From the NCBI GenBank assembly GCA_027886175.1, contig JAJNNQ010000013.1, positions 434,001-498,000 of the forward strand: 64,000 bases of DNA. Direction: 5' to 3'. Position numbers and translations under genes: made by a program. Positions 1 to 64,000 of the stretch are shown here, piece after piece. This stretch comes from Phylloscopus collybita (taxonomy: Eukaryota > Chordata > Aves > Passeriformes > Phylloscopidae). The notes under the pieces are model-generated. The model was not told the origin of the DNA. It did no database searches and worked only from the letters and a program-made list of their open reading frames with translations. Each line of letters opens with the position of its first letter. The stretch's first letter is position 1.

Positions 1-445
1 TTGGTTTTGCATATCATTATAATTGCAAAGATAAATTTGGCAAGGTAAAATTGCAGGTGTTAGATTATATGGTTCAGGTGAAACAACCCAGTAGTTTCCA
101 TCAAATATGGATTGAGAAATATTTCTATTTATCTAGAAACACTTTTCATCTTATAAAAATTTCAGTTAAAATTTATTGCCTGTATCTGTTAGCTACATCT
201 TTTTCTTCGTATAAATATATTTCTTTGGTTTTAGATGGAAAGGAATACAATTTCAGATGGATCAAATCTGAATGGATTTGGATGGAATTCCAAAGCAACA
301 GTCAGGTTAGAAGATTCCTCCCTGAAAAATACTGTGTCATCTTGGGCTCATAATAAGGTACAGTGTTCAGTAGTGAAATTATCTGAACTGTTTTAATGTA
401 CATCAAGAGAAAACAGTGACTTACTGTTACTTCATCAAGCCACCA

Positions 446-1168
446 GATGGGATGAGTTATTGGCTGGAAAACTGTCCAGCAGGAAAAGACCTGGGGCTGT
501 TGGTTGACAGTGACTGAACACGATCCAGCAGTGTGCCCAGGTGGCCAAGAAGGCTGATGGCATCCTGCTCTGTATCAAGAATAGCATGGCCAGGATCAGG
601 GCAGTGATTTTCCCCTGTACTCTGCGTTGTTGAGGCCAACCTCAAGTGCTGTGTCCAGTTCTGGGTCCTTCACTTTAAAAAGGGTGTGGGAGATACTAGA
701 GCATATCCAGCGAGGGACAAGAACACTTGTGAAAGGTCTCAAAAACATGTCCTGTGTTTCCTGTGAGGAAGGGCAGGGGGAGCTGGGTTTGTTTAGTCAT
801 GAGAAGGGGAGGCTCGGGAGGACCTCATTGCTCTCAACAAGTCCCTGAAAAGAGAGTGTGGTGAGGTGGGGGCCAGTGTCTTATATTGTGCCTGCAGTGA
901 GAGGACCAGAGGAAATGGTCTTAAGACAGGGGAGATTCAGATCAGATATCAGGATTTTTTTTTTCCACTATTAGAGTGGTCAGGCAGTAGAAAAAGTTGC
1001 CCAGGGAGATGGTGGTGTCACCAGCCCTAGAGATGCTTAAGAGGCCCCTAGATCTGGCAATGAATGATGTGGTTTTAGTGATTTGGGGGTTACAGTGGTA
1101 GTACTGGGTTGATGGTTGGACTGGATGATCTTAAAGGTCTCTTTCAACCTTGATAACTCTACAATCTG
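446..1168 (+). mobile_element. CR1 LINE fragment, 3' end
   Basis: This is a truncated, decayed CR1 non-LTR retrotransposon in forward orientation. The sequence passes through the segment that encodes the C-terminus of the CR1 reverse transcriptase (around 530-760, with the familiar 'gtgcccaggtggccaagaag' and later 'agcatatccagcgaggg' blocks) and then the 3' untranslated part, ending near 1168 in the usual 'ggttggactggatgatctt' block. Reading frames are broken by stops and indels, so it is dead. CR1 copies in birds are normally 5'-truncated, which fits. The open frames that cross it on either strand are not genes. Confidence 0.88.
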
Positions 1169-3475
1169 TAGATGCTGCCAAGGTGGGGCATCCACAGCCT
1201 CCAGGACAACATAATCCAGTGTCTCACCACCCTCAATCACCCCTCTCACCCTTATGTGAGACAGTATCAGCTCTGTCTATGACTATGGATCGAATACTGA
1301 CATCACAACCCAACACAATAACTCAATGTGTCCTATTCCTTGATAATCTCTGGATGATAATGTAATAATTTTAGTTTCCAAGAGATGTTTTATTTACTCC
1401 TTTCCATTTGGTTATGTATGCTTAGCTGAAGTCAATGTCTATGATCAGGAGATGACTGGATATCTGACATCCCTTTGTCTACAGAATTGTCTTTCTACTG
1501 CTTAATATATTCAGTGGCACATTTCATATATGGCATTATTTCTTTCACAGATACAATGGTTAATGCATGTGTCTGGGAATTGTGTTTCCCTTTGATTTAT
1601 TAGCTAAGCGCAAAGGCTTTGTCCTATTATTGCTATCTTTATTCACACAAGTCTTGGCACATTTCAGCAATTCCAGCTACAGCTCATTTAGGGCTGTTTT
1701 CTTTTGAGCCTTGTTTGTTTCACCTAATTACTTTTGCAATAACTATTTTTAGGTTTTTGACATTCATTTGTACTGGGGTAGTTTATTCTTTATGTGTTTT
1801 TATATCCTGGGTTGGTCTCCTAAGTGCATCTCCTCAGCTGTGTGCATTTAGTTTGTTCTTTAGTAATTACAGGAGACCTTCCTGAGAGGAATGAAAATGT
1901 AAACATACTGGTGGCATGTGAGTGGCATCTGAATGGTGTCAGTGAGCAGAATATACCTGTTAGAATGGTAAGCCCAGGTGAACATCTGTATATGGATATC
2001 CCTTTCAGATCTGGTGCTACAATTCTTGCTCCTGCATCATATCAAGAGATTGGACTGGAGAATGCCTTGAGTCTTATCGTAAGCCTGCTTTTTCTCACTG
2101 TCAAAATCTGCCAAAATTTAAGAGAAGCACATTTTTTTTGTGCTTATCTCGAAAAGCTGGTTTCACAGCTTGCTTTCCTAATGGGCACATAAAATGAATT
2201 CTTCTGTTGGCTCTTAGATCCATCACTGCTAATTTTGCAGTTCTCCAAACTTCCCACTTCTGTCTCTTGTTAAGAGAATAAAGCAACTGAAGAACCAATT
2301 AATGATATTCACAGCCAGCCAAAGCCCAGAACTGTTTTCTCACAGCTCCCTTGAAGTGCCAGTGATGACACCACACTTAGATTGTGTAGGTTTTGTTTGT
2401 TAATGTCAATAAAGCCCTCCAAGAATCCTGCACAATGAATGACAGATATGATATCTGAAGGCAGATATAAAACATTTTGTGCCTTAGCACATGATATGGG
2501 ACCTGGATTCTGGCCCAGCTTACTCCAATAAAGTTCAGGGTTTTCATTGTCAGTCATAGATTCAGGCTTGTCTTTCTCATCAAGAAAATACCAGGGAAAT
2601 ATCATTTACTATGCGTGGGGCTTGTTTCTCCTGCAAACCCATAGTCACTTCAAATTTTGCTGGTTGTGAAAAAGTTAGTTAATCAAAACATTAATGAACC
2701 CTTAGACAGTGCTTTTGTGTGTTTGTATATTTTGCACATAGTCAGAGAGAGAAAGAACATACTGTCTTGAGCACATGACATTCCAGATAGCCAAACACAC
2801 AGCTCTTGTCAGCTCAGTTGCTGGTTTGAACCTGCATCCCACTAAATGCTATATGTATATTGATTGTATTTTTAGAGGATATTTGTTTTGTATTTGCTGC
2901 AGCTTCCACTACCTCTTAGACACTTTTCAAATGTGAAAGTTGTTCCCCTAAAGAACATCCAGGATAAAGCATGAAATTGTCAATAAGTACAGCCTAGTGG
3001 CTGACAATATCCCTGAGTGTTCAAGAGGCAGAATGACTTAGGTGCTGCAATGGACAGATGCAGAGAGCAGCAAACCCACCAGTGTGGAAATAGCATAATT
3101 TGGCTGTCTGCTTATCAGCTTTCTGGTAAATAGAAATCAAGTGCTTTTATCACCTGAATGAGCATGTGAAGTTGGTAATGTTTGCAATTAGCAAAAATTA
3201 CTCTCAACAATTTTCTAGTGGCAACTCAGACTGCCAATTATGTCCAGAGGCCTCTTACACTGTGTGCCAGGCAAAGAGAAAACTAGAACAGTCAGAGAAA
3301 GAAACTGCTAGAAAAGGGTTTCTGCAGGTGATTAACCTAATGAGCATGAGGATTTCCATATAAACTGTCAGCTTATTCTGATCTAGTCCTTGGAGCTCAT
3401 GACTGATTCTTGCAATTCTGCTCCTTGCTTTCATCTGTGTGGTTGTATTTCTTTAATGTTAGGCAGCAGGTGTGG
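1169..3475. other. Unique non-coding DNA, no gene recognised
   Basis: No repeat or gene is recognised here. The longest open frame (1824-2192, forward, 122 codons) contains a splice-acceptor-like site before 1875 and a donor-like GTAAGC after 1965, but it matches no protein family I know and its length is within chance for this amount of DNA. Confidence 0.5.
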
Positions 3476-3640
3476 GTGTTGTTTGTTTTTGTTCTTTTTG
3501 TTGTGTTTTGTTTGTTTTGTTGTGTTTTTATTTGTTTGTTTGGTTTTGGGTTTTGTGGGTTTGGGGAGTTGTTTGTTTTTGTTTGTTTGTTGTTTGGTTT
3601 GGGTTGCTTGTTTGTTTGTTTGTTTGTTTGTTTCTTGGCT
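3476..3640 (+). repeat. T/G-rich (GTTT)n low-complexity tract
   Basis: About 165 bp made almost entirely of T and G on the forward strand, with clear GTTT runs at 3526-3544 and 3606-3634. The open frames on both strands here encode only Phe/Leu/Cys/Val-rich or Lys/Asn/Thr-rich low-complexity peptides and are artefacts of composition. Confidence 0.9.
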
Positions 3641-3659
3641 TGGCTGACTTCTTTGCAAA

Positions 3660-4948
3660 ATGACAGTAGTATTCACTTACCTTACAGAATTACTGTAAAC
3701 CTTAATTAAGCTCCCCCTGAGCAGTTTGGAGAGGTCTGGACAAAAGCTGCTGTCGAGGTAACAGCAATTTTCTGGGACCAAGCAGTGTTGAGCAGCATGG
3801 GGTATTTCATATCCCAGCTCTTACCTGCTGCTGTGTCAGACAAAGGGATGAGATATTAGCTGGGTAGATTAAGAGGTAGCTAGAAAAAGTATACAGAATT
3901 TCAGACTGTTTTTTAATAAATAGGAACTTGATAAAATTTATTTGTTGAGGTTGAAACTGTGCATGCATGTATTTGGCTATAGCTGGAAGGTTCAAGCTTC
4001 ATTAAAGGAATAATTAAAGAGGAAGAGTCCATTCAAAAACCAACAAGAGCATTTCCCTTTGCCCTTTCCAGAACTGAATTATTTTAATTTGTAAATGCCA
4101 GCCTGTTTTGTTTCTGCAAACTAAAAAAGCAATGCTTTCACTTTTCAATTTGAACTAACATTTTTCACTTTAACATTAACACTGTATGCCACAAACAATC
4201 AGTGGTATGTCTTGAAGGACTGTAAATGAAATGTAAATATCCTTGTGAACTCAAAACATGAGTGAGGCTGCACTCCAAGATTTATACATCCTTCCTAGCA
4301 GATGGAAATAAAACTAACCTCACAAGGGGCTGTTTTAATACCCTGGATGAACCTGGATAAGATAAGCAGCAGTTGAGGGAAGCTAGAGCAGTGGTTAAAT
4401 GAAGATGTTAATCTTCAAGAGTTCCAAAACCAGCAGACTCAGCTTCATCCCCACCCCACTGCCAGTGCTGGGTGACATTGTCACCTTTTCTCTTGTGCCT
4501 CAGTTAGCAATGTTCCACCTTGTGGTGATCAGAGTGGGGAAGAGCTCCACTGACCTCTGTCTTTCATTTGCAGGCTTGGATTTCACATGAATCCACTGCT
4601 TTGTGTGATTTTCTGTCTGGCTGGATGAAGGCAGGAGGTTGGATCCATTGGGCAGCAGTCACGTTCTTCTTTTCAGCAAATGCCCAAACTAGTGATGGTG
4701 CAAAAGGTCAGTTTAGCCATCGTGTAAAATACTTCCAAATTAAGTCTTACAGCAAAGACATTCAGGATCAAAGAATGGGCTTTCATGTGAGTTGGAAGCC
4801 TACAGTAGATTTGAGATGTATTTTGGGTGTGGTAATTCATTAACATGCTATCCCCTGCAAGCTCTGCAAGTTAATTCACGACTGGTAATATGGGTTTTAT
4901 AGAAGATACTCTTCCCTAATGATCAGCATTGCCCAAGGCACATAACTG
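3660..4948. other. Unique non-coding DNA
   Basis: No repeat, RNA gene or convincing exon is visible. Short open frames at 4399-4590 and 4568-4843 show no recognisable protein features. Confidence 0.45.
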
Positions 4949-4949
4949 T

Positions 4950-5377
4950 GGAGTGAACCCAAAGGAGGGCCACAAAGATGATCAGAGGGATGGAAAGAGC
5001 TGGGGTTGTTAAACCTGAAAAAGGCCAAGCTCACTTTGTCCTTCCAGTACTAAAAGAGGTCTTATGAAAGAGAGGGAGAGGGACATTTATATGGACAGAT
5101 AGTGACAGGATAAGGGACAGTGATTTTAAACTGAAAGAGGGTGGTTTAGAAAAGATGTTAGGAATAAATTCTTTACTCAGGGGGTGGTGAAGCACTGGAA
5201 CAGGTTGCTCACAGGGGCTGTGGATATTCCATGGATATCCTGGGAATGTTCAAGGCCAGGCTGGATGGGGCTCCAAGCAATCTGAGATAGTGGGAAGTGT
5301 CCCTGCCCATGGCAGGGGCTTGGGACTAAATGATCTTTGGGTCCCTTCCAACCCAAACAATTCAATGATTCTATGAG
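4950..5377 (+). mobile_element. CR1 LINE fragment, 3' end
   Basis: Forward-oriented CR1 tail. It begins in the end of the reverse-transcriptase region ('gggccacaaagatgatcaga') and runs through the conserved 3' untranslated blocks ('ctttactcagggggtggtga', 'gtccctgcccatggcagggg') to the typical end 'caatgattctatgag'. It is 5'-truncated and non-functional. A second CR1 tail of the same orientation lies only about 200 bp downstream. Confidence 0.92.
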
Positions 5378-5515
5378 AACAGTGGAAAAGGACATGGATG
5401 CTGATGATCTCCAAGAAATGTAAAAAATTTACACTAAAAATAAGATCATTAAATTATTATAGATTTATGCATATATAGTAGCTTTATAACATTGCTAATT
5501 TCTACAGTTAATTTT

Positions 5516-5546
5516 ATTAAATAAATAAATAAATAAATAAATAAAT
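5516..5546 (+). repeat. (TAAA)n microsatellite
   Basis: About seven tandem TAAA units, almost perfect, sitting between two CR1 tails. Confidence 0.93.
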
Positions 5547-5567
5547 GGATTTTTTAATTTATTTGTT

Positions 5568-5724
5568 GTGGACTCCTCATCCCTCAAGGTGTTAAAGGCC
5601 AGGTTGGATGGGGATCTGAGTGACCATGGGAATCTGAATAAATCCATGGCAGGGTGTTTGGAACAAAATAACCTTTAAGGTCCCTTCCAAACCTAACCAT
5701 TCTATGATTCTATAATTCTATTTT
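5568..5724 (+). mobile_element. CR1 LINE fragment, extreme 3' tail
   Basis: Only about 155 bp of a CR1 3' end remain, with 'aaaggccaggttggatgggg' near the start and the diagnostic 8-bp-type terminal repeat (ATTCTATGATTCTATAATTCTA) at the end, given here only as its repeat character. The short length reflects severe 5' truncation. Confidence 0.88.
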
Positions 5725-6165
5725 CAAGTGGGATGGAGAATCAAAAATGGTACATTTTAGCACTTTGTTTTAAACGAAAATTAAATATTTCAGAAATAAG
5801 CAATGCTATATCAGTCCTTCCAGTTCAGTTCCAAAGAATGTGATGTTGAGGAAAACTACCCAAATGATAAGATTTTAAACAATCATCCAAGGTTTTTTTC
5901 CCCCAAATTCATGCTAAGCCCAGTTTAGACTAGCAGTCTTCTCACAATCTTTCAAAGTCACATTGTTTTTGGAGGAAATAATAAAACATCCACCTTTTGC
6001 TTACAGAAAACTGTAACTGTGAGGATTTAGTGCTATTTAGGATCAGTAGCAAAGGAAGGGAACAAAGTGATTGAATGCTTTGCTTGAAAACAGAGATTTA
6101 AATTCCCATGTCCTTTATCCTGAACCTTGTAAAGCTTATTGAATGGCTGAGATTCAAACTCTGTA

Positions 6166-6189
6166 TTTTTTGTTTGTTTGTTTGTTTTG
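6166..6189 (+). repeat. (TTTG)n microsatellite
   Basis: Four to five TTTG units at the edge of a T-rich run. Confidence 0.85.
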
Positions 6190-8106
6190 TTAGCTGCGGG
6201 TCTTTTGATTCAGCTGTGATGGGACAGTTTGTGCTAAAGTGAGAAGCAGATGTAGAAAGATGAAAGACAAAATGGAAGCAATATGTCATTAAGTGAATGA
6301 TTCCATAAAATGTATTGGAGATGTCAGATAAGATAGAAAATGTGGAGAAAATTAGAGTCATTGTCTAGCTAGATAATCAAAGTATTTCTTAGTAAAGTAA
6401 AACATTTTTCTGAAGAAGTGAAATTGGGTTCCAAATACTGAGAGCACCAAGCACTTTTCTAATCAATTTCGGGGCCAACAAGTAAGAATAACTATGTTAT
6501 GAAAATCATAACTGAAAATCATAACAATCAAGTTGGAGCTGTGGAAATTGAATTATTAGAAATGTTTGTACTTTAAAAGTAGATTTTGAAAGGACCTCAA
6601 GCTTAAGTAGGCCTTCAGTTCATACCCCTTTTAGTAGGAGAACAGCAATTTGATGAAGGCACAAATCAGGTGTCTTCAATAGCTATGAGGTTCTCTTTAG
6701 GTGTGGTCTGTCCTCCACGGCAGGGAGTTATATGAAGAACCATTTCCCAAAGAGAAGCTGGAAGGCACTGACTTTTAGAGATGTGATTATGTCTTGTACA
6801 GTAAATTCTTCTTACTGGTCTTCCTGCTTGCACTGGGGGTGAAACAGGCAGTGTTTAGCATCATTTGGAGGATGCAGAATATTTTCTTCTCTCTCTTCAT
6901 GTAGGCAGGTGCCCTGTGTGTAGAATAAACCAAACTCTGCTTTTCACTCCCCCAGTTACCCAGCTCCTGACATGGTGTTAGTCACACCATCCTGCAGCTT
7001 TCCCAAATACCAGGCAGCAATTCCAATCACCTTTATGTATCCACAGTGCACTAAAGACAAAAAATCCCAAAGCACAGAAGTGTTCAACACTCATGTCTGG
7101 ATGCCCTCCTCATCCCTACTTAATGTATGAGCAACAGTGTAGGAATACAGCACACTGTGGCACCACTAGCTCTGGTAATTTTTTTATAAGTCTTGAGCAC
7201 ATGAATAAGATTACATTCCTCATGTAAAAATACAGAAGTCAGTGAAGCCATCACAGAAAACAGGTTTATTGAGATGCATTAGTTTTGCAAGACTAAGTCC
7301 AAAAATGCAAAAATATGAGTAGATACAGATATTCTCAACAGGAAGGGACTAGAAACTCTGGAGCAATATAAATTAAAATAACTTCTGCCTTAGCAAGCAG
7401 CTAGCCAGCTGTCACTACTAACACAGAATGGAGAACTCCCATAAAGAAATTATATTTAAGAGAAAGAAACTCTGAAATAAAACTGCTGCAGAGTCTTTAC
7501 AAAGAATCGGCTTTCTGACAGCTTGTGCTCTCTTCATTGTTGAGTATATAATTGGCATGATAGGAATAATTTATTTGTTTGTATCTTAGGTTTAATGAGA
7601 GTAAATAAAGGTGACAAAAGCAAGCCACCAAATCCAAGCTGCTGTAGATGATGTCTCCTGTACATCTGCTGGTGGATCTGCAACTTGTCAAGAGCAGGGG
7701 GGAAAGAGGATTTTATTAGTGAACAAAGTCAATATTGCTCTCTTTTCATCCAATTAGGGTCAGTAAAATCATCAGGGTTATAGATGTTTGAAGATACAGC
7801 TGGTGTTTTGACTTCTTCAAGGAGAAAATTTTTCTTGACTTACACTTCCATTCTTGTCAGGTCACCTGAATTGTTCTGCACTGGCAGTGATACGAGGGGA
7901 ATGGGACTCAGAGCCTGTGAGTGACACTTTTGGAATATACATCCTGTATTAATGTTTGAACAGCTTCATGCTTGGGAGCAGCCTTATTCCAGCTTGTTCC
8001 AGTAGTACAGATCAAGCATAAATTGTCCTCTTTGATAGCGTGGTACATTTTGTTTGAAGTTCTCAAATGGCTCTGCAAATCTTTCTTGAAGTCTCATAAG
8101 TCTCAC

Positions 8107-8134
8107 AAAAAAGTCAAAAAGTCTTGACTTTTTT
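8107..8134. repeat. 11-bp inverted repeat (hairpin)
   Basis: Arms 8107-8117 (AAAAAAGTCAA) and 8124-8134 (TTGACTTTTTT) are perfectly complementary around a 6-base loop. The motif 'tgaagtctca' occurs on both sides of it (about 8086 and 8134), so a small local duplication or template switch may have built it. Confidence 0.7.
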
Positions 8135-9365
8135 GAAGTCTCACAATCTTTCTTAATGCCTGAGAAAACTGTGAGGAACAAATGGAAGCCAACACACTCA
8201 GAGCTATCTACTGGTTTTGATTACAGTATTTTAGGTTTTTTGGAGGGGCTTTTTGTTTGTTGAGGATGGTTTTTGTATACCAAATAGAGCTGAGGCTTGG
8301 TTACACTGTTGTGCTGCAGGATCAGCAGGAGGCCTCGTGCCCAATTCCACATGCTCTGGTCCTGTGTGCACAGCCTGTGCTGCACACAGACTGGCTGTTC
8401 TGATGTGCTGAGTGCTTAATCATCTCAATGGGATTTAAGAGCACCTCAGGCTGCTACACAAACAGATGAACAAGTAGTTTGTATCTGCTTCAAGGTGGTA
8501 CCCTGGAATGCTCTTGCATTTGTGGTTGAGATTTCTTGAAGGAAAAGGTTGAGAGCTTATTAAGACAACAGAGCAACCTGGAAACACATAGGATTACCCT
8601 AATGGTAACACATGAAGTAATACAGAACCATGAAAGATTTGTTCTAATCAAATTGCTGGAAAATCAATCGTGAGACAAAAGCTGATCTGAGGCCCATGGC
8701 ATGGGGACTTCTGGGAGCAGTTTGGTATGGGTCACTATGATGTCTTCTTAAATGGAAAAAGTTTCCAGGACTGCAGAAATATCTGTACTTGGTTCAGCAG
8801 AGATATTCAATCCTTCAGTCTGCTTGTCTCCTGCCCTGACTCCCCATTCCTAATCCCCAACTGAAAAAATTCTCCATGGCCAGCTACTGTTGTGAAGAAA
8901 AATTTCTTTTAGTGATATAATTTCATTTTCACACCCTCATGACTGACTTTTGAATCTTGTTTATGGGTAATTAGCGTTATCCTCTGTTGTCCATATACTG
9001 GTGATTTTCATTGACTCACCACCTTTGGGCAGTGTCATAATAATTTTATGGTCCTAGGTGCAATACCAGGCTTAAAAGAAAAAAGAAAAAAAAAATCCTT
9101 TGGTCTATTTTATTCAAGAGCGTGTTCTCATTGCAGGACTAATTTGAACAGACTGAGATAAGAATTACACTTTGTTTAAGGTGTCAGTGAGAAATTGCCA
9201 TTTGCAGCTCACGATTTCCTGATATGAGAATCTCATTGTGCCTGTGGATATCACATGCTCTGATACTCACAGATCCTGCTGACTAGAGTCTGACTGCATG
9301 TACTCGAATCACTGTTGAGATGTGGTTTCATGTCAGTCTCGACTTAGTTTGGCTGGGTTTCTTCA

Positions 9366-9385
9366 TTATTTATTTATTTATTTAC
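9366..9385 (+). repeat. (TTTA)n microsatellite
   Basis: About five tandem TTTA units. Confidence 0.85.
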
Positions 9386-10599
9386 TGATCTGCTTCTTTG
9401 GCTCATCCATGAACATTCATCATATTCTGCTATTACTGGTTAATATAAAATGTGAAAATATATTTGAATTTCTTGATGGGAGAAATGCAATTACTATATG
9501 TGGTTTTACTTTCAATAAATGGTGCCAAACCCCTGGTTTTAGGAAGAAGTTTACTGGAAGACAGACTAATGGGTGCAAAATGGTCCCTCAGGCAATGTTG
9601 TCATAGCTGGAATAAATTGGCACCTTCATATGGTCACAATGCTCAACAGCTGTGACTGTTTGCAAGTAGCTTAATGGAAATTTCTTGTTCTTCAGATTGT
9701 ACTGGTGCTACTAGAATTCTTTGCATTTTCTCACAATCTAACTAAATTTATGAAGTTTGAGTAAAAACACAAGCAGTCATTTTTGCTGTGTTTTGGCCAT
9801 ACAGTCTTTTTGACTTGTCTAAGACTCTGTTGCCTAAGGTAGGGCACTGAATCAATCGTGTATTTTGTTGATACAGACAATTCATAAGATTTGATGACTT
9901 TATGTTAACTGTGGTGTCTCTCTTTTCTCATTTGATACGTACTGGGTTACTTGTAGAAGTATGTATCTTATCTCAGGTGGTAGCTAGTAGCAATTAGCTT
10001 TTCCTTGGCTGAGATCACTGCCCTCAGAAATGGAGCAGTGCATTTCACTGAGCAGGGGAAATTGAGTTCTTTGACAGCCAGTTTTGGCTGTGATAACCAC
10101 AGACCAAATGGAGATGCCCAGTGCAATTACAGGGTAATTTGCTTCAGGCCTTATAGCTTGTTGAGTTTTTCAAATGTCAAAGAAAAGTGAAAGAATGTGT
10201 TTTAGTCATAAAAGCATTAAGTTATTGGGATTGTTAGTGTTGCTACTGCTGTGTGCTGTTACGTAGATGAAGGTGCACATTTGTGACTTATGCTATGTGC
10301 TCTGATCACAATCAATCTGCATCTCTTGCAGCATTCACTCAGGAATTTCTGGATCACTGTGGAAGATTAAGTCACTCCTTTCTTGATAAATGATCTCCGA
10401 AGATGTGCCAGGTGATACGGCTGGTGCAACGCCAAGAGTAAACACTTCTCCATGTACCAGATCCATGGGACTCCTTACCAACAGATGTTTTAGGTAAAAG
10501 GAGTTTAGATGGGCTCAAGGAGAGATGGGAGAGGAGCTTGGAGGAGATATTCATGGGTGTTGCTACATAAACAAATCACAAAATACACAAGAAATGCAT

Positions 10600-10738
10600 G
10601 GACAAGTATTAGAGTAGAAAGTATTATACTTGCTTATCCTGCTCTTGCTTTTCCTAGCTTTCCACTAGTGACCATTGTTGAAGACAGAAGCCTGGGCTAT
10701 ATGTGCTCTGAATCCAGGATACAGTTTTATGTTTGTGG
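10600..10738 (+). mobile_element. Ancient CR1-type LINE 3' tail (relic)
   Basis: The segment 'gaccattgttgaagacagaa' followed by 'cctgggctatatg' and ending 'cagttttatg' (about 10669-10733) follows the order of blocks seen at the 3' end of old amniote CR1/L3-type LINEs (an 'ACTGTTGGAGACAGGATACTGGGCTAGATGG'-like pattern, described here rather than aligned). It is heavily mutated. The LTR-like unit described next begins immediately after it. Confidence 0.45.
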
Positions 10739-10742
10739 TAAA

Positions 10743-11372
10743 TGTTGTAAATAATTCAGTTTTATTGTAAATATGTTTTGTAAAACCATGTATGTCCAAA
10801 CACAACTGTAACCTTAAAAACCAAACTCAAAAGTGCTTTGGAAGTCATGCCCTTCAAACCATGCCCGAAGCCACTCTCAAAGATTGTGCCAGCACCCAGG
10901 AAAGTAACATTAGCAGAAGAAAGAAGGGTGCAGCCGAGAGGAGATGGGCTCTCACCACTGATGAGTCTACCAAAGACCCAGCGATTAACGACTGATATGT
11001 ATCTTATCAGTATCATCAAGGTGGTGAATCCCAATGCATTCTGTAAATCCACTCATGGGCATCCTCCTTCTCGGAAATCCACTCAACAGACTGGCAGCAG
11101 GAAAACAAAGATACATGAATATGTATCTCGGACAAGAGGGACAAAGGACTGAGATCACCTACTGGACAGCCAAAACACTGTATAAAAACTGGCTGCTCAG
11201 TGCACACCTTGTGAACTGTGGGAGACTCAGTGCGATAGAGGCCGTGTCTGTGGTTCACCCAGTGTTGATCCTGGGCTCAGCACTGACCTTTCTTGTGGCT
11301 TTTCTCAATTGTTCTTTTTCAATTTTTCAGTAAATTCTTTTATTGATAAATTGGCGGATTTAATTTATAACA
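10743..11372 (+). mobile_element. LTR-like unit (solo retroviral LTR)
   Basis: The unit starts TGTTGTAAATAA and ends TTTATAACA; the ends are imperfect inverted repeats of each other, as in LTRs. A TATA box (TATAAAA) lies at 11181-11187, and a degenerate polyadenylation signal AGTAAATTC near 11330 precedes a T-rich stretch and the end, which gives the U3-R-U5 order in forward orientation. No internal retroviral sequence flanks it, so it is a solo LTR if the call is right. No matching target-site duplication is seen (GTAAA before, TGTTC after), which lowers confidence. Overlapping open frames on both strands (such as 10838-11152) have no known domain and are considered non-coding. Confidence 0.6.
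11181..11187 (+). promoter_or_regulatory. TATA box of the LTR-like unit
   Basis: TATAAAA followed by ACTGGCTGC, about 190 bp before the LTR end, which is a normal U3/R boundary position. Activity is not implied. Confidence 0.5.
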
Positions 11373-12002
11373 TGTTCCTTCTAGCTCCAGCCTGTCCTGT
11401 CTTGTTCAATACATACCCCGTCTTGCTCCATCCAGCAAGAATGAAGAATACATTTCAGTATTCTTCAATTTTTCCAGCACAGAAATTTTGTTAAGCTCTT
11501 CTTGTAACTTAAACATCAGTTGGGGCTCTCTATATCAATACTGCACTTTTTTTAACGGTAGGAACTTTTTAACTTTTTATGCCTGTTTCAACCATTCTTA
11601 TCAACATGCCACTGTTTTATGCTTTATTCATCTATCTAGTGTCTAATTTTTAATCACTTTTTATTTTTGGAATTCTCTAAGGACTTGCTCGTTGAACACC
11701 ATAGATTATTTTCCTTTCCATAGTTATACCTTCTGGATTTTGCCTTGAATCTGTTGGTAACTCATATATTTTTAACTGATTTTGAGAAAAAGAATTATAC
11801 AGTAAATTACTCTGTCATCAAAAATACATTTGATGAGTTTGGACACTTGTAAATCACTGATCTGTGTTCACATTGCATGCACATTGCTAGAGCTGCAATG
11901 TTTAGAAATTAATATTCTAGATAGACTTTGTCCTGGAGGGTAGCATTGCATAGGTCACATGTTCAGACTGAGGCACATGAGCAAGTTACAAGAAGAAGGT
12001 TG
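11373..12002. other. Unique non-coding DNA
   Basis: A+T-rich sequence without recognised features between the LTR-like unit and the next CR1 copy. Confidence 0.45.
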
Positions 12003-12945
12003 GTATCACAGAACTATTTAGGTTGGAAAAGACCTCTGAGATAGAGTCCAATCTTTGACTGGTCATCACCTTGTCAATTAATCCATAGCACTAAGTGCCA
12101 CATCCAGTTTCTTGAGCACCTCCAAGGATGATGACTCCACTACCTCAGAGGACAGTCAGTCCAAATGCTTGACAATTTTTTCAGTGAAGGAATTCCTCCT
12201 GATGTCTAACCTGAACCTCCCCTGGTGAAGCCTGAGCCTGTGTCCTCTCACCCTGTTGCAGGTTGCCTGGGAAAAGAGGCTGATCCCCACCTGGCTACAA
12301 CCTCCTTTCAGAGAGTTGTAGAGAGTGATAAGGTGTGACACTTCCTTTTCTCTGGGCTAAACACCCCCAAGGTCCATCAGCTGCTCCTCATAGGACTTGT
12401 GCTCCAAACCCTTCACCAGCTCCACTGCTCTTCTCTGGATGCACTCCAGCACCTGAATGGCATTCGTGTGGTGATAGGCACAGAACTGGACACAGCATTT
12501 GAGGTGTGGCCTCACCAGTGCAAAGTAAAGGGAGACAATCACTGCCCTGGTCCTGCTGGCCACACTATTTGTATATAAACCAGGATGCCATCGGCCTTCT
12601 TGGCCACCTGAGCACACGCTGGCTCATGTTCAGCCACTGTTGACCAGCACCCCAAAGTCCTTTTGTGCTGGGCAGCTTTCCAGCCACTCTTCCCCCAGAC
12701 TGTAGCATGGGGTGATGTGATTCACGTGCAGGACCCAGCACTCAGCCTTGTCGAACTTCATACCATTGGTCTCGGCCCACATATCCAGATTCCTCTACAG
12801 AGCTCTCCTACACTCCAGCAGAACCAGACTCCCACCCAATTTGGTGTAAACCACAAATTTATTGAAGGAACATTTGGTCTCCTCCTGGAGGCCATCAATT
12901 AAGATATTAAACAGGACTGGGCCCAGTAATCAATGGTCTTAAAAA
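12003..12945 (-). mobile_element. CR1 LINE fragment with reverse transcriptase remnant
   Basis: A reverse-oriented CR1 copy of about 940 bp, one of the longest recent-type copies here. Read on the minus strand it passes through the end of the ORF2 reverse transcriptase and the 3' untranslated region, ending at 12003. An 86-codon open frame at 12357-12617 (minus) keeps the usual CR1 C-terminal features: a segment with [18 protein letters not shown], then the [20 protein letters not shown] motif. Stops on either side show the copy is inactive. The element is 5'-truncated in the reverse transcriptase domain, so the catalytic centre and endonuclease are missing. Confidence 0.93.
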
Positions 12946-15931
12946 TCAAGTACTGGGTAAACCCACAGAAGAGACTGGGTCAGTTTGATGCTGTGGGAAT
13001 ATGAAATCTGACAGTTTTATTTATCAGGACAAACATTTTTATAGAGTGGGACTGATATAGATCAGAGCAATTTTCAGCACAAATAAGAGGGCAGAATGTT
13101 GTCTCTCTGCTGCCCTAGCATGTGCAGCCCTAACATTGGTGAATATTTGGACCATGTAAGTGATCTATCTCATTGATGCCAGTAGCCCTTGAAAATGAAT
13201 GGGGTCGTACAGATCAGTTCTTAGACTCATAACAGCCTCCTAGTGTGCTGCTCACATCCTCTATACTTAAAACATCACCTTTGCCTGTGGCCTGCTGGGT
13301 CCATCAAAGTAGTGACTTGAAGCAAATACCGCTGAAGACAAAGGGTTGGAAGAGAGAAGACTGAGGAAAAAAAGCATTTGAAGACAAGGGAGGAGGAGGT
13401 TAGTCCTACCACCTGAAGAGTTCATCCTAACTTGATGAGTCCAACTTCTATTAGAGGGTATAAGGTCTGAAGTTCCATTTGCAGCCCACTGAGCGTGTTC
13501 TGAGAAGTCTGGCTGGCTGTATGGCGTCTCTCCTCTCATCTCCAAATTGGGCCTTCATACTCATCCTATACACATATTCATATCTGCAACAGTTTTGCTA
13601 CCTACACAGACCTTTATTTATAAAGACATTACTGAGCCATGTGTTTGGGTGCAGAGATTCCTTAAAAATACCCTGGGTGAAGTGCAGGTTCCAGCACTTA
13701 GTGGCAGGATAGAGGTGAGGGGAAAGTACAGCTGGGCTGTTGGGGAAGAAGGATTTGTGGTAGCTTGAGTTGTTAACTGTAAACGTGTATGTATTGTTTT
13801 TATTTATTATATCTGTATTTTGTACATAAATCCACTTACACAAGAAAAAAAAGTAAAGAAAAATAAAAGCTATACATGAGATGGCACAAGAGGGAGGGAG
13901 AAAAAAAATAAAATTATAAATTACAGACGTGGTTGGGCTTTATAAAATAGTTTGTATTTTTGGTTGCTGCTGGAGGACAGAAATTATTGCCCGGAGCCAA
14001 TAAATAGCAGGTAGCAAGGATCACATCTGCTTTGCATTCTAATTAAAATTTCAAACAAGCAGCTGAGATGCATGTTTTCTGTAGCAAACTGGCTGTGGTG
14101 TTTTGAGAGCTTTCTGATGAGATGAAAGCTGTAAGGATATAAGGGAGGTCATCTGAGTTACACCATCAGCAGCCTGTCCTATCAGTCATTAGTATTATCA
14201 ATTATTTGTGTGGAGGTACCACATTAAAACCGTAATTTTAATAGGAACCCAGTAGGTGTTACTGACTACACAGCACAACCTTTGCCCCAAAGAGTTTATA
14301 ATGTGAATGCACAATTGGAAAAAAAAAAAAAAAAAAAAAGAGAGAAAATGAGCACAAGGAGTTACAATTATCTGAGACAATGATAATTTTTCATGCCAGT
14401 CAGAAAGACATGAATGGAATCCAAAAGTTTAAATTCCTAATCCTATTCCTTAGACTTAAAAGAACACATCATGTTGGCCCACGGTGATGCTCATGATACT
14501 CTTAGTTTTGTGAAAGTGTTTTCACAAGCAGTGATGACTTAAAGGACAATAGAGAAAACCCCAAATATGCTCCCTGGCTGCCATTGGGAAGCTTCAGAAT
14601 TCCATCCATCCATTACATCCATTTAAATGCATAATCTCTTTTTCTCAGTGCTGATTTTTGCTCTTGCCTAGCAAGATTTAGATGGAGGCAGAAAAATTTA
14701 CCTGGCTTATGCATTAATGGAGATAGGCAATAAGGCTCACCCTCCACAGGAAAGGACAGTATTAAACAGTATGTGTTGAAAATAAACATTTTAAAACCAA
14801 CAGGCTAATTTCTGCAAGAGTAGTAAATAAGCTATGGATTTTTGTAAAATGTTAATATCTAATATCTCTTGGAAAAAAAAAGAAAAAAATCTAAATTACA
14901 ATCTGTATTGCTGGAGGGCTGCCATTTATACAATTTATATATGTTAAAAGAGAAAAATTAAATAGACCAGTGAACAGCAGGCCACTTAGGCTAATTCTTT
15001 GATGGAACAATTAATCTGAGATTTCATTAATCAAACATTAGAAAGTAAAAATATAAATAATATCAGGCAACTAAGTTTTGTGGAAAGTAGGCCTTGTCAA
15101 ATAAACCTTTAATCCTTTTTGGCAAGATTACAAGTCTGGTTAATTACAACAACTTCACTGATAAAATGAATTTGCTGGATTTCTCCTGGGAATTTGATTT
15201 AGTACAATAAGGCATCTAGAAAAAAAACAAAATAAAATTCATGAAATAGACAGGACACACTTCAGGTGGATTAAAACCCTTTCAACAGCAGAGATGAAAA
15301 AGCAATGGATGATACAGAGTATCAGCAAGCCACATGTGTGGGTGGCTCTACTCCTTCTGCTTGGTTATTCTGGGGTATCTTCCTAGTAAAATTCACCACT
15401 GATATAAGACCTGCATAATGGGAATATTCTGAGCATGCTCTTAAATTCCGTAACTCTTCTGAATGACACAGAGGGTGAGATTCAATTATCAAAAAAATAA
15501 AGAGCTACCATTTTAAGAGTCCTAAGGAACTGAATTCTTCTGGCTGGTAGATATGACACAGGACATAGGAGAAACCCAAATCTTTCAGAAGAGCAGCTGG
15601 GGCCATGTGGGATATCTCCTCACAATCTGAACAGAACACCCCCCTGTTTAGGCAAGAAAACCCTACCACAACTAACATCTGACAGCTGGAGGCTTCTCTC
15701 CTCACCCATGGCTCCTACCTACACCTTCTGATACAGCACTTCCAATCTAACAGGAGAAGGTCACCAGCATCCAGGAATGACAAAGCAGGACTCTTGAAAT
15801 TTTCAATGTTCCCTGTGTTAAATTTACTACTTGTTAGAAAGAGGTTACCAAGTGTTTGCCAGACCCTTTAAAATCACTTTTAGCAACAAAACTTACATTT
15901 AAAGAACAGCTAAAAAAAAAAGTAGGACTGT
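12946..15931. other. Unique non-coding DNA between CR1 and the long LTR
   Basis: No gene is recognised. The part at about 13,915-14,160 has a composition and density of homeodomain-like (TAATTAAA), octamer-like (TTTGCAT) and CCAAT motifs that would suit a conserved non-coding element, though this cannot be tested here. A 21-base A run is at 14,319. Open frames around 13,267-13,843 overlap each other on both strands and look random. Confidence 0.45.
14319..14339 (+). repeat. Poly(A) tract, 21 bases
   Basis: An uninterrupted A run. No processed-pseudogene body is recognised upstream. Confidence 0.9.
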
Positions 15932-15936
15932 GAAAA
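15932..15936 (+). other. Target-site duplication GAAAA, left copy
   Basis: GAAAA immediately before the LTR start. The same five bases occur at 18299-18303 immediately after the LTR end. A 5-bp duplication is the usual size for ERVL-type (class III) elements. Confidence 0.72.
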
Positions 15937-16013
15937 TGTCTTGGTTTAGAGCAAATATGGGAGGAAACTTTTAAAGGGGGTTCTTTCTTACCTAGTCCAG
16001 GAAAAAACTTCTT

Positions 16014-16037
16014 CTAACCCTAACCCTAACCCTAACC
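16014..16037 (-). repeat. Telomeric repeat, four CCCTAA units
   Basis: A perfect 24-base run of the vertebrate telomere motif in CCCTAA orientation, within the left part of the long LTR. It faces away from the TTAGGG array that starts about 350 bp later. Confidence 0.93.
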
Positions 16038-16060
16038 TGAACCCACCATATACACCCCTA

Positions 16061-16372
16061 ATTACTGTGCATGCTAGCCCACCCCCTGTCCATGATTGGC
16101 CACTCCCCTAGACCCACACGCTGCAGCTGATTGGCTGGTAACCCAGCACCGCCCCCTAAGAGTGATTGGATGGTCCCCCAGTGCCACTCCCCACTCCTGA
16201 TTGCCAGCTGGCCTGGGCCCTCTGCCTAACCCTAATAGGCCAGTTCCCTGGCACCACCCCCTACAACTGATTGGCCATATCCTAAACCCACCCCCTAACC
16301 CTGATAGGCCAGAGCCCTAGCATCACTCCTAGCTCCTATTGGCTAGAATAAAGGTTAAGATTTTTGGCCAAT
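16061..16372 (+). repeat. 35-bp minisatellite with CCAAT boxes, about 9 units
   Basis: Units start at 16061, 16095, 16130, 16165, 16200, 16235, 16270, 16304 and 16338, a spacing of 34-35 bp throughout. The core of each unit is ATTGGCCAG or a one-base variant (ATAGG, ATTGC), followed by CCCTAG and a C-rich CCACCCCCTA-like block. ATTGG is the reverse complement of the CCAAT box (the NF-Y site), intact in five units. The C-rich block resembles CACCC/Sp1-KLF sites and sometimes merges with CCCTAA. The last unit runs into TTGGCCAA and an AATAAA at 16347, just before the TTAGGG array. The GC content is far above that of the neighbourhood. Confidence 0.85.
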
Positions 16373-18038
16373 TAGAGTTATGATTAGGGTTAGGGATAGG
16401 GATAGGGTTAGGGTTAGGGTTACGATTGAATTAGGGTTTGGGTTAGGTTTAGGGTTAGGATCAGGGTTAGTGATAGGGTTAGGGATAGGGTTAGGGTTAG
16501 GGCTAGGGTTAGGTTACGGTTAGGGTTCGGGTTCAGGTTCGGATTAGGGCTAGAGTTAGGGATATGGTTGTGTTTAGTTTCAGTTCGGATTAGGGTTAGT
16601 TTTACGTTTAGGTTTAGTCTTAGGTTTAAATTTAGCTTTTTTTTTAGGCTTAGACTTAGTGTTAAGTTTGGTTTTAGGTTTAGGTTTAGTCTCAAATTTT
16701 CGTTTAGGTATAATCTTAGGTTTAGGCTTAAATTTAATCTTAGTTTTAGGATTAATCTCTAGCTTTAGTCTTAGATTTAGCCTTAGTTTTGGGCTTAATT
16801 TTTAACTTAAATTTAGGCTTAGGATTGAACTTTTTTTTAGATTTAGGCTTAAATTTCGGTTTGAATGTAGGTTTAGGTTTATGCTTAGGTTTTGGTTTTG
16901 GCTTAGGCTTAGTTTTAAATTTTGGCTTAGGCCTAGGCTTAAGCTTAGGCTTTAGGTTTAAATTTAGGCTTAAATTTAGTTTTAAATTTAGACTTAGGTT
17001 TAAATTTATGCCTAAATTTAGATTTAGGCTTATGCTTAGGTTTAAGCTTAGGCTTAAATTTAGGCTTATGCTTACGCTTAAGTTTAGGTTTAGGGTTAAG
17101 GTTGTTTTTAGTTGAGGTTAGTGTTAGGTTTAAATTTAGGCTTAGGTTTAGGTTTAAATTAAGCCTTATGCTTAGGCTTAAATTTAGCCTCAAATTTAGG
17201 CTTAGGTTTAGGCTTAGCTTTCGGCCTAATCTTAAATTTAGTTTTAAATTTAGTCTTAGGCTTAATCTTAGGCTTAAATTTAGGCTTAGGTTTAGGCTTA
17301 CATTTGGGCTTACGCTTAAGGTTAGGGTTAGGGTTAGGATTTGGGTTAGGGTTAGGGTTAGGTTTAGGATTAGGGTTAGGGTCAGGGTTAGGCTTGGGTT
17401 TAGGTGTAGTCTCAGGTTTACGCTTAAATTTAGTCTTAATTTTAGGATTAGTCTCTAGCTTTAGTCTTAGACTTAGGCTTATGTTTGGGCTTAATTTTAG
17501 ACTAAAATTTAGGCTTCGATTCAGTCTTAAATTTAGGGTTAGGATTAGACTTTTTCTTAGATTTAGGCTTACATTTAGGTTTGAATTTAGGTTTAGGTTT
17601 AGGCTTAGGTATTGGTTTTGGCTTAGGCTTAGTTTTAATTGTTGGCTTAGGCCTAGTCTTAAGTTTAGGCTTAAATTTAGGCTTAGGCTTAAATTTATGC
17701 TTAAATTTAGATTTAGGCTTAGGTTTAAATTTAGGTTTATGCTTATGCTTAAGGTTAGGGTTAGGGTTAAGGTTGGGTTTAGTTGGGGTTAGGATTAGGC
17801 TTAAATTTAGGCTTAGGTTTAGGCTTAAATTGAGCCTTATGCTTAGGCTTACATTTAGCCTCAAATTTAGGCTTAGGCTTAGGTTTAGGCCTAGGCTTAA
17901 ATTTAGTTTTAAATTTAGGCTTAAATTTAGATTTATGTTTAGGCTTAGATTTAGGCTTAGACTTAAATTTAGGCTTAGGTTTAGGCTTAAATTTGGGCTT
18001 ATGCTTAAGGTTAGGGTTAGGGTTAGGGTTAGGGTTAG
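16373..18038 (+). repeat. Degenerate interstitial telomere-like TTAGGG array
   Basis: About 1.67 kb of hexamers derived from TTAGGG. Intact or nearly intact TTAGGG units cluster at 16383-16520, 17320-17400, 17755-17770 and 18008-18038; between them the common hexamers are TTAGGC, TTAAAT, TTAGGT and TTAGTT. The forward strand is G/T-rich throughout. At large scale there are two copies of a roughly 700-bp unit (about 16600-17320 and 17321-18038). The hexamer base makes frames open on both strands (for example 162 codons at 17304-17792 and 17581-18069 forward, 184 codons at 17502-18056 reverse), giving only Leu-Gly/Leu-Arg/Phe-Arg or Asn-Leu/Lys-Pro peptide repeats, which I judge non-coding. Confidence 0.95.
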
Positions 18039-18298
18039 AAAAGAAAAGCAGTCCAAAGAATTTTTTTAGCTCAGCTAATTAAAGCTAACTAAAAGTCCAG
18101 AGCATTTTTGTCTCACAGCTCTCCGCTCCTGAGACGAACGCCGCAGAAGGATGTTTGGTGGCCAGACAGTTTTTTTAAAACAAACTGCGCGCTGCTTCTT
18201 TCTCCCCCGTCACTTTTTTTAAAAGATTAGAACTTTATACACAGCACATACAAAACAGACAATTAGGAGTATGAGCATCATAAAGTCACCCTAAGACA

Positions 18299-18303
18299 GA
18301 AAA
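18299..18303 (+). other. Target-site duplication GAAAA, right copy
   Basis: GAAAA immediately after AAGACA at the LTR end, matching 15932-15936. Confidence 0.72.
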
Positions 18304-19401
18304 TTCTTCTCATGTGAAATCCAAGAATTAATCTATTTAGTTTATCAATGCAAAAACTGAAGGAGTACCTGATTATTTTACTGAAGTCCTTAGACATGGA
18401 AAGCTGTGATAATGAGAAGATTTGCAGTCTTGCAGACAGAGATATAATGAAATCCAATTTGTTGGAAGTGAGAGAAATTCAAGCTTGAAATAAAACACAT
18501 TTTTGAACCCTGAGGTTAATTAAAGATCGGAGGAATTTCCATGGAGGAAGTGACAGATATGCCATTGCCAAGAGTCTTTCAGGCAAAACTTTCATTCTGA
18601 ACATCCTTTAGTCCAGTTTCTAGGAACAACAATACCATGGCCTCTGTGTGGAAATTTTCAGACTAGATGATCACAATGGTCCTTTCTGACTACAGAGCAC
18701 ACCAGTTTATAAACACAAGGAAATGAGCCCCCATCTTCCAAAAGAGGCTATGCTAATGAAAAATTTGTGAAACTAGAAATATTGGAACTACTACAAAACA
18801 AATCCTTCATTGGAAGAATGGATGACTATTTTCTAAGGAGACGTTTTTTGAAAACGCTTCAGTAGGTGTCAGCTTGGCATACTGCTCCACCTTTGCTAAG
18901 CATAAACAGGGAGAATTACAGATAAGGTCATTTGAATAACCATCTCAGGCAATACATTTGCACCTGTATTCTATTGCACACTTAAGCATCAGCTTTAATT
19001 GACTGTCAATTTCTTCCTTTGTACATTATTATTATCACTGTCAACATTGCTTGGACAATTATCTTCATTCCCAGGCTTTCCTATTCTTCAAGAAATACAA
19101 AAACTTAGCCCAAGGCTTTGGTGACCCTTCATTCTTGAACAGTGGTTAGGGGAAGTGTCTTTCACCCCAGCAATCATGCTGATGTAAAGACTGTGTAAAG
19201 GGATAGCTCTGAGGGAGAGGCAGCTGTAAAGAAGGGGACTTAAAAGGAGATTCTGGGTTGATGCTCACGAGAAGTAACAGGTGGACCAGCTATGGAATGT
19301 GTAGTAGGAGATAATGATGGGCATATTAAATACATGAAGATACAGAAAAAGAGTTTTTTGTGTTGGACCACAATCCTTGTTTGTCTTAGTTGACTCATTC
19401 T

Positions 19402-19439
19402 TGTTCCTTGGGCAGTGAGAAGACACTGCCCAAGGAACA
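19402..19439. repeat. 16-bp perfect inverted repeat, 6-base loop
   Basis: Arms TGTTCCTTGGGCAGTG (19402-19417) and CACTGCCCAAGGAACA (19424-19439) are exact reverse complements around the loop AGAAGA. The G+C-rich stem would form a stable hairpin in DNA or RNA. Partial complementarity continues outward (TCTTG / CAAGA) after a small bulge. Confidence 0.85.
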
Positions 19440-20545
19440 TGACAAGAAGACATGAGGTGTCCAAGCTCGACTCCTGCATCTAGATTTGGATTTCAGATTA
19501 GAGTTTGTATTTCAAGTTCTTTCCAGGGGTATGGGCACTCAGCTCTGATGGCACAATTCACTCTGTTGTACCACAGGGATGAGTTATGACTGAATTTAGA
19601 TGTAAATTTGGATTTCAGGTAGTTTCTGCAGAAAATATGAAACACATTTGATTTTGCATTTTAAATACCTTCCCTCTCACCACACACATTTGATTGAAAA
19701 CAGGGGGTTATGAATATAGGTACATAGCTATAAATATTTTGAAGTAAATTGATAGTAAAGGGCTGGAAAACCTGCTAGTTAGACAATGGACAGTACAACA
19801 GAGACTAATTGTTATTCTGGGAATTATATTGTTTAGATTTGATCTAAGAAGAGATTGATTCAATTTACGGGAAATGATTCTTCATCACCTTCCCACAAGG
19901 TAGTGTGTTTCTGGAGCAGCACCAAGATCTTAGCTGCTTTTACGTTTAAGTACTACATCCATGAATGCTCACTGCACTGCTTTAGGTCCTTGGTCAGGAT
20001 TTGTTAGCTTTGTACTGCTCTGGTGATCCTCATGCTTTAAAAGAGTGCCTCACCAAAGAGGCTCCTTTCCCACAGCATTTTTGTGTTTGAGGTTGCCAGC
20101 TGCCCATCACCAGTACCACTCTTTCCAACAGTGATTGCCCTCGAATCCTAACTAGGCAGAGATCTGCACGCTGCTTAGCTCTGTGTCCTAGGCCTTGGCT
20201 TCCATCCTTTTGGCCATCAACAGCTCTCTACTCGCCCTATGGCACCTCACTTAGCAAATCAATGTAAGGAAAGTTTTTAACATCACTGAGGTTTCCCAAT
20301 GGAAACGGAGAGGAGAAATCAGCCTGAAGCTGATTCTCACACTGCACAGTATTGGGGCTGGTATTACCTAACACATGAAGTTTTAACCCTTAGACTTCAG
20401 TCAAACTGGCCTGCTATTCAAGCTTTCTATGGCAGTGAACTGTAAGAGAGGGAATTCTGTCAAAACTTTCAGCATGGGAAGGCTCTTTGAATTCTTACAA
20501 TGAATGCCTTCTTACATGAACACATGGATGAACATAGCAGGTGTG

Positions 20546-20571
20546 TGGATGGATGGATGATGGATGGATGG
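20546..20571 (+). repeat. (GGAT)n microsatellite
   Basis: About six GGAT units with one 1-base interruption, followed within 60 bp by related GATA/GATG units. Confidence 0.88.
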
Positions 20572-21540
20572 CTAAAAGAATGATATGAATCAATGGATGA
20601 ATAGATAGATGGATATATACTGCTGCACATACTGAGAGAAAGTGATGGCTACAAAACTATGTCAGGAAAAACTGGGAAGTTTCTCATGCAGTGACCTGAG
20701 GTTCTGTCCTTTGTGTCATCTTAAAAAACTGAAATACATAAAGGAGATATCTCAATTAAAGGCCACAGCAGCTTTAAAGAAAACGTGCTAATTTTGGTAA
20801 AAGCATCTGAAATATCTCCAAATGTGGAGAAGGGTTTTGACACGAACCCTTCAAGCTATGGGTAGCAATTGCCAGCAATTTGCATCTGTATGGGAAGGTA
20901 GAATAAAGTGTAGTGTAAGCATTTAAAAAATGCATTGTACTTCTTATGTTTGATGCTTAAAGAGTGCTGACAAGTATGGTGTATCACAGAGAGCAGTCTT
21001 ACCAGCACAATCAAACTGGTTGTGCTTTTTATTTGCATTCCCTTCATTCTATTCTTTCTTTCCCTTGTAAAAAACTAGATTATCATCTTTGTATCAATAA
21101 GTTCCAATTTTCCTTACAAAATCAAGGTAGCAGTTCCTGCCATTATTCTAAATAAATTTTTGCTGCAAGTTTGTAGTCATCACTCTTTTTTAATTAGGCT
21201 TTAATTTTTACTTTAATGACATATGTCATGTTATTTCAGAGGTGAAGAAAAATCAGTCCTAATTTTAGCCAGGCATGCTGGGACCACAGCTGAAAAACAG
21301 GAGCTTTGGCCAACTTGTGAATTCCACTTAAAACTTGCTAACGTATATTCTGTGTCACATTCAATTTTTAGCATAAAATATCTGCCCTCTGTCCTGAGTT
21401 TTGTACTTGAAAACTTTTAATTTGGTTTGTCTTTGATAAACATTATTATTTCTACTGCAATATCTAGCAACCTAATTTATTTTGCATATAAGAAGGCAAT
21501 TTCTTGTGTTTTCAGGTAATTCAATCCCAGTAAAAGTTTC

Positions 21541-21960
21541 ACAGAATCACAGAATCGTAGCATGGTTGAGGATGGAAAGGACCTCTGGAGGTCATCTTGT
21601 ACAACATCCATGCTGAAGCAGAGCCACCTCATGCAGGCTGCCCTGCAGTGTGTCCAGATGGCTTTTGAATATCTCTAAGGAGTGCAACTCCACCACCTCC
21701 ATGGGCAACTTGTGCCAGTGCTTTATCACCCTCACAGTGAGAGTGTGTTTCTGATGTTCTGGAGGGGCCTCCTGGGTTTCAGTTTGTGCCCATTGCCCCC
21801 CTGATCCTTCTGTTCTCCATACAGAGCTGTCCCTTCTCTCTCAGCCTCTTCCTCACAGGAGAGGTGCTCCAGTGCCTTAATCACCTTTGTGATCCTTTGC
21901 TGGACAGCAGTTTGGGCCCCTCCACTCTAGGCTTGGATCTTCCTACTACAGAGTCTTTCA
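21541..21960 (-). mobile_element. CR1 LINE fragment, 3' end
   Basis: A reverse-oriented CR1 tail. On the plus strand it starts with the reversed CR1 end ('cacagaatcacagaatcg') and proceeds through 'ctccaccacctccatgggca' and 'ctccagtgccttaatcacc'. The block order matches a different CR1 subfamily from those at 12 kb and 54 kb, since the internal sequence differs while the terminal block is shared. It is 5'-truncated and inactive. Confidence 0.85.
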
Positions 21961-24925
21961 GCATTACCTCTCCAGGACTGGCATCTCCAAGTTCCCATGC
22001 TGCTCTCATGCCATGTTACACCTCACACATGCTTGATGTCACGGCATAAAAGCCCCAAACATTTGGTGTGCTATCATGTTCCAGGCACCTTGGACTGATA
22101 AATCACACATGTGATAGGTAATTATCCCAAGGGTACCACTAAAGTACCTGTGAATGTATGGGTGGTAAAAGCAAGCTTAAGGTTCTCCTGAAGCTGGCAA
22201 TGTGGGTACAAGCCACTCTATGGTACCATGCCTGGCTGATCAAGATTGTTCCTGAGACAGATGAAGGAATAGCCTGAATGGAAAAAGCAATCCTCCAGGA
22301 TGTTAAATCAGAGCACAACCTTTCAGCAGATGGCATGTTTTTTATAGCTGAGCTCTGGGTCACAAAGGGAAAAACTCAGTTATTCCTCGTGCTGAGAACT
22401 GCTGAAGCTCCAACATCAGAGAGCCCCTCCATGGCAGCAGATGTGAAGGTCAGATTTCCATATTCTGTCAGCTCCAGAACAAGATCACAGTTATCACAGC
22501 TACATACCTGTGTCTCTCAATTTTCTGTGGCACAGCAGCAATATTTGCAAATGCTTCATAAGCCTAGCTGAAATAGACTTGCAGAAGTTGAAGTGTATAT
22601 TAAAATGTAAATAGGAAGAGAGAACAGTTTGTGTAAGATTAGGGTGAGAAATATAAATATATGATGATTATAAAACCTGATGTAATGCAACATGGCAGGG
22701 AGGGGCCCTAGGGCTGAAATAAACTAGATTCCACTCTTTAAACTACATTATGCAAGAGTGAAGATATATAAATTGAGAAAAGTAATGCAGTAATAAAAAT
22801 GTTTTGGAAAGTGAGACAGGGTGAACCAACAGTTTTTAACCCCATATGAATTTCCTGCCAATATCTTTGGATATGAGTTTTATCTTGTCCTTGTTTCTTT
22901 CAAGAGTATTTAAATTTTGAAAGGATTTGTGGTTTATTTTTTTTCTTTCAACTGAGTTGAATATGCAAATAACCCCAACAAAGAAGAAATTATCATTAGC
23001 TGAAGCACAGATGGAGAATTTGTACTACAATGTGATCTGAGTGCTTGTGCTCCCCTCAAGTCCTTTTGCAATCAGCCCATGGGAGAGCATGCACCCCCAC
23101 GAACAGTTGCACAGGCATCTTTCTGCTTAGATGTTTCAGGGACAGATTGCAGCAGCAATCAGATAGCAAGGAAAGAAACACAGAGAGGTGCCCTCACATG
23201 GGGCAAGGACATGAGCACTACTGCTGACAGGGCTTACCTCCACCGGCAAGGGTCCAGTCCCTCCACCTCACCACTCCTTCTGCTTCAGTCTATGAACTTA
23301 CTCTTTTGTGATCACAGATGTCTGCTATTTGTGATGGATCTGCAGAGAGGCATGGCTGTGTTTATTATACAGCCAAAATTTGCTGCACTGGAAGGAACTT
23401 AAAAGCTGCTCTGGCCTACAGCCCAGTAATGAGCTGCATCAATCAGTTTCAATAACACTCTGGAATCGAATACACGGATCTCAGCATGCAGAGCCAGCAT
23501 TAGTGTGTTTACACGCCCATGAAAGAAGTACAGGCCTTTCCATTTTATTGACTGGGAAACTAAGTCAAAAGACATCAGCAGCCTGGTTCTGTTGCCATGG
23601 AAGTTGATAGCAAAAATCCCTTTTACAGTCACAGAAAATGAAAGGTTGAGTGAGAATTGATACATCTCAACAGAAATGCCAAATCTGTTGGCTCCTAAGC
23701 TTTCATAATTAAGCCCATCCTTTGTTTTGTTCCATGTTAGGCACCAGGGGTCTGTCATGATCAGTACTTTCTCTCTGCTGCACATCTGTTATGCTTCAGA
23801 GGAAAGTAACTCTTTTATCTGTAATGAACAGGTAGAGATTTCCAGCCATGTACTGCAGGAAAGGAGATAGAAGTGGTCTTCTTTGGTCAATGGTACTTAT
23901 CCTGGAGGGAGAATTTGCATTCCTTTAGTATCTGTAGGTATTATTTGATATGTATTATAGGTGGGAGAAGTATTAAACCTCCAAAATCACATATGGTGTA
24001 TTGGGTGTGTCTTCAGTCACTCATATTTAGCAAGGAGGTCAGACAGCTCTCTGTAGAGGAAAAAAAAAAAAAAAGAAAGTGCCTTCCTTGGATTAGAATA
24101 CTGTTCTTTAATGTCATAAAGTTACACATTCTTCATAAATTATGGGTAATATCAAGGGAGTGAGAAGTTATCACTCAGCAGTATCTCTTCATCAACAAGT
24201 TGCCTTCTGAGCATAAAAGGACACTGCTGTGCCAGAGCAGATTAAATTCTTTGCTCATTTTCCTCTTTATTCTGAGTATGGCATTGGTACCATGCATCCA
24301 GCTGTTTGAACAGAGAGGATTAACCTCCTCCAGGGGCTAATTATACTGCCCAGCTGTCTGCTGCCATTGCAGAGCTGCTAAGGACCCCAACCAGGAACAC
24401 ACATGCTGTTGTACTGAGTGTCCTTGTTTCAGGTGAGGGCTCCTGGCCTTTCCAAAGATGTGGATTTCAGTATCTCAGAGAACTGGCTGTTCTACTCTCA
24501 TGGAGATTTCTGGTTGCTGAGGCTCACATCTGGTCACTCTGCACAGGCAGCCCATAGGAGTGAGCCACAGATGAAATGTGGTGAGATCAGGTTGTTCTTC
24601 ACTGGGCTCTGTGAATCAACCTTGTTGTGCGTCAAGAGATGTACATGTCAAGTCTATGAACTGGGATGCTACCAAATCCTGGGCATTGCAGGTGTCCTAG
24701 ATCATCAATCCCTGCACTTAACTTTGGGATCTTGAAGACTGGTGCTCTAAAGGTCTCCAAACACTGGTGGTCTGACCCCCAGCTGGAGCATGATGATCAT
24801 CCACACCACACCTCCTCTGTGTCAGTGGTAAAACAGGGTAACAGTAAAGAAAGAGCAATTACAATCACTGCTGTAATCTCTGTATTTCTGATCCAAATTC
24901 TTCCTATTTCTGCAAGGTGCTGTAC

Positions 24926-24949
24926 CTATATTACAATACTGTAATATAG
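24926..24949. repeat. 10-bp inverted repeat, 4-base loop
   Basis: CTATATTACA and TGTAATATAG are perfect reverse complements around ATAC. Being A/T-rich, it could arise by chance. Confidence 0.7.
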
Positions 24950-24993
24950 AAAATCTGATAAAATGTTTACTGAATTCACCTCAGGTAAAAGAG

Positions 24994-25013
24994 AAAAAAA
25001 AAAAAAAAAAAAA
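24994..25013 (+). repeat. Poly(A) tract, 20 bases
   Basis: An uninterrupted A run with no recognised retrotransposed gene upstream. A T-rich run follows at 25,242-25,258. Confidence 0.9.
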
Positions 25014-26068
25014 GGAGCTGTTTGGGGAGCCATTCCCAACCAAAAAATAAATGGACAATATGCATCCAGGTTGGTTGCCTGGAGGGAATCTCCCAAGTGC
25101 ATAAAGACTGGTGGACAAAACAGTGAGAGGAACAAAGGTTTCCCTCTGGCTGAGGACCATGAGTCAAAAGTTTGCACAAAAATCAAAGTAGTTTTCTTTT
25201 TATTGGCTGCAGATGGACATTCTTTAAATCAAACATCTATTCTTTTTTTTTTTTTTTCTTTTTTGCATGCTGATGGAGAGTGGAGGGTGGAGAAAAGGGC
25301 AAAGTAAATGATGCACTGAAAAATGTCTATTTAACTGTGGGAAGAAGTCCTTGAAAATTAGAAGGCAAATTTGAAAGCATACAATTTTAGAAAAATGATC
25401 TTTTAACCTCAGAAATATTTTCCAGCTAAATTTCATATTGTGTCAGGGTATAGTGAAGTGTGACTACAATACAAGTTTTCAAATAATACCTTGAATTACA
25501 GCCACAGCTGTAAAAGTGCACACTAGCATATTTTGAAAATGACATTAAAATTTAAGCCTATTTGTTACCATTAAAGAGCAAGCTGAAACATAACAGAAGA
25601 CTGTTTCTAAATCTGTTTGCAGTGTACTGCTTCTCCAGCTTCCACAGACCTCTCTGTTAGGAGGAAGATTTGGGTCGGATTTAGTTCTTCTCATCTTTGT
25701 GATTAAGGCAATGATTGGAAAAATCACTTTAAGATATTACGAGTGATATACATGCTTACAATCTGAAGCCCAAGGGACTGTTTTTCCATGTGCACAAGCC
25801 TTGCTGACCCAGATTTCCATCTTTTCAGTGCTTTCCCAACGCGTAATAATAGCAACAGGACATGCATGTTTGTTTCTGGTATGTTTGAAAATTGGGAGAG
25901 TCTGGTTCATAGTGATCTAAACACAAAGGAGCTGGAAACTGGGTTTTTGCAGTCATTTCTTTTAACACTGTGAGATAGAATATGAAATGCTCCACCAAGA
26001 ATATGGAGATTGTATATATCAGTGCCCATAAAATATGATGATTATTTTCCCACTGAAGAAGTTTCAGT

Positions 26069-26157
26069 TAAAAAACAAACAAACAAACAAAAAACCACCC
26101 CCAAAACCAAAACAAAACAAAAAAAACCCCACCACCACAACAAAAAAACACAAACCA
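26069..26157 (+). repeat. A/C-rich low-complexity tract
   Basis: About 90 bp of only A and C with CAAA, CCAAAA and CCACCA units. It is the composition complement of the T/G tracts at 3.5 and 63.4 kb. Confidence 0.9.
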
Positions 26158-26663
26158 CATTAATTTTTCATGTAGAAACTGCACTAGAAGATTTTGCAAT
26201 CATAAGTTAAGAGTATGACTACCATTTAATGTTAAATCAATTTCTTGATCAAAGGTAATTGATATGTAGTGTGGGGATAACTATTATTTGTTCAGAGCTC
26301 AAAGCTGTTAGATATCTACTGAGGAGAGCAAAGTGATGTAAAAAGAAAAGACAAAGAGGACAAAAAAAGGGATGAAGGCAAACCAAAACACATATGACCA
26401 GTCTTCTGAAACTCGCAGGAATATTGCATTTCCAACACTTAAATTATGCATCATGAATACTTCTTCTGATGCATTTAGCCCACACTCCCATTTTTAATTT
26501 GTGAATCAGTTGCAAAACAGTCTCAGATTTAACATTATTCATCGATAACCTAAAAACACAGTACGAAAGTTGATCTGCAAGCTCCTAAACTTCTGGATGT
26601 TTTCATTCCTAGTAACTCCACTACCGGCATACACATCCAGAATGAAAAAGAGGATCTTTTGTT

Positions 26664-26702
26664 ATTGTGCCAAACATCCAATTTTGGATTGTTTGGCACA
26701 AT
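26664..26702. repeat. Near-perfect 39-bp palindrome
   Basis: ATTGTGCCAAACATCCAA (26664-26681) faces TTGGATTGTTTGGCACAAT (26684-26702); the arms are complementary apart from one extra base, with a 2-base centre. The stem extends by one more pair at 26663/26703. Confidence 0.85.
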
Positions 26703-28179
26703 ACATTCACTAAGATTTATCTCACATGCAACCACTGCCCCATGGAACTTGATTGAGAAAAAGCTGTCACATAAAACTCTTGTCTGTGGTTTTGTCAGGC
26801 TGCCTATGAACTGTGCAAGACAACTACCTGACTTTCTGTGGCCTATATCCCCTACTGTTTCATTACCTACATAAAATTGTGACAACAGAAAAATACTACC
26901 AGCTGTTACAAAAAGCGTTCTCCATGGCTTGAAAATGGAATTTGTTGCATGAAAACTGGGTACATCCCTCTGCCAAGCTCTGGTCCAGAAGAAGTAATGA
27001 ATCATGCCAGTGACACAGATGGGGCTGGACAAATTCAGAATGTGAATGGATGGTGCTTTGTAACTTAGACTCATTTAATGCCAGTATCACATGAATAGGC
27101 AAACAGATCAGAATAGAATTATCACATCCCACATTTGTGAGGTCTGACTCCACACTTTCATAAACATAGCTTAAAATGAGGCTTATTGAAATTTTTACAT
27201 GGAGTTCCCAAATACTTTCCTGGAATATGACTGTCATGTTACTGTTTCATATTTCTCTTAAGGCTCTTTGCTGTATATTGGATGAGTACCAGGTAGGTAA
27301 TGCTTCTTCGGCAATGTCACATTTCCAAAGGAAAAAAATCAAACCAAAGGACTTAAATGTAACCTGATCATATCTTTCCTGTGCAGTCTCTGAGTGAACC
27401 AAATATCATGGCAGAACCCTTCTTATAGCAGCTGTACTTTTTGTGGCTTACAGGAGCAACCAGAAGCTCTCCCAGCTGCATGTGGGGAATAGGACATTTC
27501 CACAGCTCATGGTTATTGCCCTTGCTGACAGGGCTGCCTTAGTCTATCTGGACCTGAGTAGGCAAAGGATCCAGACGTACCCTTGAAGTCCCAAAGAAGG
27601 CACTGGAATATAAAAGTATGCCTGCAGCTTTGTGTGGATTTATGTGCTCTGCTGAGCTTAATTTTGCTGTAAAATGGAGTCCCTACCCCTCTCGTGCTTT
27701 TGTTGTACTCAGTAGGATTCCAGATAAGGCTGTATTGAGTATGCTTTAAAATCACCATGATATTATTGAGAGAAAATGATAAGACAGAGTAATAATCATA
27801 ATAAAAATCTCATTTTTCCTTAAGCTAGCTCCATTTAAATTCAGTGGAGCTGCATAGATCTCATTTGGGACTATTATTTTCTATTAACTTTTGTTGTAGA
27901 TCTAGGATTTCATACAAATACTTAAAAATTGAAGAGAACACAATTACCACATGCCAATTCTGTGTTCTAGAATGGGGTCAATTACTCTGCTTTGAGTTGG
28001 CAACCAAGTACAATAAAAGCAAAAGAACTACACTGAATATCTAGCAGTTCATTTACTTTGTAGAGGTAAAAGGCAGCCGTAAGATTTACTACAAACCCAA
28101 AATTACACCTACTGTGGTGGACTGAACTGATAGCACAGGACTTGCAGAGGACATGTGGTCTCTTCTCCCAAGTAAAAGT

Positions 28180-28440
28180 GGCAAGATGAGAAAAAATGGC
28201 CTCAAGTTGCACCAGGGGAGGCTTAGATGGAAGTTAGAAAATATTTCTTCACTGAAATGGTGAATCAGGCATTGGAACAGGCTGGAATAGGGAAGTGATG
28301 GAATCACTGTCCTTGGAAGTGTTCAAAAGACACGGATGTGGCATGAGGTGATATAGTTTAATGGAGAACACAGGGGTGCTGAGTTAACGTTTTGACTCAG
28401 TGATCTTAGAGGTCTTTGGTAACCTTAATGATTCCATGTG
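28180..28440 (+). mobile_element. CR1 LINE fragment, 3' end
   Basis: About 260 bp of CR1 3' untranslated sequence in forward orientation: 'cctcaagttgcaccagggga', 'tttcttcactgaaatggtga' and 'gatcttagaggtctttggta' occur in the expected order. The end is diverged, without a clean terminal repeat. Confidence 0.85.
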
Positions 28441-31400
28441 TGTTGAACGATATTTGAGAGCAGATGCCAGCAGAAATAGCCTTTGTACACAAATATTTTT
28501 GTATATTATTCATGTTTGTTTACAATTTATGCATATACATTTACCTATATATAAACATGCAAATAATTATAGGTGTATATTTAATGTTCTTTGTCTTCAA
28601 GGATTTTATACCCTTCTGACTTACTCCAATGAGTTTACAAACTATGAAAGCCAAAGCAGGTCAGGAAGAAGAGGATTTATTTTAATGCCCTCTGATTTCT
28701 GTGCAGTTTCTTTTGCCTGTGAATACAGCCATCAGAAAAAATTCTGCCTGAATTCATGATATCCATTTTGCTGCTGACTGCAGCAAAAAGCAGCCCTTCA
28801 GTGACTGCCAGCCAGATAAAGCACAGGACGAGCTTCCTGCCTGTACCTACGCCTGGTCTGGAGAGATGGTAAAAGGTTTTCATATCAAATGTCTTCAGTT
28901 AATTAAAACAAGGGCAGAGAGAAAAAGGTCTAACTAGTAAAGTAGCTGCCTCCCCTGTGCTTCCAGCAAGCCCAGCTGCTTGTAGAGACATGCATAAACT
29001 CTAAACCAATTTTTCATTAATGAAATTTTCCATTCCAGCTCCACTGATGCAGAGGTTTCTGCTTTCAGGCCCCTTGCTGTGTTGCAGAGCTTGTTATCAG
29101 TTATTATTCATCTGTCCTCAATTCAGTGATCAGATCTGTCTACTGCTGCTTTAGGAGTCAAAGAATCTAGCCAAACTTACTGAGAGAAAAATATAAAGCA
29201 GGAAAACATAACCATTGCACAAAATGCTTTTCCTGTGGGATGCCAATCTCACCCTGACATCATGTAGATAAGAAATAATTTTCAATCAACAAAGACAGGG
29301 CCACTGCAGATGAAGCCTGAGACAAACAGAACAAAAAGTCATGCTGTCCTCCTCCTCAGCAGAGCTGATCCTGAACACTTCTCAGAGATATGTGTGACTG
29401 TGAAGTACCATCTCAGCAGAGTTCCCACCACCATCCTTCATCGTTTTTCCTCAGAGTGCGAGCAGCTAAGAAGGTGCAAATAGGAATATTAAGCTCTCTT
29501 GTTGAGGCACTGTTCCAGAGGGGAACTGTCCCAACAGCTGCTACTTCCTGGTGCTGAAAAGCTAGTGGCTGCTGAGACAGAAGGAAAACACTGAGATGTG
29601 GGGCATTCTTGCATCTTTATGTGCACATAAAGCTCACTCAGGAAAGCTCACTCCTCATGCAGGAATTTCTATGCAGCTTTGTGAGGCTTGAACAAGCCTG
29701 AATACCCATGTCTGTTCCTTCTGCTGCAAGGATTACCTTTTATAGAAACCAAAAGGCTGAGGTGCAAATGGAGACAGAATTGTGACATACAGCCACCTTT
29801 GGGAGGATGATTCCAAGAGTTCTGCCTGGCCTTGAGGACAGGGTTGCCTCTGCTCCCCTTTGTCTCTCCCTGGCCAGCTGTGCAAACCATGCCATGTAAA
29901 AGAGCATGGCTTCCAAAAGAGACATCTGGAAAACTGGGTCACAATTTAAAATAAGAGCCATCTGTAGGTGATAAGGTCCTTTTGATAGTGTGGCTGATCT
30001 GGCAGTGCCCATGCAAAGTGGAAATGTGCCCTGCATGAACTCCCTCTATCTGTATGCTTTGTGACCCAGAAGTGCAGAGACTTGGAATTAATAACAGTAG
30101 AATCTGAGTCTCCATTTATGTCTGGCTAAAAAAGAGAGAGAGAGAGATAGATGAGTAAAAGTATTCTCATGTAACAAGATGGTTAGATTCATGAAGTGAA
30201 TCCAATTACAGAAAACCACCTAAATCCATGAAGAAGAAGGAGGAAGAAAGTGAAGAAGGATGAACACCCAAAATCCTCCATCTTGACTCATATGTATTAC
30301 TATACACTAAAACCTCAAATTCTAAGTTTCTAGGACTCCAACAGTAAGTGTGCACTTTTTTTTATTTTTTATTTTTTTTCTCACCAAGAGCTACCCAAAC
30401 GTGACAAGGACGTTTATTCGAGGACATTGATAAGTTTTGGTGTGTCAGACACAGACCAGTGATCACAGTTATGTTGATCTGTGTTGGCTCACACATCACC
30501 GTTCATCTATCTTACTATTTATTTATTGTACTATAACTTAGAAACTGAAATCCTTTTTATTTCCACAACTTGACAAACTGTTCATTTCTGGAACTCTTAG
30601 CTGGAAACTGTAATTACCAAAGCCAGGATATGTTCAAAGAAGGACATCAGGAATGACTGAGGAAATGGCATGGCTGCATTAACGAAAAATACTAAAACTG
30701 AACCTAAAAATAGTGAGCACAAACCTCCAGAGCAACCCCTCATCATACATGACCTGTACCCATCTCTAAGTTCTACAGAAAGCCTTAAGCTTGGCTCAGC
30801 ACCCTTCATTTTAAATGCACAAAGCAACTTCCAACAAAGTTCAAATTCACAGCCTCAAATGCCTTGTCATGAGGAGCTGAGCTGAAAAACCAAGGCAAAA
30901 GCTCCTGTACGTGGGAGGTAGGTATGAAAGTAAATCTCTGCTGTTTTCAGCCAAGGGAGAGCTGGGTACCTGCCACTTTGCAAACCCACAGATTTCTGAG
31001 ATTATCCTCTGATGAGCAGACGTTTTCTTTAAATAACATGCTGCAAATTAACAGTTCTCAGAAAACTCTTCTGAACAAGTCCCTGACAAAGTTTCCTCCT
31101 TAACCCTTAAGGTGCTGACTTAATTGAGCAATAGGAAAGGTAGGGCCTGATACAATGATTACCAGTAGGGGTAATAACCTCATGTGGCAATGTGTGGAGG
31201 ATGCCATGCTTGCCATGTTGGAGACAGTGGATAGATTTCTGAGCTCAGAGGCATCTGATTATAGCTATTATCTCCATTTCAAGGCAATTTTCAAGATGTT
31301 TTGTGTTTTGTTTGCTGTTCCAAATGATAAACAAAAAATACGTCTGTGAAATAAAAATCAGGGCAAACTCTTAGTTGTTCCTCTTCTTTGTCAAAATGAA

Positions 31401-32509
31401 TTTGTTGAAATGTTAAAACAAAAAGGAGTACAATTCACAGAATCTCATGTAAGTTGACAAGTTTGTTTTTACTGCCTTGAAATTTTAAGTTTTTCAGAAT
31501 GGACTTCTGGCAAGCAAGAACTAGCATTTCCTTATGAAAAATGTTTCATTGAAAACTCACTGATATCATACAATGGAGAAAAGGCCCAAACTGCATTTTT
31601 TTTAATGGAAACATTTTGTATTTTTGCAAACCAAAGCACACAAGTGTCTCCCAGAGAAGGAATCAAGACCTCTACATGTAAATCAATGTAATTCCATGTA
31701 TTTCAATGCAGCAATGTGAATAATGCTGACAGCAAATCTTGTCCCTTGTGTCTAAAGCAGAATTTCCAGTCAAAAACAGGTTGAAGCCTGGCTCTGTTAA
31801 TACATCTTTCACGTCTCCTTACACTTTTTCTGCATCAACCACAGAAACTCTTGTCTTGAACTGTAATAATCATGTATTTCATCACAACCTTGCTGCTGAT
31901 TCTTCTCAATATGTTGTATACTATCATCACTTTCTTTAATCAAAACACCATCTAGCCTTTTTAAAAAGTTCCATGGGCACTTACTCCATCTGAAGAAGAT
32001 TCCTGCACCACCTTTTGCAGTGTTGTCACACTTTTAATTTAGAAAAGTACAAATTAAGTTAAGGTTTTCTCTCTCATTCCTTTCACTTCCTCCCATTTCA
32101 GTTGTTCACTTGAGTGACTGTGGGTGGGAGTGCCTTTGTTTGTTAACTTTTTCTCTGTGATCATCTCATGGTCCACTTTCCAATGTCTGTGTCTCACACA
32201 CTGCCACTGGTCCATAACCTACAGAACAAGACTCACTGTTGTGCAAAACTGCAGGGCTGTTAGCCCTATTCCCTGTGGAATTTATTCTCTGTATTCTCTC
32301 TTTCATCAGGTTTTTCATCATAACAGTAAAGCATCTAAGTCCAAGGTGTTTTGCCAGTGCCGTTTCACTGAGTTTTGGAGCATTTTACTGGCACAAGTGG
32401 CAGTGGGATGCTGTCCCTAATTGAAAGAGCTATGTAAGTACCTATTCTCGTAGAAGGGCAAGTAGATGAAAAGCTGCTATCAAATGATGTGTGTTGTCAG
32501 AAGTCTGAG
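28441..32509. other. Unique non-coding DNA
   Basis: No gene or interspersed repeat is recognised. It contains a short (AG)n run at 30,131-30,148 and T-rich runs near 30,356-30,380. Confidence 0.45.
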
Positions 32510-32514
32510 CTGTG
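32510..32514 (+). other. Target-site duplication CTGTG, left copy
   Basis: CTGTG directly before the LTR; repeated at 33211-33215 directly after it. Confidence 0.75.
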
Positions 32515-33210
32515 TGTCTTAGTTTGGAAAGACAGGTATCTGCCAGGGAAAGCTGGTGTTTCCCTTGGAATGGAGAATGTAAACCCCTCACCCCTGCCAA
32601 ATTATAATTTTGCAATTAAGAGTTTTCAGGCAAAGATTTGGGGTTAGGAATAACAGTTTTTTACTAGGAATATTAACAAAACAAATGTAGTAGAAAAAAG
32701 AGTCAGAGCTACAACCTGACCCCCTGTTGGTCAGGGTGTTGGAAGCAGTCCAAAAGTGAGTCCTCCTGGAGTGGCAGATGTGGTTCTGTTGGAGTGGAGA
32801 TGATCCTGAGAGAAAAAAGGCCCAGTGATGGTGAGAAGGGTCCAGTCTTCTTCCTCCAGGAATCCAGTGGAACCAGATACCTCGGGTTCCTACATCTCAG
32901 TTTTTATCCAGGTAGGAATGGTTGGCTCCTCCCCGCCCCACTGGGTGGAGCATCTCACAATGGGATGATGGAATGTGTCCTGTCCTTGGTGAGCCTTAAT
33001 GGCCCCTTAGCAGAAGATATCCCCCTGGAGGGAGGATGGGTGGTGAAAGAGATAAGAAACACTGCCCCACCTGGTTTTAACAGCTGGCCCCTTATCAAAA
33101 GGCACCTGCCCCCCTCCACCCAGAGTTACAAGAGATAAAGGAAAATATCTCCCCAACTGCTTTCAGCAGATGAAATAGAATACACATTTTTGGTTCCATA
33201 ACCCAAGACA
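32515..33210 (-). mobile_element. Solo LTR, copy 1 (about 696 bp)
   Basis: Plus-strand ends are TGTCTTAGTTTGG and CATAACCCAAGACA, an imperfect terminal inverted repeat, flanked by a perfect 5-bp duplication CTGTG, which suits an ERVL-type element. A second copy of the same family lies at 59310-60046 in the opposite orientation. I assign the minus strand as sense because a TATA-like GGATAAAAACTG then falls in mid-element (complement of about 32898-32909); this is tentative. No retroviral genes are present. The 114-codon forward open frame at 32794-33138 lies wholly inside the LTR and has a counterpart in copy 2, which is repeat homology, not a gene. Confidence 0.82.
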
Positions 33211-33215
33211 CTGTG
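33211..33215 (+). other. Target-site duplication CTGTG, right copy
   Basis: Identical to 32510-32514. Confidence 0.75.
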
Positions 33216-35149
33216 GTAATAAAATTTGTTCTTCCCAAGCTGTTTCCTTGATTGCTTCCCATGTTCAAACACATATGTTATCAGCTGAAAAATGATGTAA
33301 AAATAACAATTATCATAAGTTAAAAAAATACTCCGACAAAGGAATACCTTCTTGTAGCATGGTCATAGCATATTGCCAACAAAAAGACAGGACTTTTTAA
33401 AAGATTCCTTTGGAACTAGATTGTCATAAGCTCTGAGCACCTCTTGAGCCTGAATGCTTCAAGAGGCTTTTGAGAAATGTGCAGGTGGAGTAATTCAGGG
33501 CTGTGGGCTGTGGAAGTGGAATGGAACAGAGGTTAGAAAAGTTTTTTGCCCAGGTGCATTTCAGTCCAGATACCAAAGAGTACGCTAACTATACTACCCT
33601 GCTCCTTGGAAAAGTGGTCCCTAAACAGGAAAATAGGAACTGAGGACTTCTGAGAACCCCGTGAATCTTTTGTTTTAGTACTTGCTAGGATGCTGGTAAA
33701 ATCCAGAGCCTTTGTTTCTCTGGATACATGATGGATCTGGATATAGATGTGGATATGCATCTGGATATGGATCTGAATACGGATTTGGCTCCATTCTTCA
33801 CAACACTGTTGGCTCTCAACTTTTAGTCTCCTCCGAGTGCTAGTTTTGTCTTCAGTATCTCCTACTATGAGAATCCCTATCTGCTGACATATTTCTACCA
33901 CATTCCCTAATAGAAAGCTTTCTTCATGTTATTTTCTGTGCCTTTTAGATGTAAGAGCTGGGATGAGGAACTTCAGTTTGCAATAGGCATACACTGGGGA
34001 GTTCTGAGACAGTCATAGTTAGCATCTGAAATAAAAACAATCTGAAGGAGAAAACCAGGCAAAAATTGGAAAACAAAAATTCTATACTTACTGTATTTAG
34101 CATCAGTTGTACTGAAGCTGCAATTATCCTCAAGAGTACATTAGAAATCTTGGGACATTGAACTACAAATGCATAATTCAGACCCATTCTTGTAAATGGG
34201 ACTCACTGTTATATTTGCATATTAATATTCCCAAATCTCATCACAGCTCCAGTTTATTGAAAATGGCTAGCTCTCTAGAAGAAAAACTAGATGATATTTC
34301 TATGTAAATATTTATTCCAAGATGTATATCCTTCATATAGAAACAATCAGGAAAAGACAACATGTAGTGAATTTACTAATAACAAAACCAACAGAAGCAA
34401 AGGGTTTGTCTTTTCCAGTGAAATCAGAGTTCTGAGAGCAGGACCTTTATTTGGTATTCCTGTCCAATGTCCAGTGTTAATGGTTGTTAACAGCAAAGTG
34501 TGCATTGATATCATCCTGTTCTTGCTCAAAGAACCCTGACTCATTCAACACAACACATGCAAAACATCCTGCAGTTCAATGGTGCTGAGGTATACCTTTG
34601 CCAAAAACTATATTAAATATTCGTCATCAGGGTTTCAAAGACGCACTTCACTGCATAAACCTACAGAACTTGAAGAAAAACATGAATCCTTCCACCCATC
34701 TCCACGGGAATGCAGGGTAATGATGTTCTTGAAGGAGATGACACAGCAGTTGTCAATTTGTCCTTATCCCAGGCTGCAGCTGCCCTTTTACCTTGGTAAG
34801 GCCAGAGCCAATAAGAATCAATCAGTTCCAGCATTAGCCTCCACCAGACCTCTTGTAAATTACCTTTCAAACTAACATAGAGAAATAGCATCATCTATCA
34901 TAATGTACCTTAGCTGAATGAAGAAGACTTCAGAAAATTAATTTACTAAGGTACTGAGGATAGAACAGAGAAACTTTAGGTAGCAATAAGTTTTATTTTA
35001 ATTAATAGGACAAACTCATCTCAGTAACATGAGACACTGCCTGAGCTCAGTTCTTTGCTTGTAGATCTTCATCAAGCTCCCAAATGAGCCAGATCAATAG
35101 GAATAGACATAATTTTTGATATAAAGCCCCTATTTTATTTATAGTTTTC
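33216..35149. other. Unique non-coding DNA
   Basis: No gene is recognised. It contains the hexamer-based GGAT minisatellite listed next. Other open frames (33945-34187 and 34291-34539) show no known features. Confidence 0.45.
33719..33788 (+). repeat. Hexamer-based GGATNT minisatellite
   Basis: About eleven hexamers in register, alternating GGATCT, GGATAT, AGATGT, GGATAT, GCATCT and so on, giving a rough 12-bp period. On the minus strand it reads as an Ile-His/Ile-Gln dipeptide run within an open frame at 33533-33901, which I consider spurious. Confidence 0.85.
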
Positions 35150-35250
35150 ATAACTCAAGGCCATGTTTGGTGGGGCTTTGAGCAACCTGGGCTAATGGGA
35201 GGTGTCCCTGCCCATGGCAGGGGTGTTGGAACTAGATGTTAAGGAGACCT
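35150..35250 (+). mobile_element. CR1 LINE scrap, 3' end
   Basis: About 100 bp with 'ggtggggctttgagcaacct' and 'tccctgcccatggcaggggt', the conserved CR1 3' blocks. The terminal repeat is missing. Confidence 0.8.
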
Positions 35251-36439
35251 TGGGAGATTTTGTTGCAAAGATCTTATTCTTTGGGTAACAGTCATGAACA
35301 CAAACACAAAACTCCTTTACTTGCTTGTAGTGGAATCTCCCATTTTTTCTTAGGCTTTTACCTATCCAACACAACAGACCCTTTTTTTTGAAGGCTGATT
35401 TTTTTTTTTTTTATTACAAAGGGCTGTACAAACAAAACAATAAATCATCTAAAACATTTTGCAAGCAACTGTGAAGCACCTCTGCCATCTACTCTGGTTG
35501 CAAGACGAGAACATCAAAGATCTTAAATTCAAGTTCACTTGAAATCTGTATCCTTTGTCTGCAGTAGTTTCAGCTCTTTGGCTCTAATGATGAAGCTTTT
35601 TACTTCAAAAATACTTCATTGTTTTATTTGTGTATGCCACTTTGTGTTGTATTAAAGTGTTAAAAGCCAAGTTACACATAAAATCTACAGTGATTAGTTT
35701 TAGACTTGAGACACGTGTTCACAAAGTGCACACAACTGCTATAACAGCATGTATTATTTTATTGTTTCACTTCCACGGGCAGTCACCTCAGTAACCTGAA
35801 ATTCATGCCCCATTACTCTCATTTAGGATGATATTAAGGTGGTTTTGATGCATCTTTTTTCTCAGGATGGCCACAGAAAACCAATAAAGCAATTGAGTCC
35901 TTTACATGCTTAAGAGAATTCCAGATGAATAAAACACAGAGCAGTCTCTGTACTTCAGTCTCTGCACTTCATTAAAGTTAACAAATGTGCTTATCTGTGG
36001 GGAAAAAAAGAGAGAGAGACTAGAGGAAGAGTCAAGCAAAGGAAAAGAGAAAAATGTTGACACAGAATCTTAACACACCACCATCAGAAGGGAAAAGTCA
36101 CCTTGCTTTAGCCTCTCTAGCTTTCTTTTCCCCTTTCTTGTTCTAAAATTAGACACATCCTTTTCAAAGGAGCCATCTGGGCAATCCTAAGGAAAGCAAG
36201 AGAGACCAGACCTGAAATTCTCTGAAACTCAGTCAACCAGAGGAAAAGTATTTCCTTTCTCCTTCTCTTTCTGATTTGAGAAATAAAGCAAAGAGTCAAG
36301 AGCAACTCCTATCGTGAAGCATAATAGGGAATGTCATTGCAGCTTTTCCTGAGATGATTCAAGGAGCTTTTTCTACCAGCATGCATCTGCATTTGCTTTA
36401 TAACAGAGAGTAGCAGCCACTAGGTTGAATCCTTAATGT
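35251..36439. other. Unique non-coding DNA
   Basis: Nothing recognised apart from short A- and T-rich runs (around 35,400 and 36,003). Confidence 0.45.
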
Positions 36440-36706
36440 AAGCCTGTGATTCAGCAAGAGACCACCATTCAGAAAAAAATACTGAAGCTTAAACTCTGCT
36501 ATGCTTATGGTTTCTCTGTTAGGTGTACTCTCACCTCTAGTACTGTGAACAGTTTTGGGCATGACAATATAAGAAAGCTTTTAGAAAGCATGCAAAGAAG
36601 GGCCACAAAGGGTCTCTTGAGGGGAAGCTGCTGCTGAGGTCACTTGGTCTGTTCACCCAGGAGAAAGGGAGACTGATGGGAGACCTCATTGCAGTCAATA
36701 ACCTTC
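36440..36706 (+). mobile_element. CR1 LINE fragment, reverse transcriptase end
   Basis: A forward copy of the coding 3' end of CR1. One frame reads an ESMQRRATKGL segment equivalent to the VQRRATK motif of the CR1 reverse transcriptase C-terminus, preceded by a shifted form of the ...YCVQFW... motif, then 'cccaggagaaagggagact' and 'gacctcattgcagtc'. Frameshifts are evident. Unlike the other copies it stops before the 3' untranslated region, so the tail has been lost. Confidence 0.78.
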
Positions 36707-39700
36707 CTATGGGTTTGCTTATGTTTATATTTTTCTCGATTTCTCCCTTTTTTGTCTCTCAGCTGTTCGTATTAAGAAGAAAGTATTTTTCTTTAAATCA
36801 ATCATATTTTTAAGTATTTCCTATAAATCTTCCTACAAATATTTTAAGATGTTCCCTTCAGCATCAATAATCATCATTACCCATGAATCCCAGGTCCCTA
36901 ATTCTGCTCCTCCCTGCCCTTTACTTTGAGTATCCTTCCTCATGTTATGTCTAGCCCATGTATTTTTAACTGTACTCATCATCTGTTTCTGATCTTCTTG
37001 TGCTGGCTCCTCCATTTCTTTCTCCACTAGAGCAGCTGCTGGGCTTAGAGACTGTCAGTGACTTTAATTTTTTTTATTGTGTCAATGTACACTATTTCCT
37101 GCTTATCCAAGATAAATTTAATATGCCACCATGCTGCCTAGAGCTCCAATGACTTTAAGTACATCTGGGGAATTTCATAATCCTCTGTAAACTGTTACTA
37201 GCTGAAATAACTTAACCTTTATCAGTTCTTAATACCTTGCTCTCTACTTCTTTTACAGGCTTAGTTACACATTAAAAAACTTGCTATCAATATTGACCTC
37301 TTGGACACTTCAGTATTGATCATCTTTCAAGCTCAGAAATATTCATTTTGTAGGTTCCTAAACTTTAACATACTACCAGGTTTCCAATATTACATAGCCC
37401 TCTGATACTAGTGATATTTTTATTTTAAATCTATACCAGTATTTCTTTTAGGAATGATCATACTAATTGTCTGAAAAGTCCTGAGCCAGTGCTGTTTGTA
37501 TGTAGTTTTTAACTAGTTAAAGACAAAACAATAAAATGCATGATATAGAACAAAATATTGTCTTTCTTATCAGGATTACCTATTTTTTCTTTCCTATTGC
37601 TTAGCAGTTTGAATTGTAAGATCAGTAAGTATTTTAAGAAGGAAATAAAATTAAAGCCATTCCAGTTCACTGATGGGAAACTGCTACATGCTGTACCTAA
37701 AATTGCAGAGTTAGTGCTAGAGCTCAAGGTTTCCAAATTCTGTTTGTTCTCCACTGAGATGAGCTGCCTCTTGTGCTGGCACATCACTGCTCTCCCTGTT
37801 ACAGAACCTAGGCTCTGTGAGGTTGAATTTCTCACGAATGCCTCTGACAGTGAGTACTCAAAGGTAGTGTATGGAGGGATGCACCCAAAGAAAAGGTAAC
37901 TGATGTATTACCTTGGAAGGCACTCAGCTCCAGAGAGAAGTGGTTTTCTTTTTATTTTCATTAGAAGAAAAAAAATCTAAATGAAGTAATTTTATTTAAC
38001 TCTGGGTAATAATTTGATTTGGTATAAGTGGGAAAGAAAGTGAAATTAGCTGGACAGTTAGAATGGATTTGTAAATGAATGAATAACCTTTGGAACCAAA
38101 ATTACGATGCACACACAAAATGGACATTTCCATTTTCTTTTATTTCAGGATATTTCTCAGGATGGAATGTTTTGCAGAGAAAAATTACGTTCAAGAAAGT
38201 CTGTGTGTCTTCAAAAAAGAAGTGTGCAGAAAATGAGTGAAAGAAAGGAAAGAGTTCACAGAAATGAAACATTTAGCTATGAAAAGAGCAACATCTAGCA
38301 ACAAGATTTTTTAGACACATCAGATAACTCCCCAGGGCCATTTAGTATCCCACACACATACTTGTATCATCCTGGCTAGAAGAGGAGTGATTGGTACTAA
38401 CTATAGCCAATGTGACATACATTTAGGAAGTACTGATTCCAGGAGAGGGATATAATTTCTGTTCAGGGATCAATGCTTTTTCCTCAGTGATGTGTGAGCG
38501 CACTCTCCATTTGCTTCTTAGATGCAAATTGTGTTCCAAACTCCTAATTAATTCTGTAGGATGCTTTTGGTTTGTTTCTTTTATCTCGCCCCCTCCTGTC
38601 AGCTGACATTGCACGTTGAGAGCCAGGATACTTTTTCAGAGATGAGGGTGATGCTCATTGTTTTGGAAACTGGCCAGGATCCATGGTGGCTAACAGAGAC
38701 ACAGGATCATTCTAATGGCTTTTAAAGCCTTATTTTAGAGACAGGAATCACAAGACTTCCTGTTTATCTTGCTTTTTGTATTTTCATGCAACATGAGTCA
38801 CTGCCAGCTCTACCAGCTGAAACAGAGTGCAAGATGCCCTCTGAACCTGTTGAAGAAAAAGGTATTTGTTTTCCCCTGAAAACAGCATGGGGGATGTATG
38901 AGACCAGTGAAAGGATGGTAGCATAAACTTGCTATCATGTCTTCACTGTTGTGGTCTAGCAAATATGGGTAATTATATCTGCAAAGATACAGCAGTGTGG
39001 GCATCAAGGTGTGTCAACAGGCAGCATATGAGTGCTTTGGAGTTAGAGGCTGTGTCATACCTCAGGCTGACTTACATTTGTGACCACAGGAAAGTAAACA
39101 CTTTTGTGCAAGTATGCTATTGTGAGCCATTGTAAACCTACCCTCACAGGGCCCTTGGGCAAACACACTGTTCTGGATTCCTCTATATTTAGACATTCAT
39201 TGACAGATGTTCACTTGTGAGCTAGTTGCTCTGAGTATGTGGTTAGTCTTGCCCACTTTAGCCAAATAGTTCAGGAGGGAATTAATGACAAAGGTGCCAG
39301 GCTTCACAAGACTGTACCTGGCTAGCTCATGCATAGACAGCTGTGTGGGCAGCATCTGCATTTGCTCAGATGATTCTCACCTAAGCTCTCCTTAAAGATA
39401 CTGCTTTGTATAACAATGAATGTACTTTTAATATAAACATACTTTGTAATCTTGATTTCCAACTTTATCTGAATTCTCAATATAGACAAATCCAGACAAA
39501 GGTACTAGGAGAAACTCAGGCCAGAAGCAGTGCTCTCAGAACATATCTTCTGTAGGATTAATTGACAATAGTGCTGTCACCCCCTTAAATGTAAAGCCTA
39601 ATCTATGTTAAATCTCCATATTGTCTGCTGAGTCTTTGAAAAAAGGATGTCATGAAAATTTGAAAAGGAATTTTCCTTTTATCTGTTTCTGCAGTAACTA

Positions 39701-42700
39701 GCAGCTTTTCCTTCCTTTCTACCTCTTCTGAAAGACACACAAAAGTTATTGTTCCTAGAGCAGAGTGTTTCATTTTAGTGTGTCTGTGCTACATGCTGAA
39801 TTAAAAATCTTCATTGTTGTTCCTATGCTTGTGGGAAGCATACTCCAGACACATTTCATTACTGTGGATCTGTACTTGAAGCTTACAGGGGTTCTCTGCA
39901 GACACGTGCAGTTAAAGATCAGACATGAGGGACCCAGATTTCACAAACAAGGAGAGACTGCCTGGGCTCTGCAGGGCTCTTCATGAGAATAAACTTGCCC
40001 CTGAGATGAAAGAGGCTAAGGTGGGCAGGGTGCTGAAATGAACTAATGAAATAATGAAGGCCTCATGGGGGTAGTAGGGCACCTCCTGTAAGTGGGTTAA
40101 GCACCATGTGCAATTCAGTAGAAATGCAGTTCTGATGGTGTGGCCCAAGAATCTGGGTGCACAGATAATCATGCCTTCTGAGCTGCTAAAAGAGTACAAA
40201 ATGTACAAAATTGCTTGTGTGTAAGCTACCCTGATCACTGACTTCTTGTTGCTCCTGAAGTCTTCAACTTTTGGCTTTGAAATTTAGCAAAGAGCCTTTG
40301 TGATATATTTGTTTCCTGCTCAACATTTACGTGTGGCAAATGTAAGTATGATCCGCCTTTCACACCACAAACATCTAAGTGGTTTTATAAGTTGTAGGAT
40401 TCTACAGTGGAATTAGAAAACCTTATTGATAGTGTATTTGGGGAAACACGTAGACCTGGGAAATACTGCCCCTTGACACCTAAGACCAGAAGGGAATTAT
40501 TAACTGAATTTTCTCTTTTATTTATGCTATCTTTGCTTAGTCCTCTGTGCTACTCCCATTTTTCTCAAGCTATTTTTAAAACCTTTTCTCCAGACAAAGA
40601 GGAAAAAAAATGTACAAAATTTGTACAAAAATAATTTATAGATAAATAGGAAAGGTCATTTGTGTCTCAGGGCTTTCCTGTTGTCATGCTATCCGTCACA
40701 ACTTTCAGTTTAAGGCTCTGATCTGCTTTTATTCCATTGCTAAAATAAAGCATGCCTCTTTCCCAGGTGAACTTTCACATGTCAATTATTCCTTCTGTGC
40801 AGTGTGAAGATCAGTTCCTGAATGGGCAGTGAAGAGCTGAAAATCTGTGGTGTGGGAATGACAGAAGTCAGGCAGTATCAGAGATCTTGTTGGTATCCTT
40901 CACTTTCAGGAGAGGAAAACTTTGCTAAGTCATGTGAATTACTACATCAAAAATGCTGGCTGTTGTACTTCCTATCTCTCCTTTGAATTTGGGAGACAAG
41001 TGCATTTGCAGGCAAAGGAAGGAGTGAAAGAACTCAAAATTACACAATGGCCGAAATATTACATATCTACATAGTTTCTTTGGAGATCTGTGAGAAAAAA
41101 CATAGAGGAAGGAGCTGTCTGAGATATCTAAAGCCCACTTGTTTTGCCAGTCATTGAATCTGACCACATTAGAAAGAGAAGTTTAGAAGTTTAGCCTATT
41201 TCTAAAGCAATTAGATGTTAAGACTCTGGGCTGAGGCTGCCTATTTGATTAGATTTGCATAGTAATAATGTGATGGTAGCAGTGTCTGGTTTTGAGTGCA
41301 GGATCAGAAGTGTGGCTAATTTGACATCGCCTAGGAGACCTGTTCCACTGAAGCAGAGAGGATGTGCATTAGCATGAAGCTGAAGGGTGAATCAGTTTTA
41401 GAGTCATGCCTAATACTCCTGCCTCTTCCTGGTCTGACTTTGAACAGCTTCCTGTATTTTCATTTTCCTATATTTTCACTTTTCCTCCCACCTGAAAGAA
41501 AGTGGTAAGGGAAGGGAAGGCTGCTGAAGATTGCTAAAAGGCAATTGCATGAAACCCCGTTATCAGTCTGGGATTTCATTCCAGGCAAAGACACATCTCA
41601 ATTTTATTTCTAACCTTCCCTGCAGATACTTTCTGTTTTATCTGAAAACCACTTGAGAGAGTTTCTTGCTCTCAATCTAAATAATGTGTGCATCCACCAA
41701 GAGAACAGTAGCTGGAGAAAGACATTCCAGTGCTGCCCACGTTATTAAGAAAAATGTCACCACAAACTACCTAACACGTTCCTTGAATTACAAAAGCTAA
41801 ATGTACACACCATCTATTATGAATGAACCATTTCCTGTGTAAATGCTAGGAAATCCAAGAGAGATTAGCCTCAGTAATGGAGTTAAAATCAAGCTAATTT
41901 GTTTGTGTGGTTATTGGCAAGTCAAAAATCTCCTTCACAGTTTTGTTAGGCAGAGGGGTAGAGAGAGTGTGTGTGTTAGGCTCAGAGGCAATCAATGTCA
42001 ATTTGTTTTTACCAATGAAGCTGGTTCTGCTGAGCGAAATGAGTTATATTCCCAGTTGTGTGGCCAAATCTGAGTCCAGTGCAGCCAAAGATCTGCAAGA
42101 AAATGGTTTGGATCTGTGGAAGTATAAGAGGAGAAAGAGTAAAGGGGGTTGCAAACAGTTCTGGAGCTGAATGAGGATACACTAAATATAGAGGGAAAAG
42201 CAGGATCCACGTGTTCTTCTTTACTGTGTCTGACATGTGCCTGGCAACCTAGGAAATTATCATCAGAACTGTGAGAAAACAATCCTCATTTTTTAGTTTT
42301 TCAACTTAAAGCAAAATGTTAATGTCTCTAGAGCTGCTTTTCTTCAGCTACCCATTCTGTGCTTTCTTACATTTGTGTCTTACAAAGTGCCTTCCCTTCA
42401 GACACTATTGCCCCTTCTTGATTTCAGCCACTCTTTAAAGCATCTATTTCCTCATGCTCTTTCCACCCACTGCGTGCTTTCCATGACCAGTCAGTCCCAT
42501 CTGTCCCCATCTCTTCTCTCTGCTATCCTAGCTGTCCTGTTCCTGTTCCTTTCCTTCATGGCAGCTGAGATTGGAGAGCAAAACCATTGAATCCTCCACC
42601 CCACAGAACCTCCTTGTAGCTTTTCTCTTGACCTCGGTAATTGTGGGTGGAAATAATTTGATGAGATATGAGACACACAGCGAGAGAACCTGAGGTTTTT

Positions 42701-43952
42701 CATCCTTCTTGCCTACTAAAATGTCCCTTATATAACTTCAGCTTCCCACTAATAGGGTTTTCTACTTTAAATTTTGAATTCACTCAGAAAATAAGTTTAG
42801 TCTTTAAATGAAAATTCTGAGGCAACATACAGCCTTTCATTTCAAGTGAGAACTTATTATTAGTTATGGTTTTCACTGTTAAAAACCTGAAAAGTAAGTG
42901 TAATGGAGAGTTAGACAACTGGGAGAGGACTCGTCTGAGCAGTAGAAGGTGATTGGTAGATCTCCATTTGAGATCTCTGTAGACTCATACTGTAGGCAGT
43001 GGAGAGAGACAGTAATTTTAAAATCATTATTGATCTTAAAGTGGATATTTAAAATAGGTCAGACGAATCACACCTTAAATGTACCTGTTTCTTTCCATTA
43101 ACTATAAAGGAAGCCTGCAGTGACTAGCTCTGATGTTGACGCCCACAGTGTGGATGTCTAAAGTTAGGCAAAATGAATCCCACTCTCTCATCTTAAACAC
43201 TCATCATAACATGTAATTTCTTTTCCTTTTTCTAAAAAATAAAATTCCAAAGCAGAACAACATTTTAAAGTAAAATGAAAAAATATTTTAGCTTGGAACT
43301 TCCAACAAAAAGACTGTGTTGAAATTTTACAATGGTCTTAAATTGTAAAATTGTAAAGTTCAGTCTTGACAAATCTACATTTTATGAAGAAACCTTTTTA
43401 AATGAAGAATGTGATCTGATCCTCCCTGTCACAAAGTAGAGTGTTCCACCCTACTTGTTCCTGGGCATTTGCGTTAACACAGCTTCATTGGGTCCAATTT
43501 GTGTCAGAAAGGGTGGCAATTTCATGACCAAATCACAAAGACCTGGGCTAAGAACTGCCAATCAATTTCACATTGGTATTTGGTTCTGTTGTCAGGTGGC
43601 AATAACTTCTGGTCACTATTGAACTGGTCTTAGTTTGCACCAGTGGCCTAGAAGACAAAACAAAATTTATTACCAGTTCTTTAATCCATCTAGTTCAGCA
43701 AAATAGCCTTGTATCAAAATATATCATTTATTTCCTTATACCTACCTGGCAGGAGAGTAACTATTACAAACCACCTTCAAGAGCAGTAGGATGTAGAAAA
43801 TGGAACAATTTAACTATAATGGAGCTTGGAGCTTTCCAATACTGAAAGGTAAGATATAAAGTGAGGAACAATCCTGTCTGATCCTCAGCCAGCAGTCACT
43901 GTCTGTAAACATCCTACCTATTCATGCTTTCTGGCTCAAGGGGGATTTTCAG
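36707..43952. other. Long unique non-coding stretch
   Basis: More than 7 kb without a recognised gene or interspersed repeat. Open frames are at most 113 codons (37558-37899) and unremarkable. A 10-bp inverted repeat is at 43,324-43,351. If the exon-like cluster at 44 kb is real, this may be an upstream intron. Confidence 0.45.
43324..43351. repeat. 10-bp inverted repeat, 8-base loop
   Basis: ATTTTACAAT (43324-43333) and ATTGTAAAAT (43342-43351) are perfect reverse complements. The sequence is A/T-rich, so chance is possible. Confidence 0.65.
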
Positions 43953-44003
43953 AGCACTTTGAAACCTGCATTAAAACTGTCTTGGACTTCCAAGAGGCCT
44001 AAG
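43953..44003 (+). CDS. Possible exon a (51 bp), unidentified gene
   Basis: A candidate internal exon, preceded by GATTTTCAG (weak pyrimidine tract) and followed by GTAATT (weak donor). In the frame that joins it to the next two segments it reads STLKPALKLSWTSKRPK with no stop. It is the weakest of the three, and a 17-codon open frame alone means little; its value is that it ends in the phase required by the segment at 44221. No domain is recognised. Confidence 0.22.
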
Positions 44004-44220
44004 GTAATTTTCTTCTGCCTGCTGTGACTTTCTCTTCCACGTCATAAAATTGTATGACTGATAGAAGGGTAATTTCTGAATTTCCACTTGCGTCCTTCAT
44101 CTTGGCCTGCAGTAAACCTGGAAAGTGCATCCTGTTGTGGGGAGCAAATCTAACTCTATTCATTATCCTGTGTACTCCTTTTACATTTGTCCATTAACAC
44201 CTCACCATCTATCTTTCCAG

Positions 44221-44258
44221 GTCAGACTGAAGGAGCTGAAAGAAATCAATCTCTCTTT
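44221..44258 (+). CDS. Possible exon b (38 bp), unidentified gene
   Basis: A candidate micro-exon. A good acceptor (CATCTATCTTTCCAG) lies directly before it and a strong donor (GTAAGTG) directly after it. Reading from its first base gives VRLKELKEINLS plus two bases that complete a Leu codon with the first base of the segment at 44613. The phases therefore match across the 354-bp intron. No protein family is recognised. Confidence 0.35.
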
Positions 44259-44612
44259 GTAAGTGCTGAATATTTTTTTTCCCCCAGTAAAGTACTTTCC
44301 TAAAAAGTGGTTGTGTTGAACAACAGGGAAGTTGAGATTTGTCGTCACTAAGGTCAATAACAAATTCTCCATTGGATCAGTCATTCACTTTCTGTCAATT
44401 CACACAGTACCAGCCCAGGTGGTTTTTCATTCATCTCTTTCATATGATTTTTCTCAACCATTTGTCTCTGACAAAATCTTGGCCTGCAGTCCTTTATGAA
44501 CAAATGGTAATTCCAAACCATGTGTAGTTCTAGTAAATTCTGTTTTGTTAGAGGGGTTCAATCTCTCCAGTGAGCAACTGAAATAAGCATCTTAAACTCT
44601 CTTCCTGCCCAG

Positions 44613-44708
44613 AGACAACAAAAATGCAACCTGTGGAACACCTAAATGCAAGAAACATGGCAAAGAGCGCAACACAGACTGTTTAGCCCTGGGGAAGACA
44701 ATTCAATG
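44613..44708 (+). CDS. Possible exon c (96 bp), unidentified gene
   Basis: A candidate exon with an excellent acceptor (CTCTCTTCCTGCCCAG) and an excellent donor (ATG followed by GTAAGT). Only one of three frames is open, and it is the frame that joins to 44221-44258. It reads DNKNATCGTPKCKKHGKE then RNTDCLALGKTIQ, with three cysteines and an N-glycosylation sequon (NAT), which would suit an extracellular protein, but I cannot name it. The segment is 96 bp, a multiple of three, so it could be skipped without a frameshift. A further frame-compatible segment may exist at about 45391-45616, bounded by GATTTCAG and GTGAGT, but that one looks random in content. Confidence 0.4.
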
Positions 44709-46959
44709 GTAAGTTTTGTACAAGGTACTTATGGCTGCCTGACAACTCTATTTTAATTTCAGAGACATCTGTGTCATGTTATCCTTTCTATACATTTCTG
44801 TTCTTCCAGAAAAACTGACACCAACAAACCAGGATTTTCTTTGATGGCTATTATTTAATCTGCATAATTAAAAGAATATCTGGATATTTCTTCATGCCTT
44901 TTGGATGCCCTATTGCAGTTGGCTCAGTCAGGTTTTCAATGCCCTACGTTCAGAAATGTCTCCAAAGCTGAAAACACATACTTGAGGAGTCAAACATTGT
45001 ATTCACGTTCTCTTATTTTGGACATTTGAGATGCAGCTTAAGATGGCCAGACTTGTGAGTGTGAAAGACTTCAGAGCCAGTGGCCAGAATTTTTCTGTGA
45101 GGAGGCAGCTCATTATCCCACTCACTGACACTCAGAAAATTAGCAATGTACTTAACAATGAATAGAAGTGTGAACAGATTTTAGACCTTTTGGGAAAACA
45201 GGTTGGTTCACTACCCCATGCCATTGTCTCATAACTGGAAGAAGGCTCACAAAGCATCAAAATGTATTTTGAGTCCCTCTCACAAAAGCACAGTATCCAG
45301 ATCAGAGCAGCTATCTGCTAATTTCTATGAGAAATAGCTTGTTCACAGATCCTAAGTGATTGGGGATGGCTTTAGGAACTGATTTCAGGAAGCTCTGCAA
45401 AGTATCAGTATTTTTAACAGCACCTCATCCACCATATGTAAAAATCTCAGGAACCTGGCCTCCAAAAGTAGCAGGAGATTCTAATATGGCCTTTTCATGG
45501 AAACATCACTTTTCAGTTCCTCTTTCCACAGGTGCTGAAGGTCACAGACATTTTAAAAGCTCCCTCCCTTGCTCATTTCCTGTTGCCAAAGTTTTTCAAA
45601 CCTTGAGCTCTTCTAGGTGAGTTGATCTTCAGAGATGAAGATAATATTAGAGAAATGTCACTTGCCCAGTCATATTTTTTTTTCCTATGAAAAGTTAGTT
45701 GTTCTACTTAATCCCTCCTTTTATTTATTTCCTTAATTTATTTCCTTCTGGCCCTGAGCTGTTATTGAAATTAGATTCATTGTACCAACATAATGTGTAG
45801 ACTGTTTGCTGACGGTGTCAGACCAAGCTTTATAATATTTTATGTGTGCTGTAAGGGCACACACCCTGCCAGTGTAAGTATGTAAGTATTCTTTGGCCCA
45901 GCTCCTGCTATGTAGTGCAAATCTCAGAAACAAATGTGGCCATTACTTTGTCTTAGCTGCAAAATTGCTTTTATTGTATTGCAGTTAAGGTATCCTGTTA
46001 TTTGCAGGGGGTTTTTTTTAGAATTTTTCCATGTTCTTTCCCTCCCCTCCCTTTTCTACTACATTTGTGGAAACATAATAATGCCATTTGATCCCCACAA
46101 TGTTCTGCAGATGAAATTTCAGCCAAGGCTCACAATCTGTTTAACACCATAAAATCGGTGAAAATGGAGATTTATACTTGCCCAACTACAGTTTATGATT
46201 TTTGCCAATGTCTGGGTTGATACATCACTCATGAACTTACATAAACTTGTTTCTATTGTGTCTGTAATTTGCAGCTTTTCATTATTGAATTTGTAGTGAT
46301 TCATAGTGAATTTGTAGCCCATACATAGATTGGTAGTACATTCTTATAAAGACTTTTTGAATCACATATTACATGATTGACTACATGGCATATTGCTGTA
46401 GTATTGTTTATATTTCAGTATTGGCTGTTCCTCTGGATTTAAATAAAAATTGCCATCTCCAAGCTGATTAGCCTTCCAATAAGAAATACTAACTCAAGTC
46501 TTTTCTCCTTTTGTTTCATGTGTTCATTACAAAAATGTAAGGAGCATGTGGGATTAAAATACTGCCACTTTAGAAAGTCATGACCAATGCAAGCAAGCGT
46601 GTTATAATTGGAAAAAGAAAACAAAATAAAACAACCCTCAACAACCCTTAGGCAGCAGTTTATGGGAATGTTTTAGAACATCCCACACCCGAGATTTTCC
46701 ATGGAGCAGACAGTTGCTTACAGTATGGGAGAAATGCATTATTGAAAGTAGATGCATAAAGGTCCTTTTGTCTGCATGTGTCTGGTGAAATTCCCTCCTA
46801 TGTAGAAGATAAGCCCAGAGCTGCTTCTCATGCACTGTACTTTAAGTGATGGAAAAGTCTGTACATACAGCTTACAGAGGAGTATGGATTTCATCTACAA
46901 AAAGAGGCATTGATGCAAACATTCACTTGAAAAGAAATCTTTTCAGCCTGGTAAATCCT

Positions 46960-46991
46960 GTCTAGAGAATGCTAGAGAATTTCTAGCATTG
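46960..46991. repeat. Small nested direct and inverted repeat
   Basis: CTAGAGAAT occurs twice in tandem (46962 and 46972), and AATGCTAG (46968) is mirrored by CTAGCATT (46983-46990). Confidence 0.6.
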
Positions 46992-48487
46992 TGTTTTGGG
47001 TATGGCGTCTTGTTTGAACAATTATTCTAGCTTATTGCTCTGTCCACTATATGACTGTTTTTAATTGTATCTTTAAAAAGATTGATTCCCATAATAAAAC
47101 TGTGTTGGAATACTGAGATAACACTCAGTAATTTTTCCAAGCCAGCACTTTGTTTCTAAATTTGACCCAAAAGAGTTATAGCTTAGTTATGATATAAATA
47201 ATCCATCTTTCAACAGGCAAGCTTTTTTTTTTTTTAAATTTATTTTTTATTTTCTCATTTGACAAAAAAAACTTCCCAAAATAAATGAAAACCAGATCCT
47301 ATTTTGAAAATAGAAATGGTGAAATTTCTAGTCACAGGGGAAAGAGTTAGAAGGACTCTTGAGAAGACATATCACCCATGCTCTTGCTTTGGTGGTGCCA
47401 GCTATATTTATCTAAGGCAAGTTTGTCCTTCTTGTTCTTAACAGTGGCTCATGATGGATATTCCATACCTGCTTTGGTGATTCATGAGGCCTACCACTAA
47501 AAGGGTATTTTAATGCCTTACCTGTATCTTGCTTATTGCATTTTAAATCCTTTTACTTCCTGTCCTGCTCTCATGAATGAGGAAGAGAGATGATACCTTT
47601 GGTCTTTGGAGCATCCCTCTGAATATTTACAGGCTGTTTCCAAATTTCCTCTCATTATTCCCTTACCTAAACAATCTTTCTGCTCAATCTTTCCTTGTAT
47701 GTTATTATTTCTAGACCACTGACAGTTCCTGTTGCTTTCTCTGTCTCTCCAGCATGGTTAAAAAGCTCTTAAGGAGTGTCCTATAAGCATTTTGGTCTTG
47801 ACAACTTCTTTAATGTCGATTTTAGAATTCATAAATGTGTGTGTTTCTTAATGACTGCAGCATAAGGCAGCTGCTACTAATAATATAACAAAGATCATAA
47901 TTTTTCAGACTACTGTAGTAGTAAATAAATAATGTCCATGTTTGTGGCACTATTGAATTCATGGGTCTTCAAAAAGCTTCCTTGGTTATAGATTTATTGC
48001 CTGAAACAAAATCCAAATAATCAGAAGAGATTTGTTCACTGAGTTAATGTACAGGACTTTGATTATTACATAATTTATGTAAGATGTAGAGTTGCATGAC
48101 ACTAGTAATGTCATGACAGTTTTTCAGTGGTTTGAAAAGAACCTGAACCTCTGTTAATTTTAGGAACATTTCACCTGCTGTCTCACAGAATCCAACAGTA
48201 AAAGATGCTTGTGTCAGTTTAAATAACCAGGAGAACCTATGCGTATTTTAGCCATTTTCTGTCTTTTCTGGTGCTGGATTAGCAGCAGAAATTTGACTTT
48301 TTTACAAAGGAAAAAGAAATCAATAAGCTTATTTATGCTACAAATCCAAAAAGTTCTTTCCATTCCCTTCTTCATTTGAAATCTTCGTCTCTAGTTCTCT
48401 GCTGCTCCATTTTGTGGGGTTTTTTTATCCTTTTTGTCACCTTGACAGTGCCTTTTGACCAGTCCAGGGTCATAGCCTGGAAATGAA

Positions 48488-48544
48488 TATACAGATTATA
48501 ATGACAAGAGGTGTTTTAGGCTTCTTGTCATTATAATCTGTATA
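48488..48544. repeat. Perfect 22-bp inverted repeat, 13-base loop
   Basis: The left arm 48488-48509 (TATACAGATTATAATGACAA plus GA) and right arm 48523-48544 are exact reverse complements with a 13-base loop (48510-48522). The right arm also runs into AATCTGTATACAGATT (48535-48550), itself a perfect 16-bp palindrome. In RNA a G-U pair would add to the stem. It is not part of any repeat family I recognise. Confidence 0.92.
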
Positions 48545-49601
48545 CAGATTCAGTTCTTTTAATGAGGCATACACAGTACCTGTGATTGCAATGGAGGGCT
48601 GTGCTACTTTGACCTCTTTTTCCATAGGACTGTGAATTTCAATTTGTTGGCAATTCTGCTCCCCTTCCCCAGTATTTATGGGCCTTTTCTAGCTATTAAA
48701 AGCAAGAAGGAAGCATGAAGGCCAGCCAGTTAAGTGCTTAGAGCTTTAGTTTAGCAGTATTTGTATTGTATTCAGCAGAATAGAATTTTTGGAGTGCACC
48801 ATCTTACTTCATGTAGGACCCACTTGCCTGGGTTACAATATAAAGCTCATTGTCTTTTCCTCCTCCAGCTGAAGAGAGTGTGACTTCCTGGGAGCATTGT
48901 TAATGGGATGTGTGGAGATCTAGTGTGTATTGCACACAGTTTAGGTGGCATGCCCTGTCATGACCTTCTGCTTACCAACAGCAGACTCTCTTGGCCAGCT
49001 CTGCTTTTTCTGTATTTCTGTGCTTTTCACACAGCCTGCTCCCATCCAAGTTTTCCTCTTGTAAATAGAATAGTTTTGCTAGAATCCATTCTGTTCATAT
49101 TCCAGGTAGCTAAAATGGACTAGTTCTCAAAGCACAATGGTGAGGTAAAAAATGAAGTCATGCTCTGTCGTGACCTTGTCAGAATAGGGATCATAAACTC
49201 TTTAGAGATTCACAAGAGGTATTTCTGCACTCTGATTGCTTTTGTGGGCAGGTTGCTTGCATCTAGGTGTGTTATCCTGGACTAGCTGATGTGTCAATAA
49301 GATACTGAGCCAGGCCTGCCATCTGTGTCTTTGCTTCTGGCAGTATGAAGTAGTATGCCAAAGAATTATGGCTTCAATTCCACAGAATTATTACAAATTC
49401 TAACATGAAACTTAATGCATTTCTGCAGGAAATAAGAACTGCTCTATGGCTCCCCATGAGGGCAATTCACTCCTTACCAGCTGGGGGGTAAGAGGAGATC
49501 TAATGATCAAAGGAAGTGGTGAAGACACAGCCATTACAACAGTGGTTACTGAACAAATGCAGATTTCCTTTTTTGATTCACAAATTGTCTGTGGGCACAC
49601 C

Positions 49602-49643
<42 letters not shown>
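49602..49643 (+). repeat. (AAT)14 microsatellite
   Basis: A perfect run of about 14 AAT/ATA units, probably polymorphic. Confidence 0.95.
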
Positions 49644-49645
<2 letters not shown>

Positions 49646-51325
49646 GTAGTTTTGAATGTTCTAATTGAATGAATTTCAAAGATTTTACCAAATGAATGCC
49701 AACACTACACTGGGTAGAGTTGTTTCCTTTACATGGAACCCTGGAGTACACTGAAAGTCAAGGTCAGAGCTGGGAGTGTACTTTAAATACCTTTACTTCT
49801 TGTCTAGGTGATATTCTCTGCCCTGGGGTGTGTCTCAGACCCCTAGAATGCTGTATTTAAAATCTCTCACACATCCACATTCCTCACCCTCCTCCTCTTT
49901 GCACACATTTGTCTGGATAGTGCATAAGGCCCTTCCTGTCACCCCACATAACCTCTTGGTTGGAGACATTGCTTAATTGTAAAAAAATAAAAAGACATCT
50001 TGTTCTACAGCATTTCTTTAGAAAGGAGGTCTTCTCAATTCTCCACAGCTCCTTTACCATATGGAGTTAAAATGTTCATAATTTTGAAAAGCTTTCCCAT
50101 TAGCAATTATTTTAATCTCCTGCCAGAAGGACTGCAAGAGCTTTTCTCTGCTTAGGCTCGTGCTTAATCTGCTGCTGTTTTTTACTCACATTAGAGCTGA
50201 CCCAAGGTTCCTGTATTAGATTCACTTCCACAAAACTTACACACATATCAGCTTCACCTGTCATCAGATGAGGAATTGTGTGCCTTTGTTTTTATTTCTT
50301 TTTACCACCTCCGTTTAATGTGATCCATGTATTTTGCACAGATCTTATGTATATGATTTTCTAGGATGCTATTATGGCTTTGTATCCTTACCTGTGGCAT
50401 ATGAAAGGGAGGAATTGGAGTAGAAAAGAAATGAGGCAGGCAAGACATGAGTGAGTGGGTGGGGAAAAAAAGGACTACAGGATGGAAAAATTATGTCTAC
50501 TTCCAAGAATTAGAACTACATTTTTGCATCTTGGAGTCGCTCTCTCTCCAGGACTCTGTGAGTCAAAAAGTGTTTCCTCCCACTTCGTTTGGAGGAAGTA
50601 GAAAAACAAGGAGCATAGTTTCACATCTATATGAAACAAAGCTGACTGCTTAAATAATACATTGGCACCCAGATTGTTTTATGGTTATGATGAACTCTGT
50701 AGTGAATATCATGTAGCTGATAGTTTAACTCAATCTCCCAAAAGTCCTAATCCAAGTGTCCCCTTCTACTTCCCAGAAGTAAATAGGAAAATTCTTACAG
50801 AGCTGGACTATTAATCCCTGTGCAGCACTGTTAGATTTTTTTTTCCCTAGTGAAAGACTTTTGATGGGCCTGAACATGACTTAAGACAATTTCATCATCT
50901 ATATATTCTCCCAAAGATATCCTGAGGCTGAGGGGTATTTGTATTTATTAATCATTGCATTCAATCCTACTGACATGAATAAAACAAAGTCTGAGGATGC
51001 TTTTCATGAAAATGAGTTTTTCCTATTTTTGTAAAGTATGTGAAAAGGATTTAACACTCCCCACCCCCTGGAGCATTAATATACTTTTCTTCCAGCCAGA
51101 CCAAGTTTATTGTTATTTTCCAGTTTATCCACCTCTTTTTTTCCTGCTAAAAAACAAAGTCCAGAATAGAGCAGTCAATGATAGAAGAGGGACCGCCCTT
51201 TGAGCAAGAAAGACCTACCTCAAATAAAGAAGCCTCAGAAATATAATTTTCAAACAGTTAGGAAGCTGACTGCATTGTCTAATAGCTCTGTGCCCTCTTC
51301 CCTAGTTTACATGAAGAGAATAACT

Positions 51326-51371
51326 TTTTTTTTCTTTTTTTTTTTTTTTTTTTCCTTTGGCTTTTTTTTAA
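51326..51371 (+). repeat. Poly(T)-rich tract
   Basis: Runs of T broken by single C and G bases. Confidence 0.85.
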
Positions 51372-53717
51372 TGTTAAAAAATGGTTTATCTGGAAAGTCG
51401 AACCCAGTTTCATTCACGGTTCTTTTATCTTCTCCAGATGGATTCATCTAACACATACTGACAGCCTGTAATTTTATTCAGCCCGTGATGGGTAATGAGC
51501 TTTAGGTATTTCTTGCATTAAATAGGATCTTTGTTAGAACAAAATGGTGCTGGCTGCAGGCAACAACCATGTGAAGGACAGGGCCATCATCTCTGAAGCA
51601 ATGTGTTGGATAAAATGAAGTGGAGCTTTGATAGGGCTGAAAACAAACACCATAATTTCCCTGATTTGTCACAAATTTAGTGTTCCGTGTACATTCCAGG
51701 TGAGCACTAGAGAATGTAGATTTGTAGAAAGAGAATAATGAAATTCTACCCATCAATGTATTGGTGTTCAGTGCATCTCTGACTGCTTTGCACCACTCTT
51801 GCACCTACCATTGCCCTTTTCCCAGCTAGTGCTTGCATATGCAACACAGCAGTAACCACAATGAAAAGGAAATGTTATCAAGCTCAGCTAAATGGCAGCA
51901 TTTATGAATAGTGAGGAGCTGCAAACATACTAAAATTTTTGAATTCTGTACTTAACCCATGCTTTACCATGATGGCAGCCAGCACATAGCTACCACAAGT
52001 GTAAGAAATTCAGTTTAGGTATCTTATTTATTGCCTGAAAGCTTTTCTTGGATTTCAGCCCAGGTGTCAGAGTAATTTGTTACAGATACTTTTTACTGGG
52101 TTGTGGGTTTTTTTGTTTGTTTGTTTTTTTCATGGTGCTACTCCTCAGCTACCATGTGGGTGGCAGGATCACTTTGTTCAATGCTTCCCTCTTCTGTATT
52201 GTACCACCAGGTTCTTTTAAATAGCAAATATTTTATCTGTTCCTTTTGTTTGCACTCATCCTTCACAAAAGCTGTTCACTTAATCACAGCCCATGCACTG
52301 AGAAGCATTCCCTTCATAAACCAGGGGGAGATTTATAAATAATTTCATTAACACCTTGTCATTCTTGAGGAGAATCATGGCAGACCATCCATAGGTCAAG
52401 TTAGGAACAGGAGAGCTGGTCCCAAATTGCCAGGTGATCTCAGTGTCCTTATTGTAGGACTAGGGGGTGGTAAAGCCCTACAGAGAGACAGTAAGATAAA
52501 GTCTTGAATATTCTTCTGTTTCCTTTTTGCTGAATAACATATAATGTCAGTCCGTATCAACTTGAATCATATCAGCTACTCAGTGGGTATTTTCAAGAAG
52601 CTCACTGATTTGGATAAGTGTGGACGAATAAATGGCTGATGTGCAAGTTCTTCCCCCCAAGCAGCTTTATTGCTGACATCTCATCATTTTTCACTGACAG
52701 AGGGGTGTGTTATTAGCCAGTGGCATCCTCTGACAGGGAGACTAATCCCAACATTTAATTAGGTGTTATAAATTGTCATTTCATGCAGGAGCCTGTTCAG
52801 TGAATTTGGCCAAATGACATCTTTCCTTTAGACCCTGGAAAAATCAGGAGCTGTGGCAAGGTAGTCATTAAGGAAGAAAGCACAAAAAATCATGTTAACA
52901 ATATTTAAAACTTATAGGTGGTCAAGGAGAGAGAACAGAGGGAGAGGAAGAGAAAGAGAGCGAGCACAAGGTAGCTTGGAGGAGGATGGGTTAATTTTTT
53001 CCCTGGTCCCAAAGTAGATTTTTGGTTCCTGAAAGGCAGTACCATTCAGTAACTAACAACGGAAATCTTGGCTGATAATACCTCCTGTGTGGTAGGTATG
53101 TATGCTGCTCCTCACTTGGACAACATCAAATACCCATTCTTGTGCTGCGTGTTCCATGGTCATTTCAGACAGGGGGAAGTATACCTACACAGACAAACAC
53201 AAATCTGTGTGTATGTACCATGGACATTTCCTTCCAAGAGCCTGGTAAAATATCTCAATCTACACATTGTGGGGACTGTAACTGTTTAGCAATTGTTGGT
53301 AGACAAATAATGTCTGGCTGTGGTGCTTCTGGGAGGTTCTTTGTAAGTATGCCAAAAGACACAGATGCATAATTTAAGATGCTTAATTACCTTGCTAAAT
53401 GGGAATGCTGATGTTTGAAGAAGTTGGGGAAGCCTGTAAAAATTACTGACAGTACTATCCTGTGCTTCTGACCGTATTAATTTGTTTTCATGGTCCTCAT
53501 CCAAACTCAAATCCTGTTGTAGTGACCTATTACAAAGAAAATTCTATCTCATACTTTTTCCCATGGCTGAGCATGGACACTCTTTCAAAACAGCAAACAA
53601 GAGGGAGTTCATTTGAGATAAATATAAATATTTTAAAAGGGACATTAAGTTTTGGATGCCTAAAGTTTCAGATGTACAACTTGAAAAATAATAAAGGGAA
53701 CTAATTTTCCATAAGAT

Positions 53718-54475
53718 TCATAGAATCATTAAGGTAGGAAAAAGCCTCCAAGACTGTAGAGTCCAACATTTCACTGCATACCATCTTGCCAACTAAATCA
53801 TAGCACTGAGTCTTATGTCCCAGTCATTTCTTGAACATCTCCAGAGATGGTGACTCCACAACCTCCCTGGGCAGCCCATTTCAATGCTTGACAACCCTTT
53901 CAGTTAAGAAATTCTTCCTGATCTCCAAGCTGAACATCCTCTGGTGCAGCTTGAGGATATGTTCTTTTGTCCTGTTGCTGGTTGCCTGGGAGAAGATGCC
54001 CACCTGGCTACACCCTCCTTTCAGGGAGCTGTAGAGAGTGATAAGATCCACCTGAGCCTCCTCTTCTCCAGGCTGGACACCCCAGCTCCCTCAGCTTCTT
54101 CTTGTCTGACTTACTCCCTAGGCCTTCTGTCATCTCTATTACCCTTCTCTGGACATGCTCCAGCACCTCAATGTCCTTGTAGTGATGGGCCCAGAACTGG
54201 ACACAGCACTCAAGGGGTGGTGTCACCAGTGCTGAGTACAGGGGGACAATCCCTGTCCTGCTCCTGCTGGCCACACCATTGCTGATACAGGCCAGGATGC
54301 CATCTGCTGTTTTGGACACACTGGCTCATATTCAGTTGCCCAGCATGCCCAGGTCCTTCTCTGCTGGGCAGCTTCCCAGCCACTCTGCCCCCAGGCTGTA
54401 GTATTGTCTGGGGTTGTTGTGACAAAAGTGCAGGACCCAGCACTTGGCTTTACTGCATCTTGGAGGGTCTGAGCT
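53718..54475 (-). mobile_element. CR1 LINE fragment with reverse transcriptase remnant
   Basis: A reverse-oriented CR1 copy of about 760 bp. The 3' end lies at 53718 (reversed 'ttcatagaatcattaaggt'). Read on the minus strand, an open frame at 54008-54319 keeps the conserved C-terminal reverse transcriptase segments: [38 protein letters not shown] and [11 protein letters not shown]. The block order matches the 12-kb copy, which is of the same or a close subfamily. It is 5'-truncated, lacks the catalytic part and is inactive. Overlapping frames on both strands are shadows of this homology. Confidence 0.93.
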
Positions 54476-56542
54476 TGTCTTTTCAAAATGAGCCTTTTGA
54501 AAGTGCCTCACCTGGCTCTTTTACAGGAAACAAACACAAGTCCCCAGATATTTTTATAACTACTTCTTACTCCAAGTCTCTAATTAGAGAAACAATAAGC
54601 TGTCTCAGGCAATTATCAGAGGCTCAAAATTAAAATGAAAGCTGATGACAGATATCATAGATGTAGACATTGAGTTCCACATCACATCCTCTTTACTGGT
54701 GACTGCCACACTAGACTTACAGAAATATGTTTGCAAACCCATTTGCAACCTGTCTTTTGTCACATGGTTTTTCATGTGTTAGACAGAATTACTGTGTTAG
54801 TGGCAGAAATGGTGGTACTACTTAATAGCGACCAATGGTTTAAAACATCTGCCATCTGACAAACCCTTCAGCTGCTACCTTGTACCAGGTTTCATCTCTC
54901 TCCCTGCCACATCTGTGAGTAACAGGTAAAGCTCACTTCATAAGCTATAAATACAGGTTTTTGTAAAGGCTAGGAGAACAAAACAGTAAAGAACTGCTTG
55001 TGTAGGGAACTAACAGTGGAACACTGGCATCAGGATATTGTGCTGTGGCATGATAGGAGTCTTTGCTTCCCATTTGTAGCAAGCACACTGACACTGGGGT
55101 GTCAGAATGCCTTGGGGATACATTTCCCTTTTCTAAAATAAAGCCAAAGCCAGTGAGAAATTTTACTCAGAGCTGTGATGTCTTAAATTGCATAGAATCA
55201 TTCTGGCCATCGCCATTTTTTCTGTGCTAGAAGAGCTGTGGAGATACTGATTTACAAGTCAAAATATGCTCTTATTAATAGATTTTCAACAAATGAACGT
55301 AGAGGGCCAGCAGAGCCACACAGGATGTTCTTTGGTCCATGAGGAGCAATACACTTCATAATTAGTTTCATTTACATGTGTTCATTGGCCACTGCAAAAG
55401 TAATTTGTTTTTATTCCTACCTCCAGAAATCATTTTCAAATAACTATATGTGCAACACTGATGAAAATGGAATAATATGCAGCCAAGAGCATAATAAATT
55501 ATTCCATCCCCTGGAAGTCATCAACAAAAATAAGGAGATTGCAGAGGCTGATAGGTCATTGTGATTATTTTCTTCTTCATAAATAAATGCCCAGCCTACT
55601 CAGAGATTCAAGGAAATAAAGGGGTTTATAAGACAATGTTTTAATTCTTGAAAACTAAAGCTATTTCCTAAACCATTCCCATGTTGTCAGTGGAAATGGA
55701 TGTGTTGATTAAACCAGAGATTTTGTGCCCTGTGTGGTGATCAGAACTCTGCAGACCTACCACTGGTTTAATCAAGTTACCCATGAGTAGAGACAGGAAA
55801 CCAAAATTAGAGTTAAAAAAGCCTGTAGGGAAGTCAAATTCACTATAATATTGCAATGGAGCTACAGAAAGTTTATCTTTTTTTCTCTCACACGCATGCA
55901 TGTACTTGATTTGCCTCTCTTCAACAGCCTTTCTCCTCCAAAAAGCCCCTGCGTGGAAAAACGTTTGACAGCACCATGGGTCCTTGCCTGTCTTTGTCCT
56001 ATGGATCACAGAAAGCATGGAGGAATTTCCACATCCTGCTGAAGCCACTGAATGTATCCCACCATAGCCAAGGATTAGCCCTCTGAGGACAAACACTGTC
56101 ATTCCTGCTATGCTTCACAGAGTGAAACACAAAATGACCCACTTCTCAGATGCCATGTAAGCATTACTGGAGTAAATGAGAAAAACACAGCAATGAAATA
56201 TTTTAATAAACCAGAATCAGTTACTCTTGTTCATTTATTTTCTTACCATGGCAGTGAATCAAGACTTCCATTATTTGCCTATCATAAGAGTCTTTTTCTG
56301 AAGCTGGAAATACTGGCATTAACATTGATTTCCTGGCATTATTTTTTGCTAAAGCATAAACCTTTTGAATTACTACTTCCAGGACTGAGTTTGAGTGACA
56401 AGAGACATATTCTATTCTCGTAAAGATAGAATCCAGGGAAATCCAGACAGAGAGAAAAATTTCAAATGGTAACCTTCCCTCAAAATACTTTAAGTAGGAT
56501 TTGATGAATATTTTAAAGTGCTGTTCTGGTCTGCATATTCTT
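54476..56542. other. Unique non-coding DNA
   Basis: No gene is recognised. The longest frame (55668-56102, minus, 144 codons) shows no known domain and no supporting context. Confidence 0.45.

Positions 56543-56568
<26 letters not shown>
56543..56568 (+). repeat. Poly(A) tract, 26 bases
   Basis: The longest pure A run in the window, about 150 bp before the old LINE. No retrotransposed gene is recognised upstream, and CR1 elements do not use poly(A) tails. Confidence 0.92.
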
Positions 56569-56573
<5 letters not shown>

Positions 56574-56699
56574 TCTAAATATTGCTATCATGGTGTAAAT
56601 AGAGAAAGTTGGTCACATGGAAAAAAGAATGGCTGAAATTTCAGGGCTCTCCTAATTTGTGTATGAGATGGCAGAGGTCATTGGACAAAAAATTTGAAG

Positions 56700-58560
56700 C
56701 GTGACTCATAATATATATGAAGACAAAGAGAAGACAGTTAATGGGAATGAGAAACTGAAATCCGAATGTTGAAAAGGTCTCAGTGAAAGTGAATAGATCG
56801 TATATAAAGCCCAGAACCCCGAAAGAACTGGCACATGAAATAATTCAGAAAGGAAAGGTTTAAAGCCTCTACTTGAAGTTTGCAGTGGCATGAAATTGGG
56901 AAGAGGAAAATGCAATGCCTTTATGTAGAAAAAGAAGTGTAATGGAAAATAAGAAATCCATGGATCAAACCTTGGAAATATGTTAAGAACTTGCAAGAAA
57001 ATAGGAATTGGAGAGACTGAGGAACAGGATATTACAGGGGTTTATTGAATGTAGATTCTGCCAGGATAACCTGATTTCTTTCCGTGTTTTGGGTTGTTTG
57101 GCTGGTTTTTTGTTTGTTTGATTGTTTGTTTGGGTTTTTTTCCCCTATACAAAGGAAGTGCATCTGATCTTATCCAGCCAGAATTATATGATTTCAGTTA
57201 TGAAGCTGTGTGAAGAATTGAGGAATTACTAGCTCTGTGTAGGAAGATGTAGATTAGCAAAAAGCATGACATAGCTCAGAAGGAGGTAAAAGTCAGACAT
57301 TAAAAAAAAAGGAAATATTAGAACCAGAAATTTTGGGCTTTAAAATAATTAGTGGTGGATTTTCCAAAAAAATTACAATTAGGAGCAATATTGGGTGTTC
57401 TTATTGTGAATGATCCTGATCTTGGAACAGAGAAAGAGGAGCTGATGACACAAACACAAGAGACAGCAGTAATAGAAATCACCTTAGGAATATTATACAT
57501 GAAGAACAAAATATCAGAAGAGTCAGGGTAACAGAAAAATGGCAAAATGAGCTATTGTGTAACATCTTGCACCAGGAATAAGTGCAAATTTCTGCAGTCC
57601 TGGCAGAATTACTATCCAGAGCAGAAAGAGAAGACAAGCTATTTGAATATATCTGTCAGTCCCCAAGTGACTGTGAACCACTGATATGATGCCATCATGG
57701 AAAAGTCAAATGTTCTTTTTGGCTATATCAGGAGACATATGGGAGTGTTCATAGCATGTCGTGGGGAGGTGTTGTTTGGAATACTGTGAGCCTCACCACC
57801 TGCAAGAAAGACAAATTCAGATGAGAGGAAAGAAGAAGAAAGACTGCTAAAATGATTAAGAAAGTGAATATCTACTTGTGAAAGGAGAGAGCTTCCCAGC
57901 CTAGCAAAATACAAGCTGAGGAATCAGATGATTGATATCTAGGAATAAAATAGAAGGATAAACATGACAGAAGGAAGAGAGCTGTTTAAACTATAGGGCA
58001 CAGTTGACAAAAGGATAAAATGGATATTCATTTCCCACAATTAAATATGTGCCAGATGTGGGAAATTTTCATATTATGCCAGTAAAAATATTTTACAACA
58101 CTGAAAATTCTGTAAACCCATAGTCAAGAAAGATTAAATCAACCTGAAGTAGGTGCAGGAAGGAATTACTAGATGAATAGTTGAATGATTAATTTATTGT
58201 TTAAGAGACACTAGAAGAAAACTTGCCTTACTTAGCCCAGCAAAATAAAGATGTAGAGGGAATATCACTGAAATGTGCTAAGGGAATAAAGATCAGGGAA
58301 GAAAAAGAGCCATTTTAAACTAAAAGAAAAAATAATTGTATGAAAATAAATAGATATGAACTGTCTATGAATAACTTTAATCTTGAAATGAGAAAAGGAT
58401 TCCTAAAAATTGGAGTAGCAGTGATAAGAACAGCAAAAAGAAGTGAATTTACTAGTGAACTATAGTGAGATTACTGGAGGACACAAAAAATTAATGCTGT
58501 TTGGTAGTTACAAGAGATTGCTGTTTCTAATACCATGGAGTCAGTGACTTAGGTGGTCTA
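56700..58560 (+). mobile_element. Ancient CR1/L3-type LINE, heavily decayed
   Basis: A long forward-oriented relic spanning much of an old amniote CR1/L3-like ORF2 and its 3' part. Recognisable blocks in order: 'gaaagaactggcacatgaaa' (56821), 'gccaggataacctgatttct' (57060), 'ggaagtgcatctgatcttat' (57156), 'aataagtgcaaatttctgca' (57577), 'gatatgatgccatcatggaa' (57683), 'ggctatatcaggagacatat' (57721), 'tttggaatactgtgagcctc' (57775), 'cagcctagcaaaatacaagc' (57898). A similar later block begins near 58230 ('cttagcccagcaaaataaag'), suggesting a second overlapping copy or a duplication. Every frame is riddled with stops. A T/G-rich tract (57085-57142) interrupts it. This comes from recall of the family's pattern, not alignment. 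Confidence 0.62.
57085..57142 (+). repeat. T/G-rich (GTTT)n tract inside the old LINE
   Basis: GTTT-type units and T runs splitting the decayed LINE. Confidence 0.8.
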
Positions 58561-59309
58561 AATGGACAACTTAGATCAATAAATTTTCAATAGGTTCAGA
58601 CACAAAGGTCAGGAAGAAAGTGGCATCCATTTGAGATTCTTCCATACATTGCATTCCCTTGATCTTCGCTTGCCCTAAGTTCCTATTTAAGTTTTATTCC
58701 TTATGCAGCCAATAAAGGATCAGGAGCCAATAAGGGCTCTGCTGCAGAGCAGATAATGGTTTTGTGCACAGGACAGGTATGTAGGTCTTACACAAACTTC
58801 ACTGCCCCATTATATCTATTAGAAACCACACTGAAGGTCCAAAGCAAATGTCCTTTCCTATCTTTGAGGAACTCCAGAGGCAGCAATAAATATTAGGTCA
58901 GCTCCAGTGCTTTCTCTGTATCATCTACCTTGGATATAAAAACAGTTAGAACAGGATAGGAGAAAGGAGGATAAGTGAAAAAAAACAGCTTATATTTTGC
59001 CACTTCCTTCACTTCCAATGGTTTATGACACAAAATGACACAATAAAAGTAACAAATTCTTAGTTTTTGATGCTGGCATAATATCCACTATCTAATTATG
59101 AACTTTTAAAAGTTCACAAAAAACTCAGTGTCTCTTTTACATTGTTGTCATATTTGCATGGCAGAAACTTTTCATATCAATTCTAATCCAGGAAGAAGTT
59201 CAATGTTGAGATTGGATAAATGTACAAAAGCAGAATGTTTCCATTCATTTATTAGATGTCTCTGAAAATATTCCTTATCTTGTCTTTTTCTGAGATTCCC
59301 AGGCCCTTG
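58561..59309. other. Unique non-coding DNA
   Basis: Nothing recognised between the old LINE and LTR copy 2. Confidence 0.4.
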
Positions 59310-60046
59310 TGTCTTCAGTTATGGAATCAAAAAAGTGTATTCTATTCCATTTGTTGAAAGCAGTTGGGGAGATGTTCTTTATCTCTTGTAACTCTGGGAG
59401 GAGGGGCGTGGGTGCCTTCTGATAATGGGCCAGCTGTTAAAACCAGGTGGGGCAGTGTTTCTTATCTCTTTCACTGCCCATCCTCCCTCCAGGGGGATAT
59501 CTTCTGCTAATGGGCCATTAAGGCTCACCAAGGACAGGACACATTCCATCATCCCATTGTGAGATGCTCCACCCAGTGGGGGGAGCCAACCATTCCTACC
59601 TGGATAAAACTGAGACACAGGAACCCAGAAGGTATCCAGCTTCACCTGAGTCCCGGAAGAAGACTGGACCCTTCTCACCATCACTGGACCCTTGTTCTAC
59701 AGGATCATTTCTACTTCAACAGAACCACATCTGCCACTCCAGGAGGACTCACTTTTGGACTGCTTCCAACACCCTGACCAACAGGGTGTCAGGTTGTAGC
59801 TCTGACTCTGTCAGGGTTTTCCAAACTTGTTTGTTTGTTTGCTTGTTTGGTTGGGTGGTTTTGTTTTCTACTACATTTGTATTGTTAATATTCCTGGTAA
59901 AGAACTGTTATTCCTATTCCCAAATCTTTGCCTGAAAGCCCTTGATTGCAAAATTATAATTTGGCGGGGGTGAGGGGTTTACATTCTCCATTCCAAGGGA
60001 AACTCCAGCTTTCCCTGGCAGATACTTGTCTTTCCAAACCAAGACA
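59310..60046 (+). mobile_element. Solo LTR, copy 2 (about 737 bp), inverted relative to copy 1
   Basis: Plus-strand ends are TGTCTTCAGTTATGG and TTTCCAAACCAAGACA. It is the reverse complement of 32515-33210 over nearly its whole length; shared stretches include 'ccagctgttaaaaccaggtg' (59429) and 'ggaggactcacttttggact' (59742). The forward strand carries a TATA-like GATAAAA at 59603-59609, so I tentatively call this strand sense. Copy 2 has extra T/G-rich sequence (59827-59868) absent from copy 1. The flanking five bases (CCTTG, GTGAG) do not match, so no target-site duplication is visible. The open frames at 59379-59684 and 59564-59935 are inside the LTR and not genes. Confidence 0.82.
59827..59868 (+). 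repeat. (TTTG)n insertion in LTR copy 2
   Basis: GTTTGTTTGTTTGCTTGTTT-type expansion that accounts for most of the length difference between the two LTR copies. Confidence 0.8.
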
Positions 60047-61492
60047 GTGAGTAAGCTCAAAGTATAAATAGAAATTTTTCTTCTGGTATTTGAGCACTTT
60101 ATCTTTGAGGAACCCAGAACAACCCCTTAAAAATAAGTGTGAAGAGAATGAAACAAATTTTTCAATACTTTAAAATGAAATGTTTTGATGCCATATTGAG
60201 TTTCAGCTATAGTTTCATGCAGATCTCATTCCTGGAACTGACTTTCTCTCTATAGGCACAGTAGACATGATGATAAATTTATCTTTCAGTTGCTTCCAAG
60301 TGCTATACTTTATTTACCTTAAGAAGCAAGGGAGAAAGGCCACCTCATGAAAACACAGGCCATAACTCTATTATTGCCAGCTGCTGGATGTGTAGAAAGA
60401 GCCTTAAAAAGAAATCAAATTATTATGTCAATGACAGGATGATTCACTGGGATCCACTGTTTTTTAAAGGTCAGGCATCAGCCTGATTTATTTCCCTTTT
60501 CTTGAGTGATACAACAGAGTGAATAAACTGAGTAGAAAACCATTGCTCTAATTGTTGCATGGGGACATAGAGTTCATGGCAACCAAACTTTGGGCATATT
60601 TCTTTCTCTGGTTGACCTTTTCCTGTGGCTTTTTCGTTCTTCCCTCTGGTTTATTCTTCAATCATGGTAGCAAATTATAATTATCCTGTTCAGGTGACCT
60701 GCTTTTTTCTCCTGTGAATTCTAAAAAAAAAAATTGTTCTTTGTCTTTTTTTTTTTTGTTTGTTTCAACAAGAATTTTGATTATTTTGCTGGTTCTTAGG
60801 TATATATGGGAGTACAGTCCAAGAGATATGTTTGAGTCTGAAAACCCCACACACCCAAGTAATCATTTTACCAATTACTAAATTCAGTGATTTCTGAAAT
60901 GTTATGTAATGTGCAGACATGCTTGGTGGTCTTCCTCCCACTATGGGAAGGAATGAAAGTACCCATACTACCTTCTACTGAAGATTTATCTAGATTTATC
61001 TAGAATTGCTTCTTCTTCTGTTTTAAAATTCAACTGTGTTTTTTTTTCTTTGTTTTTATGGAAGGAAAATCCACAAAATCTGATTTTGAATCTGATTTTC
61101 ATGCTACTTTTTGTCCTTTTCAGATTATTTGAGGGTGTCTCTTTCAAAACTCAAGCTTTACGTATGCTTTAAGTCAAGTGTACACTGAACAAGAGCTGTC
61201 CCAATCCAGACTTCTCTTGGGACTTTCTTGGACAAAAGCCTAATGAATTCTGTCAAGTTCACTACAGTCTGTAGGTTTGTAATAGAAATAAAATACGCAA
61301 ATTAGAATTTATGATGCAATGTCCTGCAAAATTGCTCCTAACCTCTTCTTGCATGAAATAAATGAGACCAGAGTGAAACGAAAATTGCATTCATCACTTG
61401 ATTAAAACCTTTCACAGCTCATGTGTCCCAAATGGTTTTATGAATTTCTGTCACTCAAACATTGAAGTTTGGAGGAAGCATTATTGAGAAGT

Positions 61493-61586
61493 TAAAAAAA
61501 AAAAAAAAATAGAGAGAGAGAGAAAGGGGAAAAAAAAGGAGAATCAATGGTAAATATAATGCTTACCAAAAAAAAAAAAAAAAAAA
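61493..61586 (+). repeat. Poly(A) and (GA)n cluster
   Basis: An A run, then a short AG run, then two more A runs within 95 bp. Confidence 0.85.
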
Positions 61587-62292
61587 TCAAGTTATCATTG
61601 CAGTCAGAGACAGCTGTGTTTAGGAAAAAAAAAATCTACTCTGTGATTCAAAATCTCCCCACTTTTACCTCCACGATGACTTTGGTCTGGCACCTTCAAA
61701 TGTGTTGCCTTTGTCCACAGTGCTTTACTGAAATATCAAATCTTCAGGGAAAAGACTGGATGTTTTCCCAATATGTAATTCTTAGCTATTACCAGGATGT
61801 GTAGTTAGGAATTAAAGAAAGGAAGAGATTGAAAATTACACAAGCTCACAGAAAAATATTTAGTGATATCAGGGACAGGGTTTTCAGCCCATGGAACTCA
61901 ATCCTGTCCTATAACTTTACTTCCTGCTATGCACCCCAGTGCTAAAAATTGTAGAAGAAATTAAAAAAAAAAAAATTAAAATGAGGTTTATGAAAAAACC
62001 CAGAAACTTAATGCCACTATGCCCAAGTCATAAAGACCAACCTTGATTCATATGCATTGATGTTTTATTTCCTTTGATGCAGAGCATTTATTTGCAGAGC
62101 AGGTACATTTCATTCCTTTCATGTTTACAAACTGTATGTATAATACCATTTACATTACAGAGATTTCTTTTTTCCTTCCCAAAATCTTCCACCTGTCATC
62201 AAATTCTTTTAGCCTCCAGAGCAAAGAGATGCTTTCATCTGTTGGCATGTCACATGCTTTCATCTGAGTCAAGCACCTCAGTGATTGGGTAC

Positions 62293-62378
62293 TGATTGTT
62301 AGTCACCTTTGATATGATTTTGGTTATAAGAGATGTGATTGTTAGTCAACTTTGATATGATTTTGGCTATAAGCAGAT
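62293..62378 (+). repeat. 43-bp tandem duplication, two copies
   Basis: Units 62293-62335 and 62336-62378 both read TGATTGTTAGTCA, then CTTTGATATGATTTTGG, and differ at only a few positions. It looks like a fairly recent local duplication. Confidence 0.9.
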
Positions 62379-63355
62379 GGTATATAACATGGCTTATTTT
62401 TTAATATGAAATCTAAGCCATGTTTTGAACCTCACTGGTGTCCAATGACATATGTCTTTTCATCCAATGCTACAAAAACTCTTGGCTACTCATTTAAAAG
62501 TGAGTAGCAATTAGATTACTTCTTTATATTTAAGTAATGTGTCTTAAATCTTCAGGCTGAAGTGAATTAATACAGTAATTGATAATGGGAATAGAGTGAC
62601 TTCACAAATCACTTTAGGACTGTATCCTAATGAGAGAAAAAATTAGGCTATGAAACAGATGGTCTAGGTTATAGTGATGCTACTAGCACTAACTTGTGAG
62701 GGAGGGGTCACAAAACTTACTCAAGCTTCAGTTTTCTTTTTGGAATACACCAGGTTTTCCTCCAAATGTACTTAGAGAATCAACATTTCTTGAAAAGATG
62801 GTTATTAAGGATTTATTATTTACAATGTATTTTATTTTTAATAATCATCCTCAGCTTGGAGAGTCTTTCCAGGTGCCATGATCATAGTTAAACAGCACAA
62901 TACACTAAAGATAAAAACTCCTTTAGTTATTTTTAATGGGGCTTTGGTTGGATTACAGAATGTCACTGAAATAATAACAACATGAAATAAAAGATGTGTT
63001 TCTCTTTGTGATTTTCGAAAGCCAATGATCTGTAACTGCCTGTTAGCTGTTACACAGTTGTGTCTCTAGATATGCATTTAATACTTTTAACATGCCTTTG
63101 ATTGTCTGAAAGCTTGAATATTCCAGCATCTTTCAGGTTCTGCATGATAATCAAGGCTGTGTTAGAAGGAGCTGATCTAATCCCAGCTGATGTCAAAGCC
63201 AAACCCAACACTAAATACTGCAGGAAATATTGTAGATCTTCTAAGCCAGCGTTTCCTGAAGGGAAGCTGTGCAGCCAATTGGATAGTAGTGGGCCTCTGT
63301 CATGGTTGTCCTCTGATGTTCTCCATTATGTTGTAAAGAAGAATTTTCTCACTTT

Positions 63356-63441
63356 TTTGTTTGTTTGTTTGTTTGTTTTGGGTTTTGGTTTTTGTGTTTT
63401 TGTTTTTGTGGTTTTGTTTTTTTGTTTTTGTTTTTGTTTTG
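63356..63441 (+). repeat. T/G-rich (TTTG)n low-complexity tract
   Basis: About 85 bp with TTTG units first and longer T runs after. It is similar in kind to the tract at 3.5 kb. Confidence 0.9.
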
Positions 63442-64000
63442 TTATAATGACCGATTTGGAAAATCTAAATTTAACTGGTCTCATGACAGAAACCGTCTGT
63501 TGAAACTTCCCCATAGCTCATTCTCATTGTTTAACCTCTCAATAATGACCTTGTTCCATTGTGGTTCACTTACCATGGAGTCTGCAGGATAGAATCACAG
63601 GAGCTAGAACTGGTACTTAGACTCAAGACTGATAACCTGAGACATTCCTTAAAAATTCTCTTCATAGGGAAATACATCAGCCAGCAAATACTAGAGGAGT
63701 AGATAAATAACTAGGCAATGAATGAATACATAATGAGGCAAACAGTAGGAAAGATCTATTACTCCATCCTTTATTCCCTGGCAATGCAAAATAGCTTTTA
63801 TTTAAGATTCTTGCTAGTGTTTCTGCCATTATTGATTTGAAGTGTCCAGCAGAAGGATCTGGATGAAAATAGTCATCATGCACTATGTATTACCATCAAT
63901 GGTTGCAAAAATTCTCCTTCTCATTTCCTCCCTGTCCTATAGAGTGAATGATCATGTTTTTTTTTTTTTCCTGTTGTATTTCCCCAGCACTTGACCCACT

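What the first reader, a model, noticed from the sequence alone, without database searches (positions are those of the whole stretch)
15937..18298. A telomere-like satellite carried inside a retroviral solo LTR
The TTAGGG-derived array would normally be read as an interstitial telomere left by a fusion or repair event. Here it sits inside a block with LTR-type ends (TGTCTTGG at the left, AAGACA at the right) flanked by an identical 5-bp target-site duplication (GAAAA at 15932-15936 and 18299-18303). The same type of ends and a 5-bp duplication (CTGTG) mark the ordinary LTR at 32515-33210. If correct, a mobile LTR family has captured telomeric repeats plus a CCAAT minisatellite and spread them as cargo, which would seed telomere-like DNA at interior chromosome sites. 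I do not know of a described element with this structure.
Basis: partly seen in the sequence, partly recalled or inferred. Interest (0 to 1): 0.9.

Follow-up and report, generated by a model that had tools for sequence, protein, structure and literature searches.

The report
Chromosome-end fragment lodged in solo LTR
An old retrovirus-like repeat in this bird-like genome appears to have been interrupted by a copied piece of chromosome end (telomere repeats plus the sequence beside them), so it probably does not carry telomeres around as cargo; the piece suggests that chromosome-end DNA can be captured at interior sites.

Summary
In detail: an LTR with a GAAAA duplication (15937-18298) encloses a CCAAT minisatellite and a degenerate TTAGGG array. 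Its ends belong to an ordinary ~660-bp LTR family; about 280 bp of interior is replaced by a 2.0-kb block (16014-18037). The cargo reading is not supported: no telomeric run lies at the matching place in 39 other right-end copies or the 27 other left-end copies read (of 39 scored), and none of 20 ten-kb loci with other CCAAT blocks has an LTR end. Only best candidates were scored. The source is the chromosome end: the minisatellite is the sequence beside telomere arrays, found at 39 distinct contig ends, all pointing outward (45 of 47 matches of one search). Nine interior copies, window included, were read; the eight compared pairwise are related to each other and to the caps. Best explanation: a chromosome-end fragment was captured at a break inside an old solo LTR. 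The window and L033 have outward-pointing telomere repeats on both sides of the minisatellite, as if the broken piece was re-capped first; this step is inferred. Known kind (interstitial telomeric insertion), new variant because the cap came along. No orthologous empty site could be tested.

The parts
15932..15936 (.). left target-site duplication GAAAA of the LTR
   Evidence: exact 5-bp repeat abutting both LTR ends
15937..16013 (+). left part of an old solo LTR; aligns to positions 1-104 of an ordinary 661-bp copy (L004) with internal gaps
16014..16037 (+). (CTAACC)4: short C-strand telomere repeat, pointing outward relative to the block
16038..16372 (+). CCAAT (GATTGG) ~35-bp minisatellite, homologous to the telomere-adjacent cap at contig ends
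   Evidence: 23 other matches, E 4.5e-39 to 7.2e-7
16372..18037 (+). degenerate TTAGGG-derived array with related stretches 671-696 bp apart
18038..18298 (+). right part of the same LTR; aligns to about positions 387-661 of L004 (exact junction ambiguous by a few bases)
18299..18303 (.). right target-site duplication GAAAA

Best explanation
An ordinary LTR element inserted (GAAAA duplication) and became a solo LTR. Later a double-strand break inside it lost about 280 bp and was repaired by capturing a 2.0-kb fragment of a chromosome end: the telomere-adjacent CCAAT cap plus the variant telomere repeats beside it. The short outward-pointing (CTAACC)4 on the other side suggests that the fragment's broken end had been re-capped with telomere repeats before capture. 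Shown: LTR anatomy, homology of the block to chromosome-end caps, interior copies elsewhere, absence of the block from the other LTR copies read. Inferred: the order of events, the break, the re-capping.
For: Both LTR ends belong to a family whose copies read have ordinary interiors. The CCAAT cap lies at 39 distinct contig ends, all outward and at most 13.8 kb from the end, in 45 of 47 matches of one search; 20 of 20 pieces fetched just distal to such matches hold TTAGGG. Other interior copies exist at 7 places and at one more, L128. Leaving out L035 (cap-like) and L128 (not compared), the window and six interior copies are 73-89% identical to each other and 72-84% to six caps; the caps are 88-95% to each other. 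The window block and the six interior copies tested have no abutting duplication of 3 bp or more, while the LTR has one (L035 and L128 not tested). Published telomere-repeat insertions often come with a deletion at the break: 65 of 130 rodent and 13 of 25 primate loci (PMC2246262, passages). Telomere repeats point outward on both sides in the window and L033, and L034 carries about 1 kb of CCCTAA on the cap's inner side, joined at different points of the minisatellite.
Against: No empty orthologous site was available. The array is more degenerate than the LTR's age would give if it had been pure TTAGGG when captured (my estimate), so it was degenerate already or turned over. The same mammalian study set subtelomeric-type degenerate loci aside as probably products of recombination involving telomeres, a route I cannot exclude, and it also records duplications at 6 of 130 and 4 of 25 loci. 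Block boundaries in these old copies are approximate. Only two loci show telomere repeats on both sides; L030, L031, L035 and L128 show an array on the distal side only, L038 on neither, and L032 has one ambiguous CCCTAACC. Only 40 LTR candidates were scored in each search, and 12 of 39 left-end hits were not read.
Confidence: 0.74

Rival explanations
1. An LTR subfamily captured the chromosome-end block and spread it as cargo; the window copy is one old member.
For: The LTR with its GAAAA duplication encloses the block exactly. Sisters could be as diverged as the 75-76% and rank below the scored candidates.
Against: 0 of 39 right-end hits and 0 of 27 left-end hits read have telomeric runs at the junction. 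0 of 20 loci with other CCAAT blocks have an LTR end at E 1e-3.
Confidence: 0.08
2. The block entered as an RNA copy: a telomeric transcript started in the CCAAT cap, was reverse transcribed and inserted at a break or by a LINE.
For: The cap has CCAAT and CACCC boxes upstream of TTAGGG in the right orientation. L031 and L038 both begin at CCCCTAATTAGTA.
Against: No abutting duplication at the 7 cassettes tested. The 13 caps measured are CpG-poor, observed/expected 0.07-0.26, unlike CpG-island TERRA promoters. L034 carries its array on the inner side, which a telomeric transcript would not give. Inner start points vary.
Confidence: 0.1
3. Ectopic recombination or gene conversion between subtelomeres placed the block, since some interior copies lie near contig ends.
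For: Window 0.45 Mb, L034 1.13 Mb, L030 0.4 Mb, L035 69 kb and L128 1.4 Mb from a contig end. A mammalian study reads degenerate subtelomeric-type loci this way (PMC2246262, passage).
Against: L031, L032, L033 and L038 lie more than 13 Mb from either contig end. The window's flanks are an LTR; no flank shared between interior copies was seen by eye, but this was not searched. Not every contig end is proved to be a chromosome end.
Confidence: 0.06
4. Chromosome fusion left the telomeric DNA.
For: Interstitial TTAGGG arrays are often read so.
Against: Both sides are one LTR in order with one duplication, and the telomere repeats point outward, CCCTAA-CCAAT-TTAGGG, the reverse of a head-to-head fusion.
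Confidence: 0.02

Closest known systems
Interstitial telomeric sequences inserted at double-strand breaks (Nergadze et al. 2007, PMC2246262; title, abstract and passages seen)
   Same: telomere repeats inside ordinary or repetitive DNA, often with deletion at the break
   Different: here the piece includes the telomere-adjacent CCAAT cap and runs to 2 kb, so the donor looks like chromosome-end DNA and not telomerase copying its own RNA
Subtelomeric and fusion interstitial telomeric sites (review PMC9693754, passages seen)
   Same: degenerate TTAGGG plus subtelomeric sequence
   Different: not at a fusion point; enclosed by one LTR with a target-site duplication
Songbird LTR retrotransposon families (PMC6523648, passages seen; no family name matched here)
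   Same: TG...CA ends and classification by duplication length; the passages name one element with both 5- and 6-bp duplications
   Different: interior replaced by chromosome-end DNA in this copy, not in the other copies read
TALT-type telomere templates in nematode and mouse ALT lines (recalled; no paper seen)
   Same: a non-telomeric unit flanked by telomere repeats, present at chromosome ends and at interior sites
   Different: no evidence here of spread from an interior copy to the ends or of telomerase loss
Galliform subtelomeric PO41 repeat (PMC4301066, passages seen, parts of the abstract included)
   Same: avian subtelomeric tandem repeat
   Different: 41-bp unit; sequence not compared here

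Membership tests
LTR retrotransposon, solo LTR | TG...CA ends | tested here: met
   TGTCTTGG...AAGACA
LTR retrotransposon, solo LTR | short flanking duplication | tested here: met
   GAAAA; of four other copies looked at, L002 has exact CATTC, L004 four of five bases, L003 and L005 none
LTR retrotransposon, solo LTR | multi-copy family with the same ends | tested here: met
LTR retrotransposon, solo LTR | proviral coding region in relatives | not tested
   no provirus was read
LTR family with telomeric cargo | several copies share the LTR-block junctions | tested here: not met
   0 of 39 right-end hits, 0 of 27 left-end hits read of 39 scored; only the best candidates were scored
Interstitial telomeric sequence from break repair | telomere repeats inserted in non-telomeric DNA | tested here: met
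   LTR flanks on both sides
Interstitial telomeric sequence from break repair | empty ancestral site without the insert | tested here: inconclusive
   paralogous LTR copies lack it; no orthologous site was available
Interstitial telomeric sequence from break repair | no target-site duplication of its own as a rule | tested here: met
   0 of 7 cassettes tested; boundaries approximate
Chromosome-end cap | homology to telomere-adjacent sequence | tested here: met
Chromosome-end cap | position at a chromosome end | tested here: not met
   0.45 Mb from the contig start
TERRA promoter | transcription toward TTAGGG | not testable with these tools
   no RNA data; CpG depletion speaks against the CpG-island type

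The most novel reading that the evidence does not exclude
Chromosome-end caps in this lineage shed fragments that are re-capped by telomerase on the broken side, giving tiny linear pieces with telomeres at both ends; such pieces are repeatedly captured in interior DNA and seed cap-plus-telomere islands across the genome.
Probability: 0.2. Interest if true: 0.65.

Novelty: new variant of a known kind. Interest (0 to 1): 0.42.

Why it matters
It replaces a cargo-carrying retrovirus by a simpler source, and it shows that one CCAAT-rich cap is shared by at least 39 contig ends of a bird-like genome while pieces of it lie inside chromosomes. Interior copies that hold both cap and telomere repeats preserve older versions of the chromosome end and could date cap turnover. 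Telomere repeats on both sides of a captured cap would be evidence of telomerase healing of a broken end fragment.

Tried and rejected
Rejected: LTR cargo (junction checks); chromosome fusion (orientation, one LTR); transposon-style insertion of the block (no abutting duplication); a phage relative of the minisatellite (no match in one distant-mode search); a CpG-island TERRA promoter (CpG observed/expected 0.07-0.26). An early note in the notebook that true caps share the inverted telomere repeats on the inner side was wrong: those counts were CCCTAATT units inside the minisatellite. Long CCAAT arrays on C59 (L129-L131 read), C30 and C68 (not read) look like local expansions and were not used. 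Paper searches: five returned listings, none of which showed an LTR with telomeric cargo or this cap; seven failed; the counter stood at ten. Three paper look-ups failed. This does not show absence from print.

Full report
Setting. The window is G000:C13:434001-498000 of an unnamed 1.247-Gb assembly of 517 contigs. The finding lies 0.45 Mb from the start of a 32.1-Mb contig (for the length).

The outer ends are TGTCTTGG and AAGACA with an exact GAAAA on both sides. Inside are (CTAACC)4, a ~35-bp GATTGG minisatellite and a TTAGGG-derived array. In the array 27 of 218 TTANNN words are TTAGGG and 162 of 1667 bases lie in exact TTAGGG. Stretches of the array recur 671-696 bp apart, 73-82% identical without gaps.

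The ends are an ordinary LTR. The left 77 bp found 39 other matches (40 of 260 candidates scored) and the right 265 bp found 39 others, the best at 76% (40 of 1396 scored). Against L004, an uninterrupted 661-bp copy, the window's left part covers 1-104 and its right part about 387-661, so roughly 280 bp is replaced by about 2.0 kb. L002 has a perfect CATTC duplication, L004 four of five bases, L003 and L005 none. K2P distances of the window's right part to these four are 0.24-0.28, and among the four 0.12-0.25: this copy is old and no near copy was found.

Cargo test. I read 80 bases just inside the right end at all 39 other scored hits: 0 of 39 hold TTAGGG; by eye 37 show the ordinary LTR interior and 2 (L053, L085) other DNA. 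On the left I read 27 of the 39 other scored hits: 20 pieces of 80 bases and the 100 bases after the match in L002-L008. None of the 27 holds CTAACC; L093 is other DNA, the rest look like LTR. The one TTAGGG counted in six of L002-L008 can be explained by the family's own end, which reads TTTAGGGCA in copies printed. Twelve left-end hits were not read. Among 20 ten-kb loci holding other CCAAT blocks, 0 have either LTR end at E 1e-3.

Source of the block. The minisatellite has 23 other matches at 21 places: 14 within 12.4 kb of a contig end and 7 interior. I read 20 of the 21 (C51 not read). In the 13 terminal ones read, the minisatellite abuts a long TTAGGG array on its outer side. A canonical copy from one end (L036:4775-5010) found 47 matches (40 of 185 candidates scored): 45 lie at 39 distinct contig ends, all pointing outward, at most 13.8 kb from the end; the other 2 are one place on C28, 69 kb from its end. 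Twenty of 20 short pieces just distal to such matches hold TTAGGG. Three of the contig starts read do not begin in telomere repeats: L040 and L045 begin with 2.5 and 5 kb of N, and L041 with about 1.7 kb of AT-rich DNA. An inverted repeat lies just inside the cap in 12 of 13 caps tested.

Interior copies. With the window there are nine read: L030, L031, L032, L033, L034, L035, L038, L128 and the window. Leaving out L035 and L128, the seven are 73-89% identical to each other over 72-318 aligned bases and 72-84% to six caps; the six caps are 88-95% to each other. The alignments are local and of a tandem repeat, so the identities are generous, and the two interior ranges overlap. L035 is nearly a cap (84-91% to caps). 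L128 was found later and not compared. The order of distinctive units (for example GGCCCCTGGCCTGGACC before CCCTAATTGGCC) recurs in several, by eye, which suggests one older cap as ancestor.

How it got there. The window block and the six interior copies tested (L030-L034, L038) have no abutting duplication of 3 bp or more, while the LTR has one. In the looser test the blocks do no better than random pairs of places (335 to 996 of 1000 pairs reach them); the LTR's loose match was reached by 96 of 1000. In mammals, telomere-repeat insertions often come with a deletion, 65 of 130 rodent and 13 of 25 primate loci, and some lie inside repeats; the same study first removed subtelomeric-type degenerate loci as probable products of recombination involving telomeres (PMC2246262, passages). 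Break repair fits the window because both flanks are one LTR with a piece missing. Orientation adds a detail. The window reads CCCTAA-CCAAT-TTAGGG, and so does L033; L034 has about 1 kb of CCCTAA on the inner side and none beyond. The inner telomere repeats join the minisatellite at different points. That is the layout of a small linear piece with telomeres at both ends, and the reverse of a head-to-head fusion. The other copies do not show it clearly: L030, L031, L035 and L128 have the array only on the distal side, L038 on neither, and L032 has a single ambiguous CCCTAACC. So re-capping before capture is an inference from two or three loci.

Limits. Only the best candidates were scored in each search. 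No related bird was available for an empty site. The array is more worn than the LTR: if pure when captured and diverged about 12-14% per site (half of the K2P, my estimate), near 40% of hexamers should be intact, against about 10% of bases. It was probably a variant array already, as repeats beside present caps are, or it turned over. CCAAT boxes exceed single-base shuffles strongly in some caps (0 of 500 reach L029, L036, L040, L041) and weakly in others (63 of 500 reach L045), and CpG is depleted in all 13, so a promoter role is open. Best-explanation and rival odds were lowered slightly on this check because subtelomeric recombination is a published reading of similar loci and because 12 left-end hits were not read.

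Literature. Songbird LTR families were curated in PMC6523648; a search of its text found no word beginning with telomer. A review states that some interstitial sites were probably inserted during break repair, that bird FISH usually shows only terminal signals, and that interstitial sites are frequent in chicken and palaeognaths and seen in other birds (PMC9693754, passages). Two bird assembly papers gave no passage describing this cap for the terms used (PMC11745021, PMC7757076). Seven of twelve paper searches failed, so no claim of absence from print is made.

Noticed in passing
32515-33210 and 59309-60046: Two copies of another LTR in inverted orientation, aligned arms 88-97% complementary; the first has CTGTG on both sides.
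   Followed up: partly
L029, L036, L037, L040-L048 (exact motif), L035 by eye: upstream of the cap: A conserved inverted repeat around CAGGCGACCGGGGAGTA lies just inside the cap in 12 of 13 caps tested; L039 lacks the exact motif.
   Followed up: partly
C59:7681270-7681870, C59:7699770-7700370, C59:17363200-17363900 (L129-L131); C30 near 29-52 kb and C68 near 254-322 kb (coordinates only): Expanded arrays of cap-like CACCCC/CCCTAA units away from telomere arrays.
   Followed up: no
L006 and L008 (contig C11): Many LTR left-end hits lie on one 6.4-Mb contig; in L006 and L008 they stand beside what looks, by eye, like zinc-finger coding repeats.
   Followed up: no
16584-17964: Stretches of the array recur 671-696 bp apart at 73-82% identity, so the variant pattern may be older than this duplication.
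   Followed up: partly
12282-12569 and 53995-54280: A dispersed repeat in two direct copies, pieces 83-92% identical.
   Followed up: no
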